This document shows, in pieces, positions 1-64,000 of a stretch of 64,000 bases of DNA. Made by a program: the position numbers and the translations under genes. Below the pieces are notes generated by a model, which saw only the letters and a program-made list of their open reading frames with translations, did not search any database and was not told the DNA's origin. Every line of letters starts with the position of its first letter. Position 1 is the stretch's first letter. Source of the DNA: an uncultured Lachnospiraceae bacterium. Its GTDB lineage: Bacteria > Bacillota > Clostridia > Lachnospirales > Lachnospiraceae. The stretch spans positions 1 to 64,000 of the forward strand of contig CATOPL010000016.1 in NCBI GenBank assembly GCA_951802115.1. The letters run 5' to 3'.

Positions 1-70
1 GTACAAGAGCAGCAATCGAGATTCCATTTAATATGGAAATAAGAGTTGACTGGTTCATTGCTTTTTTCAT
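1..70 (-). CDS. N-terminus of an unidentified protein (partial, runs off window)
   Basis: Read on the minus strand, a TAAAGGAG ribosome site at about 75-82 precedes an ATG at 70, and the frame stays open to the window edge (MKKAMNQSTLIS..., about 23 residues). The visible end is mildly hydrophobic and could be a first membrane segment or a signal peptide, but it is too short to name. It is divergent from the DUF554 gene, and a good minus-strand promoter lies at 105-133, which supports a real gene. Confidence 0.55.
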   Translation of the reverse strand, partial: MKKAMNQSTLISILNGISIAALV

Positions 71-104
71 GTTTTGTCTCCTTTATGTTGCTTGTATTAG
101 TATT

Positions 105-133
105 AGTGTATCGAAAAACCCGGAAAATAGCAA
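105..133 (-). promoter_or_regulatory. sigma-A type promoter for the truncated minus-strand gene
   Basis: On the minus strand TTGCTA (133-128) and TACACT (110-105) are separated by 17 bases, and the transcript would reach the ATG at 70 after a short leader. Confidence 0.5.
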
Positions 134-282
134 TATTTGTTTATAAGAAAAATCAGGTCTTTTTCTGGAAGGAAAATTGTGCTAAACTGTATCCGTTGCG
201 ATCGGTCTTTTTTCATCCGCTGACGACGAAGATGTCAGGAAAAGAGACCGTTAAAAGGAAGAGGAAATGGGATGGTAAAAGA

Positions 283-960
283 ATGACAGGAACGATCGTT
301 AATACCTGCACAATACTGGCAGGGAGTGTGATTGGAAGTATATTTAAGAAAGGAATCAGGGAAAAACAGCAGAATGCGCTTTACACGGCGATGGGACTTG
401 CTGCGACAGGGCTTGGGGTCAATGCGGTGGTTCAGAATATGCCGAAAAGTAATTACCCGGTGCTTTTTATCGTGAGTCTGGCGCTGGGCAGTCTGATCGG
501 CACCTGGATTGACATTGACGGGCAGTTTCAGAAGCTGACAGGGAAGCTTTCTGTCGGGCAGCTGAGTAAAGGACTGTCTACAGGGATTCTGTTGTTTTGT
601 ATTGGAACTTTATCAATCCTTGGACCGATACAAAGCGCGCTGTATGGGGATCATACCTATCTTTTTACAAATGCGACGCTGGACTTTGTGACTTCCATGG
701 TGCTGGCATCTACTTACGGAATTGGCATGGTGCTGACGGCGCCTGTGCTGTTCTGCTGGCAGGGCGCGATTTATGCGGCGGCACTTACGGTGGGGAATTT
801 TATGACGGCGGATATGATGACAGAACTGTCTGTTGTGGGAGGATTCCTGATCGCAAGTTCCGGGCTGTCGATTCTGAATATCAAAGACTGTAAAACTATG
901 AATATGCTGCCGGCTCTGGCTGTTCCAGTACTGTTCTGCTGGCTGACAGGCCTGTTTTAG
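283..960 (+). CDS. DUF554 family membrane protein
   Basis: A 225-residue protein that begins MTGTIVNTCTILAGSVIG, the usual start of DUF554 (YdfK-like) proteins, so the ATG at 283 is preferred over the much longer open frame that begins at 46. The sequence is a chain of hydrophobic helices with the family's glycine-rich turns (a GPIQSALYGD region, then STYGIGMVL). DUF554 proteins are integral membrane proteins of unknown function, probably transporters. The next gene starts 22 bases downstream, so the two may share a transcript. Family call is firm; function is not known. Confidence 0.85.
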   Translation: MTGTIVNTCTILAGSVIGSIFKKGIREKQQNALYTAMGLAATGLGVNAVVQNMPKSNYPVLFIVSLALGSLIGTWIDIDGQFQKLTGKLSVGQLSKGLSTGILLFCIGTLSILGPIQSALYGDHTYLFTNATLDFVTSMVLASTYGIGMVLTAPVLFCWQGAIYAAALTVGNFMTADMMTELSVVGGFLIASSGLSILNIKDCKTMNMLPALAVPVLFCWLTGLF

Positions 961-981
961 AGTGTGGCCGGAAAGGACAGT

Positions 982-1584
982 ATGTTATACGACAGAGATA
1001 TCCGGGAACCTCTGTTTGAGTTTCTGGAAGAAAGATATGGAAAACTCCGTATTATTGAAGAAAAGCAGATGGGAAAATCCCGGGCCGATGCGGTGATGGT
1101 ACTTCCGGATGCTGTATTTGGAATAGAAATTAAGAGCGATGCAGATACCTATACCCGCCTGAAACGTCAGGTGAGAGATTATGATCAGTACTTTGACGCC
1201 AATTATGTGGTGGTAGGCGTGAGCCATGCCATGCATATTGAAGAACATGTTCCGGCCTGGTGGGGGATTATCACGGCGGAACCGGATCACGACAGGGTGG
1301 ATTTTTATATTCTGAGAAAAGCATCCTCCAATCCTGAAATGATACCGGAGAAAAAGCTGGGACTGCTATGGCGTCCGGAACTGGCTCATATTCTGGAACA
1401 GAACCGGATGCCGGAATATCGGCAGAAAAGTAAGGTATTTGTGATAGGAAAGATTCTGGAACATGTTCCGGAAGACAGCCTGAGAAAGCAGATCTGTCAG
1501 GAACTGTTTGAAAGAGATTACCAGATGATCGGGGATACTATAAAACAGTATAAAAGGAAACACAGGAAAAAATACAGGGGGTAA
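982..1584 (+). CDS. sce7726-family, PD-(D/E)XK nuclease-like protein
   Basis: A 200-residue soluble protein. The core, D36 in a RADAV segment followed by E49-x-K51 (GIEIKSD), is the D...ExK arrangement of PD-(D/E)XK nuclease folds as seen in the sce7726/MmcB-like family. The next part (QVRDYDQYFDANYVVVG) fits the family strand and helix after the ExK motif. The ATG at 982 has GGAAAGGA just upstream; a GTG at 964 is the alternative and would add six residues. It lies between the DUF554 gene and a ferritin-like gene, only 3 bases from the latter. There is no helicase or methylase next to it, so it is not an obvious restriction enzyme. Substrate is unknown. Confidence 0.65.
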   Translation: MLYDRDIREPLFEFLEERYGKLRIIEEKQMGKSRADAVMVLPDAVFGIEIKSDADTYTRLKRQVRDYDQYFDANYVVVGVSHAMHIEEHVPAWWGIITAEPDHDRVDFYILRKASSNPEMIPEKKLGLLWRPELAHILEQNRMPEYRQKSKVFVIGKILEHVPEDSLRKQICQELFERDYQMIGDTIKQYKRKHRKKYRG

Positions 1585-1587
1585 GGG

Positions 1588-2322
1588 ATGATACATTTAT
1601 CGAGACTGCGTATGGGCAGACTGGAAGGATACGACTGGCCGGCATATTTTAGCCGTAATGCACGCCGGAAACTGCTGGTTGAATTTACGGCGGAAACTTA
1701 TCTGACGGAACAGGAGAAAGCACTGATCTTTCCGTCAATGCGGATGTTTCAGGCGGGAGAGGCTTCGGATGGAAAACATCTTCTGGAAACAGCAGAGCGT
1801 TATGTAAAAAAAAGCGGAGATGAGTCGTATCTGGAAGCAATACGCTGGTTCGTGGCCGAAGAAAACAGACATTCTGATTATCTGAAAAAATATATGGAAT
1901 ATTATGGAGTGAGGCCGGAAAAAACCATATGGCTGGACCGTTGGTTTCGCAGACTGCGCAAGCTCGGAGGACTTAAAGGAGAGATCATTGTGCTGACAAC
2001 AGCGGAAATGATTGCGCTTTCTTACTATCGTGCACTTTCGGAGTGCACAGATTCTCAGGTACTGAGACGTATCTGCAGGCAGATGCTGCATGATGAACTG
2101 CGGCATTTGGTGTTTCAATCCTGTACATTGCATAAATTAAAAAGTAATCCTGTGGAAGAACTGCTGCGGATCTGTCTGATGCAGATGACGATCTGGGCGG
2201 TCTGGCCGAGGCTGAGGAAGGTGCTGACAGTCGGCGGCTTTTCTTACTGGCATTTTTATCGGGAAAGTATGGGATATCTGCGACAGTCCATACGGATTGC
2301 AGGACAGGGAGAAATCCGGTGA
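1588..2322 (+). CDS. ferritin-like diiron protein of unknown function
   Basis: A 244-residue, helix-rich protein with the ligand pattern of a four-helix diiron protein: a glutamate in helix 1 (around E67/E70), E92-x2-H95 (EENRH), E140 in helix 3, and E170-x2-H173 (HDELRH). This set is typical of ferritin-like oxidases, oxygenases and rubrerythrin relatives. There is no rubredoxin domain and no signal peptide. The ATG at 1588 follows a GGGGTAAGGG site that overlaps the stop of the upstream gene, so co-translation with the nuclease-like gene is likely. I cannot place it in a named subfamily; the diiron assignment comes from ligand spacing. Confidence 0.65.
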   Translation: MIHLSRLRMGRLEGYDWPAYFSRNARRKLLVEFTAETYLTEQEKALIFPSMRMFQAGEASDGKHLLETAERYVKKSGDESYLEAIRWFVAEENRHSDYLKKYMEYYGVRPEKTIWLDRWFRRLRKLGGLKGEIIVLTTAEMIALSYYRALSECTDSQVLRRICRQMLHDELRHLVFQSCTLHKLKSNPVEELLRICLMQMTIWAVWPRLRKVLTVGGFSYWHFYRESMGYLRQSIRIAGQGEIR

Positions 2323-2388
2323 ATAAGGACAATAGATGCTGCAAGGCGCAGTTCGATGCAGAGAAGAAAGGGAGGAGACAAAAGAGAT

Positions 2389-3303
2389 ATGGCTGTACTG
2401 ACAGTGTTTTTTCAGATGCTGGCGCTGCTTATTATGATTGGAACCGGCTATTTGATTGCTAAAAAAGGGATGATGGATGCGCACACCTCCGGACAGATAT
2501 CCGGGATGGTCGTCAATGTGTTTAATCCGCTGTTGTTTTTTTCCAGCGCGGCGAATGCGGTGGGACTGATTCGTCTGGATACCATGCTGCGGATTTGTCT
2601 GATTGCGGTCGTTATGTTTGCAGTTTTTATTGTAGCAGGTATGATTCTGACGCCGCTCTTTGACAAACATGCAGACCAGAGGAAGATGTTTCAGATGATG
2701 TTTGTATTTTCCAATCTGGGATTTATCGGGATTCCGGTGGTCAGCAGTATTCTCGGCTCTGAATATGTCGTGTACGTGACGGAATTTCTGGTAGTGTATA
2801 ATATCTTTTTTTATACGTATGGGATTGCGGTCATGGATGGATCTTTTTCCCTGTCTTCGCTGAATTCCCTGGTAAACCCGGGAACTGTCTGTTCCGTGAT
2901 TGCCATGGCGGTGATCATATACGGTATTCAGATTCCGGAATTTATCAAGACAGCGACAACGTATCTGGGCAATGCGGCTTCTCCGCTGGCGCTCATTCTG
3001 GTAGGTTTTTCGCTGGCGCAGGCGGATATGAAGAAAATTTTCGGGGAGGTACGGCTGTACCTTTTTTCCCTGATCAAACTTCTGCTTCTGCCGCTTTTGA
3101 TGCTTCCGTTTCTTCGGATGGCGACGGATGATTCGGCGGTTATTTCTGTGTGTATCCTTATGTTCGGTATGCCGGTCGGAAATATGATACTGATGCTGGG
3201 AAATGAAAGAGGAATAGACGGAACCACATGCGGAGCAGCAATTATTCTCTCAACGGTGCTTTGTGTATTTACAGTTCCTGTACTTTTACTGGCAGTGGGA
3301 TGA
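2389..3303 (+). CDS. AEC (auxin efflux carrier) family transporter
   Basis: A 304-residue integral membrane protein with about ten hydrophobic helices in two halves. The first helix region ends in GTGYLIAKKGMMDAHT and is followed by a VNVFNPLLFFSS segment, both typical of the AEC/MleP family of secondary carriers for malate, other organic acids or amino acids. The second half carries the family-type NAASPLALILVGFSLA and MPVGNMILM segments. The ATG at 2389 is chosen because GGAGGAG (2371-2377) sits at a suitable distance; an upstream ATG at 2356 would add a charged, non-family tail. The substrate cannot be told from sequence. Confidence 0.85.
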   Translation: MAVLTVFFQMLALLIMIGTGYLIAKKGMMDAHTSGQISGMVVNVFNPLLFFSSAANAVGLIRLDTMLRICLIAVVMFAVFIVAGMILTPLFDKHADQRKMFQMMFVFSNLGFIGIPVVSSILGSEYVVYVTEFLVVYNIFFYTYGIAVMDGSFSLSSLNSLVNPGTVCSVIAMAVIIYGIQIPEFIKTATTYLGNAASPLALILVGFSLAQADMKKIFGEVRLYLFSLIKLLLLPLLMLPFLRMATDDSAVISVCILMFGMPVGNMILMLGNERGIDGTTCGAAIILSTVLCVFTVPVLLLAVG

Positions 3304-3369
3304 TGCCTGCCCGGCAAATTTTGCGGCAGGATAAAAAAGCTGTCTGAAAAATTCGAAAGGAAGAGACTT

Positions 3370-3789
3370 ATGGAAATCTATATTCAAATGAAGGCGGCAG
3401 GTAAACGGAAGCCTGTACTGGACCATATTCCGTACGAACTGCCGGAACAGATCTCCACACTTCGGGAGTTCTTGACGGAGCTGGTACGGATCGAAGTAGA
3501 GCGATACAACAGTAAGGGAATGGATGTTCAGGTAGTTCCTTATCTTACAAAAGAGGAGATCGAAGACAGAGCAAGCGTTGGAAAGCTGGGGTTTGGAAGA
3601 ATCTATTCTGAAAAAAAGGCAGATTTTGCAAAAGCGTCGGAAAATGCGCTGCAGTGTTTTGAAGATGGATTGGTACGGGTATTTCAGAATGAGCGGGAAC
3701 TGGAGCATCTGGACGATCCGGTTCAGATCCAGAAGGGAGATTGTTTTACTTTGATTCGTCTGACGTTTCTGGCCGGGCGTCTGTGGTGA
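3370..3789 (+). CDS. conserved hypothetical protein, 139 aa
   Basis: I do not recognise a named family. The protein is soluble and acidic. It starts with a beta-like strand (MEIYIQMKAAGKRKPVL), has a middle block with the charged pattern FGRIYSEKKADFAKA, and ends with a hydrophobic strand (CFTLIRLTFLAGRLW) that looks like a conserved core. AAGGAAGAG stands just before the ATG. It is placed between an AEC transporter and a NusG-II protein. The general look, with a two-strand start and a terminal LAGR strand, reminds me of small proteins encoded beside DUF4132/MoxR clusters, one of which lies 24 kb downstream, but that link is an impression only. Confidence 0.6.
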   Translation: MEIYIQMKAAGKRKPVLDHIPYELPEQISTLREFLTELVRIEVERYNSKGMDVQVVPYLTKEEIEDRASVGKLGFGRIYSEKKADFAKASENALQCFEDGLVRVFQNERELEHLDDPVQIQKGDCFTLIRLTFLAGRLW

Positions 3790-3819
3790 GCGGCAGCCTG
3801 GGGAAAGAAAGGAGAATGC

Positions 3820-4143
3820 GTGAAAAAAAGTGACTGGGTACTGGCGGCGGTTGTTATTTTGCTCATCTTCACGCTGTTTATTCTTTTTTGGGGGAAGCAA
3901 AACAGAGGGAGTCAGGTGCTGATACAGGTAGACGGTGTGGAATATGGGAGATATGATCTGCGGACAGAACAGGTAATTGAGATTGGAGAGAGCAACCGGC
4001 TTAAGATCAAGGGCGGAGAAGCATTTATGACTCATGCGGACTGTCCGGATCAACTCTGTGTAAAGATGGATCCGGTCAGTCAGATACATGAATTGATTGT
4101 ATGTATGCCTAATAAGGTCATTGTGGAAGTGGTTGCAGAATAA
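3820..4143 (+). CDS. membrane-anchored NusG domain II-containing protein
   Basis: A 107-residue protein with one N-terminal membrane helix (about residues 5-25) and an extracytoplasmic beta domain. The pattern VDGVEYGRYDL... followed by HADCPDQLC and a final CMPNKVIVEV strand matches the stand-alone NusG_II family, in which the conserved cysteines may be redox-active or bind a cofactor. The start is GTG at 3820 behind AAAGGAGA. In other Clostridia these proteins often sit beside heptaprenyl-diphosphate synthase or Gx-transporter genes, but no such gene is next to it here. The family call is good and the role is unknown. Confidence 0.8.
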   Translation: MKKSDWVLAAVVILLIFTLFILFWGKQNRGSQVLIQVDGVEYGRYDLRTEQVIEIGESNRLKIKGGEAFMTHADCPDQLCVKMDPVSQIHELIVCMPNKVIVEVVAE

Positions 4144-4255
4144 CTTTGTTTCAGCGCCGCCTGCTTCCGGCAGGCAGCGGGTCGGGCGGATATGCCGGTA
4201 TGTTTATATACGGCTGTCGCGAGGGTCGGATCCTTTGCAGCTTGCTGCGGTGTAT

Positions 4256-4284
4256 TTGACTCGGACAGGTGTTTATGATAGGAT
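4256..4284 (+). promoter_or_regulatory. candidate promoter upstream of ruvA
   Basis: TTGACT (4256-4261) and TAGGAT (4279-4284) are 17 bases apart, 57 bases before the ruvA start. The 198-base space between the NusG-II gene and ruvA otherwise holds a small GCCTGC/GCAGGC hairpin near 4155-4175 without a T-run. Confidence 0.4.
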
Positions 4285-4341
4285 GAAAAAGAATTCCTGC
4301 CGGAAAACGTATGAGTGGTTACGCAGGAGGATGAGAGGATT

Positions 4342-4959
4342 ATGATTGCATTTTTAAGAGGTGAGATCGCGGATATAACAGAAGGAAGTCTGGTTCTGGA
4401 TGTGAACGGAATCGGTTATGAGGTACTGGTTCCGGGACAGCTTATATCTGCAGTACCAGGGATCGGGCAGATGATAAAGCTGCATACCTATATGCAGGTG
4501 AGAGAGGATGCGGTAGTTCTGTTCGGATTTCTGACAAAGGATGATCTGCAGATGTTTCGGATGCTGACCGGTGTCAATGGTGTCGGACCAAAGGCGGGAC
4601 TTAGCATTCTGTCGGCAATCGGAGCGGACGACCTGCGGTTTGCGGTGCTGGCAGATGATGCCAAGCGCATTGCAAAAGCACCGGGAATTGGGGCCAAGAC
4701 TGCGCAGAAGATTATTCTGGAATTAAAGGATAAGTTAAATATGGAGGAAGCCTTTGAAAAGAAACTTTCTTCTGTTCAGGATGTACAGGGAGTGACGGAA
4801 GTTTCCAAAAGCCGGGTGGTGCAGGATGCTGTGGAGGCTTTGGTTGCACTTGGATACAGCAGTACAGAAGCGCTGAAAGTGGTTCGCTCCGTAAAACCTG
4901 CAGAGAATATGGATGTAGAAGATGTTCTGAAAGAAGCGCTGAAACGGATGGCTTTTTGA
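4342..4959 (+). CDS. ruvA: Holliday junction DNA helicase subunit RuvA
   Basis: A 205-residue protein that begins MIAFLRGEIADI, the standard RuvA start. Domain I is an OB-fold, domain II holds two helix-hairpin-helix motifs (the VNGVGPKAGLSIL and APGIGAKTAQKIILEL segments), and a flexible linker leads to the C-terminal three-helix domain III (residues about 155-205) that touches RuvB. RuvA tetramers bind four-way junctions and load the RuvB motor for branch migration. The ATG at 4342 has GCAGGAGG upstream. ruvB follows 34 bases later, the usual ruvAB arrangement; ruvC is not in the window, as is common in Firmicutes that use RecU instead. Confidence 0.97.
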   Translation: MIAFLRGEIADITEGSLVLDVNGIGYEVLVPGQLISAVPGIGQMIKLHTYMQVREDAVVLFGFLTKDDLQMFRMLTGVNGVGPKAGLSILSAIGADDLRFAVLADDAKRIAKAPGIGAKTAQKIILELKDKLNMEEAFEKKLSSVQDVQGVTEVSKSRVVQDAVEALVALGYSSTEALKVVRSVKPAENMDVEDVLKEALKRMAF

Positions 4960-4993
4960 GAATGACGAAAATATTACGGGATAGAGGACAGGG

Positions 4994-5995
4994 ATGAGCG
5001 AGAGGAGAATCATTACGACAGATGCAGCTGAAGAGGATGTCCGGATTGAAGGAAGTCTGCGGCCGCAAAGCCTGGCAGAGTATATTGGTCAGGAGAAAGC
5101 AAAAAGTAATCTGAAGGTGTATATAGAAGCCGCAAAATCCAGGGAGGAACCTCTGGATCATGTGCTGTTTTACGGACCGCCGGGACTTGGAAAGACGACT
5201 CTGGCAGGAATCATTGCCAATGAGATGGGAACTCATATGAAAGTGACGAGCGGTCCTGCGATTGAGAAACCGGGAGAAGTGGCGGCGATCCTGAATAATC
5301 TGCAGGAAGGCGATGTGCTGTTTGTAGACGAGATTCATCGGCTGAACCGGCAGGTGGAAGAAGTACTGTATCCGGCGATGGAAGATTATGCGATCGATAT
5401 TATGATTGGAAAAGGGGCTTCTGCAAGAAGTATCCGCCTGGACCTGCCGAAATTTACTCTGGTAGGGGCGACTACAAGAGCGGGACTTCTGACGGCTCCG
5501 CTTCGGGACCGTTTTGGAGTTGTACACCATCTGGAATATTATACAGTAGATGAACTGACTACGATTATTAGGCGTTCTGCAGAAGTACTGAATGTGGAGA
5601 TTGACAGAGAAGGGGCAGTGGAACTTGCAAGGCGTTCCAGAGGAACGCCCCGTCTGGCAAACCGCCTCTTAAAAAGAGTCCGCGACTTTGCCCAGGTGAA
5701 GTATGATGGCAGGATTACAAAAAAAGTGGCGGTTTTTGCGCTTGATCTTCTGGAAGTCGACCGTTATGGGTTGGATCAGCTGGACCGGCGGATTCTTCGA
5801 ACCATTATTGAAAAATTTTCCGGCGGTCCTGTGGGCCTTGATACGCTTGCTGCCGCTCTTGGTGAGGATGGAGGGACACTGGAAGATGTCTATGAGCCGT
5901 ATCTGATTCAGAATGGATTTCTGAACCGCACCTCGAGGGGAAGGGTGGCGACAGAACAGTCCTATTATCATTTAGGGATTGCTTTCCCCCAATGA
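4994..5995 (+). CDS. ruvB: Holliday junction branch migration ATPase RuvB
   Basis: A 333-residue AAA+ motor of normal family length. It has Walker A GPPGLGKT (61-68), Walker B VDEIH (111-115), the sensor-1 GATTRAG segment, an arginine-rich APLRDRFG region, and a C-terminal winged helix ([16 protein letters not shown]) that contacts DNA. Two RuvB hexamers drive branch migration of the junction held by RuvA. The start at 4994 has GAGGACAGGG upstream. No LexA-box-like site is evident before ruvA, so SOS control is not supported by what I can see. Confidence 0.97.
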
Positions 5996-6007
5996 GTTGG
6001 GTATAAT
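5979..6007 (+). promoter_or_regulatory. promoter for zapA
   Basis: TTGCTT (5979-5984), 17 bases, TATAAT (6002-6007). It overlaps the last codons of ruvB and would give a transcript with a leader of about 220 bases before zapA. Confidence 0.55.
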
Positions 6008-6102
6008 ATTCATACAGGCAATGAGCAGTGAAACGGAATTGAGCTGTACTGCAGGGAGACGGGAAGAAAATGAAAAAGGTGCGTCGTGCTTGCATGAGAG
6101 GC

Positions 6103-6138
6103 GGATTCTTTCTGATATATATCATATAGAAAGAATCC
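6103..6138. repeat. inverted repeat in the zapA leader
   Basis: A perfect 11-bp dyad, GGATTCTTTCT (6103-6113) and AGAAAGAATCC (6128-6138), with a 14-base A/T-rich loop. Flanking bases (CTTGC...GCAAG) lengthen the stem imperfectly. There is no T-run after it, so it is not a simple terminator. It would lie inside the zapA leader RNA. Confidence 0.6.
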
Positions 6139-6237
6139 CATGAGCAAGAAAAAGCGAAGCAAAATGGATCTGTTCTGCGTGGGGGACGGGAAGTCAGCAC
6201 AGGTTTATTTAAAAGAACGAAGCAAAAAGGGGACTTT

Positions 6238-6666
6238 ATGGCAAAGAAAAATTCAGCAGAGGTACTGATCAACGGAAAGGTTTATACGATCAGCGGTTAT
6301 GAGAGTACCGCATATCTGCACAAAGTCGCATCATTCCTCAATGAACTTGAGGACGACATTTCTAAAACAGAGAATTACAATATGCTTTCTACGGATGAAA
6401 AACAGCTTCTTAAAAATATGAATCTGGCAGATGTTTATTTTAAAGCAAACGATGCCAGAGAGGAACTGGAGCGTCAGGCAGAACATAAGGACAAAGAAAT
6501 ATACAGTCTGAAACATGATCTGATTGATGCCAGAATGGAGAAAGATAAGCTTCTTTGCCAGATTGAGGATCTGAAAACAAAGCTTGCAGAAGAACAGAGA
6601 CGACGGAGTCGTATGGCAAAGTTTGCCGAGAACAGAAAGCTTTACAAACCAGAACAAAGACTTTAA
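6238..6666 (+). CDS. zapA: cell division protein ZapA
   Basis: A 142-residue protein. The N-terminal part (VLINGKVYTISGYESTAYLHKVASFLNELEDDI, quoted only in pieces here: VLINGKVYTISG) is the ZapA globular domain and the remainder is a long charged coiled coil, as in ZapA proteins that bundle FtsZ protofilaments at the division site. The C-terminal extension of about 40 basic residues is longer than in the shortest family members. AGGGGAC lies before the ATG. It is followed by a strong terminator, so it is probably a single-gene unit despite lying between ruvB and the U32 gene. Confidence 0.9.
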   Translation: MAKKNSAEVLINGKVYTISGYESTAYLHKVASFLNELEDDISKTENYNMLSTDEKQLLKNMNLADVYFKANDAREELERQAEHKDKEIYSLKHDLIDARMEKDKLLCQIEDLKTKLAEEQRRRSRMAKFAENRKLYKPEQRL

Positions 6667-6687
6667 AGAGCAGATAGATAGGATGCG

Positions 6688-6752
6688 GCTGCTGCAAAAA
6701 CAGTTCCTGTTATTTACAGAACAGGAGTCACATTTTGCGGCAGCTCCTTTTT
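6688..6752 (+). terminator. intrinsic terminator after zapA
   Basis: GCTGCTGCAAAA (6688-6699) pairs with TTTTGCGGCAGC (6733-6744), with a nested CTGT/ACAG stem inside, followed by TCCTTTTT. Confidence 0.75.
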
Positions 6753-6860
6753 ATATGTACGGTGCTGTATGGAGATCAGCCGTTTTGCAGCCGGCGTCTT
6801 ATGCAGCGGGCAAAGTAAAAAATTTTTCTGTGCGGTTTGATAAGTTTAAGGGAGAAGACC

Positions 6861-9104
6861 ATGGAAAGAAAACTGGAGATACTGGCTCCGGCAGGATCAT
6901 TTGAAAGTTTAAAGGCAGCGATCATGGCAGGTGCAGATGCAGTCTATATGGGCGGAAGTCGTTTTGGTGCGCGGGCTTATGCAGACAATCCTCAGGGAGA
7001 GCTGCTTCTTGAAGCGATTGATTACGCGCACCTGTATGGGATAAAGGTGTATCTGACAGTAAATACGCTTTTAAAAGAGCGGGAACTTATGCAGGAGCTG
7101 TATGAGTATCTTCTTCCCTGTTATGAGCATGGAGTGGATGCAGTCATTATACAGGATCTCGGTGTTATACGGGCGGTCCGCGAGTGGTTTCCGGATCTTC
7201 CTGTCCATGCAAGTACGCAGATGACGCTGTGCGGCTCCGGAGGGGTGCGGCTTCTGAAAGAGGCAGGAGTGCGTCGCGCGGTACTGGCACGGGAGCTTTC
7301 ACTTGCGGAAATCAACAGAATACACAGAGATACCGAAATGGAGCTGGAATGCTTTGTCCATGGTGCGCTTTGCTACTGCTATTCAGGTCAGTGTCTGTTC
7401 AGCAGTATTCTTGGCGGGAGAAGCGGGAACCGCGGACGTTGTGCGCAGCCCTGTCGCCTGGCATATGAAGTGACTGTGAGCGGTAAGACAAAGTCAGCAC
7501 AAAAGATGCAGAACCTGTTGAGTCCCAAAGACATTTGCGCCATTGATCTGCTTCCCCAAATTGCAGAAGCAGGCGTCTGCTCTTTGAAGATTGAGGGCAG
7601 GATGAAAAGGCCGGAGTATACGGCAGGGATTGTACGCATTTATCGAAAGTATGTGGACAGATATCTCAGAGAGGGGAGTAAAGGCTATCAGGTTTCTGAA
7701 ACAGACAAGAAGGAACTGCTGCTTTTATTCAACAGGGACGGTTTTTCGCAGGGGTATTTTACCAGGCATAATGGCAGGGGTATGATGGCGCTCTCGGAGC
7801 GTAAGCAGACGGACAGAGAAAAAAAGGCTTATGAGGAGCTGATACGTTCTCTGCGCAGAGATTATGTAGAGAAAGAGAAAAAAATAGCTGTAAAAGGATG
7901 TCTGTACGCAAAAGCAGGAAGCCCGATGAAACTGGAGCTTACAACGGCCGTAGATAAAGGGAAAACAGAAGAAACAGACGGCCTTGCTGTGTTCGGCGCC
8001 TGTCCTCAGACTTCTCAGGATCACCCTGTGGGAGCCGGCCAGTTGGAAAGACAGCTGAGAAAGACGGGAAATACTCCGTTTGAATGGTCAGAGCTTAGAA
8101 TAAACTCCGAAGGATCGCTGTTTATTCCTGTGCAGGCGATCAACGGTCTTCGAAGAGAAGCGCTTGAAACACTCAGGAATAGGATGATTCAAACCTGCTT
8201 TCGCGTTCCTTTGCAGACGCCTTTTGTGGCAGATGCATGCGTGCGGCCGAAATCATACAATCAGTTTAAAGCTGTTTTGGACAGACAGGACATTCAGCTT
8301 CATATTTCTGCAGAGACAAAGGAGCAGCTCAGGGAAATACTTTTACATGCGGACCGGCTGAAACAGAAAAGGAACAATCCGCTTACCGCTGTCTATGTGG
8401 ATGCAGAGGGGATGGAAAAAGAGCTGAAAGATGCTGTCGAACAGATTCACACAAAAGGGCTCAGAGCGTACGTCATGCTTCCCTGCATTTTCCGCGCACA
8501 GACTGCGGACAGGTATAAAAAAGCAGACAGTTTCTGGTCTTCGCTTTTGGCAGACGGATATGTATTCAGAAATCTGGAAGAATATGAATATCTCAGATGC
8601 AGAGGCTGGAAAAAAGATCTGATTTCAGACCATAATATCTATATCTGGAATCAAAACAGCCGCATATACTGGCAGGAAAAAGGCGTCTGTATGCGGACAA
8701 ATCCGCTGGAGCTCAATGGCAGAGAACTCGAGACAGTTTCCGATAAAACAAGTATTCAGATTATATATGGCAGATATCCGATGATGGTTACTGCCGGATG
8801 CCTTCATAAAACAATGGAGCTGTGTCGGCGCAGGGAGGAAATATGGTATCTGAAAGACCGGTATCATAAAAAATTTCCTGTGAAAAATTTTTGTCTGGAC
8901 TGTTATAATGTGATTTACAACAGTCAGCCTTTGTATCTTCTGGATCAGACTGAGCAGCTGGAGAGAATCGGTGCCGGTGCATATCGTATCATGTTTACAA
9001 CAGAGAGCAGGGAAGAGACAGGACAGGTTCTGGAACAGTGGGCAGAACACAGAAAGCCGGAAGCTGATTTTACAAGAGGTCATTTTAAACGAGGCGTTGA
9101 ATAA
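6861..9104 (+). CDS. U32 family peptidase-like protein, RlhA type (with DUF3656)
   Basis: A 747-residue protein that begins MERKLEILAPAGSFE, a classic U32 start, and carries the U32 core with the cysteine set ECFVHGALCYCYSGQC and later GRCAQPCR. These cysteines probably hold an iron-sulfur cluster. The length and the second half after about residue 330 fit the RlhA/DUF3656 branch. In E. coli RlhA is needed for hydroxylation of a cytidine in 23S rRNA, and related U32 proteins modify tRNA, so an RNA-modifying role is more likely than proteolysis. The ATG at 6861 has GGGAGAAG before it. The FtsW-like gene starts 1 base after the stop, with its ribosome site inside this gene, so the two are coupled. 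Confidence 0.88.
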   Translation: MERKLEILAPAGSFESLKAAIMAGADAVYMGGSRFGARAYADNPQGELLLEAIDYAHLYGIKVYLTVNTLLKERELMQELYEYLLPCYEHGVDAVIIQDLGVIRAVREWFPDLPVHASTQMTLCGSGGVRLLKEAGVRRAVLARELSLAEINRIHRDTEMELECFVHGALCYCYSGQCLFSSILGGRSGNRGRCAQPCRLAYEVTVSGKTKSAQKMQNLLSPKDICAIDLLPQIAEAGVCSLKIEGRMKRPEYTAGIVRIYRKYVDRYLREGSKGYQVSETDKKELLLLFNRDGFSQGYFTRHNGRGMMALSERKQTDREKKAYEELIRSLRRDYVEKEKKIAVKGCLYAKAGSPMKLELTTAVDKGKTEETDGLAVFGACPQTSQDHPVGAGQLERQLRKTGNTPFEWSELRINSEGSLFIPVQAINGLRREALETLRNRMIQTCFRVPLQTPFVADACVRPKSYNQFKAVLDRQDIQLHISAETKEQLREILLHADRLKQKRNNPLTAVYVDAEGMEKELKDAVEQIHTKGLRAYVMLPCIFRAQTADRYKKADSFWSSLLADGYVFRNLEEYEYLRCRGWKKDLISDHNIYIWNQNSRIYWQEKGVCMRTNPLELNGRELETVSDKTSIQIIYGRYPMMVTAGCLHKTMELCRRREEIWYLKDRYHKKFPVKNFCLDCYNVIYNSQPLYLLDQTEQLERIGAGAYRIMFTTESREETGQVLEQWAEHRKPEADFTRGHFKRGVE

Positions 9105-9105
9105 T

Positions 9106-10479
9106 ATGGTCAATGTGATTACCGAATTATCCAAATATGTTATGATTTTGTTTCTGGCATTCTATACGCTGCTTGGTTTTCAGCTGGTGCGGAAACAGGA
9201 AGAAGATAAATCTGCTGCTCTCTGGCAGCAGGATTTTCTGCTTCTTGTACTGCTTCTTATGGGAAATTTAATTCTTTTTCTGAATACCGGAAATGAAAAA
9301 ACAGTGTATTTCTGCGGGGCACAGATTGTGCTGATGGTGGGATTTTTGAGCATGCAGCATGTGATTTATCCCAGATCGGATCATCTTTTAAACCATAATC
9401 TTCTGCTTTTGTTAAATGTGGGTTTTCTGATGCTGTCGCGTCTGTCCTTTGACAAAGCGACGAGACAGTTTGAACTGGCGGTGCTGGCTGTAGGCCTTAC
9501 CTTCCTGATTCCATGGATAATCCGCAGATCCGGAAAACTGAGGGGATATTACTGGTGGTATGGGGCGGCAGGTTTCGGACTGCTGGCGGCAGTACTGATT
9601 GCAGGAAAGCTGAGTTTTGGAGCAAGGCTTGCAATCACAGTGCATGGAATTACATTTCAGCCGTCGGAGTTTGTAAAAATTCTGTTTGTATTTTTTGTGG
9701 CAGGCATGCTCTATGAAGTACAGGATCTTCGGCGGGTGGTCATTACAACCTGTGCGGCTGCGGCGCATGTACTGGTGCTGGTGCTTTCAAAGGATCTTGG
9801 CGGCGCATTGATTTTTTTCATCATTTATCTGGTCATGCTCTATATTGCGACGAAACAGCCTCTGTATTTTCTGGCAGGACTTCTGGCCGGAAGCGCGGCG
9901 GCATGGCTGGCATGGAAGCTGTTTGCTCATGTGCAGACCCGCGTGCAGGCCTGGAGTGATCCGTTTGCTGTTATTGAGTACGGCGGCTATCAGATTACAC
10001 AGTCTTTGTTTGCCATCGGGACCGGGGGATGGTTCGGGCTTGGGCTTGGCCATGGAATGCCTTATAAAATTCCGGTGGTGGAAGAAGACTTTATATTTGC
10101 GGCGATTGCAGAGGAATTTGGTATTCTGTTTGCTGTTTTTCTGATTTTTGTATATTTGTGTAGTTTTTATATGATATTTAATATTGCCATGTGTTTAAGA
10201 GATGCTTATTATAAACTGGTTGCGGCGGGGCTTGGGACACTGGTCATTTTTCAGGCCTTTCTTTCAATCGGCGGGGTGATCAAATTCATTCCGTCGACCG
10301 GCGTGACGCTTCCGTTTATCAGTTACGGCGGAAGTTCTCTGGTCAGTATGTTTACCATATGGGCAGTTATTCAAGGAATGTATTTGAAACGCAGTGATGA
10401 GGTGGCAGGCAGTGAAAAAGTCGCAAAGAAGGAAAAAAACGAAAAAACAGATAAAAAAGGCCGGAAGCAGGGAATATAA
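9106..10479 (+). CDS. FtsW/RodA/SpoVE family peptidoglycan polymerase
   Basis: A 457-residue SEDS protein with about ten membrane helices. It has the FQPSEFVK, LSKDLGGAL, AIAEEFG and FISYGGSS segments that mark the family; the aspartate in KDLGG is the catalytic one in SEDS glycosyltransferases. SEDS proteins polymerise lipid II and work with a partner class B penicillin-binding protein, here encoded by the overlapping next gene. The ATG at 9106 has GAGGC inside the preceding gene; a longer frame upstream overlaps the U32 gene and is rejected. A basic C-terminal tail (KKEKNEKTDKKGRK) is unusual but overlaps the next gene. Which of FtsW, RodA or SpoVE it is cannot be decided. Confidence 0.92.
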   Translation: MVNVITELSKYVMILFLAFYTLLGFQLVRKQEEDKSAALWQQDFLLLVLLLMGNLILFLNTGNEKTVYFCGAQIVLMVGFLSMQHVIYPRSDHLLNHNLLLLLNVGFLMLSRLSFDKATRQFELAVLAVGLTFLIPWIIRRSGKLRGYYWWYGAAGFGLLAAVLIAGKLSFGARLAITVHGITFQPSEFVKILFVFFVAGMLYEVQDLRRVVITTCAAAAHVLVLVLSKDLGGALIFFIIYLVMLYIATKQPLYFLAGLLAGSAAAWLAWKLFAHVQTRVQAWSDPFAVIEYGGYQITQSLFAIGTGGWFGLGLGHGMPYKIPVVEEDFIFAAIAEEFGILFAVFLIFVYLCSFYMIFNIAMCLRDAYYKLVAAGLGTLVIFQAFLSIGGVIKFIPSTGVTLPFISYGGSSLVSMFTIWAVIQGMYLKRSDEVAGSEKVAKKEKNEKTDKKGRKQGI

Positions 10480-11866
10480 CAATATTCTGCTGATTTTTAC
10501 GGGGATTTTTGTGCTGATGATCGGTTATCTGGTATATTTTCAGGTGGTGGAGAGCAGAGATACCATCAATAATCCATATAACGCCAGAATGGATACGTTC
10601 GAGCAGCGGGTACTTCGCGGAAGTATTCTTGCCGCTGACGGGCAGCTTCTGGCATATACCAGGCTGGAAGAAGACGGAAAAGAAACCAGAATTTATCCGT
10701 TTGGCTGTACATTCTCACATGTGCTTGGATATTCCGGATATGGAAGAACAGGAATCGAGGAGCTGGGGAATTTTCAGCTTGTGACTTCCAACGCTTATTT
10801 TATTGAAAAGTTTATAAATGAGCTGAAAGAGCAGAAAAATATCGGCGATACACTGGTAACAACGCTGGATGTAGACCTTCAGACTGCAGCTCACGATGCT
10901 CTTGGAGAGCAGAAAGGGGCAGTTGTGGTGCTGGAGACCTCCACCGGCAATGTGCGTGCACTGGTGTCAAAACCGGATTACAATCCGGAAGAAGTGGCGC
11001 TTAAATGGAGTGAACTCACCGGTTCTGACGACAGCATATTATTGAATCGTGCTCTGCAGGGGCTTTATCCGCCCGGCTCTATATTTAAGACGATCACACT
11101 GTCTGCGTATTTGCAGGAACATCCGTTTGAGGCGGAGAATTATACATTTACCTGTGAAGGAAAAGTATCGGTGGGAAATTCTTCCATCAGCTGCTATCAT
11201 GGCAGCCGGCATGGAGAGCTGGATCTGAAACGTGCGTTTGCCAAATCCTGTAACAGCGCATTTGCGGATATGGGCCGCAGGCTGGATGTAGACGCGCTGG
11301 ACAGGCTGGCAGAACAGTTTTTGTTTGACAGTGAACTTCCGCTTGCATTTCCGTACAGCAAAAGTTCTTTCAGACTGAAGGAGTCGGATTCAGAAGCAAT
11401 TCGAATGATGACGGCTATTGGACAGGGGGATACGCTGGTAACGCCAATGCATATGGCGATGCTTATGGCCGCCACAGCCAATGACGGGGTGCTGATGATA
11501 CCGCGTTTTCTGGATCGGACAGAAAGCTATACCGGAGCAGTGGTGGTGGAACGGTATCCGACTGAAGAATATGGAGCCCTGATGACGCTCCAGGAGGCGG
11601 AGACTGTGCAGGAATATCTGCGTGCAGTGGTGGAGGAAGGGACGGCCTCAGCACTTCAGAGCGATCAGTATACAGCGGCGGGAAAAACCGGGACAGCTGA
11701 ATACAGCAGTGACAAACAAAAGAGCCATGCATGGTTTGCCGGTTATGTGTCCGGTGAGAAGCCGGAGCTGGCAGTCTGTGTGATTGTAGAAGGAGCTGGC
11801 TCCGGCAGCGAGTATGCGGTGCCGGTGGCCAGACGGATTTTCGACGCATATTATACGGGAGAATAA
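10412..11866 (+). CDS. class B penicillin-binding protein (FtsI/PBP2 type transpeptidase)
   Basis: About 484 residues: a short basic cytoplasmic tail, one membrane helix (ILLIFTGIFVLMIGYLVYFQ), a dimerisation domain, and a transpeptidase domain. The active-site triads are present: S223-x-x-K226 (SIFK), SCN in KSCNSAF, and KTG in AAGKTGTAEY. It would cross-link the glycan strands made by the SEDS partner just upstream. I prefer GTG at 10412 because GAGGTGG precedes it; GTG at 10394 is possible. Either way it overlaps the SEDS gene by 68 or more bases, showing tight coupling. It is shorter than many FtsI proteins and lacks PASTA domains. Confidence 0.9.
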   Translation: MKKSQRRKKTKKQIKKAGSREYNNILLIFTGIFVLMIGYLVYFQVVESRDTINNPYNARMDTFEQRVLRGSILAADGQLLAYTRLEEDGKETRIYPFGCTFSHVLGYSGYGRTGIEELGNFQLVTSNAYFIEKFINELKEQKNIGDTLVTTLDVDLQTAAHDALGEQKGAVVVLETSTGNVRALVSKPDYNPEEVALKWSELTGSDDSILLNRALQGLYPPGSIFKTITLSAYLQEHPFEAENYTFTCEGKVSVGNSSISCYHGSRHGELDLKRAFAKSCNSAFADMGRRLDVDALDRLAEQFLFDSELPLAFPYSKSSFRLKESDSEAIRMMTAIGQGDTLVTPMHMAMLMAATANDGVLMIPRFLDRTESYTGAVVVERYPTEEYGALMTLQEAETVQEYLRAVVEEGTASALQSDQYTAAGKTGTAEYSSDKQKSHAWFAGYVSGEKPELAVCVIVEGAGSGSEYAVPVARRIFDAYYTGE

Positions 11867-11931
11867 GAAGCGGACAATGCTTTGGATGAGAATGGCTGAA
11901 ATATAGAAAACAAAGGAAATACAGGCGTTTG

Positions 11932-11965
11932 AAGGCAACTCTACTATACGTAGATTGCCTTTTTT
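11932..11965 (+). terminator. intrinsic terminator of the U32-SEDS-PBP operon
   Basis: AAGGCAA.TCTAC pairs with GTAGA.TTGCCTT with one bulged base, followed directly by a T-run (11960-11965). Confidence 0.85.
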
Positions 11966-11984
11966 GCTGTCTTTATGCTACAAT
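11955..11984 (+). promoter_or_regulatory. candidate promoter for the HTH-FtsX gene
   Basis: TTGCCT (11955-11960) and TACAAT (11979-11984) are 18 bases apart, with TGC directly before the -10 (extended -10). The -35 overlaps the upstream terminator stem. The leader would be over 400 bases and would contain all the repeats at 12011-12385. Confidence 0.4.
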
Positions 11985-12010
11985 CCGTACATGGAAACTT
12001 TATAAAGCAG

Positions 12011-12138
12011 TGCCGGTTCCTGTGGATTCAATTACTGTTTGTAAAAGAATCTGGTCTGCCGGTCATGATGCCAGGCATCATCTCCCAACACCGGAACCGG
12101 ATTTTGAATCGCAGATATTGAACCCACAGGAATCGGCA
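12011..12138. repeat. nested inverted-repeat element (MITE-like) in the leader
   Basis: A 22-base arm at 12011-12032 (TGCCGGTTCCTGTGG...) matches the reverse complement of 12117-12138 with two mismatches. Centred on the same point is a perfect 17-bp palindrome, ATGATGCC-A-GGCATCAT (12065-12081), and the segments between also match imperfectly. The whole 128 bases could fold into one long hairpin. I see no open frame in it. Confidence 0.6.
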
Positions 12139-12164
12139 TTGTAGAAAACAGTGTTTCTCTTCCA

Positions 12165-12385
12165 GAAGGAGAGACGCGGAACTGTAAACAGCGTCGAACC
12201 GGAAAGGCCGGAAGGATTTCGGGACGCGAATGCGACGTGAAATGCTTCCAGAACCGGGGAATTGAAGGAGAGACGCGGAACTGTAAACAGCGTCGAACCG
12301 GAAAGGCCGGAAGGATTTCGGGACGCGAATGCGACGTGAAATGCTTCCAGAACCGGGGAATTGAAGGAGAGACGCGGAACTGTAA
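12165..12385. repeat. 99-bp tandem direct repeat, 2.2 copies
   Basis: Copies start at 12165 and 12264, and a partial third copy of 23 bases starts at 12363; the two full copies look identical base for base. Each copy holds GAAGGAGAG (ribosome-site-like), a GACGC/GCGTC stem around CTGTAAACAG, and CCGGAAAGGCCGG. The period is a multiple of three, so the frame of the following gene stays open back through the repeat, but its real start at 12399 lies just after the partial copy. The array ends 13 bases before the HTH-FtsX start codon. Confidence 0.9.
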
Positions 12386-12398
12386 TCAGGAAACAATT

Positions 12399-14132
12399 AT
12401 GGACAATATGGCATTTGGAAAATTCATACGGGATTCGAGAAAGGAAAAGGGGCTGACGCAGAGGCAGCTTGCACAGATGCTTCATGTGTCTGATAAGACC
12501 GTTTCCAAGTGGGAGAACGGAGCCGGATTTCCGGACATCAAGCTTTTGGAGCCGCTTGCTGTCTGTCTGGAGGTGAGCCTTCTGGAGCTGATGCAGAGCG
12601 AGCGGGTGAAGGAAACAAAAATTGACCGTTCAGATGCCGAACAGGCTGTGGCGGCATCTATCTCCCGGTCGGAGCAGGCGGAGGAACGTAAGCGGCTGAT
12701 ATGGAAGGTAAAACTTTTACTGAGTGCATGCGCGTGCGGAACTTTTTATCTGATATGGACGGGAGTCCGTTATCTGTATGTCGGAGGTGAGAAAATGAGA
12801 GTCAATGAGGGAGCATGGTACGGCGATCCGGTGACGTTCTATGTGTGGGCGGGACTGCTGGTGATTCTGTGCGGAGCGGCAGCTATCTATATCCTGTGGA
12901 AAAATGAGCGGCTTAACGATGTGAAGATCGGGCGTCATAAAGTAAAAGGCGCTTTGACGATTTTGATGGATATGCTGGTAGTACTGCTTTTGCATACGTA
13001 TCTGTCCGGTATTGCCAATAATCAGGAACAGCTGACGCGGCTTCCTGAACTGCTCCCTGTCCATGCGTTTTTGACATGCGCCGACGGCAGCATGCAGGCG
13101 GGGCTTTTTATCCGTGAGGAAGTGGTAGAAAGTCTTCTCTCTTCTGAATATGTCAAGAATCTGGAACTTACCGTACGGTTGGAGGCAGTACTGGGAGAGT
13201 TTCTGTCAGGAGAGGAGAAAAAAACAGATCTGTATCTGGAAGGGGTTAATTCTCTGGACGCTCTGGGTGGGATCACAGAGACGGACATTGTCTGGAATAC
13301 AGGAGAAGACCAGACTTTTCTTCAGGGAACAGAAGCAAAATGCATTGTATCCGAGGAGCTTTTTGAAAAGAACGGCTGGAAGCTGGGAGAAAAGATTACG
13401 CTTGCTCAGTATTACTATGAGAGGGAAGATGAAAAGACGATATGGACGTATATGGTTCCTCTGGAGGAGACAACTTATGAGATCGTCGGATACACGGATT
13501 TAAAAAATGTAGATTTAGATATTTATATGGCGTATCCGGATATTGTACTTCCTTTTCACATGATCCGGAAAACTTTTTTCAGGCAGGAGATTCCGTTTTT
13601 TGCGGATTCAGCCCGTTTTGACGTGGCAAATACGCTGGAACTCAACGAGTTCAAGCAGGAGATGAAGGAACTGTCGCTGAAAAACGTGTCGCCGCTTTCA
13701 GAGGATCACTCTCTGAATGGAGATGCCCTGAGTCTGAACGATTCCGTATTTATTAATACGGCGACTCATCTGCGGCGGGTCATCGATGTGGTGAGGGCTT
13801 TTTTCCCGTTTGTGCTGGTTCTGATCGTCTGTGTGGGCTATTTGGTCACTCTTCTTCTGCTTCAAAGCCGGAGAAACGAGATGGCGCTCCTTCGCTCTCT
13901 GGGTCTGGGAAGGTGGAAATGCTTCCGGATCTTCTTTAACGAGCAGTTGATACTGGTGATTACGGGGATAGTGGCCGGAAGCGTGTTCTCGGTGCTGTTG
14001 CAGGGAAATTACGGCGGGAGTTCAGTGCTGACCGGCTGTTTGGTAGGCGTTTGCTATATGCTGGGCAACGGTCTGGCTTTGTGGAAACTTATGAAAGTCA
14101 GTGTGATGGAAGCGCTGTTTCAGGCGGATTGA
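12399..14132 (+). CDS. XRE-type HTH domain fused to an FtsX-like ABC permease
   Basis: A 577-residue protein with an unusual layout. Residues about 6-60 form an XRE/Cro-type helix-turn-helix (RKEKGLTQRQLAQMLHVSDK, then TVSKWENG). Three membrane helices follow (about 101-124, 145-167, 184-203), then an outer domain of about 240 residues with MacB-like features (KCIVSEELFEKNGWKLGEKI), and finally three helices (from about 466) carrying the FtsX signature SRRNEMALLRSLGLGRWK. So a DNA-binding domain is tethered to a transporter subunit. The ATPase and second permease genes lie directly downstream. The start at 12399 has AGGAAAC upstream; GTG at 12237 would add 54 repeat-encoded residues and is not preferred. 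A membrane-bound regulator that senses transporter state is an inference. Confidence 0.85.
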   Translation: MDNMAFGKFIRDSRKEKGLTQRQLAQMLHVSDKTVSKWENGAGFPDIKLLEPLAVCLEVSLLELMQSERVKETKIDRSDAEQAVAASISRSEQAEERKRLIWKVKLLLSACACGTFYLIWTGVRYLYVGGEKMRVNEGAWYGDPVTFYVWAGLLVILCGAAAIYILWKNERLNDVKIGRHKVKGALTILMDMLVVLLLHTYLSGIANNQEQLTRLPELLPVHAFLTCADGSMQAGLFIREEVVESLLSSEYVKNLELTVRLEAVLGEFLSGEEKKTDLYLEGVNSLDALGGITETDIVWNTGEDQTFLQGTEAKCIVSEELFEKNGWKLGEKITLAQYYYEREDEKTIWTYMVPLEETTYEIVGYTDLKNVDLDIYMAYPDIVLPFHMIRKTFFRQEIPFFADSARFDVANTLELNEFKQEMKELSLKNVSPLSEDHSLNGDALSLNDSVFINTATHLRRVIDVVRAFFPFVLVLIVCVGYLVTLLLLQSRRNEMALLRSLGLGRWKCFRIFFNEQLILVITGIVAGSVFSVLLQGNYGGSSVLTGCLVGVCYMLGNGLALWKLMKVSVMEALFQAD

Positions 14133-14165
14133 CACCTGTGCCGTCAGACTGTATACAGACAGGTG
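14133..14165. repeat. inverted repeat between the HTH-FtsX and ABC genes
   Basis: CACCTGT (14133-14139) pairs with ACAGGTG (14159-14165), with the palindrome CTGTATACAG (14149-14158) inside. It begins at the base after the HTH-FtsX stop. It has no T-run and could be an attenuating hairpin or a regulator site. Confidence 0.45.
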
Positions 14166-14212
14166 ACAATAGAATCAAATAGATACAAAACGGTAATAGA
14201 AGGGGTGATTTT

Positions 14213-14884
14213 ATGGAGATTTTAAGAGCGGAACATGTATCTTACAGCTATCAGACAAAATATCAGAAAGTGGAAGCAGTCCGGGATGTAAGCTGCAGCT
14301 TTGAACAGGGCGGATTCTATGCGATTGTCGGGGAATCCGGGAGTGGAAAAAGCACATTTCTATCTCTGCTGGCAGGGTTGGATGTGCCTTCAGAGGGAAC
14401 GATCTATGTGCAGGGGCAGTCTCTGGGAGACATGGACAGGGATGCTTACAGGCTCAATCAGGCGTCGGTGGTATATCAGTCTTTTCATCTTTTTCCGCTT
14501 CTGACGGCGCAGGAGAATGTGATGCTGCCTATGGAGTTTAAAAAAATCAGCAGGAAGGAGGCGGCCAGACGGGCGAAACAGCTTCTGGAACGGGTGGGGC
14601 TTGAACCGAGGATTTGCAGGCAGTTTCCGAAGATGATGAGCGGAGGAGAACAACAAAGAGTGGCTATTGCCCGGGCAGTGGCGGCGGGAGGAGAGATTAT
14701 TCTTGCCGATGAACCAACCGGGAATCTGGATTCGGAAAATGAGAAGAAGATTGTCGGACTTTTAAAGGAACTGGCGCATGAAGACGGTTACACGGTGATT
14801 GTGATCACACATAATTCCAATGTGGCAGAGGAGACAGACCATGTTTTCCGGATGAAGGACGGGGGACTGGAGCAGGTACGATAG
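14213..14884 (+). CDS. ABC transporter ATP-binding protein (MacB/LolD type)
   Basis: A 223-residue nucleotide-binding domain with every ABC motif: Walker A GESGSGKS (40-47), Q-loop VVYQSF, signature MSGGEQQR (142-149), Walker B ILADE (163-167), D-loop NLDS and H-loop VITH. The sequence type is that of ATPases partnering FtsX-fold permeases (MacB, LolD, BceA). AAGGGGTG lies before the ATG. It is flanked on both sides by genes for FtsX-like permeases (HTH-FtsX upstream, 614-residue permease downstream), which gives a complete transporter of two different permeases and one ATPase. Such systems act as mechanotransmission pumps, peptide exporters or peptide-antibiotic sensors; the substrate is unknown. 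Confidence 0.93.
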   Translation: MEILRAEHVSYSYQTKYQKVEAVRDVSCSFEQGGFYAIVGESGSGKSTFLSLLAGLDVPSEGTIYVQGQSLGDMDRDAYRLNQASVVYQSFHLFPLLTAQENVMLPMEFKKISRKEAARRAKQLLERVGLEPRICRQFPKMMSGGEQQRVAIARAVAAGGEIILADEPTGNLDSENEKKIVGLLKELAHEDGYTVIVITHNSNVAEETDHVFRMKDGGLEQVR

Positions 14885-14938
14885 AGCAATGTCTGTTTGG
14901 GAAGATGTTTATAGGAAATGAGGACAAGGAAGATGGGT

Positions 14939-16783
14939 ATGATAATCAAAAACAGTATCCGGCAGCTTCTGAGGATGAAAGGAAGGGCAGTTTTGTTTCT
15001 GATGCTGCTTCTTTTGGCATCCGGGCTTTTCAGCCTCGGCAGAGGATTTCAGATCATGAACCAGGAAAAGACAGAAGCATATGAAAGTTCTTTTCAGACA
15101 GTTGGTCTGGTTGAGCAGAAGGCGTCGGCGGTTGAAAGAATAGAGGTATGGAATCCAGCGAAAGGAGAGTACAGAATTTATCCCAGAAATATTTTCGGTT
15201 CATATCATTCGCTGGATGTGCTGAATTTTGAAGGAGCAAATTATCAGTCCGGTCCGGAAAAAAGAGTTACTTATGGAGCGTACCGGCCGGACTACGAGGT
15301 GTATACCAACGGCGGCAATGATATGAAGAGTGGCCTGCGGCTTGGTTTTGTGCTGGAAGTTACGCCTCTTAAGGACGGAGTGATAGATCATACGATGGAA
15401 GTCCGGGTTGAAAAGGTATGGAAGGGTTATGGAATCCGGGAGGGAGATATCATACGGGTATGCGATTACTACAATCCTGAGCCGGATACAATTTATGCGG
15501 ATAAACGATATGTGATGGATTTATATGATGGCTATGATTATCAAGGAGAGGGCGGGCTGCAATTTCATCCGGGAGGGACGATCCAGTCTATGCAGACAGG
15601 GGCGGATGGAAAAAAGATACCGGACGAAGTGGGAGAGGATTATTTTTATGAAGAAGTGACGGCAGATTTCTGGGAATCCGAAAAGAGCAGACGGTGGCGC
15701 AACCTGCTGAAGGTATGGGAATATCCGGAACATATGATTCCGGTTACCGGGACAAGTGATATCGGATTGATGATTCCTTTTTATACAGGGGAGGCATATC
15801 TTAGCTCCGGCAGGGATTTTACGGAGGAAGAATATGAGCAGGGAGAAAAGGTCTGTCTGATTTCGGAGCTTTTTGCAAGGAAGAACGGTCTGGAGATCGG
15901 AGACCAGGTACGGCTTCCATTGCTGGTGGCGGATTATCGTTATTCGGCGGGACGAAACTTTTCTCTCTATGGAAGCGCAGGTTACTCCTATCTGAATGCC
16001 AAAGGGGAACCGTATGAGGTATTTGAGGACAGCCAGTATACAGTAACGGGGATCTACGGCGGGATTGCCGGAATGCTGGAGGAATACGGAATGGGATATC
16101 AGGAAATTATTATTCCCAGCCGTTCGGTTCGGAACAGCGACGAGGATAATATTGTGTCCGCAGGTCCTATGAGGGGCAGCACCACCTCTTTTCAGATTGA
16201 AAACGGAACCATTGAAGAATATATGGCAGAGTGGAACCGGCAGGGAATCGACGACGTGGAGATTACGTTCTATGACAAGGGATACACCGAGCTGGAAGCA
16301 AATATTAACAATATGAAGCAGATTGCCAGGATTCTGATTGCTGTAGGCGTGATTATGGTTTTGATGGTTCTGGGATATTTCTCCTGGATCTTTATTCTGC
16401 GTCAGAGAGAACGAACTGCCATCGAACGTTCTCTGGGGTTTGGGAAACGGCACAGTTTCGGGTCTCTGTTTTGCGGGATTTTTCTCCTGATGCTTCTTGG
16501 AAGCGCCGTCGGATGCTCTGCAGGAAGCTGTCTGGCAGGGAAGCTTGCCGGCGGTCTGGGTCAGACGGTCTACTACGATACTACGTTTGGCAACAGCCAG
16601 AGAACAATGCAGGCAGAAACAATGCAGGAGCGTACAGAGGAAGGCGTTCTGGAAACTCCGTTTCTGGCAGCGCTTCAGAATGCGTTTTTGATTCTGGCGG
16701 CAGGTGCGGGGATTTCCGGTGTGGGGATTGTTCTGAACCTTCGTCAGGAGCCGATGCAGATGTTCGGGAGCAGGAAAGAATAG
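14939..16783 (+). CDS. FtsX-like ABC transporter permease
   Basis: About 614 residues. One N-terminal membrane helix (GRAVLFLMLLLLASGLFSLG) is followed by a long outer domain of about 430 residues and a C-terminal FtsX block with helices around ILIAVGVIMVLMVLGYFSWI and LFCGIFLLMLLGSAVGCSAG, plus the loop RQRERTAIERSLGFGKRHS that contacts the ATPase. The last helix pair ends in FLILAAGAGISGVGIVLNLR. I choose ATG 14939 because AAGGA (14926-14930) lies 8 bases before it; ATGs at 14918 and 14933 are alternatives. The outer domain shows aromatic, acidic repeats but no recognised enzyme. It completes the transporter with the two upstream genes. Confidence 0.88.
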   Translation: MIIKNSIRQLLRMKGRAVLFLMLLLLASGLFSLGRGFQIMNQEKTEAYESSFQTVGLVEQKASAVERIEVWNPAKGEYRIYPRNIFGSYHSLDVLNFEGANYQSGPEKRVTYGAYRPDYEVYTNGGNDMKSGLRLGFVLEVTPLKDGVIDHTMEVRVEKVWKGYGIREGDIIRVCDYYNPEPDTIYADKRYVMDLYDGYDYQGEGGLQFHPGGTIQSMQTGADGKKIPDEVGEDYFYEEVTADFWESEKSRRWRNLLKVWEYPEHMIPVTGTSDIGLMIPFYTGEAYLSSGRDFTEEEYEQGEKVCLISELFARKNGLEIGDQVRLPLLVADYRYSAGRNFSLYGSAGYSYLNAKGEPYEVFEDSQYTVTGIYGGIAGMLEEYGMGYQEIIIPSRSVRNSDEDNIVSAGPMRGSTTSFQIENGTIEEYMAEWNRQGIDDVEITFYDKGYTELEANINNMKQIARILIAVGVIMVLMVLGYFSWIFILRQRERTAIERSLGFGKRHSFGSLFCGIFLLMLLGSAVGCSAGSCLAGKLAGGLGQTVYYDTTFGNSQRTMQAETMQERTEEGVLETPFLAALQNAFLILAAGAGISGVGIVLNLRQEPMQMFGSRKE

Positions 16784-16819
16784 ATAGAAAACTGTAAAAA
16801 GCTGTCAACAGAAAAGATA

Positions 16820-16847
16820 TTGACAAAATATTTAAAAATGTTATTAT
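16820..16847 (+). promoter_or_regulatory. promoter for the DUF6612-like lipoprotein
   Basis: TTGACA (16820-16825), 16 bases, TATTAT (16842-16847). The decamer CTGTCAACAG (16802-16811) lies just upstream. Confidence 0.6.
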
Positions 16848-16893
16848 GGACTGGCGAGGAGATTTCCTGAGTAAAGAAAAAGGAGAGAAGATT

Positions 16894-17829
16894 ATGAAAA
16901 AGAGAAACAGATTTCTGGCGCTGATTCTGACTGCGGCTTTGTCCATGTCAATGGCTGCATGCGGAAGCAGCGGCGCTGACAGCGAGACATCAGGAGATGC
17001 AGGCGTGGAGACAGAAGCAGAAGGCGGCGCTGCAGAGGAGACAGAAGCTCCGGCAGAGCAGGAAGAAGCTGCGGATCCTTTTGCAGCTGCACAGGAGAAT
17101 ATGGCATCCGTTACCAGTCTTGATGCATCATTGAATATGGAGATGGACATGACAATGAGCGCTGACGGACAGGAACAGAACTTGGAAAGCGTTACGACGA
17201 TGGAGATGAGCTGCATCTATGATCCTCTGCAGATAAAGATGGATATGACGGTGGATGCCGGCGAGGCGGGAAGCGCAACTACAAGTATTTATATGGAAAA
17301 TACAGATGACGGCTATATGGCGTACATGAATGACGGCAGCGGCTGGCAGTCCCAGCAGATCTCTGCAGCTGAGATAGATGAATACGATTTCAGTACGGAT
17401 ATGAGTCTTTATCTGAATGGAAATTATAATTTCCAGGCAGAAGGAAAAGATGAAGTAGACGGTGCAGCTGCATATAAATATACAGGAGCTATTACCGGCG
17501 ATGAGATGAAAGAACTGATGCTTTCCTCCGGAGCTCTGAATTCTGTCAGCCAGTTTGGTGTTGATACCAGTCAGATTGACGGGATGCTGGACGGCCTGGG
17601 GGACCTGAAAATTGATCTGTGGATTGATGAGGCAACCCTTTATCCGGTCAAATATGAGATTGATATGACTGAGCCGATGAATACGCTGATGGGCAACATG
17701 GTCGAAGCTCTGGGCGAGCAGGCGCAGGGAGTATCCATGAGCATTCCGAAGATGGTGATGAGCATGACCTGTTCTAACTATAATGGTGTGACAGAGATTG
17801 TTGTTCCTGAGGAAGCAAAAGCGAACTAA
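16894..17829 (+). CDS. lipoprotein, DUF6612-like (LolA/LppX-type fold likely)
   Basis: A 311-residue secreted lipoprotein. The signal peptide ends in a lipobox (SMSMAAC, lipid-bound Cys at about 22) and is followed by a low-complexity acidic Glu/Ala linker. The body, with repeated short strands such as SLNMEMDMTMSADGQ and later DLKIDLWIDEATLYPVKYEI, fits the DUF6612 family of Gram-positive lipoproteins that resemble LolA/LprG lipid-binding folds. AAAGGAGAG precedes the ATG. It has its own promoter and a terminator behind it, so it may be regulated apart from the ABC transporter upstream, though both are cell-envelope genes. Confidence 0.82.
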   Translation: MKKRNRFLALILTAALSMSMAACGSSGADSETSGDAGVETEAEGGAAEETEAPAEQEEAADPFAAAQENMASVTSLDASLNMEMDMTMSADGQEQNLESVTTMEMSCIYDPLQIKMDMTVDAGEAGSATTSIYMENTDDGYMAYMNDGSGWQSQQISAAEIDEYDFSTDMSLYLNGNYNFQAEGKDEVDGAAAYKYTGAITGDEMKELMLSSGALNSVSQFGVDTSQIDGMLDGLGDLKIDLWIDEATLYPVKYEIDMTEPMNTLMGNMVEALGEQAQGVSMSIPKMVMSMTCSNYNGVTEIVVPEEAKAN

Positions 17830-17845
17830 AAAACAAAAGAAAGAT

Positions 17846-17901
17846 ATCCTCTCGGAAATCTGTATTCTGACAGTGTCGGCAGATTCCTGAGAGGATTTTT
17901 T
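17846..17901 (+). terminator. intrinsic terminator after the lipoprotein gene
   Basis: ATCCTCTCGGAAATCTG pairs with CAGATTCCTGAGAGGAT (one mismatch and a long loop), followed by TTTTTT. Confidence 0.8.
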
Positions 17902-17962
17902 GGATTCATATTTTTCGCGCAACCCAGCCTTGCCAATTATCTAAAAAGGTGATAGACTATAG

Positions 17963-18055
17963 CCAGAGCGTGTTTGAAAATTCATTTCCGCTGTCTGCAC
18001 ATTCCGCAAATTGTGGCAAACGACCGGTGGAAAGTAATTTTCAAACACACTCTGG
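17963..18055. repeat. long inverted repeat (MITE-like element)
   Basis: The 29-base arm at 17963-17991 (CCAGAGCGTGTTTGAAAATT...) matches the reverse complement of 18027-18055 at 25 of 29 bases, with a 35-base G/C-richer centre. Outer bases ATAGACT (17952-17958) and AGTCTAT (18089-18095) extend the symmetry, giving a possible element of about 145 bp. No open frame is inside it. Confidence 0.65.
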
Positions 18056-18125
18056 TGTACTGGCTGGCTGACAATCAGACAGTATACTAGTCTATGAGGC
18101 ACACCAATCGACAGGAGGAATTGCA

Positions 18126-18575
18126 GTGATAGAAGCAACGAGCTGCGGCGGTGTGGTAATATTTCGCGGAAAGATTCTGCTTTTGTACAAAAATTACAAG
18201 AATAAGTATGAAGGCTGGGTATTGCCGAAAGGAACTGTAGAACCGGGTGAGGAACACTGCCAGACAGCGGTACGTGAAGTTCGGGAAGAAACAGGAGTTG
18301 ATGCAAGAATTGTAAAATACGTCGGAAAGAGTCAGTATACGTTCAATGTGCCGGAGGATGTGGTGGAGAAGGATGTACACTGGTATCTGATGACGTCAGA
18401 CAGTTATTACAGTAAACCACAGCGTGAAGAATACTTTATGGACTCCGGATATTACAAATATCATGAAGCATATCATCTGCTGAAATTTCCGAATGAGAAG
18501 CAGATCCTGGAAAAAGCCTACAATGTGTATATTGAGATGAAGAAAAGTAATCTCTGGGGGAATCGTAAACAGTAG
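18126..18575 (+). CDS. Nudix hydrolase
   Basis: A 149-residue protein with a perfect Nudix box, Gx5Ex7REUxEExGU, from G36 to V58 (REVREETGV at 50-58). Nudix enzymes use the box glutamates to bind Mg2+ and cleave nucleoside diphosphates linked to another group. The start GSVVIF-like strand and an aromatic C-terminal half are consistent with the MutT/diadenosine-polyphosphate group, but substrate cannot be told. The start codon is GTG at 18126 behind a strong AGGAGG. A repeat element lies directly upstream (17963-18095) and a terminator follows, so it is probably transcribed alone. Confidence 0.9.
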   Translation: MIEATSCGGVVIFRGKILLLYKNYKNKYEGWVLPKGTVEPGEEHCQTAVREVREETGVDARIVKYVGKSQYTFNVPEDVVEKDVHWYLMTSDSYYSKPQREEYFMDSGYYKYHEAYHLLKFPNEKQILEKAYNVYIEMKKSNLWGNRKQ

Positions 18576-18617
18576 AGAACATGTTTTTCCTGTTTTCTGC
18601 TGTCATGAATAAGAGAA

Positions 18618-18646
18618 GGGGTTGTTGGCAACGACAGCCTCTTTTT
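18618..18646 (+). terminator. intrinsic terminator after the Nudix gene
   Basis: GGTTGTTG, loop GCAA, CGACAGCC (two G-T pairs), followed by TCTTTTT. The tail overlaps a perfect 20-bp palindrome at 18637-18656 (GCCTCTTTTT and its complement), so the site could stop transcription from both directions. Confidence 0.75.
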
Positions 18647-18666
18647 AAAAAGAGGCAGGATAGAAG

Positions 18667-18996
18667 ATGAGATGGTATCAGGATCTGTATCTGGGTCCGA
18701 ATGCAGGACAGAATATTAGCAATATCAGGAAGAAGGCAGCTTCCGGTCAATGGATGGCAGGAATTTATTATATAACACTGGCTTCGGTTCCGGGGAATCT
18801 TCTGGATATTTTCCATAATGGAATGCTCAGGCAGCCTCTGTTTCTGCAGAGACAGTGTTTGGATGTCATCGGGATAGCGCAGGGCAGGATGGAAGCGCTC
18901 AGACTTGCCGAACAGATCATATGGGACCTGTACCGGAACACAGAAGGGTTCGACATCCGGTCTTACTTTCGATCAGAGGATTTTGTGGAGGATTAA
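18667..18996 (+). CDS. conserved hypothetical protein, 109 aa
   Basis: A 109-residue soluble protein without a family I can name (starts MRWYQDLYLGPNAGQNI, middle IYYITLASVPGNLLDIFHNG). GGCAGGATAG lies before the ATG. It is encoded directly upstream of the DUF2953 and GerW genes, and the three appear to form one unit, so a link to sporulation or germination is possible but only by position. No membrane helix, no metal motif. Confidence 0.7.
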   Translation: MRWYQDLYLGPNAGQNISNIRKKAASGQWMAGIYYITLASVPGNLLDIFHNGMLRQPLFLQRQCLDVIGIAQGRMEALRLAEQIIWDLYRNTEGFDIRSYFRSEDFVED

Positions 18997-19007
18997 ATAA
19001 CATCTGT

Positions 19008-20024
19008 ATGCTGCATGTCATATTGTTAATTTTTAAAATATTGGGAATCATTTTTCTTGTAGCAGTCGGACTCGTTCTGCTGATTTTGTATGCGGTGTTA
19101 TTTGCGGCGGTTTCCTACCGCGCGGATATAAGAAAAAAGGAAAATCTAAAAGTTGTGTTTTTTGCATCCTGGCTTTTTCGGGTTGTGACAGTCCGGTTTT
19201 TCCTGAACAGCGAGAATCACTGGGAGCCGGAATTTCAGATGCGGTTGCTGGGTTATCCGATGTGGAAGAATACAGAAAAAGAGTCAAGATGGAAAAGGCT
19301 GAAGCAGTTTCGAACATGGATCAAAAAGAAATTTGCGTCGTGGCGAAAGAGGAAAAGAAAGACAGAAGAAGGAAAGGACAACAGAGAGTTCCGCATAGAT
19401 GAAAGCCTGGCTCAGAACAGAAAAACGCTGACTCAGAAGCCGGCAGAGAGTTCCGAAAATCTGGCAGAAGAGAGCGGCAGGCATCAGGAAGACGGTATTC
19501 AGAGTTCAGATCATGAAAAAACAACAGGATCATCAGATTATACAGAACGTCAGAAAAAGAGAACGATCTTCCGGAAAGTTGTCGATACGGTTCACAGTAT
19601 CTGCAGAAAAGTAAAACAGATCTGGAAAAAAATAACAGGACCGGAAAATGTGTTTCGAAAGCTTCGAAATCAAATAAGCGGTTTTTTGGAGTTCTGGAAT
19701 CTGGAGGAACACGTACGCGCCAGAAAAAAAATATGGAGTGAGTTTCAGTATCTGTGGAAAAAATCAAGGCCCAAAAAGGTCAGAGGAAGGATTGTCTTTG
19801 GTTTTTCTGATCCCGCTGATACGGGACTCTGTATGGGGGCTGTGGGTATGCTGTGCGCATGGTATCCCAAAAAGCTGGAGATCATTCCGAATTTTGAGAG
19901 AGAGATTTTGGAAGGAGAACTGCTGATCAGAGGAAAAGTGCGTTTTTACGTGTTTGTCCGTGTATTATGGAGAGTTTACAGAGATAAGGATATTCGTCAT
20001 ATGTATCGGCATTGGCGGGAATGA
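19008..20024 (+). CDS. DUF2953 domain-containing membrane protein
   Basis: A 338-residue protein: one N-terminal membrane helix (FKILGIIFLVAVGLVLLILY), a beta segment, a long, strongly charged and probably disordered middle (about residues 95-200, rich in Lys, Glu and Arg), and a C-terminal DUF2953 part (FGFSDPADTGLCMGAVG...) ending in a RFYVFVRVLW strand. DUF2953 genes commonly precede gerW/ytfJ in spore formers, as here, where gerW starts 12 bases later. The ATG at 19008 is the first suitable start; its GGAGG is about 16 bases away, farther than usual, so the start is less certain. Confidence 0.82.
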   Translation: MLHVILLIFKILGIIFLVAVGLVLLILYAVLFAAVSYRADIRKKENLKVVFFASWLFRVVTVRFFLNSENHWEPEFQMRLLGYPMWKNTEKESRWKRLKQFRTWIKKKFASWRKRKRKTEEGKDNREFRIDESLAQNRKTLTQKPAESSENLAEESGRHQEDGIQSSDHEKTTGSSDYTERQKKRTIFRKVVDTVHSICRKVKQIWKKITGPENVFRKLRNQISGFLEFWNLEEHVRARKKIWSEFQYLWKKSRPKKVRGRIVFGFSDPADTGLCMGAVGMLCAWYPKKLEIIPNFEREILEGELLIRGKVRFYVFVRVLWRVYRDKDIRHMYRHWRE

Positions 20025-20036
20025 CAGGAGGTTTTT

Positions 20037-20438
20037 ATGAGCGAAAAAAAAGTCAACAGTTTTGAGACAACCGTTTCTTCCCTGTTTCAGGGGATGGATC
20101 ATTTTATTTCCAGTAAGACGGTAGTAGGAGATGCAATCACAGTCGGAGACACGATTCTTTTGCCTCTGGTAGATGTTTCCTTCGGAGTCGGCGCCGGAGC
20201 CAGTTCCAGCGACAGCAAGAACAACGGTGCGGGCGGGCTGGGAGGAAAAATCTCACCGAGCGCGGTACTGGTGATCAAGGACGGCAATATTCGTCTGGTC
20301 AATGTGAAAAATCAGGATGCGGTGACCAAGATTCTGGATATGGTACCGGATGTAATCAACAAATTTACAGCGGGAAAATCGAAAGACAGTTCTGATCCGG
20401 AAGTGGACAGGGCGGTGGATAAGATTTTGAATTCCTGA
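20037..20438 (+). CDS. gerW: GerW family sporulation protein (YtfJ)
   Basis: A 133-residue protein of the GerW/YtfJ family. The GDTILLPLVDVSFGVGAGAS block and the Gly-rich GAGGLGGKISPSAVLVIKDG block are the family core; a charged tail follows. In Bacillus YtfJ is a forespore protein needed for germination with certain nutrients. AGGAGG precedes the ATG at ideal distance. It lies 12 bases after the DUF2953 gene, an arrangement shared by many spore formers, which supports the view that the organism makes spores. Confidence 0.92.
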   Translation: MSEKKVNSFETTVSSLFQGMDHFISSKTVVGDAITVGDTILLPLVDVSFGVGAGASSSDSKNNGAGGLGGKISPSAVLVIKDGNIRLVNVKNQDAVTKILDMVPDVINKFTAGKSKDSSDPEVDRAVDKILNS

Positions 20439-20505
20439 TCCGGACAGGCTCTGTCAACCGTTCATGTATGCAGGGACGAAGAAGAGAGATAACAGGAATA
20501 AAGAT

Positions 20506-21021
20506 ATGGAGTTAATCAAATATCCAAGAACTCCTCATCTGTCCGGTTCCAGGCTTCAGCCGGGACAGGAGCTGTATGATGATACATGGGGAGAAGTGGT
20601 TCTTATGGCCGGACTTCCCGGTACTGGAAAGGATACCTGGATTCGGGAGAATCTCCCGGAACTGCCGATGATCTCTCTGGATGAAGTCAGAAAAGAGATA
20701 CACATTCTGCCCCGGGAGCCTCAGGGGCCTGTGGCAGCGGCGGCCAGAGAAAAAGCAAGGGAGCATTTGCGCAGGCAGGAGAGTTTTGTGTGGAATGCTA
20801 CCAATGTAACGCCATCGATTCGGGAAAAGCAGATTCGGTTGTTTCAGGCATATCACGCTGCGGTGAGGATTGTCTACCTGGAGACGGAATGGAAAGAGCA
20901 GCTTCGCAGGAATCACAGCCGGGAGGAAACGGTGCCCCAAGAGGAGATCGACAGGATGATGAGGAATCTTGTGCTGCCGGAACGGTTCGAGGCGGAACGG
21001 GTGGAGTGGTTTTGCGTATAA
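20506..21021 (+). CDS. P-loop polynucleotide kinase-like protein with an RNA-ligase-type N-terminus
   Basis: About 171 residues. A P-loop GLPGTGKDTW (around 38-47) and a lid-type segment (NHSREETVPQEEIDRMM) resemble the kinase domain of T4 polynucleotide kinase-like AAA proteins. The first 25 residues (IKYPRTPHLSGSRLQPG) look like the N-terminal tag of RNA ligase / RNA ligase-kinase proteins, but no ligase nucleotidyltransferase domain (KxDG motif) is present. ATG at 20506 has AGGAATAAAG before it; ATG at 20464 would add 14 residues. So it may be a stand-alone kinase of an RNA repair type, or a reduced form of a ligase-kinase fusion. Substrate is unproven. Confidence 0.6.
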   Translation: MELIKYPRTPHLSGSRLQPGQELYDDTWGEVVLMAGLPGTGKDTWIRENLPELPMISLDEVRKEIHILPREPQGPVAAAAREKAREHLRRQESFVWNATNVTPSIREKQIRLFQAYHAAVRIVYLETEWKEQLRRNHSREETVPQEEIDRMMRNLVLPERFEAERVEWFCV

Positions 21022-21107
21022 GACAGAATGCTGGATCGCAGGTGTTTGCTGCAGTACGGAAGATTGGAATGAAATATGCATAAAATGCAGAAAAAGTAAA
21101 ATTTTGC

Positions 21108-21136
21108 TTGCAAATTATAAAAGTTTCTGGTAGAAT
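21108..21136 (+). promoter_or_regulatory. promoter for rpmB
   Basis: TTGCAA (21108-21113), 17 bases, TAGAAT (21131-21136), about 50 bases before the start codon. Confidence 0.6.
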
Positions 21137-21188
21137 GACAAGAGTTATGAGCCTGTAAGGTTCAAATAAGCCTAAGGGAGGTGCAATG

Positions 21189-21374
21189 ATGGCTAAATGT
21201 GCAATTTGTGACAAGAGTGTTCACTTTGGAAACAATGTGAGTCATTCCCATAGAAAATCCAGTAAAATGTGGAGATCCAATGTGAAATCCGTGAAAGTGA
21301 AAGTAAACGGCGGAGCAAAGAAAATGTATGTATGCACTTCTTGCTTAAAGTCCGGTAAAGTGGAAAGAGCTTAA
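21189..21374 (+). CDS. rpmB: 50S ribosomal protein L28 (bL28)
   Basis: A 61-residue protein starting MAKCAICDKSVHFGNNVSHS. The two CxxC pairs (CAIC, CTSC) mark the zinc-binding (C+) form of L28. The second ATG of the ATGATG pair (21189) gives the family start and ideal spacing from GGGAGG. A promoter stands before it and a terminator behind, so it is a single-gene unit. The order rpmB - Asp23 - FakA - recG is the same as in Bacillus and many Clostridia. Confidence 0.96.
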   Translation: MAKCAICDKSVHFGNNVSHSHRKSSKMWRSNVKSVKVKVNGGAKKMYVCTSCLKSGKVERA

Positions 21375-21403
21375 TCGGCTGTCATTTGATAGGACTGCAT
21401 GGA

Positions 21404-21430
21404 GGGGTTGTCGATGTGACAGCCCTTTTT
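21404..21430 (+). terminator. intrinsic terminator after rpmB
   Basis: GGGTTGTC (21405-21412) pairs with GACAGCCC (21418-21425), then TTTTT. Confidence 0.8.
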
Positions 21431-21515
21431 CTTTATTTTGCGGACAATGTGCCATGTATCTGTGCAGCAGTCCTGACAAGTTACCGGCCTGCTGTCGGGA
21501 AGATTCATGCAAGGA

Positions 21516-21662
21516 TCAGCAGCTGAAAAAGCACTGATAACCGCAGAGAATCAGGACAGCAGAAAGGAAGATGCGGAGGAACAGATTGTCTTCCGGTAAA
21601 AACAGAGTGATAAATATCCCGATACCGACCCAGAACAGAATGAAACCGATGGTCTTTTTCAT
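21516..21662 (-). CDS. small membrane protein, 48 aa
   Basis: A minus-strand frame in the gap between rpmB and the Asp23 gene. It encodes MKKTIGFILFWVGIGIFITL... followed by an acidic PEDN turn, a second hydrophobic helix and a Cys-rich end (CGYQCFFSC). This gives two membrane helices with a short loop, a shape common among conserved small proteins of Clostridia. AGGATGG lies before the start codon. The rest of the gap (21431-21515 and 21663-21741) shows nothing else. Coding support is the clean hydrophobic pattern and the start/stop context, not homology I can check. Confidence 0.6.
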   Translation of the reverse strand: MKKTIGFILFWVGIGIFITLFLPEDNLFLRIFLSAVLILCGYQCFFSC

Positions 21663-21741
21663 AAACAGCCATCCTGACAGCAGAAGATGTTTATTCTATT
21701 TATATGCAGGAATTCAGAAAAATAGAAAAAACAAAATTTTA

Positions 21742-21770
21742 TTTCATTTTTGCAGGATATCGGGTATAAT
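21742..21770 (+). promoter_or_regulatory. promoter for the Asp23-FakA operon
   Basis: TTTCAT (21742-21747), 17 bases, TATAAT (21765-21770), 70 bases before the Asp23 start. Confidence 0.55.
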
Positions 21771-21839
21771 AGTTAATAATTATGTGTACTTGTGAAATGG
21801 TGACTGTTTCATAAGAGAATAGAACTGGGAGGTATTCAT

Positions 21840-22196
21840 ATGCAGGGACAGATTAGTACAGAACTTGGCAATATCACAATTGATGCGGATGTGATTGCTA
21901 CTTATGCGGGCTCTGTTGCGATCGGATGCAGCGGGATTGTAGGTATGGCATCGCTGGATATGCGGGATGGTCTGATGAAGCTGTTAAAAAAGGACAGTAT
22001 TAAAAGAGGCATTGAGGTTGCAATTCAGGATAATGAAATCTATCTGGCATTTCATATGATCGTGGCTTACGGAGTCAATATTCCTGTTGTCTCCGAGAAT
22101 CTGATTGATTCCGTCAGATATCAGGTGGAAGCATTTACCGGGATGAAGATTGGAAAAATAGACATCTTTGTAGAAGGCGTAAGAGTGATTGACTAA
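21840..22196 (+). CDS. Asp23/Gls24 family envelope stress response protein (YloU)
   Basis: A 118-residue protein of the Asp23 family: GNITIDADVIATYAGSVAIG..., the GIVGMA turn, and the late DSVRYQVEAFTGMKIGKIDIFVEGV segment are typical. Family members sit near the cytoplasmic membrane and respond to cell-wall stress; in Bacillus the gene is yloU, upstream of the fatty acid kinase gene as here. GGGAGG precedes the ATG at 21840. The next gene starts 18 bases later. Confidence 0.93.
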   Translation: MQGQISTELGNITIDADVIATYAGSVAIGCSGIVGMASLDMRDGLMKLLKKDSIKRGIEVAIQDNEIYLAFHMIVAYGVNIPVVSENLIDSVRYQVEAFTGMKIGKIDIFVEGVRVID

Positions 22197-22214
22197 CGAG
22201 GGAGGAATTGTGTT

Positions 22215-23876
22215 GTGATTAAGACAATTAATGCTCAGATTGTTGCAAAGATGTTTCTGGGCGGTGCCAAAAATCTTGAGTCCAAAAAAGAGTGGATTAA
22301 CGAATTGAATGTATTTCCGGTGCCGGATGGAGATACGGGTACCAATATGACACTGACGATTACGGCTGCAGCGGGTGAAGTCGGTAATCTGGAAAAGATG
22401 AATATGGAAACACTGGCAAAATGTATTTCCTCAGGTTCTCTTCGCGGTGCGCGGGGGAATTCCGGTGTGATTCTGTCGCAGCTTTTAAGAGGCTTTACAA
22501 AAGGGATCAAGGATCAGGAAGAGCTGGATGTAATTGATCTTGCAAATGCCATGCAAAAGGCGGTGGAAACCGCATATAAGGCGGTTATGAAGCCTAAAGA
22601 GGGTACGATTCTGACCGTTGCAAAAGGAGCTGCGCTGAAAGCGGCGGAGCTTGCCCAGACAGTAGAAGATATTGAAGAATTCTGCCGACTGGTTATTGAG
22701 GAGGCAGAAGAAGTTCTGTCAAGGACGCCGGACATGCTGCCGGTTCTGAAAGAAGCCGGCGTAGTGGATTCAGGCGGACAGGGACTGGTCGAAGTGCTGA
22801 AAGGATGTTATGACGCGCTCACAGGAAAAGAAGTGGACTATTCTTTTGAAACGCCGAAAACAGAGCATGCGGTCCGGATCAGTGAGCAGACGGAAGCGGA
22901 TATTCGTTTTGGGTACTGTACAGAATTTATCATTATGCTGGAAAAGACGTTTGATGAGAAGACAGAGCTGGAATTTAAAGCATTTCTGGAGTCTATCGGA
23001 GATTCTATCGTAGTGGTGTCGGATGACGATATCGTCAAAGTGCACGTACATACGAACGATCCCGGACTTGCCATCCAGAGAGCGCTTACGTATGGAGCAC
23101 TGTCGCGTATGAAAATTGACAATATGCGTCTGGAGCATGAGGAAAAGCTGATCAAAGATGCTTCGCGTATTGCTGCGGAACAAAAGCAGGAAGAAGTAAA
23201 AAAAGAAGCACCCCGTAAAGAAATGGGCTTTATCTCGGTATCCATCGGGGAAGGAGTCGGAGAGATCTTTAAAGGACTGGGCGTTGATTATCTGATTGAA
23301 GGCGGACAGACGATGAATCCCAGCACAGAGGATATGCTGGAGGCCATTAATCAGGTAAATGCAGATCACATTTTCATTCTTCCCAACAATAAGAACATTA
23401 TTCTGGCAGCGAACCAGGCCAGTTTTCTGACATCCGACAAGAAGGTGATTGTAATTCCGACCAAGACGATTCCTCAGGGGATTACGGCTATGGTCAATTA
23501 TATTCCGGAGGAGACGCCAGAGGAGAATGAGACTCGGATGCAGGCAGAGATTGAGAATGTGAAAACCGGACAGGTAACTTACGCGGTCCGGGACACAAAG
23601 ATCGATGATAAGGAGATTCATCTGGGAGATATCATGGGTATCGGAGATCACGGGATTCTGGCTGTGGGAAAAGGAATTCAGAAGACGACGCTTGCCATGA
23701 TGGAGCAGCTTGTTGATGCGGATTCAGAGATCATTGGGATTTACTATGGCGAAGAAGTGTCCGAAAAAGATGCGCAGGTACTTGGTGAAAAGATTGCAGA
23801 AAAGTATCCGAATGCAGAAGTGGAAGTCCATTATGGAGGACAGCCGATCTATTATTATGTGGTATCAGTTGAATAG
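22215..23876 (+). CDS. fakA: DAK2 domain protein, fatty acid kinase subunit FakA (YloV)
   Basis: A 553-residue protein in three parts: an N-terminal DhaL/DAK2 ATP-binding domain with NVFPVPDGDTGTNM and SLRGARGNSGVILSQ, a middle domain with the FCTEF-type segment RFGYCTEFIIML, and a C-terminal DegV-like half. FakA phosphorylates fatty acids held by a FakB (DegV) protein for entry into phospholipid synthesis; no fakB is in the window. The start is GTG at 22215 behind GGGAGG. It forms an operon with Asp23 and is followed by a terminator. Confidence 0.92.
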   Translation: MIKTINAQIVAKMFLGGAKNLESKKEWINELNVFPVPDGDTGTNMTLTITAAAGEVGNLEKMNMETLAKCISSGSLRGARGNSGVILSQLLRGFTKGIKDQEELDVIDLANAMQKAVETAYKAVMKPKEGTILTVAKGAALKAAELAQTVEDIEEFCRLVIEEAEEVLSRTPDMLPVLKEAGVVDSGGQGLVEVLKGCYDALTGKEVDYSFETPKTEHAVRISEQTEADIRFGYCTEFIIMLEKTFDEKTELEFKAFLESIGDSIVVVSDDDIVKVHVHTNDPGLAIQRALTYGALSRMKIDNMRLEHEEKLIKDASRIAAEQKQEEVKKEAPRKEMGFISVSIGEGVGEIFKGLGVDYLIEGGQTMNPSTEDMLEAINQVNADHIFILPNNKNIILAANQASFLTSDKKVIVIPTKTIPQGITAMVNYIPEETPEENETRMQAEIENVKTGQVTYAVRDTKIDDKEIHLGDIMGIGDHGILAVGKGIQKTTLAMMEQLVDADSEIIGIYYGEEVSEKDAQVLGEKIAEKYPNAEVEVHYGGQPIYYYVVSVE

Positions 23877-23888
23877 GTGAAGCAGTGA

Positions 23889-23929
23889 ACAGACAGGACT
23901 GCCGTAACATGTAATTCTGTCTGTGTTTT
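23889..23929 (+). terminator. intrinsic terminator after fakA
   Basis: ACAGACAG (23889-23896) pairs with CTGTCTGT (23917-23924), then GTTTT. Confidence 0.65.
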
Positions 23930-24095
23930 CAGCGCATTGGGGCGGGCCGAGGTCTTGAACCGGCTGACCGTTATAGTTTATACAAGCGCTGAGTACACAG
24001 ATGGGATACATATTGCGGCAGTTTTGTCCTTTGGGTGTGCAGTTTTGCTGCGAAAGCTCTGACCGTATTTGCTGCTGGTGTATGGAGGAAAGGAT

Positions 24096-26153
24096 ATGAA
24101 ACTTCGGGATTCAATTACAAAAATAAAAGGAATCGGGGAGAAAACAGCAGTTCTTTTTGCAAAAGCAGGCATCCATACCATAGAGGATCTGGTACAGTAT
24201 TATCCACGTGCATATGAAACATATGGAGAACCGGTGGAGCTGTCAGAGGCTGAGGACGGGAAAAAATGTGCAGTTTTTGGATATATTCTGTCTGTGTCGT
24301 CAGTGAAAAAGTATACAAAATATCAGGTTTTTACGGCTCAGATCAAAGCAGGCGGAGAAGTTATGCAGGGGACCTGGTTTAATATGCCGTTTTTGCGGAA
24401 TTATTTTCAGCGGGGCGGACAGTATATATTCAGAGGAGTACTCTGCCGGCGGGGAAATCAGTACCGGATGGAACAGCCGGAAACTTATTCGCTGGGAGAT
24501 TATGAAAAACTGCTTCATGTGATGCAGCCGAAGTATTCGCTGACGGCAGGGCTGACGGGCAAAATGGTGACGAAGGCGGTCCGGCAGGTACTGGATGACG
24601 GAGAAATCAATATGGAAGAACATCTTCCCGAAGAAATAAGAAAATGCTATGGACTTCTGCCAAAATGGCAGGCGGTTCGGCAGGTACATTTTCCCGCTTG
24701 CGAGGATGAAATGAGAAGAGCAAGAGACCGTCTGGTGTTTGACGAATTTTTGTTTTTCATTCTGGGAATCCGAAGGATGAAAGAAAGTTGGGCCAGGCTT
24801 TCAAATGAAGCGCGGATGCTGGAAGTTCCGGAGACGGAGAGACTGATCGGAATGCTTCCTTATGACTTGACAGGAGCGCAGAAAAAGGTTTGGAAGGAAA
24901 TCAGTGCAGACATGACAGGCAGTCATATTATGAGTCGCCTGGTACAAGGAGACGTTGGATCCGGAAAGACGGTACTGGCAGTGCTGGCGCTTGTCATGGC
25001 AGGCTGTAATGGTTATCAGGGAGCGCTGATGGTGCCCACGGAGGTGCTGGCAAAACAGCATTTTCAGTCCATTCAGGAACTGTTAATCAAGTATGAGATT
25101 CCGTTAAAGCCGGTTCTTCTGACCGGCTCCATGACTGCAAAAGAGAAAAGGATGGCTGGTGAAAAGATTGCATGCGGAACAGTACAGATTGTGATCGGGA
25201 CGCATGCGCTGATCCAGGAGAACGTGAACTATCACCGCCTTGGTCTGGTAGTGACAGATGAACAGCACAGATTTGGTGTGCGCCAGAGGGAGATGCTGGC
25301 GGGTAAGGGACAGCATCCGCATGTACTGGTTATGAGCGCCACACCGATTCCGCGGACACTGGCGATTATTGTTTATGGCGATCTGGATATTTCGGTGGTG
25401 GATGAGCTTCCGGCACGTCGTCTGCCGATCAAAAATTGTGTGGTAGACGAGTCTTATCGTTCCAGCGCTTACCGGTTTATGGAAAAAGAAACGGCCATGG
25501 GATATCAGGTATATATCATCTGTCCTATGGTAGAAGAAAGCGATGAGATGGAGCTGGAAAATGTCACTGATTACACAAAAAAACTAAAGGATCTGCTGCC
25601 GGAGCTCCGGATTGCGTGCCTGCATGGAAAGATGAAGGCAAAAGAAAAAAATCAGATTATGGAACAGTTCGCAGAAGGACAGATTCAGATTCTGGTATCT
25701 ACAACCGTCATTGAAGTGGGCATCAATGTGCCCAACGCAACTGTCATGATGGTGGAAAATGCAGAGCGGTTTGGCCTGGCACAGTTGCACCAGCTTCGGG
25801 GCCGTGTGGGGAGGGGAACTGCGCAGTCTTACTGCATTTTTATGAGCGGCAGCAAAGGAAAGGAGACCAAGAAGAGGCTGGAGGTACTGAACCAGTCCAA
25901 CGATGGTTTTTATATAGCAGGCGAGGACTTGAAACTGCGGGGGCCGGGAGATCTGTTCGGGATACGGCAGAGCGGGATTCTGGAATTTAAACTGGGAGAT
26001 GTGTTTCAGGATGCAAAAGTACTGAAGGCGGCAGGTGAGGCGGCGGGCAGGATTCTGGACAAAGATCCGCAGCTGGAATTATCGGAACACCGGCTGCTGG
26101 CAGAAAGACTGGAGAGCTGCCTGAAAAAAGGCGGCGAGGGGATAAGTCTGTAA
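24096..26153 (+). CDS. recG: ATP-dependent DNA helicase RecG
   Basis: A 685-residue superfamily 2 helicase of normal RecG length. The N-terminal wedge/OB domain holds IKGIGEKTAVLFAKAGI, then helicase domain 1 with Walker A GDVGSGKT (285-292), DEQH (388-391) and MSATPIPRT, and domain 2 with STTVIEVGINVPNA and QLRGRVGRG. RecG remodels stalled replication forks and junctions. ATG 24096 has GGAGGAAAGG before it; ATG at 24069 would add nine residues. The 219-base gap after fakA holds the terminator and no other gene. Complementary to RuvAB, encoded 18 kb upstream. Confidence 0.97.
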   Translation: MKLRDSITKIKGIGEKTAVLFAKAGIHTIEDLVQYYPRAYETYGEPVELSEAEDGKKCAVFGYILSVSSVKKYTKYQVFTAQIKAGGEVMQGTWFNMPFLRNYFQRGGQYIFRGVLCRRGNQYRMEQPETYSLGDYEKLLHVMQPKYSLTAGLTGKMVTKAVRQVLDDGEINMEEHLPEEIRKCYGLLPKWQAVRQVHFPACEDEMRRARDRLVFDEFLFFILGIRRMKESWARLSNEARMLEVPETERLIGMLPYDLTGAQKKVWKEISADMTGSHIMSRLVQGDVGSGKTVLAVLALVMAGCNGYQGALMVPTEVLAKQHFQSIQELLIKYEIPLKPVLLTGSMTAKEKRMAGEKIACGTVQIVIGTHALIQENVNYHRLGLVVTDEQHRFGVRQREMLAGKGQHPHVLVMSATPIPRTLAIIVYGDLDISVVDELPARRLPIKNCVVDESYRSSAYRFMEKETAMGYQVYIICPMVEESDEMELENVTDYTKKLKDLLPELRIACLHGKMKAKEKNQIMEQFAEGQIQILVSTTVIEVGINVPNATVMMVENAERFGLAQLHQLRGRVGRGTAQSYCIFMSGSKGKETKKRLEVLNQSNDGFYIAGEDLKLRGPGDLFGIRQSGILEFKLGDVFQDAKVLKAAGEAAGRILDKDPQLELSEHRLLAERLESCLKKGGEGISL

Positions 26154-26218
26154 AAAACAGGTAGAAAAAAGAAGAATTATGCGTTATACTGAAAAAATAA
26201 CAGAGAGGAGAGTGCAAA

Positions 26219-26860
26219 ATGAAAAAACGTATGTGGAGACATGGTTCGCTGCTTGTTCTGCTGCTGACGGTACTGACAGTGACCGGATGCTCGGGCGGCA
26301 GTAAAACAGAACCGGAGCCGGAAGTAGAGGAACCGGTGTACACGGTTTCTATTGGGGATACCCAGATTCGTGTTGGGGAGACAAAGGTTCAGGCGCTGCT
26401 GGATGCAGGGATGAATGTTACCTGGTCGGAAATGACATCAGATAACCAGATTCAGGAGTATACGGTCGATCCCGAGATGGAGCTGGAAGCGAATTCCTAT
26501 TACACCGGCGGTTCCGTCTGGATTACAGAATCTACATTTGCCCATGTTTCGTTTGCAACAGAGGACGAGTCTGTAAAATTAGGAGACGCTGTGATTGCGA
26601 GGATGGAATTTAACCTTTCTTTCAGAGAGGAAGATAAAGAGGCGCAGGCGGAGATTGCTTTTGACGGAGTCCCTGTTACAGAGATGACGCGGGAAAAAGC
26701 CGGCGAACTCTATCCGGACTTTACCGGTGACGAAGTGATGTGGTTCAGTACAGGGCTGAAAAATTACGATTATGGCCTGTATTTTGATTCTTCCAGCGGA
26801 GGACTTATGAAATTTTCAGCCGAATACAGGTACGACGTAGACTGGAGCGGCGGTAACTGA
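26219..26860 (+). CDS. lipoprotein of unknown function (paralogue at 56090-56728)
   Basis: A 213-residue lipoprotein: basic start, hydrophobic core LLVLLLTVLTVTGC with the lipid-bound Cys at about 22, an acidic linker, and a beta-rich body (YTVSIGDTQIRVGETKVQALLDAG). The body resembles the minus-strand protein encoded at 56090-56728: shared stretches are WITESTFAHVSF / WITDSVFARISV, LGDAVIARM / MGDATISRL and FDGVPVTEMTREKAGELYPDF / IDGVSITELSRTRAAQMFPDF (aligned in parts). GAGAGGAGAG precedes the ATG. No named family recognised. A role at the outer face of the membrane is all that can be said. Confidence 0.75.
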   Translation: MKKRMWRHGSLLVLLLTVLTVTGCSGGSKTEPEPEVEEPVYTVSIGDTQIRVGETKVQALLDAGMNVTWSEMTSDNQIQEYTVDPEMELEANSYYTGGSVWITESTFAHVSFATEDESVKLGDAVIARMEFNLSFREEDKEAQAEIAFDGVPVTEMTREKAGELYPDFTGDEVMWFSTGLKNYDYGLYFDSSSGGLMKFSAEYRYDVDWSGGN

Positions 26861-27009
26861 GACGTTTAAAAAAGATTAAAAAATCTGTCAGAAAATGAAG
26901 GAATTGTCAGTGTATTTGCCTGCGGAGTACATATACTATAGTCGTAACAAACAACAACAAATTGCGAAGCACCAAAGATAATCTGTTTCGCAGTAAGGAG
27001 GAGTTTATT

Positions 27010-27213
27010 ATGTCTAATTCTACAAACAGAGCAGCAGTACCAGAAGCGAAGGGAGCACTTGACCGTTTTAAATATGAGGTGGCAAGCGAGATCGGCGTAC
27101 CGTTGACAGACGGATATAACGGCGACCTGACTTCCAAACAGAACGGTTCTGTAGGCGGATATATGGTGAAGAAGATGATCGAGGCGCAGGAGCGCCAGAT
27201 GGCAGGTAAATAA
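27010..27213 (+). CDS. small acid-soluble spore protein, alpha/beta type
   Basis: A 67-residue protein with both conserved SASP blocks: the first, ALDRFKYEVASEIGVPL, contains the germination-protease cleavage site at SE-IG, and the second, NGDLTSKQNGSVGGYMVKKM, is the DNA-binding block. These proteins coat and protect spore DNA and are degraded at germination. The ATG at 27010 follows AAGGAGGAG. Upstream at about 26930-26940 is CATATACTATAG, which may be the -10 of a forespore (sigma-G type) promoter, but no clear -35 partner is seen. A strong terminator follows. Confidence 0.95.
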   Translation: MSNSTNRAAVPEAKGALDRFKYEVASEIGVPLTDGYNGDLTSKQNGSVGGYMVKKMIEAQERQMAGK

Positions 27214-27223
27214 GAACGAGGAG

Positions 27224-27258
27224 ACAGGGATGCTGAAGTAAACGGCATCCCTGTTTTT
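27224..27258 (+). terminator. intrinsic terminator after the SASP gene
   Basis: ACAGGGATGC (27224-27233) pairs with GCATCCCTGT (27245-27254), then TTTT. Confidence 0.88.
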
Positions 27259-27339
27259 CTGTCCTGAAGTGTGTCTGAGCATGGTATACATGCAAACGAT
27301 CACCTTATTTGGAAAACAATTTTAAATGCCGGAAGATAT

Positions 27340-27368
27340 TTGACTTGTCAGGATGATGGCAGTACAAT
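27340..27368 (+). promoter_or_regulatory. promoter of the MoxR-DUF5682-VWA-SWIM-DUF4132 cluster
   Basis: TTGACT (27340-27345), 17 bases, TACAAT (27363-27368), 41 bases before the first start codon. No obvious operator dyad lies around it. Confidence 0.65.
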
Positions 27369-27408
27369 AGATACAGGTTAAATCAGGGACAAGGAGAGGA
27401 ATCTGCAT

Positions 27409-28524
27409 ATGGAACGAAAAGCACAGATCAAGCCGCCGGTAGAGGTACGGTATGAGAAAGAGCTTGCGGCTCTTGCGGCTCTGGATCAGGGAAAAAAACC
27501 ATTAAACTGGAAACTGTCGCCCAGAGCAGTGAGGACATTTATTCTGGGAAATCATGAGCCTTTGATCTGGAACGGAGAAAAGATAGTTGTCCGCAAAAAA
27601 TATCTGGGAAACGATGCGCTGGTAGAGCGCTGTATTATCACGCTTGCCGGCAACCGAGGGCTGATGCTGGTAGGAGAGCCGGGAACGGCCAAAACCATGC
27701 TGTCGGAGCTTTTATCAGCCGCTGTCAGCGGCAGCAGTACCAATACAATTCAGGGTACGGCGGGAACGACGGAAGACATGATAAAGTACAGCTGGAATTA
27801 TGCGCTTTTGCTGGCAAAAGGGCCGGTAAGAGAGGCGTTGGTGCCTTCTCCTCTTTATGTAGGGATGGAACAGGGGATTCTGACCCGTTTTGAAGAGATT
27901 ACCCGTACACCGGCAGAGATTCAGGACAGTCTGATCAGCGTACTCAGTGATAAAGTACTGAATGTCCCGGAACTTGGTGAGGAAGGGCTGCTTTTTGCCA
28001 GGGCAGGTTTTAATGTAATTGGCACTGCAAACACAAGAGACAAGGGTGTTAATGAGATGAGCAGCGCCCTGAAACGCCGCTTTAATTTTGAGACTGTAAT
28101 GCCGGTACGGGATGTGGCACTGGAAAAGCAGATCATCATCAACGAAGTGCAGGAGCTGGCGGAAGCAAGCAGGATTGATATGCCTGTAGATGAGGATGTG
28201 GCAGAACTTCTTGCGTCGACTTATCATGAGCTGCGGGAAGGAATTTCGTCTATGGGTCATCGGATTGACCGTCCGGCATCGGTCATGAGCACGGCGGAGG
28301 CAGTATCGGTCTATTACCAGACGATGATGACGGCTTATTATTATGGAGATTCCCGAATGGATCTGGGCTGTCTGGTACAGAATCTGGTAGGTGCTGTACA
28401 GAAAGAAAACAGAGACGATCTGGAAAAGCTCCGCAGTTATTTCCAGACGGTGGTACGGGATAAGGGAGGCAAAGAGGGGCAGCTATGGGACAGTTATTAC
28501 GAGGCGAGGAAGTACCTCAGATAA
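27409..28524 (+). CDS. MoxR-type AAA+ ATPase, YehL-like
   Basis: A 371-residue AAA+ protein. Walker A is GEPGTAKT (89-96). The Walker B region reads ILTRFEEITR (about 157-166), with FEE where most AAA+ proteins have DE. Sensor 1 is IGTANTRD and an SALKRRFNF segment carries the arginine region. The set and order of the following genes match the E. coli yehL-yehM-yehP-yehQ group, in which YehL is the ATPase. MoxR ATPases act as chaperones that remodel a partner, usually the VWA protein. AGGAGAGGAA precedes the ATG. It overlaps the next gene by 40 bases. Biological target is unknown. Confidence 0.88.
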   Translation: MERKAQIKPPVEVRYEKELAALAALDQGKKPLNWKLSPRAVRTFILGNHEPLIWNGEKIVVRKKYLGNDALVERCIITLAGNRGLMLVGEPGTAKTMLSELLSAAVSGSSTNTIQGTAGTTEDMIKYSWNYALLLAKGPVREALVPSPLYVGMEQGILTRFEEITRTPAEIQDSLISVLSDKVLNVPELGEEGLLFARAGFNVIGTANTRDKGVNEMSSALKRRFNFETVMPVRDVALEKQIIINEVQELAEASRIDMPVDEDVAELLASTYHELREGISSMGHRIDRPASVMSTAEAVSVYYQTMMTAYYYGDSRMDLGCLVQNLVGAVQKENRDDLEKLRSYFQTVVRDKGGKEGQLWDSYYEARKYLR

Positions 28525-30974
28525 CGATGGAAGAAAATACAGACGGGATAATGGTTCAGAATTTTTTTGATCTTAAAGAACCGGTTCTGTATTTTCCGAT
28601 TCGGCATCACAGCCCTGCGTGTGCCTGGCATTTGAAAAAAACAGTTGAAGCTTATAATCCGGACTGTATTCTGATTGAAGGCCCGTGCAATGCGCAGGAA
28701 CAGATTCCCATACTTGCTCACAAGGATACAAAAGCGCCGATCGCTCTTTATTATTTCTATAAGGATAAAAAAGGGTTGTTAAGCGGGGAAAAAGAAAGCT
28801 ACAAATGTTATTATCCGTTTCTGGACTGTTCTCCGGAACTGGTCGCCTTACGTGCGGCAGCGGAGCGTGGGATTGCTGCACAATTTATTGATCTGCCTTA
28901 CGGAGAGATTTTGATCGGTACAGAAGAAAAGAAGGGTATTCGGACAGAACGTGAAAAACAGACTTATAACGATGATTATCTGCTGAGCCAAAGCCGTTAT
29001 TTTGAACGTCTCTGCCAGAAGACGGGACTTCGGAGTTTTGATGAGCTGTGGGAAAAATATTTTGAAATCGGAGGGCTTTTTCAGACTACAGAGGAATTTG
29101 TGCGCCAGATGAATATCTATTGTTATCTTTCCAGAATTCATACGCCGGAAGAAGAGCTGGAAGCTGACGGATGCCTTCTGCGGGAACGGTATATGGCAGA
29201 GCAGATTGCAAAAGCTTCTGAAAGCGGTAAAAAGCTTCTGGTGGTAACAGGAGGATTTCATACATATGGGATCAGAGAACTGTTGAAAGGCAGTCTCTGC
29301 CCGGAGACGGCCCCAAAAAAAGCGGGTGAGAAGTCATGCGGAGAAGACGCTGTCCGGTATGTGGCAGATCCGGCAGTGCTTCATGGCCTGTCGGACCAGG
29401 AGCAGGGAGTTTATCCGCTGGCTTATTCCATGGAAGCGACGGACGCGCTGAACGGATATGCGAGCGGTATGCAGTCACCGGGATTTTATCAGCAGGTGTG
29501 GGAACGGCTGGTCAAAGGGGAGTCGGCAGCCGGGGCTTATGAAGATGCGGTTTTGCATCAGCTTGTGAGTGCAGGACGCAGAGCGAGACAGAAAAAAGAA
29601 AGTCTTTCTTCCTATGATGTGATCTGTGCTTTTTCTATGGCGAAAGGTCTGGCAGCACTGCGCGGTAAAAAAGAACCGGGCCTGTATGAGCTTCGGGATG
29701 CTGCCCTGTCTTCTTTTGTAAAAGGAGAATACAGTCCTTCTACAGACCTGTCACTTCGGATTCTTGAGAACCTGAACACGGGAAAGCAGGTGGGAAAGCT
29801 GTGTGAAGACGCTCTGCGTCCGCCGCTGCTTGTGGACTTTGAAGAACAGTGCAGAGTGTTCAGGCTGAAAATACAGGCGGCAGGGCAGCAGGAAGTCATA
29901 CTGGAACTTTTTACCAAGAAAAAACATCTTGCCATAAGTCGTTTTCTGTATCAGATGGATTTTCTGGGCACAGGTTTTGCAAAACGGACCAAAGGGGCTG
30001 ATCTGCTGAAACGGAAAGACCGGAATCGCATCCGGGAGACCTGGAGCTATCGTTTTACAGGTCAGGTGCTTTCAGCCCTGGTGGATGTATCCATGCTGGG
30101 CGGTACGGTGGCGGAAGCGTCACGCACTCGTCTGCTGCGGGAGTTTGCCAGAAGCGAAAGCAGTCAGGAGGCGGCAGGGCTTCTGACCAGAGGTTTTCTG
30201 ATGGGATTTCTGGAAGAGCAGGCGGGGATGGGCGCACATATCCGGGAAGTTCTGGCTGCAGACGGAGATTTTTTTTCTTTGGCGGAAGGGTTTTCTCATC
30301 TGCGGATGTTATATGAACTGCAGGAGCTGTATGAAGTGGAGGATGAAACAGAGCTAGAAGAACTGATCGGTATCTGTTTTCAGAAAATTGTGCAGCTTTT
30401 GCCGTCCATGTCACAGGTGAAGGACGAACAGCAGCAGTCATGTATGGAAAGCTGTCTGTCGCTCTATCAGATTACCGGCAGAAGTGGTTTTTCTCATTTT
30501 CGTCAGGTTTTGCTGGAAGCTTTTGAACGCCTTCTCGAACAGCCAAAAATACAGCCGGGACTGGAAGGAAGCGTGCTGGGGTTGCTTTATGGATATGACA
30601 GCAGTTATGATGAACGAATCCAGAAGACAGCGTCCGGATATCTTCAGGGGACGGATGAGATGAGAATGAAAAGTGCGCTGTTCTTACGGGGACTGTTTTT
30701 TACTGCAAGAGATTTTGTATTTGTACATGAGAATTTTCTTGGTATGATTGACGGCCTGCTGGCAAAACTGCAGACAGAAGCGTTTATGAAGCTGCTTCCG
30801 GAACTCCGTCAGGCTTTCGGATATTTTACTCCGCTTGAAACGGATCGTATTGCGGAGAAAGCAGCGGCTATCCACGGTGTGAAAAGGCAGGAGCTTTTAA
30901 GAGGAAGGATGGTATCGCCAGAGGAATATGAGTATGGAGAAATGCTGGACGCGTATGCGGTGAGGAGCCTTTAA
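28485..30974 (+). CDS. DUF5682 family protein, YehM-like
   Basis: An 829-residue protein. The N-terminal part has the DUF5682 hallmark YFPIRHHSPACAWHLK, then CILIEGPCNAQ, and around residue 255 VVTGGFHTYGI. The spaced His, Glu and GGFH motifs recall the TIKI/TraB/EreA/ChaN group of metal-dependent hydrolases, but this is inference. The C-terminal two thirds is helical, without membrane segments, and likely a scaffold. ATG 28485 has GAGGGG 5 bases before it and overlaps the ATPase gene by 40 bases; ATG 28527 just after that gene's stop is the alternative, but its ribosome site is poor. Coupled translation suggests a complex with the ATPase. Confidence 0.85.
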   Translation: MGQLLRGEEVPQITMEENTDGIMVQNFFDLKEPVLYFPIRHHSPACAWHLKKTVEAYNPDCILIEGPCNAQEQIPILAHKDTKAPIALYYFYKDKKGLLSGEKESYKCYYPFLDCSPELVALRAAAERGIAAQFIDLPYGEILIGTEEKKGIRTEREKQTYNDDYLLSQSRYFERLCQKTGLRSFDELWEKYFEIGGLFQTTEEFVRQMNIYCYLSRIHTPEEELEADGCLLRERYMAEQIAKASESGKKLLVVTGGFHTYGIRELLKGSLCPETAPKKAGEKSCGEDAVRYVADPAVLHGLSDQEQGVYPLAYSMEATDALNGYASGMQSPGFYQQVWERLVKGESAAGAYEDAVLHQLVSAGRRARQKKESLSSYDVICAFSMAKGLAALRGKKEPGLYELRDAALSSFVKGEYSPSTDLSLRILENLNTGKQVGKLCEDALRPPLLVDFEEQCRVFRLKIQAAGQQEVILELFTKKKHLAISRFLYQMDFLGTGFAKRTKGADLLKRKDRNRIRETWSYRFTGQVLSALVDVSMLGGTVAEASRTRLLREFARSESSQEAAGLLTRGFLMGFLEEQAGMGAHIREVLAADGDFFSLAEGFSHLRMLYELQELYEVEDETELEELIGICFQKIVQLLPSMSQVKDEQQQSCMESCLSLYQITGRSGFSHFRQVLLEAFERLLEQPKIQPGLEGSVLGLLYGYDSSYDERIQKTASGYLQGTDEMRMKSALFLRGLFFTARDFVFVHENFLGMIDGLLAKLQTEAFMKLLPELRQAFGYFTPLETDRIAEKAAAIHGVKRQELLRGRMVSPEEYEYGEMLDAYAVRSL

Positions 30975-31060
30975 AATACGTGTAAGCTGGAGGAAATCCA
31001 TGACTGTGGCGGAACGAAGAAAATGAATTTTCAGACACGATCCGGATCAGTCTGCGATGA

Positions 31061-31089
31061 TTGACAGCATATGACATGCGTGCTATTCT
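31061..31089 (+). promoter_or_regulatory. candidate internal promoter before the VWA gene
   Basis: TTGACA (31061-31066), 17 bases, TATTCT (31084-31089), in the 185-base gap after the DUF5682 gene. The gap also holds an eight-codon frame with a GGAGG site (31000-31026). It would allow the VWA, SWIM and DUF4132 genes to be expressed apart from the first two. Confidence 0.45.
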
Positions 31090-31159
31090 GACATTTAAGA
31101 ATAGCTACTGGCAGGTCAGACAAGGATAAAAGAGTGGTTTAGGGAAGGGGAATTCGGAT

Positions 31160-32293
31160 ATGAGTGCAGATACCGGTCAGTTGAACAGATGGCGACTCAT
31201 ACTTGGAAGCTATTCCAGGAAGCAGATTGGTTTTGAAGGCGGGGCATCTCTGGAAAACGGAATTTCCTGTATAGATCTGGAGGAAGCGCTGGATTTTTTG
31301 TATAACAGGGAGCAGGGGGAAGATGTACGCAGACAAGGCGGAACGGAAGCCAGCCGCCTGACTGCTGCGACCTGGATCACGCGGATCCGGAAGCTTTTTC
31401 CCAGAGAAACAGTGGAAATACTGGAGCGTCATGCGCTGGACTGTTACGGGATGACAGAACTTCTGACAGACAAAGAGGTGCTGGAAAAGCTGGAGCCGAA
31501 TCAGGAGCTTCTGAAAACGATTCTGCAGCTGAAGCATCTGATGAAAGGAGACGTACTGGATACAGCGCGCCGGATCGTAAAGAAGGTAGCGGAGGAGATT
31601 GCAGAGAAACTGAACCAGGATATCAGAAAATCGCTGCTTGGAAAAATAGACCGTAATTTAAACAGTCCGGTCCGTTCGATTCGGAATCTGGATATTCAAA
31701 AAACGATCCGCAGAAATCTGAAACATTTTGACCGTGAAAATGGCAGGCTGATGCTGGAACAGGTGTATTTTAACGGCAGGACCAGAAAATACAGCCAGTG
31801 GCGGGTAGTGATCGCGGTAGACGAGAGCGGATCCATGCTTGATTCAGTTATTCACAGTGCAGTGATGGCAGGGATCTTTGCGAAGCTTCCCATGCTGGAT
31901 ACAAGACTGGTAATTTTCGATACACAGGTGGTAGATCTGAGCGGTCATCTGGAAGATCCGGTAGCGACTTTGATGAGCATTCAGCTGGGAGGCGGAACTT
32001 ATATTACGGGAGCGCTGCAGTACTGCGAAACGCTGGTTGACAATCCGCATCGGACAATGGTAGTGCTGGTATCGGACCTTTGTGAAGGCGGCAGTGTGTC
32101 CGCTCTTCTGGGAGTAAGCAGAGGAATAATTGAAAGCGGGGCGAAACTGATCTGTCTGACGGCACTGGATATGGAGGCAAATCCGGTCTATGACAGGCAT
32201 ACGGCACAGAAGCTTGCGGATCTGGGTGCCCATGTAGGAGCCATGACTCCGGAAGCACTTGGAGATTTTATGGGAAAGCTCATGAATGAATAA
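31160..32293 (+). CDS. VWA domain protein, YehP-like
   Basis: A 377-residue protein. The first 210 residues are helical and charged. The C-terminal von Willebrand A domain has a complete metal-ion-dependent adhesion site: D221-x-S223-x-S225 (DESGSM), T280 in GGGTYI, and D306 in VSDLCEGG. VWA partners of MoxR ATPases are remodelled or loaded through this metal site. This is the third gene of the yeh-like cluster. AGGGAAGGGG precedes the ATG at a somewhat long distance. The following SWIM gene starts 22 bases after the stop. Confidence 0.9.
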   Translation: MSADTGQLNRWRLILGSYSRKQIGFEGGASLENGISCIDLEEALDFLYNREQGEDVRRQGGTEASRLTAATWITRIRKLFPRETVEILERHALDCYGMTELLTDKEVLEKLEPNQELLKTILQLKHLMKGDVLDTARRIVKKVAEEIAEKLNQDIRKSLLGKIDRNLNSPVRSIRNLDIQKTIRRNLKHFDRENGRLMLEQVYFNGRTRKYSQWRVVIAVDESGSMLDSVIHSAVMAGIFAKLPMLDTRLVIFDTQVVDLSGHLEDPVATLMSIQLGGGTYITGALQYCETLVDNPHRTMVVLVSDLCEGGSVSALLGVSRGIIESGAKLICLTALDMEANPVYDRHTAQKLADLGAHVGAMTPEALGDFMGKLMNE

Positions 32294-32315
32294 AATCTGT
32301 CAGGAGGTTTCAGAA

Positions 32316-34463
32316 ATGAATTTAAAGGAGATGCTGAAGCAGGCAGATGATGATTATCTGACAGGACTTTGCAATAAGGGAACTGTAAAACGTGCTTATA
32401 AAGATCTGGGACAGGAGACTCCGGTGTCAAAGTGGAAAGAGGAAGAAGCTGAAGTGACGCTGAAGGAGGAGACTTGCGTGATCCGGATGCCGCTGGGAGA
32501 GAGTAGTTGTTCCTGTCCGTCAAGAAGTATCTGCCGTCACATTGTGACGGCAATCCTGTGGCTGAAAAAAGATCTGGAAGAAACTACTGCCGATACGGCA
32601 GAAGAAGTATCAAATTCCCCCGGGCAGGAAATCGAAAAAGCAGGAAAACAGGCGGAAACACAGTTGCTGGAAGAGATATTGCAGATCCCGTCTGCCCGAT
32701 TGAAGAGAGTGTGCAGAGGGAGAAGGTTTGAACGGTTTCTGTCGCATCTGAATGCGGGAGAGTTTCCGCTGATAGAGGAAAGTTCAATCGTTACGGTGAC
32801 GATTCCATGGGAAGAGGCGACGGTCAGACTTCTGGAACCGTTTGCTTATTCCAGCTGCAGCTGTCACAGCAAAGAGCTCTGTATTCACAAAGCGCAGGCA
32901 GTCCTCGCTTATCAGATCAGAAAAGGGCGGATCACTCTGGAGGGGCTTTCGGAATTTCGGGAGTCAGAACATATATGGGATGAAGAACAGCTAAAAAAAA
33001 CCTGCACAGCTGTCTGTGAATCTGTAATTCATCAGATGTATACCGGGCTCTCCAGACAGTCGCCGGAGATATCAGCCAGCCTGGAACGTCTGGCAGTTAT
33101 AACGCACCGGGCGGGTCTTCCTTCCCTGGAAAGCAGGCTTCGGGAAGCAGCATCAGAATATCAGCAGTATTTTGCCAGATCAGCAGCATTTCGAAATGAG
33201 ATGCTGCTGGGAAAGCTGCTGTGGCTGTATGAAAGGGCGCAGCAGCTTTGCCATGCAAAGGGCCAGAAGGAAATCCGCGCTCTTGCAGGAAACTTTCGGG
33301 ATACTTATGAATCTGTGGGAACACTGCACCTTCTGGGGATGGGAGGCAGATCTTTTTCCAGCAAGACAGGATATGAGGGAGAGATTTATTATTTTCTGGA
33401 GCCGGAAAAGAAAAAGTGGTATACATGGACGGACGCCCGGCCTGCTTTTTATGAAGGGGTCCGAAGGAGACCGCCTGCCTCATCCGAAAATGTCTCTGCT
33501 CCTTGGGGGCTGAACTGCAGCAGAGAACAGCTTCAGGACCTGGAATTTGAACTGATCAACGCCCGGGCCGCCTCCGGAGGACGTCTGTCTGTAAGTAAGG
33601 ACAGCAGAGGGGAAGCGCTTGGCTGCAGAAGTCTGGAAACGGAAGGACTCAGAGAAATGATTGTGTGGGACTATGAGGAGCTTCTTGTTCAAAATTTCGG
33701 AAAAACGGACCAAAAGGCTGATGAGGAAACAGACAACCGTGCGGAAGGCAGGCGGGAAAAACTCGTTCTTGCAGGTGCAGTTCGCTGGGGAGAGACAGAT
33801 TTTGACACGGTGGAACAGCGTTTTTCCTGGAAGCTTTTTGATCAGGAGGGAAGAAGCCTTTTTGTAGCTCTGCGTTATACAAAAGAAGAACGGCTGGTGA
33901 TTCATATGCTGGAGAGGCTGGAGCGGAGGCTGAAAAAGCGCAGACAGAAGGCCATAGTATGTTTCGGCGCTCTATATCTGGACGAAGACGGCAGAATGTG
34001 TCTGTATCCTGTAGAATTTCTGCTGAAAGGTGTGGAAGAAGTCCTGGAAGACAGCAGGGGCTGGGGAAAACAGGTTACCGGCGCAGGGGTGTCAGTAAAA
34101 GACAGAAAGTTTCCGTCTAAAGAAACAGTTTATGTGATGGAACGATATCAGAACGAAGCTGTACGCCAGCTGTCGGATCTTTTCGTCAGCGGGTTTTCAT
34201 CTGTTCAGGAAGATACGCTGCATCAACTGTCTGTATTGTCAGAAGACGGTGAGCGTCTCGGACTGCATCGGGCAGCTGACGAATTTGGCAGTATCCGCAG
34301 AGTTCTGGAAAGGAAACGTCATCAGATAGAATTTTCACCGGAGCCGGTTCTGGAGTCGGAAATCAGACTTTATAAATATTTTGCGGCATGCAGAAAAAAA
34401 CTTTCCTGTGATATGGCGCTGCTGCAGCAAACAGCGTCGATGCAGGGTGAATTTTCAACCTGA
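32316..34463 (+). CDS. SWIM zinc finger protein, YehQ-like, with two SWIM motifs
   Basis: A 715-residue protein. Two CxCx5CxH SWIM motifs are visible: C65, C67, C73, H75 (SCSCPSRSICRH) and C181, C183, C189, H191 (SCSCHSKELCIH). SWIM fingers bind zinc and usually contact DNA or proteins. The long remainder is helical and charged with no enzyme motif that I recognise. ATG 32316 is chosen for its ideal AGGAGG; ATG 32286, overlapping the VWA gene, would add ten residues. The fourth gene of the cluster. Having two complete SWIM motifs in one protein is notable; I do not know whether E. coli YehQ shares this. Confidence 0.85.
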   Translation: MNLKEMLKQADDDYLTGLCNKGTVKRAYKDLGQETPVSKWKEEEAEVTLKEETCVIRMPLGESSCSCPSRSICRHIVTAILWLKKDLEETTADTAEEVSNSPGQEIEKAGKQAETQLLEEILQIPSARLKRVCRGRRFERFLSHLNAGEFPLIEESSIVTVTIPWEEATVRLLEPFAYSSCSCHSKELCIHKAQAVLAYQIRKGRITLEGLSEFRESEHIWDEEQLKKTCTAVCESVIHQMYTGLSRQSPEISASLERLAVITHRAGLPSLESRLREAASEYQQYFARSAAFRNEMLLGKLLWLYERAQQLCHAKGQKEIRALAGNFRDTYESVGTLHLLGMGGRSFSSKTGYEGEIYYFLEPEKKKWYTWTDARPAFYEGVRRRPPASSENVSAPWGLNCSREQLQDLEFELINARAASGGRLSVSKDSRGEALGCRSLETEGLREMIVWDYEELLVQNFGKTDQKADEETDNRAEGRREKLVLAGAVRWGETDFDTVEQRFSWKLFDQEGRSLFVALRYTKEERLVIHMLERLERRLKKRRQKAIVCFGALYLDEDGRMCLYPVEFLLKGVEEVLEDSRGWGKQVTGAGVSVKDRKFPSKETVYVMERYQNEAVRQLSDLFVSGFSSVQEDTLHQLSVLSEDGERLGLHRAADEFGSIRRVLERKRHQIEFSPEPVLESEIRLYKYFAACRKKLSCDMALLQQTASMQGEFST

Positions 34464-34586
34464 TAATTTATTGGATTTCTGCCGTCTGTACGTCCTGCAG
34501 ACAGTAACGCGCAGATGTCAGAAACAGTTTTCAGACATGATTTGGAACAACCGCAGAAACAAAACAGAAAAAAGGAGGATGGGGCT

Positions 34587-37500
34587 ATGAATTTGAGTGA
34601 AGAACGCGGTCGCCAGAAACTTTTAGAAGTTCTGGAACTTTTAGAATTATCAGATAAAAACAGGATACTGGCAGAGAAATATCTGGAACTGGATACGGAG
34701 GAGAACAGAGAACTTCTGGCCGGGGCTGAACCGCAGGACTTTTCCAGACTTGGCAAAGAAGTGTTTGATAAATGCAGAGGATATAAGAGCCATTGTCAGA
34801 AACGGAACCGGAAAGAAGAACTGGAGCGTTTTGTTCGTTTTACGGCGGCGGTTGGAGGTTCGACCGCTTATTATGTGCTGGTATCTTATGGATGGAATAT
34901 TAATACCATTCTGGAATATCTGACAACAGAGCAGGCGGCAGCAATCCGGGCAGAAGGAATCGCTTGGAATATTTACGGTATTAAAAGCGTTCTGACCGGA
35001 GTTGTGCAGAAGACGCCGCAGGTGTTAAGAGACGCCATGGAACTGTGCTATCATAAAAGTGATAATGCCAGGTCGCTTTTGGCAGCGGTATCCCTGTATT
35101 ATACAAAGCCGGAAAAATCTGCCGGAGGAGTTTTAAAATCGCTGTTTTCGGGCAGTAATGCGGAGCAGATTAAAAAGACAGTGCAGTATCTGGAATCCAA
35201 TCAGGTGGAGAGCATAGAAAATATATTTATGGGAAGCGCACCCTCCGGCGAGGATATGAAAAAACTTGTTTCATTTGTGAAATTGTCCTCCGCAGAACAG
35301 CCGCTGCCGCCGGAAATTATTCAGATTCTGAAGGGAAGGCAGGTATCTGACTATCTGATCACTCTGCTTGCAGGGGAAGCGTTTCTGGCGATTGAGCACT
35401 CCCGGCAGTTCGCGGCATTTTTAAAACTTGCGATTGCTATGGATACGGAATGGAACCGGACCACTACTCTGGATATATGCCTGAATATTGGCGGACAGTC
35501 ATGGTTTTTTCAACATATTGGAGCATTGGAGGACACGATTCCGATGCCGCGGGAAAACTATGTAATCTGGTGCCTGAAAAACTGTAAATATGGAAGTCCG
35601 GTAAAACGGGTTGTAAAAAATCATCCGCAGGTGATCCGTCAGTTAATTGCAAAAGTATCTTCTGAAGAATATCAGCATCTGCTTGCGATGGCAAAAGATA
35701 TGAATCCTATGCTTTACAGGGAGCTGAGCAGCAAAGGTTCCGGTGAGTTCCGAGTAAAGCTGGCACAGGAGCTGACCGCTCATTATGGAAAGGGCCAGGC
35801 GGAAGCAGCACAGTATCTGCTGGGTGAAGCAGAGTTGGAGTCGCTTTATCCTTATTTGAAAGAATGGCGCGGCGACTGGGATTATGATACCAGGAAATGT
35901 CAGAAAATACAGGCTTTGAAAAAAAATGACCTGGAGAGAGAGATGTATCAAAGGGCCGTCGTTTTGGAAGGGCTCTGTATGAAAGCCAGGTATTTCTGCA
36001 GTTACTGGCACGGTTCCTGGAAGAAGATGGACCGGACAACGATCGCAGAAATCATAGAGCTGTTTGAAGAACAGTCTGTACCGGTGTCTTATCAGCTGGA
36101 AGCGCTCAGTGGAATTTACGACAGTTATTATTCTGAAAAAGACAAGACAGATTTTATAAATGAATGTTCCTGGGTGATCCGTCAGAAAAAGGACAAATGG
36201 GGAGAAGCTCTGGCTGTTCTGGCGAGAGAAGGAAGTGCAGTCGTTCGTTTTCTCTGTATCCGGGTGCTGGAAATATACGGGCAGGAATACAAGGAGGTTC
36301 TTTTGTCCTGTGCCGTGGATAGCAGCAGGCAGGTACGGGAGCTTCTGGTAGCAGTCTATGAAGGAATCAGGGACTGGGAACCGGATATCAGGCAGATGCT
36401 GTCGTCGAGAAAGTCTCAGGAACGGGAGATGGCCATACTGGTTATGAAGCGCTGGGGCACTGATTTGTACAGGGAAGAATTCAAAGCAGCGCTTGAGAAA
36501 GAAAAGAGTAAAAAGATCAGGGAACTTCTGGAAGGGTGTCTTGGTATTGAAAACAGTCCGGCAGGAGTTAAAAAAGAGCAGACTCTGGATGAACTTATCA
36601 AAGAAGTTCTGAAAGGTGGAAAAAAACGGAAAATATCGTGGGTGTTTGAAAAGACGTTTCCGGAGATACACAGGCAAGACGGAACGCCTGCGCCGGAAGA
36701 TCATCTGGCTGCGATTCTTGTATGTTATGCCAATATGGGAATTCCGGGTATGAATAAAGAAGCGGCAGTTCTGGCGGCAGATCTGGACTCCGAGGAGCTG
36801 GCCCGCTGTATGAGTCTTCTTTTTGAAAGATGGATGGAGACGGGGGCTGAGGCAAAGAAAAAGTGGGTTCTTTACGCAGTGGCTGTACATGGGGGAGAAG
36901 CGGTTATTCCTGTACTGCATGCGCAGATCCAGGAATGGCCGAAAGCATCCCGAGGAGCGATGGCAGCGGAAGCAGTAAAGGCGCTGGCTTTAAACGGAAG
37001 CTCGACCGCGCTGCTTCTGGTAGATCAGATTTCCCGTAAATTTAAATTCCGTCAGGTAAAAACCGCGGCTTTGGAGGCACTTTCTTATGCGGCGGAGCAG
37101 CTTGGTATTACGAAGGCGGAACTGGAGGATCGGATTGTACCAAATCTTGGATTTAATGATCAGATGGAGCAGGTGTTTGATTATGGGACGAGGCAGTTTC
37201 AGGTGCTTCTGACTCCGGCGCTGGAACTGGAGGTCTATGACGGAAACGGCAAAAAGCTTAAAAATCTGCCGGCGCCGGGCAAAAAAGATGATCCGGATCA
37301 GGCAAAGGCTGCCAGCGATGCTTACAAGCTTCTGAAAAAACAGCTGAAAACAGTAGTTGCCAATCAGAAGCTGAGGCTGGATCAGGCTATGAGTACAGAA
37401 CGGATATGGCAGGCAGAGCAGTGGAGGGAGCTGTTTGTAAAGAATCCGGTCATGCATCAGTTTGCGATTGGACTGATCTGGGGAATATATGAAGAAAAAA

Positions 37501-38117
37501 TTCTGAAAAGCACTTTCCGCTATATGGAAGACGGAAGCTTTAATACAGTGGACGAAGAAGAATTTGAACTGCCGCAGGCGGGATGTATCGGTCTTGTACA
37601 TCCTATTGAGCTGGATGAAGAAAGTCTGGCAGCATGGAAGGAGCAGCTGGCTGATTATGAGGTGACACAGCCGATCGAACAGATGGACCGGCAGGTGTAC
37701 CGTCCGACAGAGGAAGAATGCGTTCAGTCGGAGCTTACGCGTTTTGGAGGAAAGTTGTTAAACGGGCTGTCTCTGTCCGGTAAACTCCAGAGTATGGGGT
37801 GGTATCGGGGAAGCGTGCAGGATGCAGGCGGATATTATACTTTTTACCGGGAAGACGGAGATATCGGTGTGGAACTGGAATTTTCCGGCTGTTATGTCGG
37901 AGATGAAAATGAGGAAGTGACGGTTTACGGCGCACAGTTTTATAAAGCGGGCACGGTACAAAGAGGCAGTTATGTCTATGATACTGTAAAAGAAGAACAC
38001 CGGTATAAACCGGGAGAAGTAAGTCCGCGGTATTTTAGCGAGATTGTACTGCAGCTTACAAAAGCAACAGCGTCTTCCCAGGAGCAGCTGGCCTATCCGG
38101 AGTGTAAAAATAATTGA
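34587..38117 (+). CDS. DUF4132 family protein, YehI-like
   Basis: A 1176-residue protein. The body (about 100-850) is a long helical array with HEAT-like repeats, such as LREL and VRELLVAVYEGI pairs, and the C-terminal third carries the DUF4132 domain: a WGIYEE-type start (GLIWGIYEEKIL), HPIELDEE, and a beta-rich end GSVQDAGGYYTFYREDGDI. E. coli YehI and MolR-type proteins belong to this family; its function is not known. AGGAGG lies before ATG 34587; a longer frame from 34515 lacks such a site. The fifth and largest product of the cluster, probably a scaffold or effector acted on by the ATPase-VWA pair. Confidence 0.87.
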   Translation: MNLSEERGRQKLLEVLELLELSDKNRILAEKYLELDTEENRELLAGAEPQDFSRLGKEVFDKCRGYKSHCQKRNRKEELERFVRFTAAVGGSTAYYVLVSYGWNINTILEYLTTEQAAAIRAEGIAWNIYGIKSVLTGVVQKTPQVLRDAMELCYHKSDNARSLLAAVSLYYTKPEKSAGGVLKSLFSGSNAEQIKKTVQYLESNQVESIENIFMGSAPSGEDMKKLVSFVKLSSAEQPLPPEIIQILKGRQVSDYLITLLAGEAFLAIEHSRQFAAFLKLAIAMDTEWNRTTTLDICLNIGGQSWFFQHIGALEDTIPMPRENYVIWCLKNCKYGSPVKRVVKNHPQVIRQLIAKVSSEEYQHLLAMAKDMNPMLYRELSSKGSGEFRVKLAQELTAHYGKGQAEAAQYLLGEAELESLYPYLKEWRGDWDYDTRKCQKIQALKKNDLEREMYQRAVVLEGLCMKARYFCSYWHGSWKKMDRTTIAEIIELFEEQSVPVSYQLEALSGIYDSYYSEKDKTDFINECSWVIRQKKDKWGEALAVLAREGSAVVRFLCIRVLEIYGQEYKEVLLSCAVDSSRQVRELLVAVYEGIRDWEPDIRQMLSSRKSQEREMAILVMKRWGTDLYREEFKAALEKEKSKKIRELLEGCLGIENSPAGVKKEQTLDELIKEVLKGGKKRKISWVFEKTFPEIHRQDGTPAPEDHLAAILVCYANMGIPGMNKEAAVLAADLDSEELARCMSLLFERWMETGAEAKKKWVLYAVAVHGGEAVIPVLHAQIQEWPKASRGAMAAEAVKALALNGSSTALLLVDQISRKFKFRQVKTAALEALSYAAEQLGITKAELEDRIVPNLGFNDQMEQVFDYGTRQFQVLLTPALELEVYDGNGKKLKNLPAPGKKDDPDQAKAASDAYKLLKKQLKTVVANQKLRLDQAMSTERIWQAEQWRELFVKNPVMHQFAIGLIWGIYEEKILKSTFRYMEDGSFNTVDEEEFELPQAGCIGLVHPIELDEESLAAWKEQLADYEVTQPIEQMDRQVYRPTEEECVQSELTRFGGKLLNGLSLSGKLQSMGWYRGSVQDAGGYYTFYREDGDIGVELEFSGCYVGDENEEVTVYGAQFYKAGTVQRGSYVYDTVKEEHRYKPGEVSPRYFSEIVLQLTKATASSQEQLAYPECKNN

Positions 38118-38141
38118 AGAAGGGAGGACAGACAGCCGACG

Positions 38142-39158
38142 ATGAAAAAACGGATTTTACTGATAGCGACCGGCGGTACGATTGCTTCCAGACATACAGC
38201 AGAAGGTCTGGAACCGCAGATTACAGCAGATGAGCTGCTGGCCTATATTCCGGAGGCAAAAGAATTCTGCCGGGTGACGGCGGTTCAGCCGTTCAGTCTG
38301 GACAGTACCAATATATGCTCGCAGCACTGGCTGAAGATTGCCGGAATTATCGAAAAACATTATGATTTTTACGACGGTTTTGTCATCTGCCACGGGACGG
38401 ATACTATGGCGTATACAGCGGCTGCTCTGTCTTATCTGATTCAGAATAATCTGAAACCGGTTGTGATCACCGGAGCACAGAAGCCCGTCAATCTGGAGAT
38501 TACAGACGCAAGGCTGAATCTTCGGGACAGTCTGCGGTTTGCTGCGGATGAAAGGGCGCACGGAGTAAACATTGTGTTCGGCGGAAAAGTAATTGCAGGA
38601 ACCCGGGCCAAAAAAGAACGATCCAAGAGCTACAATGCGTTTTCCAGTATCAATTATCCGGATATTGCGGTTATACAGGATCATCGTACAATCTTCTATA
38701 TCGACGACCGGAGCCGAATCCGGGATCGGGTAAGGTTTTATCACAGGATGAATGAAAGAGTCTTTCTGCTGAAATTGATTCCCGGCATGGACGGACGAAT
38801 ATTAAACCGGATGACAAAGGATTATGATGCGGTGATCATTGAGTCTTTTGGCGTGGGAGGTCTTCCGGTTTACGGGAGTCAGAGCTTTCCGGATGCCATA
38901 GACAGATGGTGCGTGCAGGGGAAAAAAGTGATTATGGCCACACAGGTGACGCATGAAGGCAGCGATATGGAAGTGTATCAGGTGGGAAAATCCATCAAAG
39001 AGCGTTTTCCTGTGGTGGAAGCTTTTGATATGACCCTGGAAGCGACAGTGACTAAAACCATGTGGCTTCTGGGATGTGGTATCTCAGAAGAGGCTTTTTC
39101 TGCTGCATTCTACAGAACAGTCAACCATGATATACTTCTGGCGGAACAGCCGGACTGA
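38142..39158 (+). CDS. type I L-asparaginase
   Basis: A 338-residue cytoplasmic asparaginase. The two catalytic motifs are present: ATGGTIAS with nucleophile T13, and HGTDT (84-88). There is no signal peptide, as expected for the type I (AnsA) form that hydrolyses L-asparagine to aspartate and ammonia. GGGAGG lies before the ATG at a rather long distance. It starts 24 bases after the DUF4132 gene with no terminator between, so it may be on the tail of that operon; the histidine phosphatase gene follows 32 bases later. A functional tie to the cluster is not evident. Confidence 0.93.
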   Translation: MKKRILLIATGGTIASRHTAEGLEPQITADELLAYIPEAKEFCRVTAVQPFSLDSTNICSQHWLKIAGIIEKHYDFYDGFVICHGTDTMAYTAAALSYLIQNNLKPVVITGAQKPVNLEITDARLNLRDSLRFAADERAHGVNIVFGGKVIAGTRAKKERSKSYNAFSSINYPDIAVIQDHRTIFYIDDRSRIRDRVRFYHRMNERVFLLKLIPGMDGRILNRMTKDYDAVIIESFGVGGLPVYGSQSFPDAIDRWCVQGKKVIMATQVTHEGSDMEVYQVGKSIKERFPVVEAFDMTLEATVTKTMWLLGCGISEEAFSAAFYRTVNHDILLAEQPD

Positions 39159-39190
39159 AAAATTCAAAAAGGTATTTTAAGGAGAGGATT

Positions 39191-39802
39191 ATGAATATCT
39201 ATCTGATCAGACACGGAGAGACTGATTACAACAGAGCACGGCGTCTGCAGGGAGTGACAGATATACCACTCAATGCCCGCGGTATCGAGCTGGCGGAAAA
39301 AACGGCTGAAAAATTGAAAGACATACAGTTTGACAGGATTTACAGCAGTCCTTTAATCCGGGCCTGGAAAACGGCAGAGATCATCAGAGGGAACAGAGAC
39401 ATTGAAATAATTCCGACAGAGGGGTTAAGAGAGATCAGCTTTGGCGATTATGAGGGGCTGACAATCCTGGATGAAAAATATAATATTCCTGATCCGGATT
39501 TCTGTGATTTTTTTAATGCTCCTGAGAAATATCATACTCCGCCAAACGGGGAAAGCATCGAACAGCTGAAAAAGAGAACGACTGCTTTTATGTGGGAGAT
39601 CATCCGGGCGCCGGAATATCAGGATCTGACAATTCTGATGTCATCACACGGAGCAGCCATCAGAGGTATGCTTTTTGGGCTTCAGAATCTGCCGGTTTCG
39701 CAGTTCTGGGGAAGCGGGGTACATAAAAACTGTGCAGTGACGCTTATCCGTGCAGAACAGGGAAGATTTCAAATCGAATTTGAAAACAAAATATATTATT
39801 AA
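39191..39802 (+). CDS. histidine phosphatase (phosphoglycerate mutase-like) family protein
   Basis: A 203-residue enzyme with the family start YLIRHGETDYN (catalytic His in RHG), the SPLIRAWKTAEII segment, and the second histidine in MSSHGAAIRG. Members range from cofactor-dependent phosphoglycerate mutase to broad phosphatases such as CobC and PhoE; substrate cannot be told, but the short length and NGESIEQLKKR segment favour a phosphatase. AAGGAGAGG precedes the ATG. It appears to be the last gene of the transcript that starts at the MoxR cluster; no clear terminator is visible behind it. Confidence 0.9.
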   Translation: MNIYLIRHGETDYNRARRLQGVTDIPLNARGIELAEKTAEKLKDIQFDRIYSSPLIRAWKTAEIIRGNRDIEIIPTEGLREISFGDYEGLTILDEKYNIPDPDFCDFFNAPEKYHTPPNGESIEQLKKRTTAFMWEIIRAPEYQDLTILMSSHGAAIRGMLFGLQNLPVSQFWGSGVHKNCAVTLIRAEQGRFQIEFENKIYY

Positions 39803-40032
39803 AATACGGGACTTCTCCAGCTGTGCGGTCCTCCCCTCAATACACGACAGACGCATGAGTAAATAAACGGTGAATATTCTGTAAACAGATACCATCTTAA
39901 ATTTTTGTGAAAGACTTCTGGAACTGAAAATTGAAGAAAATCAAAAATAATGTGTTGATCAATATTAACAAAAGTGATATGTTTACAAATCGTTCATTTA
40001 TGCGTTTGTGGTGGCCTCAATATAAATTTTTC

Positions 40033-40061
40033 TGGACATAGGAGCAGTGATATTCTATAAT
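40033..40061 (+). promoter_or_regulatory. promoter for the hybrid sensor kinase
   Basis: TGGACA (40033-40038), 17 bases, TATAAT (40056-40061). The rest of the 318-base gap 39803-40120 is A/T-rich with a weak dyad near 39953-39970 (TGTTGAT...ATTAACA) and no gene. Confidence 0.6.
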
Positions 40062-40120
40062 ATACGATAATGAAATATGAGTGTTAATATATCTTAATTG
40101 TATATAGTAGGAGTAGGTGA

Positions 40121-42661
40121 ATGTTCAAACAAACGAAAAAATTTTTATTTTCCAGTGTGTGCTGTCTGATCGTCCTCTGTGTCACTGTTTTTTTGTGGGT
40201 AAGTATATATATGAGCGCGAGGAGCGAGGACGCAATCAGTGAAATCGGCATGATCTACATGTCGGAGATGAGTAAACAGCTCCAGCAGAAGTTTGATGCT
40301 GTCATTGATCTGCGTTTATCTCAGGCAGAGGGAATCGTAAGAATGCTTCCGCCTGGAAAGCTGGAGCATGAAGAGCTCAGAACCGGTCTTGCAGCGAATG
40401 CAGAAGTCTGCGGCTTTACATATCTTGGTCTTTTTACAGAGGATGGTGAATGCGAGATCGTCTGCGGAGGAGCAGTGGAAGCTGTTGATCAAAAAGAATT
40501 TCTGGAAGTACTTCATGAAGAAGGAAAGCGGGTCAGCAGCGGGTTTGATGAAAACGGAGACAAGGTTCTTTTGCTGTCGGTTGATGCCGAGTATCCTATG
40601 GAAAACGGCGATATGAGTTCTCTGATGGTAGTAGGACTGCCCATGGAATATCTGAATACCGCACTCGTTCTGGAAGAGGAGGATTCTATGGTGTATTACC
40701 ATATCATCCGTAAAGACGGAACGTTTGTCATCCGCAGCGGGGAAGCATACAGAGATAATTATTTTACCCGTATAAAAGAGATGTTTTCTGAATTCGGAGG
40801 AAAAACGCCGGAACAGTATACGCAGGAGCTTCAGGAAGCGATCAATAAAAATGTGGATTATTCGACTCTGGCAAAGATTGATGGAGTACACAGGCATCTT
40901 TACTGTTCGCCGCTTCCGAATTCAGAATGGTATCTGGTAGCAGTCATGCCTTATGGAACACTGGATGATGCGATTGATCATCTTGGTATTCAGAGACAGA
41001 ATACTATGCTCGGCGCATGCGGCATTATACTTCTGGCTGTGCTGGTGATTTTTGTGCTTTATTACAGGATGTCTCAGCAGCAGCTTCGGGAGCTGAACAG
41101 AGCAGAACAGGCTGCTGTACGGGCAAATCGCGCCAAGAGTGAATTCCTTTCCAATATGAGCCATGATATTCGAACACCGATGAATGGTATTGTAGGCATG
41201 ACGGCGATTGCCATGTCGGATATTGATGATACAGCCCGTGTTCAGGATTGTCTCAGAAAAATTACATTGTCCAGCAGACATCTGCTGGGACTGATCAACG
41301 ACGTTCTGGATATGTCCAAAATTGAGAGCGGAAAACTGTCTCTGAATCTGAATCAGGTATCGCTTCATGAGACGATGGACAGTATTGTCAATATTGTAAA
41401 GCCGCAGATTGAATCAAGAAAGCAGCATTTTGATATTTTAATTCAGGATATTCAGGCTGAAGAGGTATACTGTGACAGTGTGCGTCTGAACCAGATTCTG
41501 ATCAACCTTTTGTCCAACGCAATTAAATTCACGTCGGAGGGAGGCAGGATCAATGTCTATCTGAGACAGGAAGCATCACCGCTGGGGGATCGATACATAA
41601 GATGCTGTTTTCGGGTCAGAGACAATGGGATTGGCATGACACCGGAATTCCAGAAGACGATTTTTGACACTTTTACCAGAGAAAAGACAGAACGGGTGGA
41701 GCGGACAGAAGGAACCGGTCTGGGGATGGCGATTACAAAATGCATTGTGGATGCCATGAAAGGAACGATTGAGCTGCAGAGCGAACCGGGCAAGGGCAGC
41801 GAGTTCTGCGTGACTCTGGATTTTGAAAAAGCTGTGGATAAAATTGAAGATATGATTCTTCCGCCATGGAGGATGCTTGTAGTAGATAATAATGAGGAAC
41901 TTTGCCTGAGTGCGGTATCTTCGTTGAAGGAGATTGGTATCAGTGCGGAATGGGCGACAGATGGAAGAACAGCGGTCGAGCTGACTCAAAAGCGTCACCA
42001 GGAAAATGAAGACTTTGAAATCATTCTTCTGGACTGGAGGATGCCGGGAATGGATGGTCTTCAGACGGCAAAAGAGATTCGTAAGATTCTGGGAGAAGAG
42101 ACACCGATTCTGATTATCTCTGCATATGACTGGAGTGATATAGAAAAGGAAGCTCTGGAAGCAGGAATTCATGGATTTATTTCCAAGCCGCTGTTCAAAT
42201 CCAATCTTTTTGTCGGACTCAGCCGCTATATGCTGAATGAAACAGTGGAAGAAGAGCAGGAACAGGAGGAAGCAGAGTCTTTTACAGGAAAACGTATTCT
42301 TCTTGCGGAAGATAATGATCTCAACTGGGAGATTGCAGAAGATATTCTGTCAGAGGCAGGATTTGAACTGGAACGGGCGGAAAACGGAAAAATATGTGTG
42401 GAAAAGTTTAAAGAATCTGCAGAAAAGTATTACGACGTCATTCTGATGGATATTCGTATGCCAGTGATGAGCGGATATGATGCGGCATCTGAGATCCGCG
42501 CACTTACACGTTCTGATGCAGCTCTTCCGATCATTGCCATGACGGCGGATGCATTTTCAGAGGATATTGAGCACTGTAAACAGTGTGGTATGAATGAACA
42601 TGTGTCAAAGCCCATAGATGTGGATCGTCTGATTCAGTTACTGAGGAAATATCTAAAATAA
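40121..42661 (+). CDS. hybrid sensor histidine kinase with two receiver domains
   Basis: An 846-residue membrane kinase. Order: membrane helix (about 10-30), outer Cache-like sensor domain (about 32-290), second helix (about 297-315), HisKA with H348 (SNMSHDIRTP), HATPase with N-box INLLSNAIKF and G-boxes DNGIGM and GTGLGM, receiver 1 with D638 (LLDWRMPGMDG), and receiver 2 with D777 (LMDIRMP). There is no output or HPt domain, and no response regulator gene beside it, so the phosphate must pass to a partner elsewhere or act through the receivers. Start ATG 40121 has AGGAG about 10 bases upstream. The signal is unknown. Confidence 0.92.
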   Translation: MFKQTKKFLFSSVCCLIVLCVTVFLWVSIYMSARSEDAISEIGMIYMSEMSKQLQQKFDAVIDLRLSQAEGIVRMLPPGKLEHEELRTGLAANAEVCGFTYLGLFTEDGECEIVCGGAVEAVDQKEFLEVLHEEGKRVSSGFDENGDKVLLLSVDAEYPMENGDMSSLMVVGLPMEYLNTALVLEEEDSMVYYHIIRKDGTFVIRSGEAYRDNYFTRIKEMFSEFGGKTPEQYTQELQEAINKNVDYSTLAKIDGVHRHLYCSPLPNSEWYLVAVMPYGTLDDAIDHLGIQRQNTMLGACGIILLAVLVIFVLYYRMSQQQLRELNRAEQAAVRANRAKSEFLSNMSHDIRTPMNGIVGMTAIAMSDIDDTARVQDCLRKITLSSRHLLGLINDVLDMSKIESGKLSLNLNQVSLHETMDSIVNIVKPQIESRKQHFDILIQDIQAEEVYCDSVRLNQILINLLSNAIKFTSEGGRINVYLRQEASPLGDRYIRCCFRVRDNGIGMTPEFQKTIFDTFTREKTERVERTEGTGLGMAITKCIVDAMKGTIELQSEPGKGSEFCVTLDFEKAVDKIEDMILPPWRMLVVDNNEELCLSAVSSLKEIGISAEWATDGRTAVELTQKRHQENEDFEIILLDWRMPGMDGLQTAKEIRKILGEETPILIISAYDWSDIEKEALEAGIHGFISKPLFKSNLFVGLSRYMLNETVEEEQEQEEAESFTGKRILLAEDNDLNWEIAEDILSEAGFELERAENGKICVEKFKESAEKYYDVILMDIRMPVMSGYDAASEIRALTRSDAALPIIAMTADAFSEDIEHCKQCGMNEHVSKPIDVDRLIQLLRKYLK

Positions 42662-42681
42662 ATATAGCCGTTTTAAAAGGG

Positions 42682-42730
42682 TTGCCAGGAGATTACAGTC
42701 AGAGAAGGATATCCTGGCAGCTTCTTTTTT
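42682..42730 (+). terminator. intrinsic terminator after the hybrid kinase
   Basis: TTGCCAGGA (42682-42690) pairs with TCCTGGCAG (42712-42720), then CTTCTTTTTT. Confidence 0.8.
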
Positions 42731-42743
42731 GGGGTAAAAAAGT

Positions 42744-42769
42744 AAAAAGCAGCTACCTCGGCAGCTGCT
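42744..42769 (-). terminator. terminator of the DtxR/MntR-type gene, overlapping its last codons
   Basis: On the minus strand AGCAGCT (42769-42763) pairs with AGCTGCT (42754-42748), followed by TTTT. The first arm contains the final codons of the gene and the second contains the end of its TAG. Confidence 0.75.
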
Positions 42770-43112
42770 TGATTTTTTCAAAACTTTCATCGCTGATCAC
42801 ATGTTCTATTCGACAGGCATCTTTTTTTGCAGTTGCTTCGTCTACGCCGATGGAGATCAGAAACTGGGTAAGCACCAGATGTTTTTCATATATGTTCAGA
42901 GCTATCGCCAGTCCGGAACCAGTCAGAATCAGATGTCCGTTTTCGTCCAGGGTGATATACCCGTTTTCACGCAACCGTTTCATAGCGACACTGATACTGG
43001 GCTTACTGTAACCCAAATGGTTCGCCACATCAATAGAACGTACGTCTCCAAGTTCCCGGGACAGAACCAGGATGGCTTCCAGATAATCTTCCGGTGATTC
43101 CTGCATTTTCAT
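42753..43112 (-). CDS. DtxR/MntR family metal-dependent transcriptional regulator
   Basis: A 119-residue regulator with an N-terminal winged helix (SPEDYLEAILVL, then SIDVANHLGYSKPSISVAMKRL as the DNA-reading helix region) and a metal-binding dimer domain. The late motif CRIEH has the Cys-x2-Glu-His spacing of DtxR/IdeR (C102, E105, H106 in DtxR) where MntR of Bacillus has a glutamate, so iron or manganese sensing are both possible. It lacks the SH3-like third domain, as MntR does. AAGGGGG precedes the ATG on the minus strand. No metal transporter is next to it in the window. Confidence 0.88.
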   Translation of the reverse strand: MKMQESPEDYLEAILVLSRELGDVRSIDVANHLGYSKPSISVAMKRLRENGYITLDENGHLILTGSGLAIALNIYEKHLVLTQFLISIGVDEATAKKDACRIEHVISDESFEKIKQLPR

Positions 43113-43156
43113 ATAGAATTCCCCCTTATGGCATATTGTGGATATGGACTGGTATC

Positions 43157-43185
43157 AGAATAACATATGGGCAGGGTATTTTCAA
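43157..43185 (-). promoter_or_regulatory. promoter for the DtxR/MntR-type regulator
   Basis: On the minus strand TTGAAA (43185-43180), 17 bases, TATTCT (43162-43157), 45 bases before the start. Confidence 0.5.
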
Positions 43186-43282
43186 TATATGTGAAAGACT
43201 CGCCAAATAACAGGTACGAAAACGACGGTTGTCCGGATTATTGTATGTTTGTAGTCGGAGGTCAGAAAGAAGGGATGTAAAA

Positions 43283-44608
43283 ATGATAACAGGAGAAGAC
43301 AGACAGACTCTGGCGGGAGAAGTGCTGAAGCTGGCGCAGCTTCATCTGCAGAAAAGACTACCGGTTTTTGGAGCGGCATTTTTGATTCCGGAAGTGAAGT
43401 GGACAGAAAAGACTACCGGTACGGATGCAGAAATGATATACTGGAATACAGATGAACTACTGGCATTATTTAGAAAGGGAATGGCAGAGCTGGAAAGGAA
43501 ATATCTGCATCTGATCTTGCACGGTATGTACCTGCACCGGTTCCGTAAATATGACTGTCCGGAACGGATCTGGTGGCTGGCCTGTGATCTGGCGACGGAG
43601 TATCGGATTGACAGAATGCATGTTCCTGGATTTGACTGGCCGATACCGGCCGAAAGAAGCAGGTATTACCGTAAGATTAAAGAGTCCGGAGTGGTATTCT
43701 ATGAGAGAACACTGACAGAATGGCTTTTGAGGGTGACGGAATCCGAACTTCAGGAACTTGAGAGGCTGTTTCGAAAAGATAATCATGAATGGTGGAAAAA
43801 AGAAACGGTTTCTGAATGGAGAAAGATGGAAAGACAGGAGCGGGCGGAAGAACTGCGGAAGCTGTCGGATGCCGTTCATCGCTGGCGTACGGTGTTTGAA
43901 CAGCTGGAGATCAGACAGGAAGAACACCGAAGGCAGGCAGGAGGAAGCGCCGGCTCCCAGACCGAACAGATTGTTATTCAGAAGGAACAGGGCTATGATT
44001 ATCGCCGGTTTTTAAAGCAGTTTGCAGTGAGGCAGGAGGAACTGTCTGTGGATATGGACAGTTTTGATTATATTCCATATGATTACAGCAGGAGGATGTA
44101 TGAGCGGCTGGTACTTTTAGAACCTCTGGAATATCGGGAAAGGAAAAAGCTACAGGAATTTGTGATTGCGATTGATACTTCAGGTTCCTGTTCCGGAGAG
44201 ATTGTACGCCGTTTTTTGACGGAAACCTGGGAAATTTTTCAGGAAAGGGATAATTTTTTTCAGAGTATGCGGATTCATCTGATCCAATGTGACTGTCTGG
44301 TACAGGAGCATGTCTGCGTGACCTGTGAAGAGGAGTGGAAGAATTACCTGGAACATATGACGGTAAAAGGACATGGAGATACGGATTTTACGCCGGTATT
44401 CCGGCTGGTGGATAAAATGATGCAGGAGAAGGAAGTGAAAAATTTAAAAGGACTTCTTTACTTTACAGATGGGGATGGAATTTATCCGGACCACAGACCG
44501 GAATATGATACAGCGTTTGTGTTTTTAAATGAAGAACTGAGAAAGGGCAGGGCTCCGGACTGGGCTCTGACTCTGACTCTGGATATAGAATTGGGGACTG
44601 GAAAATGA
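43283..44608 (+). CDS. VWA-like domain protein, DUF2201 type, with degenerate metallopeptidase motif
   Basis: A 441-residue protein of the two-domain DUF2201 type. The N-terminal half is the putative metallopeptidase region, but the HExxH helix reads H76-L-I-L-H80 with a further His at 85: the catalytic glutamate is replaced by leucine, so proteolysis is unlikely. The C-terminal VWA-like domain has D298-x-S300-x-S302 (DTSGSCSG), a GHGDTDFTP threonine site and a FTDGDG aspartate, a complete metal site. The start at 43283 has AGAAGGGA before it; a longer frame from 43229 is less likely. Its stop overlaps the ATPase start (ATGA), so the pair is translated together. Confidence 0.85.
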   Translation: MITGEDRQTLAGEVLKLAQLHLQKRLPVFGAAFLIPEVKWTEKTTGTDAEMIYWNTDELLALFRKGMAELERKYLHLILHGMYLHRFRKYDCPERIWWLACDLATEYRIDRMHVPGFDWPIPAERSRYYRKIKESGVVFYERTLTEWLLRVTESELQELERLFRKDNHEWWKKETVSEWRKMERQERAEELRKLSDAVHRWRTVFEQLEIRQEEHRRQAGGSAGSQTEQIVIQKEQGYDYRRFLKQFAVRQEELSVDMDSFDYIPYDYSRRMYERLVLLEPLEYRERKKLQEFVIAIDTSGSCSGEIVRRFLTETWEIFQERDNFFQSMRIHLIQCDCLVQEHVCVTCEEEWKNYLEHMTVKGHGDTDFTPVFRLVDKMMQEKEVKNLKGLLYFTDGDGIYPDHRPEYDTAFVFLNEELRKGRAPDWALTLTLDIELGTGK

Positions 44609-46146
44609 ATATAAGGGAAGCGAAGGAAGAGATTGTACGAACGGTACGTGCATATACAGCAAAGGACAGCAGAGGAAGTTATCGGATTGCTCCGGTACGT
44701 CAGCGTCCTGTGCTTTTGATTGGCCCGCCGGGGATTGGCAAGACAGCGATCATGGAGCAGGCGGCGGATGAATGTCAGGTTGGGCTGCTGGCTTATACGA
44801 TTACTCATCATACCAGGCAGAGCGCAGTGGGACTGCCCCAGCTGGTGACAAAGATATTTGACAAAATGGAGTGCACAATGACAGAATATACCATGAGTGA
44901 GATCGTGGGTTCTGTGTATGAATATCAGGAACGTACCGGTTACCGGGAGGGAATCCTGTTTATTGATGAGATTAACTGCGTCTCCGAGACGCTGGCGCCG
45001 ACCATGCTGCAGTTTTTACAGTATAAAACTTTTGGAAATCACAAGGTTCCCAAAGGCTGGATCATCGTGGCGGCAGGCAATCCGCAGGAGTATAACCGGT
45101 CGGTACGGGAACTGGATATGGCGGCGCTGGACCGGGTCAGGATGCTGAAAGTAGAGGCGGATTTTTCCGTATGGAAAGATTATGCGCAGCAGCAGGGCAT
45201 TCATCCGTCTGTTCTCTCCTATCTGGAGCTTCATCCGGAACATTTTTATCAGGTAACGCTTACCAGAGAAAAGCAGGAATTTGTTACAGCAAGAGGCTGG
45301 GAGGATCTTTCCGTGCTGCTTTTCGAATATGAACGACAAAAGTTTTCTGTTGACCGAAGCTTTATGGAAGAATTTCTCCGCGTGCCGAAAATTGCTTCTG
45401 ATTTTGCATCTTATTATCAGCTGTGCAGAACTTATCAGGGTGTTTACCGGATGAAAGAGCTTCTGGAGGACAGACTTACAGATGAGGAAAAAGAAACACT
45501 TAAAATACAGCTTGGGGAGACGGCAGGAGAGGTTCGGTGTGTTTTTGTTCGGCATTTGCTGTCGGCGGCATCGGAGCGGATGACTTCTTACGGCAGATAT
45601 TACCGGTATCATGAAAGAGTGAAGGAGGTTCTTGCACAGTTTTCGGCCTATGTAAAAGGAGAGGGAAAAGATAATCCGGAAGGTTATCTGGAGAGACGTG
45701 CCCATGCGCTTCAGATACGCAGAGAAAATGACCTGATCAAATCCTGGGAAGAGCGGACAGAGCTGGATGTGGATGAACGGTTAAAACACCTGGTTTTTGG
45801 TTCCGGAAGGGTAAAATTTTTAGAGGAGCTGGCAGAATGCAGTGCTGCAGATGAGACGAATCTGCCTTCTGCAGGACTTCTCGAGGAGCAAAAAAAGCTT
45901 GAGGAACAAAAGGAAAAGCTGATGAATTTTCTGAATCAGATGACAGATTTTCTGGAGGGCGCTTTTGGAAAAGATCTGGAACTTTCCGACTGGATTCATG
46001 GAATTAAAAATCATAGGGACAGTCGGCTGATTGCATTTAAGCGGCCGGATCTGGAAAGTTTTCTGGATCAGAAAGAACAGGAAGCAAGACTGAGAAAAAA
46101 GATTGAACAGATGGAGGATTTATATGAGACTGGTGATTGCAGGTGA
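44605..46146 (+). CDS. MoxR-type AAA+ ATPase (partner of the DUF2201 protein)
   Basis: A 513-residue AAA+ ATPase. Walker A is GPPGIGKT (40-47), Walker B LFIDEIN (118-124), sensor 1 is AAGNPQEYN, and a DMAALDRVRML region carries the arginine finger. Beyond about residue 270 is a helical C-terminal extension with coiled-coil character (LLEEQKKLEEQKEKLM). It overlaps the DUF2201 gene by 4 bases. This pair is separate from the yeh-like cluster 5 kb upstream: here the Walker B is canonical and the VWA partner precedes the ATPase. The 3' end overlaps the phosphodiesterase gene by 23 bases. Confidence 0.88.
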   Translation: MNIREAKEEIVRTVRAYTAKDSRGSYRIAPVRQRPVLLIGPPGIGKTAIMEQAADECQVGLLAYTITHHTRQSAVGLPQLVTKIFDKMECTMTEYTMSEIVGSVYEYQERTGYREGILFIDEINCVSETLAPTMLQFLQYKTFGNHKVPKGWIIVAAGNPQEYNRSVRELDMAALDRVRMLKVEADFSVWKDYAQQQGIHPSVLSYLELHPEHFYQVTLTREKQEFVTARGWEDLSVLLFEYERQKFSVDRSFMEEFLRVPKIASDFASYYQLCRTYQGVYRMKELLEDRLTDEEKETLKIQLGETAGEVRCVFVRHLLSAASERMTSYGRYYRYHERVKEVLAQFSAYVKGEGKDNPEGYLERRAHALQIRRENDLIKSWEERTELDVDERLKHLVFGSGRVKFLEELAECSAADETNLPSAGLLEEQKKLEEQKEKLMNFLNQMTDFLEGAFGKDLELSDWIHGIKNHRDSRLIAFKRPDLESFLDQKEQEARLRKKIEQMEDLYETGDCR

Positions 46147-46684
46147 TCTTCACGGTTCTGCATATTTTTGCAGAAAACTTCTGGAAGCCTATGAAAGGGA
46201 GCAGGCAGATAAGCTGATATTGCTGGGAGATATTCTTTACCATGGTCCGCGCAATGATCTGCCGAGGGAATATGCACCCAAAGAAGTGATGAAAATGCTA
46301 AATGAAAGAAAATGTGAGATTTTGTGTGTGCGCGGAAACTGCGACACGGAAGTCGATCAGATGGTGCTGGAATTTCCAGTTCTGGCAGAATATGGATTTC
46401 TGTATGAAAAGGGGCGGATGTTTTTTTTAACACATGGACATGTATTTCATGAAAAAAATCTTCCGATGCTGAAAAAAGGGGATATTCTTCTGCATGGCCA
46501 CACCCATGTTCCGGTCTGCAGAGAACATGAGGACTATGTTTATATGAATCCCGGCTCTGTATCCATTCCTAAAGAAGGAAGTGCGCACAGCTATATCGTC
46601 TATGAAAACGGCAGGTTTTCCTGGAAAGATCTGGAAGGAGACATGTATCTGGATTATAAGATCCGGGATTTTACAAAAATTTAA
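46124..46684 (+). CDS. YfcE/MJ0936 family metallophosphodiesterase
   Basis: A 186-residue calcineurin-like phosphoesterase. All metal ligands are seen: D8-x-H10 (GDLHG), D36 with H40 (GDILYHG), N72 (GNCD), H104 and H106 region (THGH), and H126-x-H128 (GHTH). The family hydrolyses phosphodiesters in vitro; the natural substrate is unknown. ATG 46124 has GGAGG and lies inside the end of the ATPase gene, so its expression is tied to the VWA/MoxR pair. A longer frame from 46103 is rejected because it has no ribosome site. Confidence 0.92.
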   Translation: MRLVIAGDLHGSAYFCRKLLEAYEREQADKLILLGDILYHGPRNDLPREYAPKEVMKMLNERKCEILCVRGNCDTEVDQMVLEFPVLAEYGFLYEKGRMFFLTHGHVFHEKNLPMLKKGDILLHGHTHVPVCREHEDYVYMNPGSVSIPKEGSAHSYIVYENGRFSWKDLEGDMYLDYKIRDFTKI

Positions 46685-46742
46685 TGGAAAATGCGGGAAG
46701 AAAAAGGTATACTGTCTAAGTGTATATAAAGGAGCGGATTGT

Positions 46743-47504
46743 ATGGATGTAAATGTGATTTTGGAACGTGTGAAATCCGGTGCAATGGAGATACAGGAGG
46801 CAGAAGAACTTTTGAAAAAGCTTCCCTATGAAGATTTGGGTTACGCAAAAATCGATCACCACAGAAAAGTCCGTCAGGGTTTTGAGGAGGTTATTTACTG
46901 TCAGGGAAAAGAGATCGGGCATCTGGTGGGGATCTGCAGACGCATGACAGAGGAACGGATCAATGTACTTGGAACCAGGGCCTCAGAAAAGCAGGCAGAA
47001 GCGGTTATAAAGGAACTGCCGGCATTTTCCTATGAACCGGTATCACGACTTTTAAAAGCAGAATTCAGGAAGCCGAAGGCCATTGGGAAGATCGTGGTCT
47101 GTACCGGTGGAACTGCTGATATTCCGGTGGCAGAAGAAGCAGCAGGCGCAGCTGAATTTTTCGGAACCAATGTGGCACGGCTGTATGACGTAGGAGTTGC
47201 GGGGATACACCGGCTTTTGAAAAATCTGGATGTGTTCGTGGCTGTAAACTGTGTCATTGCTGTAGCCGGTATGGAGGGAGCTCTTCCTGGTGTAGTTGCC
47301 GGCCTCGTGGATGTGCCGGTGATTGCAGTGCCAACCAGCGTGGGATACGGAGCCAGCTTCGGAGGTCTTTCCGCCCTTCTGACGATGATCAATTCGTGTG
47401 CTAACGGCATTACTGTGGTAAATATCGACAATGGATATGGAGCCGGATATGTGGCGACTCAGATCAATCGACTGGCGGTGCGTGGTTATGAAAAGAATCA
47501 GTAA
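46743..47504 (+). CDS. larB: nickel-pincer cofactor biosynthesis protein LarB
   Basis: A 253-residue protein of the LarB family (PurE-like C-terminal half). Family features are YAKIDHHRKVRQGFEEVIYC near the start (read in parts) and the late TGGTADIPVAEEA, GMEGALPGVVAGL and TSVGYGASFGG segments. LarB carboxylates and hydrolyses nicotinic acid adenine dinucleotide as the first step to the nickel-pincer cofactor of lactate racemase. LarC and LarE are not encoded nearby, nor is a LarA-like racemase. AAAGGAG precedes ATG 46743. It overlaps the cardiolipin synthase start by 17 bases. Confidence 0.92.
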   Translation: MDVNVILERVKSGAMEIQEAEELLKKLPYEDLGYAKIDHHRKVRQGFEEVIYCQGKEIGHLVGICRRMTEERINVLGTRASEKQAEAVIKELPAFSYEPVSRLLKAEFRKPKAIGKIVVCTGGTADIPVAEEAAGAAEFFGTNVARLYDVGVAGIHRLLKNLDVFVAVNCVIAVAGMEGALPGVVAGLVDVPVIAVPTSVGYGASFGGLSALLTMINSCANGITVVNIDNGYGAGYVATQINRLAVRGYEKNQ

Positions 47505-49020
47505 GATCCTCAAAAGCAGGCTGGTTTTTGTGGGGCTTGCCATATTGCTGCAGGTACTTTGGTGGGCGCTTTTTGTCGGCAGACTGACCCGGTATTCGAT
47601 GTTCATCAATGCGCTTTTTCGAATTGTCAGCATCAGTATTCTTCTGTATTTAATACGGAAAGATGAAAACTCATCTTATAAAATTGCCTGGATCATTGTG
47701 GTCATGGGAGTTCCGCTGTTCGGAGGAATCCTCTATGTGATGATAGGAAATAAAAAGCCGAGTAAACGTCTGGCTGTGAAGATGGCGGCTGTAAAAGCAG
47801 AGATGAAAAGCTCCATGGCCCAGAATCAGTGGATCTTAAAGGAGATACAGGCGCAGGACCCGGCAGCGGCGGGAAATATCCGCTATATTGGAGAGTTTGG
47901 TCCCTATCCGGTGTGGAAAAATACAGAAGTTACTTATTATCCGTTAGGAGAAGAGATGTTTTCTGCCATGCTGGAAGATCTGAAAAAAGCAGAGCATTAT
48001 ATTTTTCTTGAATATTTCATCATTCAGGAAGGCCTTATGTGGGACTGGATTCTGGAGATTCTGGAACAGAAAGTAAAAGAAGGGGTGGATGTACGGCTGA
48101 TCTATGACGATGTAGGCTGCGTCTCTCTGCTCCCGTTTCATTATGCGGATACTATGGAGAAAAAAGGGATTAAATGTCTTGCATTCAACCGTTTTATCCC
48201 GATGATCTCCCTGGTTATGAACAATCGGGATCACAGAAAGATCATGGTGATAGACGGCCATACGGCTTATAACGGCGGAATCAATCTGGCGGATGAATAT
48301 ATTAACAAGAAACTGCGGTTTGGACACTGGAAAGATACCGGAGTTCGAATCCATGGGGATGCAGTCTTTAACTTTACCCTGATGTTTCTGGAAGTATGGA
48401 ATGCATTCAAAGTGCCGGATCTGGATTACAGCATTTTCAGGCCGCGCAGATGGCATGAAGAGACATTTGAGAGCGACGGATATGTTGCGCCGTATGCGGA
48501 TACGCCTCTGGATAACGAGTCGCTGGGAGAAAATGTCTATATCAATATTCTGAATCAGGCGAAAGACTATGTGTATATTGCGACTCCTTATCTGCTGATC
48601 AGTGATGAAATGGAAAATGCGCTCTGTCTGGCGGCAAAACGGGGAGTGGATGTCCGCATTCTGATGCCTGGTATTCCGGATAAGCCCACCGTGTTTTTTA
48701 TGGCCAAATCTTATTATCCGCCGCTTTTAAAAGCAGGAGTGCAGATTTATGAATATACACCGGGATTTGTACATGCCAAATCTTATGTATGCGATGACAG
48801 AATTGCGACGGTAGGCACGATCAACATGGACTTTCGGAGTCTGTATCTGCATTTTGAATGTGGAACGTTTCTCTACAGATGCAGGGCAGTGCTGGATGTG
48901 AAAAAAGATATGGAGGAGTGTTTTCCTCAATGTCATCAGGTTACTCCCGGCGACTGCAGACAGGGGCTGATTGGAAATATGCTGACTTCAGTACTTCGGG
49001 TACTGGCGCCGCTGATGTAA
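47488..49020 (+). CDS. cls: cardiolipin synthase
   Basis: A 510-residue membrane enzyme: two N-terminal membrane helices (about 12-30 and 66-86), then two phospholipase D domains with HKD motifs H249-x-K251-x4-D256 (HRKIMVID) and H429-x-K431-x4-D436 (HAKSYVCD). It joins two phosphatidylglycerol molecules into cardiolipin and glycerol. The ATG at 47488 overlaps the end of larB and has only a weak GGCGG site, so translation may depend on the upstream gene. A longer frame from 47431 is not supported by the family start. Confidence 0.93.
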   Translation: MKRISKILKSRLVFVGLAILLQVLWWALFVGRLTRYSMFINALFRIVSISILLYLIRKDENSSYKIAWIIVVMGVPLFGGILYVMIGNKKPSKRLAVKMAAVKAEMKSSMAQNQWILKEIQAQDPAAAGNIRYIGEFGPYPVWKNTEVTYYPLGEEMFSAMLEDLKKAEHYIFLEYFIIQEGLMWDWILEILEQKVKEGVDVRLIYDDVGCVSLLPFHYADTMEKKGIKCLAFNRFIPMISLVMNNRDHRKIMVIDGHTAYNGGINLADEYINKKLRFGHWKDTGVRIHGDAVFNFTLMFLEVWNAFKVPDLDYSIFRPRRWHEETFESDGYVAPYADTPLDNESLGENVYINILNQAKDYVYIATPYLLISDEMENALCLAAKRGVDVRILMPGIPDKPTVFFMAKSYYPPLLKAGVQIYEYTPGFVHAKSYVCDDRIATVGTINMDFRSLYLHFECGTFLYRCRAVLDVKKDMEECFPQCHQVTPGDCRQGLIGNMLTSVLRVLAPLM

Positions 49021-49068
49021 GTGCGGGATAATTTCAGACAGGATAAAAAGACAGAGTGGAGGGGTAGG

Positions 49069-49494
49069 ATGAACGTATTGTTTTTTTTGACGCCGAAAAG
49101 TGAGGTTGCTCATCTGCATGATGACTGGACGCTTCGGCAGGCGATTGAAAAGCTGGAGCACAGCGGTTATACGGCGGTTCCGCTGATCGACAGAAAAGGA
49201 CATTATATAGGGACCGTGACAGAAGGCGATATTCTGTGGACGCTGAAGAAACGGTATGACACGAATTTAAAAACGGCAGAAAGCGTGTCTGTCCTGACAG
49301 TGGAGCGACGGATGAATTTTCACCCGGTGTCTATCAATGCGTCTATGGAAGATCTGGTACAGATGGCGATGAACCAGAATTTTGTGCCGGTGATTGACGA
49401 CAATAAAATATTTATCGGAATTGTAACGAGAAAAGATATTATCCGGTTTTGCTATGAAGGATATTTGAAAAGTAAAAAAGTTCAGGAGGAATAG
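49069..49494 (+). CDS. CBS domain-containing protein
   Basis: A 141-residue protein made of two CBS motifs (GYTAVPLIDRKGHYIGTVTEGD and FVPVIDDNKIFIGIVTRKDI, read in parts), which together form one Bateman module that usually binds adenine nucleotides. It resembles YkuL/CbpB-type proteins of Firmicutes, which in some species bind c-di-AMP. No enzyme domain is attached. GGAGGGG precedes ATG 49069. It sits between cardiolipin synthase and YqeY with short gaps. Confidence 0.88.
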   Translation: MNVLFFLTPKSEVAHLHDDWTLRQAIEKLEHSGYTAVPLIDRKGHYIGTVTEGDILWTLKKRYDTNLKTAESVSVLTVERRMNFHPVSINASMEDLVQMAMNQNFVPVIDDNKIFIGIVTRKDIIRFCYEGYLKSKKVQEE

Positions 49495-49498
49495 AAAG

Positions 49499-49936
49499 AT
49501 GAGACTGGAAATCTTACAGAAAGCAATGATTGATGCAATGAAAGCAAAGGATAAGTCGAGAAAGGATTCCATTTCTTCACTTGTATCAGCGGTGAAAAAG
49601 GCAGGGATTGATGCGGGATGCCGGGAGGATATTCCGGAAGCTATGGTAGATCAGGTCATTTTGAAGGAAATGAAGACGGTGAAAGAACAGATAGATACCT
49701 GCCCGGCGGATCGTCCGGAGCTTCTAAAAGAGTACAAGGCACGCTATGAAGTGATGAGTGAATTTGCTCCCAGACTTTTAGATGCAGATGAGGTAAAAGC
49801 GATTCTCACAGAAAAATTTTCAGAAATACTGGCTACAAAAAATAAGGGAATGATCATGAAAACCGTGATGGCGGAGCTGAAGGGCAAAGCGGATGGGAAA
49901 GTGATCAATCAGGTGGTAGCGGAACTGACAAAATAA
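49499..49936 (+). CDS. yqeY: GatB/YqeY domain-containing protein
   Basis: A 145-residue protein of the YqeY family, related to the tail domain of GatB and glutaminyl-tRNA synthetase. It has the usual start (LEILQKAMIDAMKAKDKSRKDSISSL, in parts), RPELLKEYKARYEVMSEFAP and the closing GKADGKVINQVVAEL. The family is thought to bind tRNA, but its precise role is unknown. AGGAGG lies just before the ATG and only 4 bases separate it from the CBS gene. Confidence 0.92.
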   Translation: MRLEILQKAMIDAMKAKDKSRKDSISSLVSAVKKAGIDAGCREDIPEAMVDQVILKEMKTVKEQIDTCPADRPELLKEYKARYEVMSEFAPRLLDADEVKAILTEKFSEILATKNKGMIMKTVMAELKGKADGKVINQVVAELTK

Positions 49937-49954
49937 CAGGGAGAATATATAAAA

Positions 49955-49970
49955 TCTTAAGAAATCTTAA
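49955..49970 (+). promoter_or_regulatory. direct repeat TCTTAA...TCTTAA upstream of the VanR-like gene
   Basis: TCTTAAgaaaTCTTAA, two half-sites 10 bases apart, as expected for tandem binding of an OmpR-type regulator on one DNA face. It lies about 40-55 bases before candidate promoters of the VanR/VanS-like pair, so it may mediate autoregulation. Confidence 0.5.
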
Positions 49971-50008
49971 TGGAATCTCTCTCTAATAATATGATATGAT
50001 TGCTATAA

Positions 50009-50036
50009 TTGACGCAGGAAGACTGTAAAATACAAT
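50009..50036 (+). promoter_or_regulatory. candidate promoter for the VanR/VanS-like pair
   Basis: TTGACG (50009-50014), 16 bases, TACAAT (50031-50036), 21 bases before the start. A further TATAAT at 50004-50009 without a clear -35 may be an alternative -10. Confidence 0.45.
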
Positions 50037-50057
50037 TTGAAAAAGAAAGGAAATCAT

Positions 50058-50762
50058 ATGATGGGGGAGAAAATACTGGTGGTGGACGACGAGCGGGAAA
50101 TCGCGGATCTGGTGGCCGTCTATCTGGAAAATGAGAACTATACGGTGCACCGGTTTTATTCAGCGGACGATGCGCTTGCCTGCATCCAGACAGAAGAGCT
50201 GGATCTGGCAATTCTGGATGTGATGATGCCGGGGATGAGCGGTTATGATCTGTGTCGAGAGATTCGTAAAAAGAATACCTATCCAGTGATTATGCTGACG
50301 GCAAAAGATGCGGAAATTGACAAGATTACCGGATTGACGCTGGGAGCAGACGACTATATTACAAAACCGTTTCGCCCGCTGGAGATGATGGCCAGGGTAA
50401 AAGCGCAGCTTCGCAGATATAAAAAATATAATCCGGCGATTGCTCTGCAGGAAGAAAATACAGTCATCTGTCACGCGGGTCTGGTGATTGATGTGACAAG
50501 CCATGAGTGTATGCTGAATGAACGAAAGCTGGATCTGACGCCGACAGAGTTTGAGATTTTAAAAATTTTATGTATGCGAAAAGGAAAAGTGGTCAGTTCT
50601 GAGGATCTGTTTCATGAAATCTGGAAAGATGAGTATTATCAGAAGTCTAATAATACGATAACCGTTCATATTCGTCACCTGCGGGAGAAGCTGGGAGATA
50701 CAACAGAACGCCCGAAGTATATTCATACTGTGTGGGGAGTGGGTTATAAAATTGAGAATTGA
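50058..50762 (+). CDS. OmpR-family response regulator, VanR-like
   Basis: A 234-residue regulator: receiver domain with D10, D11, phosphoacceptor D54 (AILDVMMPGMSG) and the lysine in TKPFRP, then an OmpR winged helix (LTPTEFEILKILC, then SNNTITVHIRHLREKLGD). Long stretches match VanR of the VanA cluster as I know it, for example KITGLTLGADDYITKPFRPL and KYIHTVWGVGYKIE with few changes. VanR activates vancomycin-resistance genes when phosphorylated by VanS; no vanH, vanA or vanX is in this window. AGAAAGGAA precedes the start. A TCTTAA direct repeat upstream suggests autoregulation. Confidence 0.9.
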   Translation: MMGEKILVVDDEREIADLVAVYLENENYTVHRFYSADDALACIQTEELDLAILDVMMPGMSGYDLCREIRKKNTYPVIMLTAKDAEIDKITGLTLGADDYITKPFRPLEMMARVKAQLRRYKKYNPAIALQEENTVICHAGLVIDVTSHECMLNERKLDLTPTEFEILKILCMRKGKVVSSEDLFHEIWKDEYYQKSNNTITVHIRHLREKLGDTTERPKYIHTVWGVGYKIEN

Positions 50763-51867
50763 ATGGATGAAATCCGGTTATGGTAAGCTCAGAAGAAAAA
50801 TTTTTCTTCAGATTTTGCTGATGATCCCAGGGGTATGGATTCTGCTCATAATTGTAGTCAATGTTTTGTCAGGGCATATAGCAGAGGGACTGGTTACACT
50901 AATCCAGAAGATACTTTTTATAGAATATCAGGATGCACTGTACATTTATCAGTTTTATATACGCAATAACATAGATCAGTTCCTTATCATTTTCATAGTA
51001 TTGTCTTTTTTCCTGTTTTTTTATATGTCCCTGAGCTGGTTTGTTAAATATTTCCGGCAGATTGACAAAGGATTGGACGCGCTGCTTGCAGGGCGGGAAA
51101 TCGTATTGTCGCCGGAGATGGAAACGATGGAGAAGAAGATGAATCAGGCACGACAGACGCTGGAAAGGCGGGAGACAGAGACCAAGCTTGCAGAAAAGCG
51201 AAAAGACGAACTGGTTATGTATCTGGCGCATGACATTAGGACGCCGCTCACTTCAGTGATCGGTTATCTGAGTCTTCTCGACGAAGCGCCGGATATGCCT
51301 GCAGAGCAAAAGAGCAAATATGTACATATTACGCTGGAAAAAGCATGTCGTCTGGAAATGCTGGTCAACGAATTTTTTGAAATCACCAGATACGATCTTT
51401 CTCAGAATACAGTAGAGAAAGAATCTATTGATCTGTCCTATATGCTGATGCAGATGGCGGAAGAATTTTATCCGATTATGTCCGGGAAAGGAAATAAGAT
51501 AGAGCTTCAGATGGATGAGGATATCCACGTAAATGGAGATCCGGCAAAGCTTGCAAGAGTATTTCAGAATATTCTGAAAAATGCAGCCGCTTACAGTTCA
51601 GAAATGACGACAATCACTGTGCGGGCGGAGGAACATGCAGACTTCGTGCGTGTGTCTTTTGAAAATATGGGAAAAACCATACCAAAGCAGAAACTTAACT
51701 CCATTTTTGAAAAGTTCTGTCGGCTGGATGATTCTCGGGGAACGAAAGACGGAGGCTCCGGACTGGGACTGGCCATTGCAAAAGAAATCGTGCAGCTTCA
51801 TGGCGGCAGAATATGGGCGGAAAGCAGAGACGGAAAAACTGTATTTTGGGTAGAACTTCCAAAATAA
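50752..51867 (+). CDS. sensor histidine kinase, VanS-like
   Basis: A 371-residue kinase with two membrane helices (about 19-40 and 77-98) enclosing a short outer loop of about 36 residues, as in VanA-type VanS. HisKA holds H160 (MYLAHDIRTPLTS) and continues with IGYLSLLDEAPDMP, almost the VanS sequence. The HATPase domain has NILKNAAAYS, and GSGLGLAIAKEIVQLHGG. The start is TTG at 50752, overlapping the regulator by 11 bases behind GGGAGTGGG; ATG 50767 is the alternative. It should phosphorylate the VanR-like partner. The ligand and target genes are unknown here. Confidence 0.9.
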   Translation: MRIEWMKSGYGKLRRKIFLQILLMIPGVWILLIIVVNVLSGHIAEGLVTLIQKILFIEYQDALYIYQFYIRNNIDQFLIIFIVLSFFLFFYMSLSWFVKYFRQIDKGLDALLAGREIVLSPEMETMEKKMNQARQTLERRETETKLAEKRKDELVMYLAHDIRTPLTSVIGYLSLLDEAPDMPAEQKSKYVHITLEKACRLEMLVNEFFEITRYDLSQNTVEKESIDLSYMLMQMAEEFYPIMSGKGNKIELQMDEDIHVNGDPAKLARVFQNILKNAAAYSSEMTTITVRAEEHADFVRVSFENMGKTIPKQKLNSIFEKFCRLDDSRGTKDGGSGLGLAIAKEIVQLHGGRIWAESRDGKTVFWVELPK

Positions 51868-51940
51868 AAAATGGTGGGTACAAATACAAAGTAAAAAGTG
51901 TAGTTTTTGATACAAACAGTGCCAATCCGGACGTCCGTTC

Positions 51941-52033
51941 CACAGACCCTTTGCCATTCGCTTAAATCTGGCTCTGCCGTACAGTCTGGTGGCTGAAGCT
52001 ATGGAGCGTCTGAAAAATTATGTATTTGTGTAG
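51941..52033 (+). pseudogene. remnant of a PLP-dependent aminotransferase C-terminus (MalY/PatB-like)
   Basis: In one frame, ending at TAG 52031-52033, the sequence reads PFAIRLNLALPYSLVAEAME then RLKNYVFV. This resembles the last 30 residues of class I/II aminotransferases of the MalY/PatB type (RINLALP...VEEA..RL..YVF). No start or body of such a gene is present; the upstream bases 51868-51940 carry no matching frame. The 300-base stretch 51868-52168 holds only this remnant and a promoter. The match is short, so the call is tentative. Confidence 0.4.
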
Positions 52034-52099
52034 ATGATAGCGTTATCTGACAAATATCCAAATGCAGTTTGCTACAGGGTATCTATATTTGTAAATCAG

Positions 52100-52108
52100 T
52101 GGTATAAT
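52100..52108 (+). promoter_or_regulatory. extended -10 promoter for D-lyxose isomerase
   Basis: TGG directly followed by TATAAT (52103-52108). No good -35 is seen, in line with an extended -10 site. It lies 60 bases before the start codon. Confidence 0.45.
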
Positions 52109-52168
52109 GATCAAAGAACCGGCTGTCAGGACCGGTGAAAACAGACAGGAAAATAAGGAGGTTCAGGT

Positions 52169-52855
52169 ATGAAACGAAGCGAAGTAAATAAGGCGTTGAA
52201 GGAAATGGAGCAGATGATCCGGGATTACCGGATATCTTTGCCGCCGTTTTGTCATTTTACTCCGGAAGAGTGGAAGGAAAAAGGGCATGACTATGATGAA
52301 GTCCGTGATAATATGCTGGGATGGGATATTACAGATTATGGACTTGGAGACTTTGAAAAGGTAGGATTTTCTCTGATCACGATCCGAAACGGAAATCTGA
52401 AAATGAAGGAAAAGTATACAAAAAGTTATGCAGAGAAGCTTCTGTATATTAAAGAAGGGCAGTATTCACCGATGCATTTTCACTGGAGTAAAATGGAAGA
52501 TATTATCAATCGCGGCGGGGGAAATCTGCTGATTCGTGTCTATAATTCCACCAAAGATGAGGATCTGGATAAGGTAAATGAAGTTCAGGTACATCTGGAT
52601 GGCAGAGAAATCTCAGTTCCGGCCGGGACCCAGGTAAAGCTGACACCTGGAGAGAGCATCAGCATCTATCCGTATATGTATCATGATTTTGAAGTGGAGA
52701 AAGGAACAGGACCGGTTCTGATCGGGGAAGTCAGTCAGTGCAACGATGACAATACAGATAACCGGTTTTATGAGAAGATGGGGCGTTTCCCGACGATTGA
52801 GGAGGATGAAGCACCTTACCGGCTTTTATGCAACGAATACCCGGCGGCAGAATAA
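52169..52855 (+). CDS. D-lyxose/D-mannose isomerase (cupin type)
   Basis: A 228-residue cupin enzyme of the D-lyxose isomerase family (YdaE-like). The metal ligands are H103, H105, E110 (MHFHWSKME) and H172 (YHDF). Known members interconvert D-lyxose with D-xylulose and D-mannose with D-fructose using a divalent metal. Other family marks are RISLPPFCHFTPEEW and the GEVSQCNDDNTDN segment near the end. AAGGAGG precedes the ATG. No sugar transporter or kinase is next to it, so it seems to be a single-gene unit ended by a hairpin. Confidence 0.9.
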   Translation: MKRSEVNKALKEMEQMIRDYRISLPPFCHFTPEEWKEKGHDYDEVRDNMLGWDITDYGLGDFEKVGFSLITIRNGNLKMKEKYTKSYAEKLLYIKEGQYSPMHFHWSKMEDIINRGGGNLLIRVYNSTKDEDLDKVNEVQVHLDGREISVPAGTQVKLTPGESISIYPYMYHDFEVEKGTGPVLIGEVSQCNDDNTDNRFYEKMGRFPTIEEDEAPYRLLCNEYPAAE

Positions 52856-52882
52856 TACATTTATATGAAGGCAGAAAACAGC

Positions 52883-52915
52883 AAGGGGATGGATTGTATT
52901 TTACAGCATCCCCTT
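52883..52915 (+). terminator. hairpin after the isomerase gene
   Basis: AAGGGGATG (52883-52891) pairs with CATCCCCTT (52907-52915). The following bases (CCTTGCGTCTTC) are only weakly T-rich, so termination may be partial. Confidence 0.5.
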
Positions 52916-53071
52916 CCTTGCGTCTTCTGCAGTTTCTGTACAGCATCCGGAAATAAACGATATTGTATCAACGTAACAGGCGCTCAGGATGCTGCTACGG
53001 ATTGCAGGGCGTGGTGAGAATGGCAGGAACGCAGAGTTTAAACAGCGAACAGAGGAGGAGATGAGAATCGT

Positions 53072-56005
53072 ATGACAGAAGAAGAGGGAAAGAGATGGGG
53101 CGGACAGAGTGAAGACTGCAGAGAAAGTGGTCAGGAGACCCAAAAGACAACTTTCAGAAAAAGTTTCGTCTGGAATCAGGAAGAAGAAAATCCTTTTCGG
53201 CGTAAAGCGGGTATTCGAAAATTTCGGGAGATTTATACAGGAAAGCGTAGAAATGACAGGACTGCATGGTCGGACTATTTTGTGTCGGCAGATTTTCTGG
53301 AAGGATACAGAGAAGGGCGGTTTGCACAGCTTCTTTTGGAGACCGTACAGGAGAATCAGGAAACGTATGGCCTGAGCAAAGGATTTTTGACAGAGCTTTC
53401 GATTGCCTACGGAGTACTAAATGTAAGACTGGGGGACAGTCTGCAGCTTCAGGTTGAAAACAACGCTTATTTTTACGGGATTGAATATATTTATGAGATT
53501 GTACAGATGAGCTCCTCTGCCACCCGTTTTCGTGGAAATGATTACGCCATGTTGGCAGGATTTCGGGATTACCGGGAACTTCTAATGCTTGCTGTGAGTG
53601 ATTGGGATGATGATACCTTATTAAAGCTTGGAAGTCTGATCGATCATTATATACTTCACAATCTTTCTGACCGTCCGATAAAAAATGCAGAACAATATGA
53701 GCTGTCACAGCGTCACCCAAAATCTCTGAAGTTGATCACATATTTTTTCTCTGCCTGGGAACTGCCAAAAAAAGTCTGTCAGGTATTGTGGAATCACCTG
53801 CGTCTGGAAAATGCGACGCTTGGAAAAGAAAAGCTGTTTTATGGAGCGCTTCGTGAGGAAGTGCTTGCCCGTGTACCGGGACTGGGAGAAAAACCACGTC
53901 CCAGCTACAAAGAACTTCTGCGGGAATTCAATAATTATGACACCGGTTCAGGTTATTATAATAATGGTGGAAGAACACCAGAGGAACGGCAGAAAATGGA
54001 TCGTTTTTTTGAGCGCAGCGATGTGGCAGAGGCTTTAAATGATGCGGCGTTTGTAGAAGAACAGGTTCTGCGTTACTGGATTACCAAAAGCAGCGGAATT
54101 TATCTTTTGAAGAAGCTTCATGAGTATTATGCCGTCCGTCCGGAGGCTCCTTTTGCAGAACGGGTTTTACGGCAGATCGACGGAATGTCGCAATACAGGC
54201 AGGTAGAGACAGAGTTTGAGGAGGACAGACATTCTGCTTTGATCAGAGGAAATTTTGATTTTCAAAAGAGGTCATATGTTCGCTATTATCTGAATACTGC
54301 CTTCCATCTTGCGCGGGGAATCCAAAATCATATACTGCTTCGGACATATCTTGAGGAATGGATGCCATATTCTCCGGAATGGGGCAGAAAGCTTTCTGCT
54401 CCGGAAATAGGAGGGTTTTCACCTGAGAATCCGATTCGGATTTGGTTTGGAAAAGATGAACTTCAGATTTTTTTCTTTCCAAAGCATATTGAGTACCGGT
54501 GGAACGGAAGTATGCAGGTACCGTTTTATCCGGGCGAGGAGCTGGCAGGCATTGAGGATGAATGTATGTTCTGGCTGCTGGTGCCTGTAGCAGCAGCTTC
54601 CATTGAGCAACAGCAGAAGATTCGTGCGGAATTGATGAAAAGACTGTCTTTACTTCCGGTTCGGAGGGATGATATTCCGGTCATTGCAGACTGTATCACC
54701 GGATATATCTGCCGCATTGGCAAAGATGCGATTCCGGTCTGCAGTTTTTATGCGGAAAAAGAGGACCATTTGTACGGCTGTGATATTTACAATGATTTTA
54801 ATCAAAAAATCTATGAGGAGACTGCAGGTGAGAAGCTGTATCTGCCAAATGGAAGCAGCCTGGCGCCTGATATGGAGGCGGCGCTGCAGATGGGAAAACG
54901 GTTTCTTGAAGAGCTTGTGACAGAGAAGCAGACCAATACAAGTATGCAGCTTCTGCCGGAGCATGTGCTGGCAGAAAAAGGCCGGAATATGATTCAGACA
55001 TTTTCAGGTATGGAAATAACAGAAAAAACAGTCAGCAAAATTCTCTCTCAGTATTTTGAAGGAAACTTAAGCCGTGTGGAGCTGGCATGGACAGGTCGTT
55101 CGCTTTTGTTTATCAAAAGTGAACAGCAATATGCATGTTTTTATTTTGAACATGATACGCAGAACTGGTATGCGCTCGTATCAATGCCGGAGGTTTATTT
55201 CGTAGTAGAGAGTGACGACGTCATATATAAACCGTTTGCTCTTGGAATGCTTCCCGATTATCTGATTCATCCGAATCCGAATCATATCATGAAGGAGCTG
55301 AAAAATATACTGGCGCAGATTGCCCGGGAAAATCCCTGTCCTAAGAGTATGATGTGGTCTCCTCAGATCTATCGGTTTGAGACCCGGCAAAGATACAGAC
55401 TGGCAAAACGTCAGTTTGGCGGTTATCCGGAAGATCAGACGCAGAATCAGATTCAGGACCGGTTTTATATCCCCAGGCTTCCGGAGTATCTGTGCTATAC
55501 AGATCTTGAGGGAAACAGTTCCGGTAAAAAAGCAGTTCTTAAAAATAAGGCAAAACTGCAGCAGATTCTGCTGGATTATATGGCAGGCAGGCTTTCTCAG
55601 CTTGTTCTTGTCTGGCAGCATGAAACCGGAAAAGCATATGAAGGAATCGTTATCCGGAAGCGCTGCATAATGTTGAGGCAGGATCAGGGCAATCATATGC
55701 TGATCTGGCTGGAGGATGGCAGTAAAGGGATGGAATATCTGGTATCAGACGTCAATGAGTATTTGAATGATGACGGGAAAAAATACAGGAAGGTCTTTTT
55801 TGAAGGGAAAAGTGTACCTGGATATTTGATTCATACAGATATGCGCAGGATTCGCAACTGTCTGGATCTTCTGATTCCGCAGATGCAGTATGAGCTTGTG
55901 AACAACGGAGGATTTGGAGAATTTTCCTATGAAAGCGGGGGAGAGTATGAAAAAATAAAGTCAGATCTGGATCGGATGGACAGAGAAAGCGATACTCCAC
56001 TGTAA
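53072..56005 (+). CDS. large protein of unknown function, 977 aa, with internal duplication
   Basis: I do not recognise this protein. It is soluble, with a charged N-terminal 60 residues, a helical region, and a C-terminal part containing two related modules of about 100 residues, roughly 650-750 and 826-932. Shared features are an L..YF.GNLSRVELAW / L..YMAGRLSQLVLVW strand, a central aromatic stretch, and LPDYLIHPN / VPGYLIHTD followed by a helix. A region around 75-110 (DYFVSADFLEGYREGRF) recalls the tail part of long Lachnospiraceae J-domain proteins, but no J domain (HPD) is present. GAGGAGG stands 13 bases before the ATG. A perfect palindrome covers its stop codon. Confidence 0.75.
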   Translation: MTEEEGKRWGGQSEDCRESGQETQKTTFRKSFVWNQEEENPFRRKAGIRKFREIYTGKRRNDRTAWSDYFVSADFLEGYREGRFAQLLLETVQENQETYGLSKGFLTELSIAYGVLNVRLGDSLQLQVENNAYFYGIEYIYEIVQMSSSATRFRGNDYAMLAGFRDYRELLMLAVSDWDDDTLLKLGSLIDHYILHNLSDRPIKNAEQYELSQRHPKSLKLITYFFSAWELPKKVCQVLWNHLRLENATLGKEKLFYGALREEVLARVPGLGEKPRPSYKELLREFNNYDTGSGYYNNGGRTPEERQKMDRFFERSDVAEALNDAAFVEEQVLRYWITKSSGIYLLKKLHEYYAVRPEAPFAERVLRQIDGMSQYRQVETEFEEDRHSALIRGNFDFQKRSYVRYYLNTAFHLARGIQNHILLRTYLEEWMPYSPEWGRKLSAPEIGGFSPENPIRIWFGKDELQIFFFPKHIEYRWNGSMQVPFYPGEELAGIEDECMFWLLVPVAAASIEQQQKIRAELMKRLSLLPVRRDDIPVIADCITGYICRIGKDAIPVCSFYAEKEDHLYGCDIYNDFNQKIYEETAGEKLYLPNGSSLAPDMEAALQMGKRFLEELVTEKQTNTSMQLLPEHVLAEKGRNMIQTFSGMEITEKTVSKILSQYFEGNLSRVELAWTGRSLLFIKSEQQYACFYFEHDTQNWYALVSMPEVYFVVESDDVIYKPFALGMLPDYLIHPNPNHIMKELKNILAQIARENPCPKSMMWSPQIYRFETRQRYRLAKRQFGGYPEDQTQNQIQDRFYIPRLPEYLCYTDLEGNSSGKKAVLKNKAKLQQILLDYMAGRLSQLVLVWQHETGKAYEGIVIRKRCIMLRQDQGNHMLIWLEDGSKGMEYLVSDVNEYLNDDGKKYRKVFFEGKSVPGYLIHTDMRRIRNCLDLLIPQMQYELVNNGGFGEFSYESGGEYEKIKSDLDRMDRESDTPL

Positions 56006-56018
56006 ACAGTGGAGTATC
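55991..56018. repeat. perfect 13-bp palindrome over a stop codon, with a partial second copy
   Basis: GATACTCCACTGT (55991-56003), AA, ACAGTGGAGTATC (56006-56018). The stop TAA of the 977-residue gene is at its centre. CTGTAAACAGTGGAGTAT recurs at 56065-56082, before the end of the convergent lipoprotein gene. No T-run follows on the plus strand. Confidence 0.75.
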
Positions 56019-56089
56019 CGAAATGATTGAGATTGAATAAAGGCCGGCAACAGTAATCATTCTTCTGTAAACAGTGGAGTATTTAAAAT

Positions 56090-56728
56090 TTACCAGATAG
56101 TAGAGGGCGGAAGGATAGACTCTTCTTTTGGTCCTTTTACGAGTGAGAACTGATACAGGGCATAAGTACCGGGACTGAACATCAGAGTACATCTGTAATC
56201 TTCTCCCTGCTGCATGACTGAAAGATCGTCCTGTTCAAAATCCGGAAACATCTGCGCAGCTCTGGTGCGCGACAGTTCTGTGATCGAAACGCCGTCTATG
56301 AATATATAATCCGGCAGCGTATCCGTCAGATGTGAAAGATGTAGAGCCAGACGTGAAATGGTGGCGTCTCCCATGCGGATATCCGATTCTCCGGCTTCAA
56401 CAGAAATACGTGCAAAAACAGAATCCGTAATCCAGAAAGAGATTTCTGTCATGCTGGTGCCTGCTGCCAGCGTTTCATTGGAATCAATTTCGCGTTCTTC
56501 CACATGATCGTCGACCCATTCAGATACGATGATCGGGAGATCGGCGTCAAGAAGAGGCTGTAAAGTAGTAGTACCGACTACGATTTCAAGATCATCGATG
56601 ATTACCGGAACGGAATGCTGTGCAAGCATCAGTGGTTCCGGTAATGTCTCTTCCTCCTTTTTAGAACAGCCAGTCAGAAGTGTCACGAACAGAATAAAAG
56701 CAAATCCGCTTAGTAAAATCTTTTTCAT
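56090..56728 (-). CDS. lipoprotein of unknown function (paralogue of 26219-26860)
   Basis: A 212-residue lipoprotein: signal peptide ending in LLTGC (lipid-bound Cys at about 21), an acidic linker and a beta-rich body. It resembles the plus-strand lipoprotein 30 kb upstream in the same order of blocks (VVGTTTLQPLLDADLPI, WITDSVFARISV, RMGDATISRLALHLS, DGVSITELSRTRAAQMFPDF). The minus-strand start at 56728 follows GAGGAG. It converges with the 977-residue gene and is divergent from the two-component genes. Nothing indicates its ligand. Confidence 0.75.
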   Translation of the reverse strand: MKKILLSGFAFILFVTLLTGCSKKEEETLPEPLMLAQHSVPVIIDDLEIVVGTTTLQPLLDADLPIIVSEWVDDHVEEREIDSNETLAAGTSMTEISFWITDSVFARISVEAGESDIRMGDATISRLALHLSHLTDTLPDYIFIDGVSITELSRTRAAQMFPDFEQDDLSVMQQGEDYRCTLMFSPGTYALYQFSLVKGPKEESILPPSTIW

Positions 56729-56886
56729 CTGAAAATTATCCTCCTCATATAAAAATATAATCTTAAAGTCCCTCCGGGGGATGCAGTTGATCTGTCGACA
56801 TTATAACATAGACAGCCAGAATTTTAAATTCTTTTTTGCGGCAGATATTGCTGCTGTCTGTGCGATATACTTCAAATAATTTTCAG

Positions 56887-56915
56887 GTGACAACTGGTTA
56901 CAGGCATTTTATAAT
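56887..56915 (+). promoter_or_regulatory. promoter for the two-component/VanY operon
   Basis: GTGACA (56887-56892), 17 bases, TATAAT (56910-56915), 125 bases before the regulator gene. The same 311-base gap (56729-57039) carries a minus-strand TATAAT (56805-56800) that could serve the lipoprotein; nothing else is evident. Confidence 0.55.
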
Positions 56916-57039
56916 GAAAACTGCGGACAATGGATAAACACTGCAACTTTTTTGGTATGAATACAATCTAATAAACAGATACAAATATGATGCAAACCGA
57001 TTATATGCTTATGTCAGCTTTAGAGGGGACAGAAAAATC

Positions 57040-57699
57040 ATGTTGAAAATACTGATTGCAGAAGATGAAGAGCCGATCGCAAATCTGATCCGTATGAATT
57101 TAACAAAGGCAGGATACAGCTGTACCTGCGCTTTTGACGGTGAAGAAGCGGCTGATCTTATGGAAGGAGGTCGATATGACCTGCTGCTTCTGGACATCAT
57201 GCTGCCGAAAATCAGCGGCTATGAATTGATGGAGTACGCGCGTACGCTGGAACTCCCGGTTATTTTTATTACTGCTATGGGAAGTACGGATCATAAAGTA
57301 ACGGGACTCAAAATGGGTGCAGAAGACTATATTACAAAACCATTTGAAATAGTGGAGCTGCTGGCAAGAGTTGAGACTGTATTACGGCGCTATAATAAAA
57401 TCGGAAAGACTATCCGGGTTCTGGATGTGGAGATTGATCTGATTTCCAGGATTGTGCTGCAAAATGGGAAACAGATTCTGCTGACTTTAAAAGAATATGA
57501 ACTTTTGCTGTTTTTTGCAAGAAATCCGAATATTGCACTGTATCGGGAAGTGATCTATGAGCAGGTATGGGAAAAAGAATATACCGGAGACAGCAGAACC
57601 GTGGATCTGCATGTGCAGCGTCTGAAGAAAAAACTTTCATGGGAACGTTATATCTGTGCGGTGTATAAAATCGGGTATCGGCTGGAGATATCACAATGA
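57040..57699 (+). CDS. OmpR-family response regulator
   Basis: A 219-residue response regulator: receiver domain with E8-D9, phosphoacceptor D52 (LLLLDIMLPKISG) and TKPFE lysine, then an OmpR winged helix (LTLKEYELLLFFARN, later SRTVDLHVQRLKKKL). AGAGGGGA precedes the ATG. Its stop overlaps the kinase start by 4 bases. The operon goes on with a membrane protein and a VanY-type carboxypeptidase, so cell-wall control is the likely theme. Confidence 0.92.
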   Translation: MLKILIAEDEEPIANLIRMNLTKAGYSCTCAFDGEEAADLMEGGRYDLLLLDIMLPKISGYELMEYARTLELPVIFITAMGSTDHKVTGLKMGAEDYITKPFEIVELLARVETVLRRYNKIGKTIRVLDVEIDLISRIVLQNGKQILLTLKEYELLLFFARNPNIALYREVIYEQVWEKEYTGDSRTVDLHVQRLKKKLSWERYICAVYKIGYRLEISQ

Positions 57700-59120
57700 G
57701 ATTCTTCTGGAAAGTTTATTTTTCGTTCACGGTCCTTCTGCTTTTGTCGTTTGGCTTTTTTGGAGTGTGGATGATTCAGCTTACTTTTGAAAAATCCTAT
57801 CAGCGGGCGCTGGCAGAAGCAGAGCGTGAGAATCGGATGTTTCAGCTTTCTTTTGAGATGAATATGAATGCACTCGATGAAATATATCAAAACGATGCGA
57901 TTATTCCGGTCACGGCAGCTTCTATCGTGGAGAATCTGGCAGACTCCGGGGGCATCTATCAAATTTATAACAGTTCTCAGGAGCTGTTGTATGAAAACAA
58001 AACACACAAAATTTCCGGTGATTCTTTAAGAATAACACTGGAAATAGAAGAGGTTCCCTGCGGTTATCAGATTTTAAAAGATCAGGGGGATACATGGCTT
58101 CTGTTTGCATGCCGTTCTTCTGTTGGAAACCGAGTTTATTATCTGGAAAATATCCGCAATATTTCGGGCATCTATCAGGAGCGTGAAGAGTATTATGACT
58201 GGTACAGCATTGTAATGCTGGTGCTTACGGGAGTTACGGCAATTCTTGTGTTTCTCGTTACTCATATGCTGACCCGTTCGATCCGGGGACTTTCCCGTAC
58301 AACCAGAAGATTTTCCAGGGGAGATTACGAGGTGCGCGCTTCAGAAAAAGGGCGGGACGAAATCTCCGATCTGGCCAGAGATTTTAATCATATGGCGGAC
58401 ACAATCTCGGAAAAAATGGATGAGCTGACCATGCAGGCAAAGCGGCAGGAAGATTTTACGGCTTCCTTTGCGCATGAGCTGAAAACACCGCTGACATCGA
58501 TCATAGGATATGCCGATATGCTGCGGACTATGGACTGTACCAGAGAAGAGACGCTGGAGGCGGTCAATTACATTTTTCATCAGGGAAAGAGATTGGAAAG
58601 TCTGTCATTCAAGCTTCTGGAGTTAATCGTATCGGATAAACAGATTTATAAATTCCGTTCTCTTTCTGTCAGAAAGCTGGCAGGAAATGCCATAAAAATG
58701 ACCGCCATGAAAAGAAGGGAAAAGAATATCTTATTGTGGATTGGGATGGAAGATGGCTTTATAAAAGGGGAAAAAGATCTTTTGATTTCTGTGTTCACAA
58801 ATCTTCTTGACAACGCAAGAAAGGCGGCAGAACCGGGTGGAAAGATTCTTGTAAGGGGAAGGCAGTATGCCGGAAGTTATCTGTTTTGTGTCATGGACGA
58901 CGGATGCGGTATGGAGCAGGCGGAGATTGCCCGTATAACAGAAGCTTTTTATATGGTAGACAAGTCCAGAGCCAGAAAAGAAGGAGGGGCAGGACTGGGA
59001 ATGACACTTTGCAGCAGGATTCTTGCAATTCATGATGCCAGATGGAGAATCTTCAGTATTCCCGGAAAAGGTACGGCCATCGCCATAAAATTTCTGACAA
59101 AGAAGGGAAAAAGAAAATGA
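57696..59120 (+). CDS. sensor histidine kinase with HAMP domain
   Basis: A 474-residue kinase: membrane helices at about 8-29 and 170-190 enclosing an outer sensor of about 140 residues, a HAMP linker (RTTRRFSRGDYEVRASEKGR region), HisKA with H260 (ASFAHELKTPLTS), and HATPase with LLDNARKAA and GGAGLGMTL. It should phosphorylate the regulator encoded just upstream. Both ends overlap neighbouring genes by 4 bases (ATGA), so the operon is tightly coupled. The signal is unknown. Confidence 0.93.
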   Translation: MRFFWKVYFSFTVLLLLSFGFFGVWMIQLTFEKSYQRALAEAERENRMFQLSFEMNMNALDEIYQNDAIIPVTAASIVENLADSGGIYQIYNSSQELLYENKTHKISGDSLRITLEIEEVPCGYQILKDQGDTWLLFACRSSVGNRVYYLENIRNISGIYQEREEYYDWYSIVMLVLTGVTAILVFLVTHMLTRSIRGLSRTTRRFSRGDYEVRASEKGRDEISDLARDFNHMADTISEKMDELTMQAKRQEDFTASFAHELKTPLTSIIGYADMLRTMDCTREETLEAVNYIFHQGKRLESLSFKLLELIVSDKQIYKFRSLSVRKLAGNAIKMTAMKRREKNILLWIGMEDGFIKGEKDLLISVFTNLLDNARKAAEPGGKILVRGRQYAGSYLFCVMDDGCGMEQAEIARITEAFYMVDKSRARKEGGAGLGMTLCSRILAIHDARWRIFSIPGKGTAIAIKFLTKKGKRK

Positions 59121-60070
59121 GAAAACAAAACGGCGTTTTCTGGTTCTGTCTTGCAGGTACTGTGCTGCTGACCTGGGGAGTTATTTTTCTTCCCAGATAT
59201 TTAAGCCGCAGTCTGGATATGCGCTCCATTGGGCAGGTTGAAATGTCAGGGAGAGATGGTTTTTCGTTTCTGGAGGCCGGTTCTAACGATATTCTGGGGG
59301 TGGTCCGGGCATTTCAGTATCTGGAAAAGGATGGGGAAAACCCCATTTTGATCACTTCGATAGAAGAGCCTGCACAGATAGACAGAGAAATGCTGGATCA
59401 TATATATGAGGAAGTAGCTTATGCGTCTGAATTCGGAATGCTTCCCGGATTGGAAATCAGAGAAAAATATAAAGAAACGTATGATGCATTGGAACTTGTA
59501 TATACTAACTGGTCAGAGCAGGTTAAATATGCCAGATATTACAGCCTGACTTATGAATCTATAGAAAATCCCAATAAAAAGGAAATGCTGAACTTCTGGT
59601 ATCTGCGTTTTTCGGACGGTGTCAGATTTGACTATTATTTTATTGTCAATGCGGTCACATGGCAGATTTACTATGCGGAGATCTATAATGAATTAACAGA
59701 AAACATCATAGCGGATGGGACTTTATATGCAAGGGATGCCAGTATTTCTCAGAACAGTGTGATCGGAGGAGACATGGAGATATCAGAGAATATCCATTAC
59801 ATAGACGGAATTGGAATCACGTGTTCTGCTGCGTGCATGGCTTATTATGAAGCATTGGACTGGGAATATATCAAACAGACAGAGCAGAAGACACTGAACG
59901 AAAAAATTGGCATCATTATTTTGTATTGCCAGGAAGAGGAAGAAATGGGGAATATCAGAAATGTATATATAGAAATAAATACCAGAAAAGAGTCAGTAAT
60001 TGATGGGTTCAGAGGGATCAGTATAGGATTTCAGGATCTGTCCGGATGGGCGGAGTATCTTGATCAATAA
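59117..60070 (+). CDS. membrane-anchored extracytoplasmic protein of unknown function
   Basis: A 317-residue protein with one N-terminal membrane helix (FWFCLAGTVLLTWGVIFLP) and an outer domain rich in Tyr, Glu and Asp. I recognise no family. The ATG at 59117 overlaps the kinase stop by 4 bases with GAAGGG before it; a longer frame starting at 59042 is inside the kinase and rejected. Its place between a sensor kinase and a VanY peptidase suggests an accessory sensor or an envelope factor, an inference by position only. Confidence 0.75.
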   Translation: MRKQNGVFWFCLAGTVLLTWGVIFLPRYLSRSLDMRSIGQVEMSGRDGFSFLEAGSNDILGVVRAFQYLEKDGENPILITSIEEPAQIDREMLDHIYEEVAYASEFGMLPGLEIREKYKETYDALELVYTNWSEQVKYARYYSLTYESIENPNKKEMLNFWYLRFSDGVRFDYYFIVNAVTWQIYYAEIYNELTENIIADGTLYARDASISQNSVIGGDMEISENIHYIDGIGITCSAACMAYYEALDWEYIKQTEQKTLNEKIGIIILYCQEEEEMGNIRNVYIEINTRKESVIDGFRGISIGFQDLSGWAEYLDQ

Positions 60071-60097
60071 GCACCGGAAGAGAAGGAGAGATGGAAG

Positions 60098-60904
60098 ATG
60101 AATCATGTAAAAGAGAGAAAACGTCGCAGAAAAAGAAGAGCCATGCGGAGAATGTTCTGGCGTAGTATGATATCGCTATTTGGCATTTCGATTCTTTTAC
60201 TGACATGGAATCTTACTTCCTGCGCACTTCGTTATTTGTCACCGCCTGAAGAAAGAAATCATGAGGAATATGTTGCTGGAGGAGAGGGTAGCCATACGGC
60301 AGATTTTTCAGAAGAAGCCATGGAGACTGCTGCAGATGTATCCGGGTTGTTGCTTGTCAATAAAAGTCATCCGCTGGAACAGTCGTACAGTCCTGATCTG
60401 ACTAGAATACGGGAATATGGAGTAGAGGTGGATGATTCAATCTGCGAACCGCTGAAGAACATGCTGGCAGCCGGAGAAAAAGAAGGGCTTTCCTTTTGGA
60501 TTGCGTCTGCTTATCGAAGTACGGAACGTCAGCGGGAACTTCTGGATGAAGATATTGAAACGCTGATTCGCCGGGGATACTCGTATTCGGAAGCATATGA
60601 AGAAGTGGTAAAGGAAACGATGCCGGTAGGGTGCAGTGAGCATGCGACAGGGCTTGCAGTGGATATTGTGTCAAAAGATTATCAGATTCTGGATGAAAAA
60701 CAGGCTGGGACAGATGAGATTATCTGGCTGCAGCAAAACTGCAGCCAGTATGGATTCATTCTGCGTTATCCGGAGGGAAAAGAAGATATTACCAAAGTAT
60801 CTTATGAATCCTGGCATTTTCGATATGTAGGCGTGAACGCGGCGAAAGCAATCATGAGCCAGGGAATTACTCTGGAGGAATATCTGGACCTGGCAGGCGT
60901 CTGA
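60098..60904 (+). CDS. VanY-type D-Ala-D-Ala carboxypeptidase (M15B), membrane-anchored
   Basis: A 268-residue protein: very basic cytoplasmic start, one membrane helix (about 23-42), a linker, and an M15 peptidase domain. The zinc site is H182 and D189 in SEHATGLAVD, and H240 with the catalytic E237 in YESWHF; SAYRSTERQ (137-145) is the usual substrate-binding arginine motif. It trims the last D-Ala from peptidoglycan stem peptides. AAGGAGAG precedes the ATG. It is the last gene of the two-component operon. In glycopeptide-resistant bacteria VanY helps resistance, but here a housekeeping wall role is equally possible. Confidence 0.92.
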   Translation: MNHVKERKRRRKRRAMRRMFWRSMISLFGISILLLTWNLTSCALRYLSPPEERNHEEYVAGGEGSHTADFSEEAMETAADVSGLLLVNKSHPLEQSYSPDLTRIREYGVEVDDSICEPLKNMLAAGEKEGLSFWIASAYRSTERQRELLDEDIETLIRRGYSYSEAYEEVVKETMPVGCSEHATGLAVDIVSKDYQILDEKQAGTDEIIWLQQNCSQYGFILRYPEGKEDITKVSYESWHFRYVGVNAAKAIMSQGITLEEYLDLAGV

Positions 60905-60936
60905 AAACAGACCGGATATACGGCAGGGCCGCGTCG

Positions 60937-61554
60937 CTAACTGAACAGTCTGAATACACCGAATACTTTTCCAAGAATGGTTACTTCGTCTGCAATGATC
61001 GGGTTCATCGAATCATTTTCCGGTTGAAGACGATAGTGACCATTTTCTTTATAAAATGTTTTGACTGTGGCTTCATCATCGATAAGCGCTACGACAATCT
61101 CGCCGTTTTTGGCTGTATTCTGTTGCTGGACAAGAATCTGGTCTCCGTTGAATATTCCGGCGTTCACCATACTTTCTCCTTTTACTTTCAGCATAAAAGT
61201 GTCCGTATTCGGCACATATTCCGATGGGATCGGAAAATAGGATTCGATATTCTCGGCAGCAAGGATCGGCTGTCCGGCGGCAACCGTTCCAATCAGCGGT
61301 ACATTGACCATCTCATGCCGGAGCATATAAAAGTTCTCATCCATGATCTCAATGGCACGTGGTTTGGTAGGATCTCTGCGGATATAGCCGTTTTTTTCCA
61401 GCGTTTCCAGATGGGAGTGAACAGAAGAAGTGGATTTCAGACGGACTGCTTCACAAATGTCACGGACTGCGGGCGGATAGCCTTTTTTTAATATCTCGGA
61501 TTTGATGAAATCAAGAATTTCCTGTTGTTTCTGAGTGATTTTTCCATATTCCAT
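60937..61554 (-). CDS. lexA: SOS response repressor LexA
   Basis: A 205-residue LexA: N-terminal winged helix ([31 protein letters not shown]), and a C-terminal peptidase with the self-cleavage site A93-G94 (VAAGQP), Ser128 (GESM) and Lys165 (ATVKTF). RecA filaments trigger its self-cleavage and open SOS genes. AGGAGG lies at ideal distance before ATG 61554; a longer frame upstream is rejected because it runs through the promoter. Two LexA-box-like sites flank the promoter, pointing to autoregulation. It is convergent with the VanY gene. Confidence 0.96.
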
Positions 61555-61583
61555 ATGATACCTCCTGGTGGTATTGATGATGT

Positions 61584-61640
61584 CGAACATTCGTTTTTTT
61601 ATTATAACATGATTATCCAAAAAAAGCAAACAGATATTCG
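61584..61640 (-). promoter_or_regulatory. lexA promoter with two LexA boxes
   Basis: On the minus strand TTGCTT (61629-61624), 17 bases, TATAAT (61606-61601). One LexA-box-like site, CGAACATTCGTTTT (61584-61597, consensus CGAAC-N4-GTTYG), lies just past the -10, and a second, CGAATATCTGTTTG (minus strand 61640-61627), overlaps the -35. Confidence 0.7.
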
Positions 61641-61709
61641 AAAAACAGCGATTGTAAATTACAATTAAAAAATAAACAAATTCTAAACAAATATTTTCAT
61701 AAACCAATC

Positions 61710-61737
61710 TTGCATTTTTCAGATAACGTACTATAAT
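61710..61737 (+). promoter_or_regulatory. promoter of the ATP synthase operon
   Basis: TTGCAT (61710-61715), 16 bases, TATAAT (61732-61737), about 120 bases before atpB. No atpI-like gene stands in the gap. Confidence 0.6.
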
Positions 61738-61859
61738 ATGATTCGTACGAGGGATAAGGCCTTTTTTCTTATTTTACACTTATTGCACTGCTAATGTCCA
61801 GTAAGGTACAGAAAGGCTGTATCAAATTACGGCAAAATATCAAGAAAGGAAGTGTGGTT

Positions 61860-62537
61860 ATGGGGAATCTGGGCGAAACTCTGATGGAAGAGCTGAACTG
61901 TGAGACCGTATGTACCATAGGCGGAATCGGGATTGCGGAATCGGTGGTTGTCACATGGATCATTATGGCAGCGGTTGTTCTGCTGTCCATACTGCTGACC
62001 AGGAATCTGAAGGTCGAGCATCCCGGACGTGGACAGCTCATGCTTGAGTATGTGGTCACATGGCTTCAGGACATCGGAAAAAGCATTGTCGGAGAAGAAG
62101 GTGCGCAATATGCGTCTTATCTGACTTCTGTTCTGATCTATCTGGGTATAGCCAATCTGATCGGTGTTCTGGGATTTAAGCCTCCCACCAAGGATTTGAA
62201 TGTAACGGCGGCACTGGCGATCATGAGTATCATTCTTATTGAAGCGGCAGGCATCCGTAAAAAGGGTGTAAAACGATGGCTTAAAAGTTTTGTAGAGCCG
62301 GTGGTTCTGGTAACGCCCATCAATGTGTTGGAAATATTTATTAAGCCGCTGTCACTTTGTATGCGGCTGTTCGGAAACGTGCTTGGAGCGTTTGTCATCA
62401 TGAAGCTGATTGAAAGCATCCTTCCGGTGGGACTGCCGGTGCTGTTCAGTATGTACTTTGATTTGTTTGACGGGCTGATCCAGGCTTATGTGTTTGTGTT
62501 TCTGACAGGATTATTTATTAAAGAAGCAGTTGAATAA
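61860..62537 (+). CDS. atpB: ATP synthase F0 subunit a
   Basis: A 225-residue integral membrane protein with five or six helices. The essential arginine lies in SLCMRLFGNVLGAFVIM, and the closing DLFDGLIQAYVFVFLTGLFI helix is typical. Subunit a forms the half-channels that carry ions to the c-ring. ATG 61860 follows AAGGAAG; a longer frame from 61794 adds a non-family basic tail. It leads the order atpB-atpE-atpF-atpH. Confidence 0.95.
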   Translation: MGNLGETLMEELNCETVCTIGGIGIAESVVVTWIIMAAVVLLSILLTRNLKVEHPGRGQLMLEYVVTWLQDIGKSIVGEEGAQYASYLTSVLIYLGIANLIGVLGFKPPTKDLNVTAALAIMSIILIEAAGIRKKGVKRWLKSFVEPVVLVTPINVLEIFIKPLSLCMRLFGNVLGAFVIMKLIESILPVGLPVLFSMYFDLFDGLIQAYVFVFLTGLFIKEAVE

Positions 62538-62669
62538 AAAACAAATGTTCAGAGCTTGAAAATAGTACATTGTTCAATAATCATCTGAAACGAATGCAGG
62601 GCAGTTTACAAATGCAGACAGAACGGGAAAGATGATGATAGAGTTTAAATATTCAGGAGGAGAAAAATT

Positions 62670-62894
62670 ATGTCAACTTTAATCGCGATTGGAGCAGGTA
62701 TTGCAGTATTTACAGGTATCGGGGCAGGTATTGGTATCGGGATTGCCACATCGAAGGCGGCAGAAGCTGTGGCAAGGCAGCCGGAGGCAGAGGGCAAGAT
62801 TATGAAGATGCTGGTATTCGGCGCGGCGCTGGCAGAGGCGACGGCAATCTATGGTTTTGTTGTGGCGCTTCTGATTATTATTCTTCTGGCCTGA
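62670..62894 (+). CDS. atpE: ATP synthase F0 subunit c
   Basis: A 74-residue hairpin of two membrane helices joined by the polar loop ARQPEAEGK. The ion-carrying glutamate is in LAEATAIYGF. Known sodium-binding c-subunits carry a Gln in helix 1 (GxGQG) and E-S/T in helix 2; here the first position reads GIGIGIA, without the Gln, and the residue after the Glu is Ala, so proton coupling is more likely. AGGAGGAG precedes the ATG. The 132-base gap from atpB holds no gene. Confidence 0.95.
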   Translation: MSTLIAIGAGIAVFTGIGAGIGIGIATSKAAEAVARQPEAEGKIMKMLVFGAALAEATAIYGFVVALLIIILLA

Positions 62895-62919
62895 GAATAA
62901 AAGAAAGGCGGATATCAGT

Positions 62920-63402
62920 ATGTTGAGATTAGATATTAATCTGCTGTTTACAGCAGCCAATCTTCTGATCTGGTTTGTTCTGATCCGAAAATTTCTGTTT
63001 AAGCCGGTCAACGCTGTGATCAGCAAACGGGAAGAGGCGATCGCTTCTCAGTATGAAAAAGCACAGAAGCTTCAGGAAGAGGCAAAGGCCGAGAAAGACA
63101 GATGCAGCGAATTTCAGACGCAGATTGAAAAGGAGAAAGCGGCAGCAGTCAGTAAAGCGCAGGAGAAAGCCCGGACAGAGTATGACCGTATCGTGACAGA
63201 GGCCAAAGATAAAGCGGAGCAGATCGTGGAAGCTTCCAGGAAAGAGGCAGAGATTGAGAAAGCGCGGATCGTAGGAAAAGCAGAGCAGGAGATTCGTTCC
63301 GTAATTATGGACGCGGCGGTAAAATCGATGCAGTCAGGTGCGGGTGATCATGCACTCTATGACCAATTTTTGACAAAAGCAGGTGAGACCCATGCAGAAT
63401 GA
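62920..63402 (+). CDS. atpF: ATP synthase F0 subunit b
   Basis: A 160-residue protein: one N-terminal membrane helix (DINLLFTAANLLIWFVLIRKF) and a long charged helix (about 35-145) that forms the peripheral stalk with the delta subunit. AAAGGCGG precedes the ATG. It overlaps the atpH start by 11 bases, so the two are translationally coupled. Confidence 0.94.
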   Translation: MLRLDINLLFTAANLLIWFVLIRKFLFKPVNAVISKREEAIASQYEKAQKLQEEAKAEKDRCSEFQTQIEKEKAAAVSKAQEKARTEYDRIVTEAKDKAEQIVEASRKEAEIEKARIVGKAEQEIRSVIMDAAVKSMQSGAGDHALYDQFLTKAGETHAE

Positions 63403-64000
63403 CAAATATATGGAACAGCTTACCCGTATGGAGGTAAAACCGGAGGTTCTTTTAACCGCTCTGGACATTTTAAAGACGGTACCTCAGATACAGACTGAAC
63501 TGGAGAATCCTTCTGTTTCCGGAGAGAAGAAGGAAAATATTATCCAGAAAATTTTTCCGCAGGCTTCCCGCCCGTTTCTTCTGTCTCTTGCGCAGGACGG
63601 AGCACTTGGCATGCTGGAAGAGCTTGTCAGGGAATACACACAGAAACCGGAGGCAGAACGGGGGCCTCTGGAATGTATGCTGGAATATGTAACGCCTCCG
63701 GATGAACAGCAGTTTGCCGGAATCAAAAGGTTCCTGGAGCAGAAATATCCGGGAAGAGTGCTTTCTGTTCAGAAAAAAGAGAATCCGTCTTTGGGGAGCG
63801 GTTTTGTTCTCAGGGCCGGTACTGAGGAATATGACTGGAGTCAGGAAGGCCGCAAGAGGCTTCTGGAAGAGAAACTGGATGCGTTGAATGTCACCGGTGC
63901 AGAGTCGCTGCTGGCTGAAAAGGGTATCATCAGTATCCTGAAAGGGAGCCTGGAGGACGTGGATATTGAAAGTCAGGAGATCGGTGTTGTCAGACGGGTC
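63392..64000 (+). CDS. atpH: ATP synthase F1 delta subunit reading into an alpha-subunit N-terminus (partial, runs off window)
   Basis: From ATG 63392 the frame is open without a stop to the window end, 203 codons. Residues about 1-105 form a delta-type N-domain that looks shorter than usual (NPSVSGEKKENIIQKIF is the recognisable helix pair), and about 106-165 is the delta C-domain with NPSLGSGFVLRAG and EYDWSQEGRKRLLEEKL. A stop would be expected about here. Instead the frame goes on through a short linker into GIISILKGSLEDVDIESQEI-GVVRRV, which looks like the start of the alpha subunit (...ISSIIKEQI...VGTVLQVGDGI). So delta and alpha seem to be one polypeptide. The alpha part lies mostly outside the window. 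Confidence 0.8.
   Translation, partial: MQNDKYMEQLTRMEVKPEVLLTALDILKTVPQIQTELENPSVSGEKKENIIQKIFPQASRPFLLSLAQDGALGMLEELVREYTQKPEAERGPLECMLEYVTPPDEQQFAGIKRFLEQKYPGRVLSVQKKENPSLGSGFVLRAGTEEYDWSQEGRKRLLEEKLDALNVTGAESLLAEKGIISILKGSLEDVDIESQEIGVVRRV

What the first reader, a model, noticed from the sequence alone, without database searches (positions are those of the whole stretch)
27409..38117. Complete AAA+ / DUF5682 / VWA / SWIM / DUF4132 cluster in a Firmicute
Five adjacent plus-strand genes encode the same five protein types as E. coli yehL, yehM, yehP, yehQ and yehI: a MoxR ATPase, a DUF5682 protein, a VWA protein with an intact metal site, a SWIM finger protein and a giant DUF4132 protein. 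Genes overlap or lie close, with a good promoter at 27340-27368. No function has been shown for this set as far as I know. The layout (ATPase remodeller, metal-site adaptor, nucleic-acid-binding finger, large helical scaffold) fits an NTP-dependent machine such as a conflict, stress or metal-insertion system. The sharing between distant phyla suggests a mobile, self-contained unit.
Basis: partly seen in the sequence, partly recalled or inferred. Interest (0 to 1): 0.75.

Follow-up and report, generated by a model that had tools for sequence, protein, structure and literature searches.

The report
Conserved MoxR–VWA machine with Tiki-like protein
A real and widely conserved set of bacterial genes (the yehL/M/P/Q/I set of E. 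coli) pairs an ATP-driven protein remodeller with what looks like an unrecognised hydrolase of the Tiki/TraB superfamily, so a set of unknown function now comes with a concrete, testable activity.

Summary
Window 27409-38117 carries, on one strand, a MoxR AAA+ ATPase, DUF5682, a CoxE-type VWA protein with intact MIDAS, a protein with two SWIM fingers and a 1200-aa DUF4132 protein. All match E. coli yehL/M/P/Q/I. All five occur in 66 of the 80 closest loci, 65 in the same order.

Three additions. (1) Two sister systems: type I (this one; two phyla seen) and type II (SWIM, HEAT-like or DUF5691 protein, AAA, DUF5682, VWA; six phyla seen), split with support 1.0 in a 36-row tree. (2) The DUF5682 N-terminal domain is TraB/Tiki-like (pairwise profile E 5.9e-10; controls 0.072 or worse), with R40, H41, E65, R233, H259 in 97 of 97. 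(3) DUF4132 models as a HEAT solenoid plus an alpha/beta end.

Best reading: a NorQD-like ATP motor controlling a Tiki-type hydrolase, with SWIM and HEAT proteins as adaptors. Complex, activity and client are inferred. Recent mobility and a defence role are not supported: yehL-yehQ matches 5301 of 5426 E. coli genomes.

The parts
27340..27368 (+). promoter-like site TTGACT-17-TACAAT before the AAA gene
   Evidence: consensus match only
27409..28524 (+). MoxR-type AAA+ ATPase (YehL-like), 371 aa; Walker A codons 27673-27696
   Evidence: Pfam AAA_5 6e-33; phmmer to E. coli YehL 6e-96; G89, G92, K95, E162, E163, N208, R223, R224, R276 in 93 of 93
28485..30974 (+). DUF5682 protein (YehM-like), 829 aa: N-terminal TraB/Tiki-like domain plus helical C-terminal part
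   Evidence: Pfam 2e-102; AF2 pLDDT 84.8, pTM 0.76; hhalign to a TraB profile E 5.9e-10
28566..29294 (+). TraB/Tiki-like domain, about residues 28-270; invariant R40, H41, E65, D136, R233, E234, H259
31160..32293 (+). VWA (CoxE-type) protein (YehP-like), 377 aa; MIDAS D221-x-S-x-S, T280, D306 (31820-32077)
32286..34463 (+). protein with two SWIM fingers (YehQ-like), 725 aa; finger 1 at 32508-32540, finger 2 at 32856-32888
   Evidence: finger 1 by Pfam and 77 of 77 members; finger 2 CxC..CxH in 70 of 71 members from L037-L116 and at most 3 of 6 other type I members
34515..38117 (+). DUF4132 protein (YehI-like), 1200 aa: HEAT-type solenoid (about 30-870) plus C-terminal alpha/beta domain with PF13569 (37248-37802)
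38142..39158 (+). L-asparaginase gene 24 nt downstream; perhaps co-transcribed, not part of the system elsewhere
   Evidence: Pfam; also next to the nearest DUF4132 relative in G002, G004 and G010

Best explanation
A MoxR AAA+ hexamer (YehL type) and its VWA partner (YehP type) form an ATP-driven remodelling motor of the NorQ-NorD / RavA-ViaA kind. It controls a dedicated enzyme, DUF5682 (YehM type), whose N-terminal TraB/Tiki-like domain is a hydrolase, probably a peptidase. The two-finger SWIM protein and the HEAT-solenoid DUF4132 protein act as fast-evolving adaptors that bring the client, or a nucleic-acid signal, to the motor. ATP-driven twisting of the VWA protein then loads, opens or releases the hydrolase. 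Shown here by sequence or model: the conserved five-gene unit, intact AAA and MIDAS sites, the TraB/Tiki relationship with invariant His/Glu/Arg, the solenoid model of DUF4132, and other helical proteins in the fifth place of the sister system. Inferred: the physical complex, the hydrolytic activity, the adaptor roles and the client.
Against: No experiment on YehL/M/P/Q was found. Pfam's ChaN and TraB models reach only E 0.013 and 0.017 (13 and 5 of 30 relatives of the window protein), and none of 10 more distant DUF5682 proteins (9 from plasmid-collection records, 1 type II Bacillota) matches them at E up to 1. The link rests on one pairwise profile comparison and one fold match whose chain I did not verify. 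Foldseek found nothing at E 0.001. A comparison with the single sequence YbaP was not significant. The place of the first Tiki catalytic Glu is Arg (R40), and H42 is Leu or Phe in 3 of 97. Some Tiki-superfamily proteins are inactive. Walker B reads EE, not DE. In the phylum sample two genomes (G063, G208) have DUF4132 proteins of about 1100-1240 aa and no DUF5682.
Confidence: 0.42

Rival explanations
1. A maturation chaperone: the MoxR-VWA motor inserts a metal or cofactor into a client, and DUF5682, SWIM and DUF4132 are client-handling subunits; the Tiki fold is used for binding and not catalysis.
For: NorQD (PMC13036017 abstract, PMC9976466 passages), RavA-ViaA (PMC3893208, passages and listed abstract) and CoxD (PMC3471820, abstract in the listing) serve metalloenzymes or respiratory complexes. 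Some Tiki-superfamily members lack catalysis (PMC6254334 passages).
Against: No family in more than 5 of 126 flanking genes of 37 loci (25 of 141 families shown). The Tiki residues are invariant in 97 of 97, more than a binding fold would seem to need.
Confidence: 0.25
2. A biological conflict (anti-phage) system related to the MoxR-vWA ternary systems.
For: Same AAA-VWA logic as in PMC7159879 (passages); patchy in the window's genus (DUF4132 9 of 17; DUF5682 8 of 17) and family (DUF5682 24 of 250); fast-evolving adaptors and extra DUF4132 copies; one plasmid copy beside restriction-modification genes (Iodobacter).
Against: yehL-yehQ matches 5301 of 5426 E. coli genomes. No real PADLOC match (best E 0.012). 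Flanking genes of 37 loci show scattered defence hits only (25 of 252 families shown, no random-gene control). No C-terminal effector on the window VWA protein. No relative found in viral contigs.
Confidence: 0.17
3. A DNA-damage or nucleic-acid stress response unit in which DUF4132 (with or without WGR) senses nucleic acid.
For: In Deinococcus radiodurans, DUF4132 protein DRA0166 and WGR protein DR2173 rise after mitomycin C in an IrrE-dependent way (PMC8533742, passages). The in-operon DUF4132 of Agrobacterium has a WGR domain, E 8e-19. Two SWIM fingers.
Against: The window DUF4132 and E. coli YehI have no WGR match. Whether the Deinococcus radiodurans genes lie with an AAA-DUF5682-VWA core was not checked; the one Deinococcus locus read is type II without DUF4132.
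Confidence: 0.12

Closest known systems
E. coli yehI-yehK-yehL-yehM-yehP-yehQ
   Same: all five protein families, same AAA-DUF5682-VWA-SWIM order
   Different: DUF4132 gene lies upstream, small yehK in between; YehM 25% identical to the window DUF5682
MoxR-VWA motors RavA-ViaA and NorQ-NorD
   Same: MoxR-type AAA+ ATPase beside a VWA protein with intact MIDAS
   Different: YehL is a separate MoxR subfamily (PMC3893208, introduction passage); here three more conserved partners, among them a Tiki-like domain protein
TraB/PrgY/Tiki superfamily
   Same: profile-profile E 5.9e-10 along the whole domain; E65, R233, M237, I241 and GxxH259 align
   Different: fused to a long helical C-terminal part; N-terminal motif is RHHSP instead of GxxH; below Pfam's TraB cut-off
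MoxR-vWA ternary conflict systems (PMC7159879, passages)
   Same: MoxR and vWA proteins plus further partners
   Different: bpMoxR model below cut-off and no effector behind the VWA domain; VMAP and iSTAND could not be tested
Midasin (Rea1/Mdn1)
   Same: best PDB sequence match of the AAA profile (E 5e-18); recalled to join AAA ring and MIDAS in one chain
   Different: a single chain of about 4700-4900 residues for ribosome assembly (function recalled)

Membership tests
MoxR AAA+ (YehL subfamily) | Walker A, catalytic Glu, sensor 1 Asn, arginine fingers | tested here: met
   G89, G92, K95, E163, N208, R223, R224 in 93 of 93; Walker B reads EE, not DE; assignment of roles to residues recalled
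MoxR AAA+ (YehL subfamily) | similarity to E. coli YehL, the subfamily's name-giver | tested here: met
   48% identity, phmmer 6e-96; other MoxR subfamilies were not compared in a tree
MoxR-VWA motor | linked VWA protein with DxSxS-T-D MIDAS | tested here: met
   88 of 88 for D221/S223/S225/D306, 87 of 88 for T280; VWA gene in 78 of 80 loci
MoxR-VWA motor | hexamer with VWA finger in the pore | not testable with these tools
   no complex prediction available
TraB/Tiki superfamily | fold and sequence relationship of the core domain | tested here: met
TraB/Tiki superfamily | His, Glu, Arg and C-terminal His of the active site | tested here: met
   H41, E65, R233, H259 in 97 of 97; H42, which aligns with the TraB His, in 94 of 97
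TraB/Tiki superfamily | second catalytic Glu of the 2His/2Glu set | tested here: not met
   Arg (R40) at that place in 97 of 97; the printed TraB row L186 has Ser there
Pfam PF01963 TraB_PrgY_gumN | curated cut-off 26.8 bits | tested here: not met
   12.4 bits for the window protein
MoxR-vWA ternary conflict systems | bpMoxR model, or a VMAP/iSTAND/FtsH/beta-propeller third component | tested here: inconclusive
   bpMoxR 22.3 bits against cut-off 27; no such domain named by Pfam in the five proteins; VMAP and iSTAND profiles not looked for by name
MoxR-vWA ternary conflict systems | variable effector fused behind the vWA domain | tested here: not met
   VWA_CoxE covers 153-365 of 377 residues; VWA ORFs are 369-419 aa, one of 319 at a contig end
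known anti-phage defence system | PADLOC model match | tested here: not met
   best E 0.012 for AAA, none up to 0.1 for the other four

The most novel reading that the evidence does not exclude
An undescribed class of ATP-gated hydrolase machine: a MoxR-VWA motor that drives a TraB/Tiki-type peptidase, with SWIM fingers and an exchangeable HEAT solenoid as sensor. It exists as two old sister systems that together span at least six phyla, and it sits unnoticed in nearly every E. coli.
Probability: 0.3. Interest if true: 0.82.

Novelty: new variant of a known kind. Interest (0 to 1): 0.56.

Why it matters
yehL-yehQ matches 5301 of 5426 E. coli genomes, yet the searches made here found no functional study. 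Assigning DUF5682 to the TraB/Tiki superfamily gives a concrete enzyme hypothesis with named residues. Two sister layouts with different fifth genes separate the core (AAA, VWA, DUF5682, SWIM) from the exchangeable adaptor. If true, it would join AAA+ remodelling and Tiki-type hydrolysis in one bacterial machine, testable in K-12.

Tried and rejected
Recent mobility: rejected as the main story, although flanks differ between species (of 11 window neighbours sought in 96 loci at E 1e-15, only recG in 1 and the kinase in 12 were found). Defence-island context: padloc tallies on 126 flanking genes show scattered hits (mad3 5, mad8 4, PtuA, AriA, GajA and AbiLi models up to 3; L103 and L104 are near-duplicates), 25 of 252 families shown, no random-gene control. 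Foldseek on whole models was dominated by helical repeats; DUF5682 had no PDB match at E 0.001. DUF5691 and DUF4132 as distant homologues: no support. AAA-DUF5682 fusion in L075: the extra part does not look like AAA in that frame; AAA is found there by tblastn only, so a frame artefact is likely. The phage record MT835988 is marked UNVERIFIED and was left out. Genomes without the cluster were not searched for an exact empty site. DUF4132 'stops inside' in some copies were not followed.

Rows left out: L120 (plasmid copy of the E. coli set) and L122 (unverified phage record) from the conservation counts, tree and N-domain profile. One search took one protein per locus and dropped those under 70% (L037-L116) or 56% (others) of the window length; 5 of its 18 'others' are Bacillota too. 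The 80 loci are the best of 571 and include near-duplicates; the 129 rows include the same genomes under two locus ids. The tree rows were picked by hand, 36 of the loci then held. One search found 41 of 80 loci with usable flanks, and the residue cap cut these to 126 proteins of 37 loci. The split of DUF4132 by length (about 1200 against 1500-1800 aa) was made after seeing the data.

Full report
Observation. The promoter-like site at 27340-27368 is real as a pattern. The DUF5682-VWA gap is 185 nt and holds a second promoter-like site at 31061-31089, so the set may be two transcripts. The window lies in a 3.3 Mb, 37-contig genome; the best named relatives are Lachnospiraceae.

Relation to E. 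coli. K-12 carries yehI, yehK, yehL, yehM, yehP, yehQ in this order, and all five window proteins find their counterparts. A 6.3 kb query of yehL-yehQ matches 5301 of 5426 complete E. coli genomes, 5162 of them over at least 80% of the query.

Co-occurrence. A scan of genome contigs with a DUF5682 alignment gave 571 relatives and kept the best 80. By tblastn with the window proteins, AAA is in 78, VWA in 78, SWIM in 73 and DUF4132 in 68 of 80; all five in 66, and 65 of these in the order AAA-DUF5682-VWA-SWIM-DUF4132 on one strand. Eight of the 14 incomplete loci run out of contig within about 1.2 kb of the missing side; L040, L042, L055, L086, L097 and L112 do not. Those 80 are close relatives, so I also took samples drawn by the tool. 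Among 250 genomes of the window's family, 24 have DUF5682 and 24 have DUF4132; 11 have both (hypergeometric 6.6e-7; genomes are related, so this is a guide). All 10 genomes with a DUF4132 frame of about 1200 aa (1160-1291) have DUF5682. The other 14 have longer frames (about 1490-1800 aa, one with a fragment), and one of them (G448) has a type II DUF5682. Ten stretches around longer or distant DUF4132 genes (L176-L185) held none of the core genes. Against a simple rule: in the phylum sample G063 and G208 have DUF4132 frames of 1106 and 1243 aa and no DUF5682, though they barely match my cluster-type profile (23 and 19 bits). In that sample DUF5682 is rare: 8 of 299 genomes, 5 over the cut-off, and DUF4132 is in 7 of 299; G000, G126 and G165 have both.

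Two sister systems. The 26 DUF5682 loci in the family sample fall into 10 with the window's genes (type I; DUF4132 in the same stretch in 9, elsewhere in the genome in G029), 13 with SWIM, HEAT-like protein, AAA, DUF5682, VWA (type II; VWA not seen in G366), and 3 cut off by contig ends. G510 and G577 in this sample, and G005 in the window's genus, hold both types. The plasmid collection gave 36 records with DUF5682, several of them of chromosome size. I read 13 of the 36, plus one phage record, and typed them by profile: type I in Iodobacter, Proteus, E. coli, Agrobacterium and Sinorhizobium; type II in Deinococcus, Rhizobium, Methylosinus (VWA gene broken), Methylobacterium, Hymenobacter, Nonomuraea, Nocardia and Fusobacterium. 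So type I was seen in Bacillota and Pseudomonadota, type II in these two and in Fusobacteriota, Actinomycetota, Deinococcota and Bacteroidota. In type II the fifth gene is DUF5691 or a HEAT-like protein, and in Hymenobacter a 1010-aa protein annotated as DUF5691 also matches the SWIM profile. A FastTree of AAA, DUF5682 and VWA columns for 36 hand-picked loci splits type I from type II with support 1.0, 18 against 18; gene order was not used to build it. Proteus falls with Firmicutes and Fusobacterium within them, likely transfers.

Mobility and context. In the genus, DUF4132 relatives are in 9 of 17 genomes and DUF5682 in 8 of 17. The cluster follows recG directly in the window and in G009; in G005, G007, G010 and G015 it lies 15-53 kb from recG, on either side; in G002 and G004 on another contig. 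The window's DUF4132-asparaginase pair recurs in G002, G004 and G010, where the core with another DUF4132, or without one, lies elsewhere. So the unit looks reshuffled and lost, not freshly inserted. Flanks of 37 loci are diverse.

Function. NorQD shows how a MoxR hexamer twists a VWA protein to remodel a client (PMC13036017, abstract; PMC9976466, passages). By analogy, YehL-YehP would drive YehM, with SWIM and HEAT proteins as adaptors. This step is inference. Literature searches in a CC-licensed library found YehL named as one of seven MoxR subfamilies (PMC3893208, passages) and no functional study of the set; several listings were capped, and subscription papers are not held. I recall, without a call, that early comparative work on MoxR and on SWIM proteins may have noted parts of this neighbourhood, so the linkage itself may be in print.

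Noticed in passing
window 43229-46146: A second VWA-like (DUF2201) and AAA gene pair lies 5 kb downstream of the cluster; no homologue at E 1e-15 in the 96 loci compared.
   Followed up: partly
window 30975-31159: 185-nt gap between DUF5682 and VWA with a TTGACA-17-TATTCT promoter-like site (31061-31089, TG before the second hexamer); in L025-L031 the gap is 85 nt in L026 and under 20 nt or an overlap in the other six.
   Followed up: no
L136 (G000:C5), L183 (G000:C4), L184 (G000:C11): The genome holds four further DUF4132 proteins: two with frames of about 1170-1180 aa near each other and two of about 1700 aa without core genes beside them.
   Followed up: partly
window 34515-39802; L134, L135: DUF4132 is followed by an asparaginase and a histidine phosphatase gene in several species of the genus, also where the AAA core is elsewhere.
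   Followed up: partly
L119: A mobilizable 77-kb Iodobacter plasmid carries a type I set with two DUF4132 genes near restriction-modification genes and transposases.
   Followed up: no
L122: Record MT835988, listed as a phage but UNVERIFIED, carries AAA-DUF5682-VWA; probably bacterial DNA.
   Followed up: no
L059, L168: Insertions inside the cluster: seven ORFs between VWA and SWIM in L059, and 4.5 kb between AAA and DUF5682 in L168.
   Followed up: no
E. coli metG/DUF4132/yeh region: A paper reports a transposon inserted in this region in 184 ST131 isolates (PMC9334617, passages), so the region can be disrupted in natural strains.
   Followed up: no
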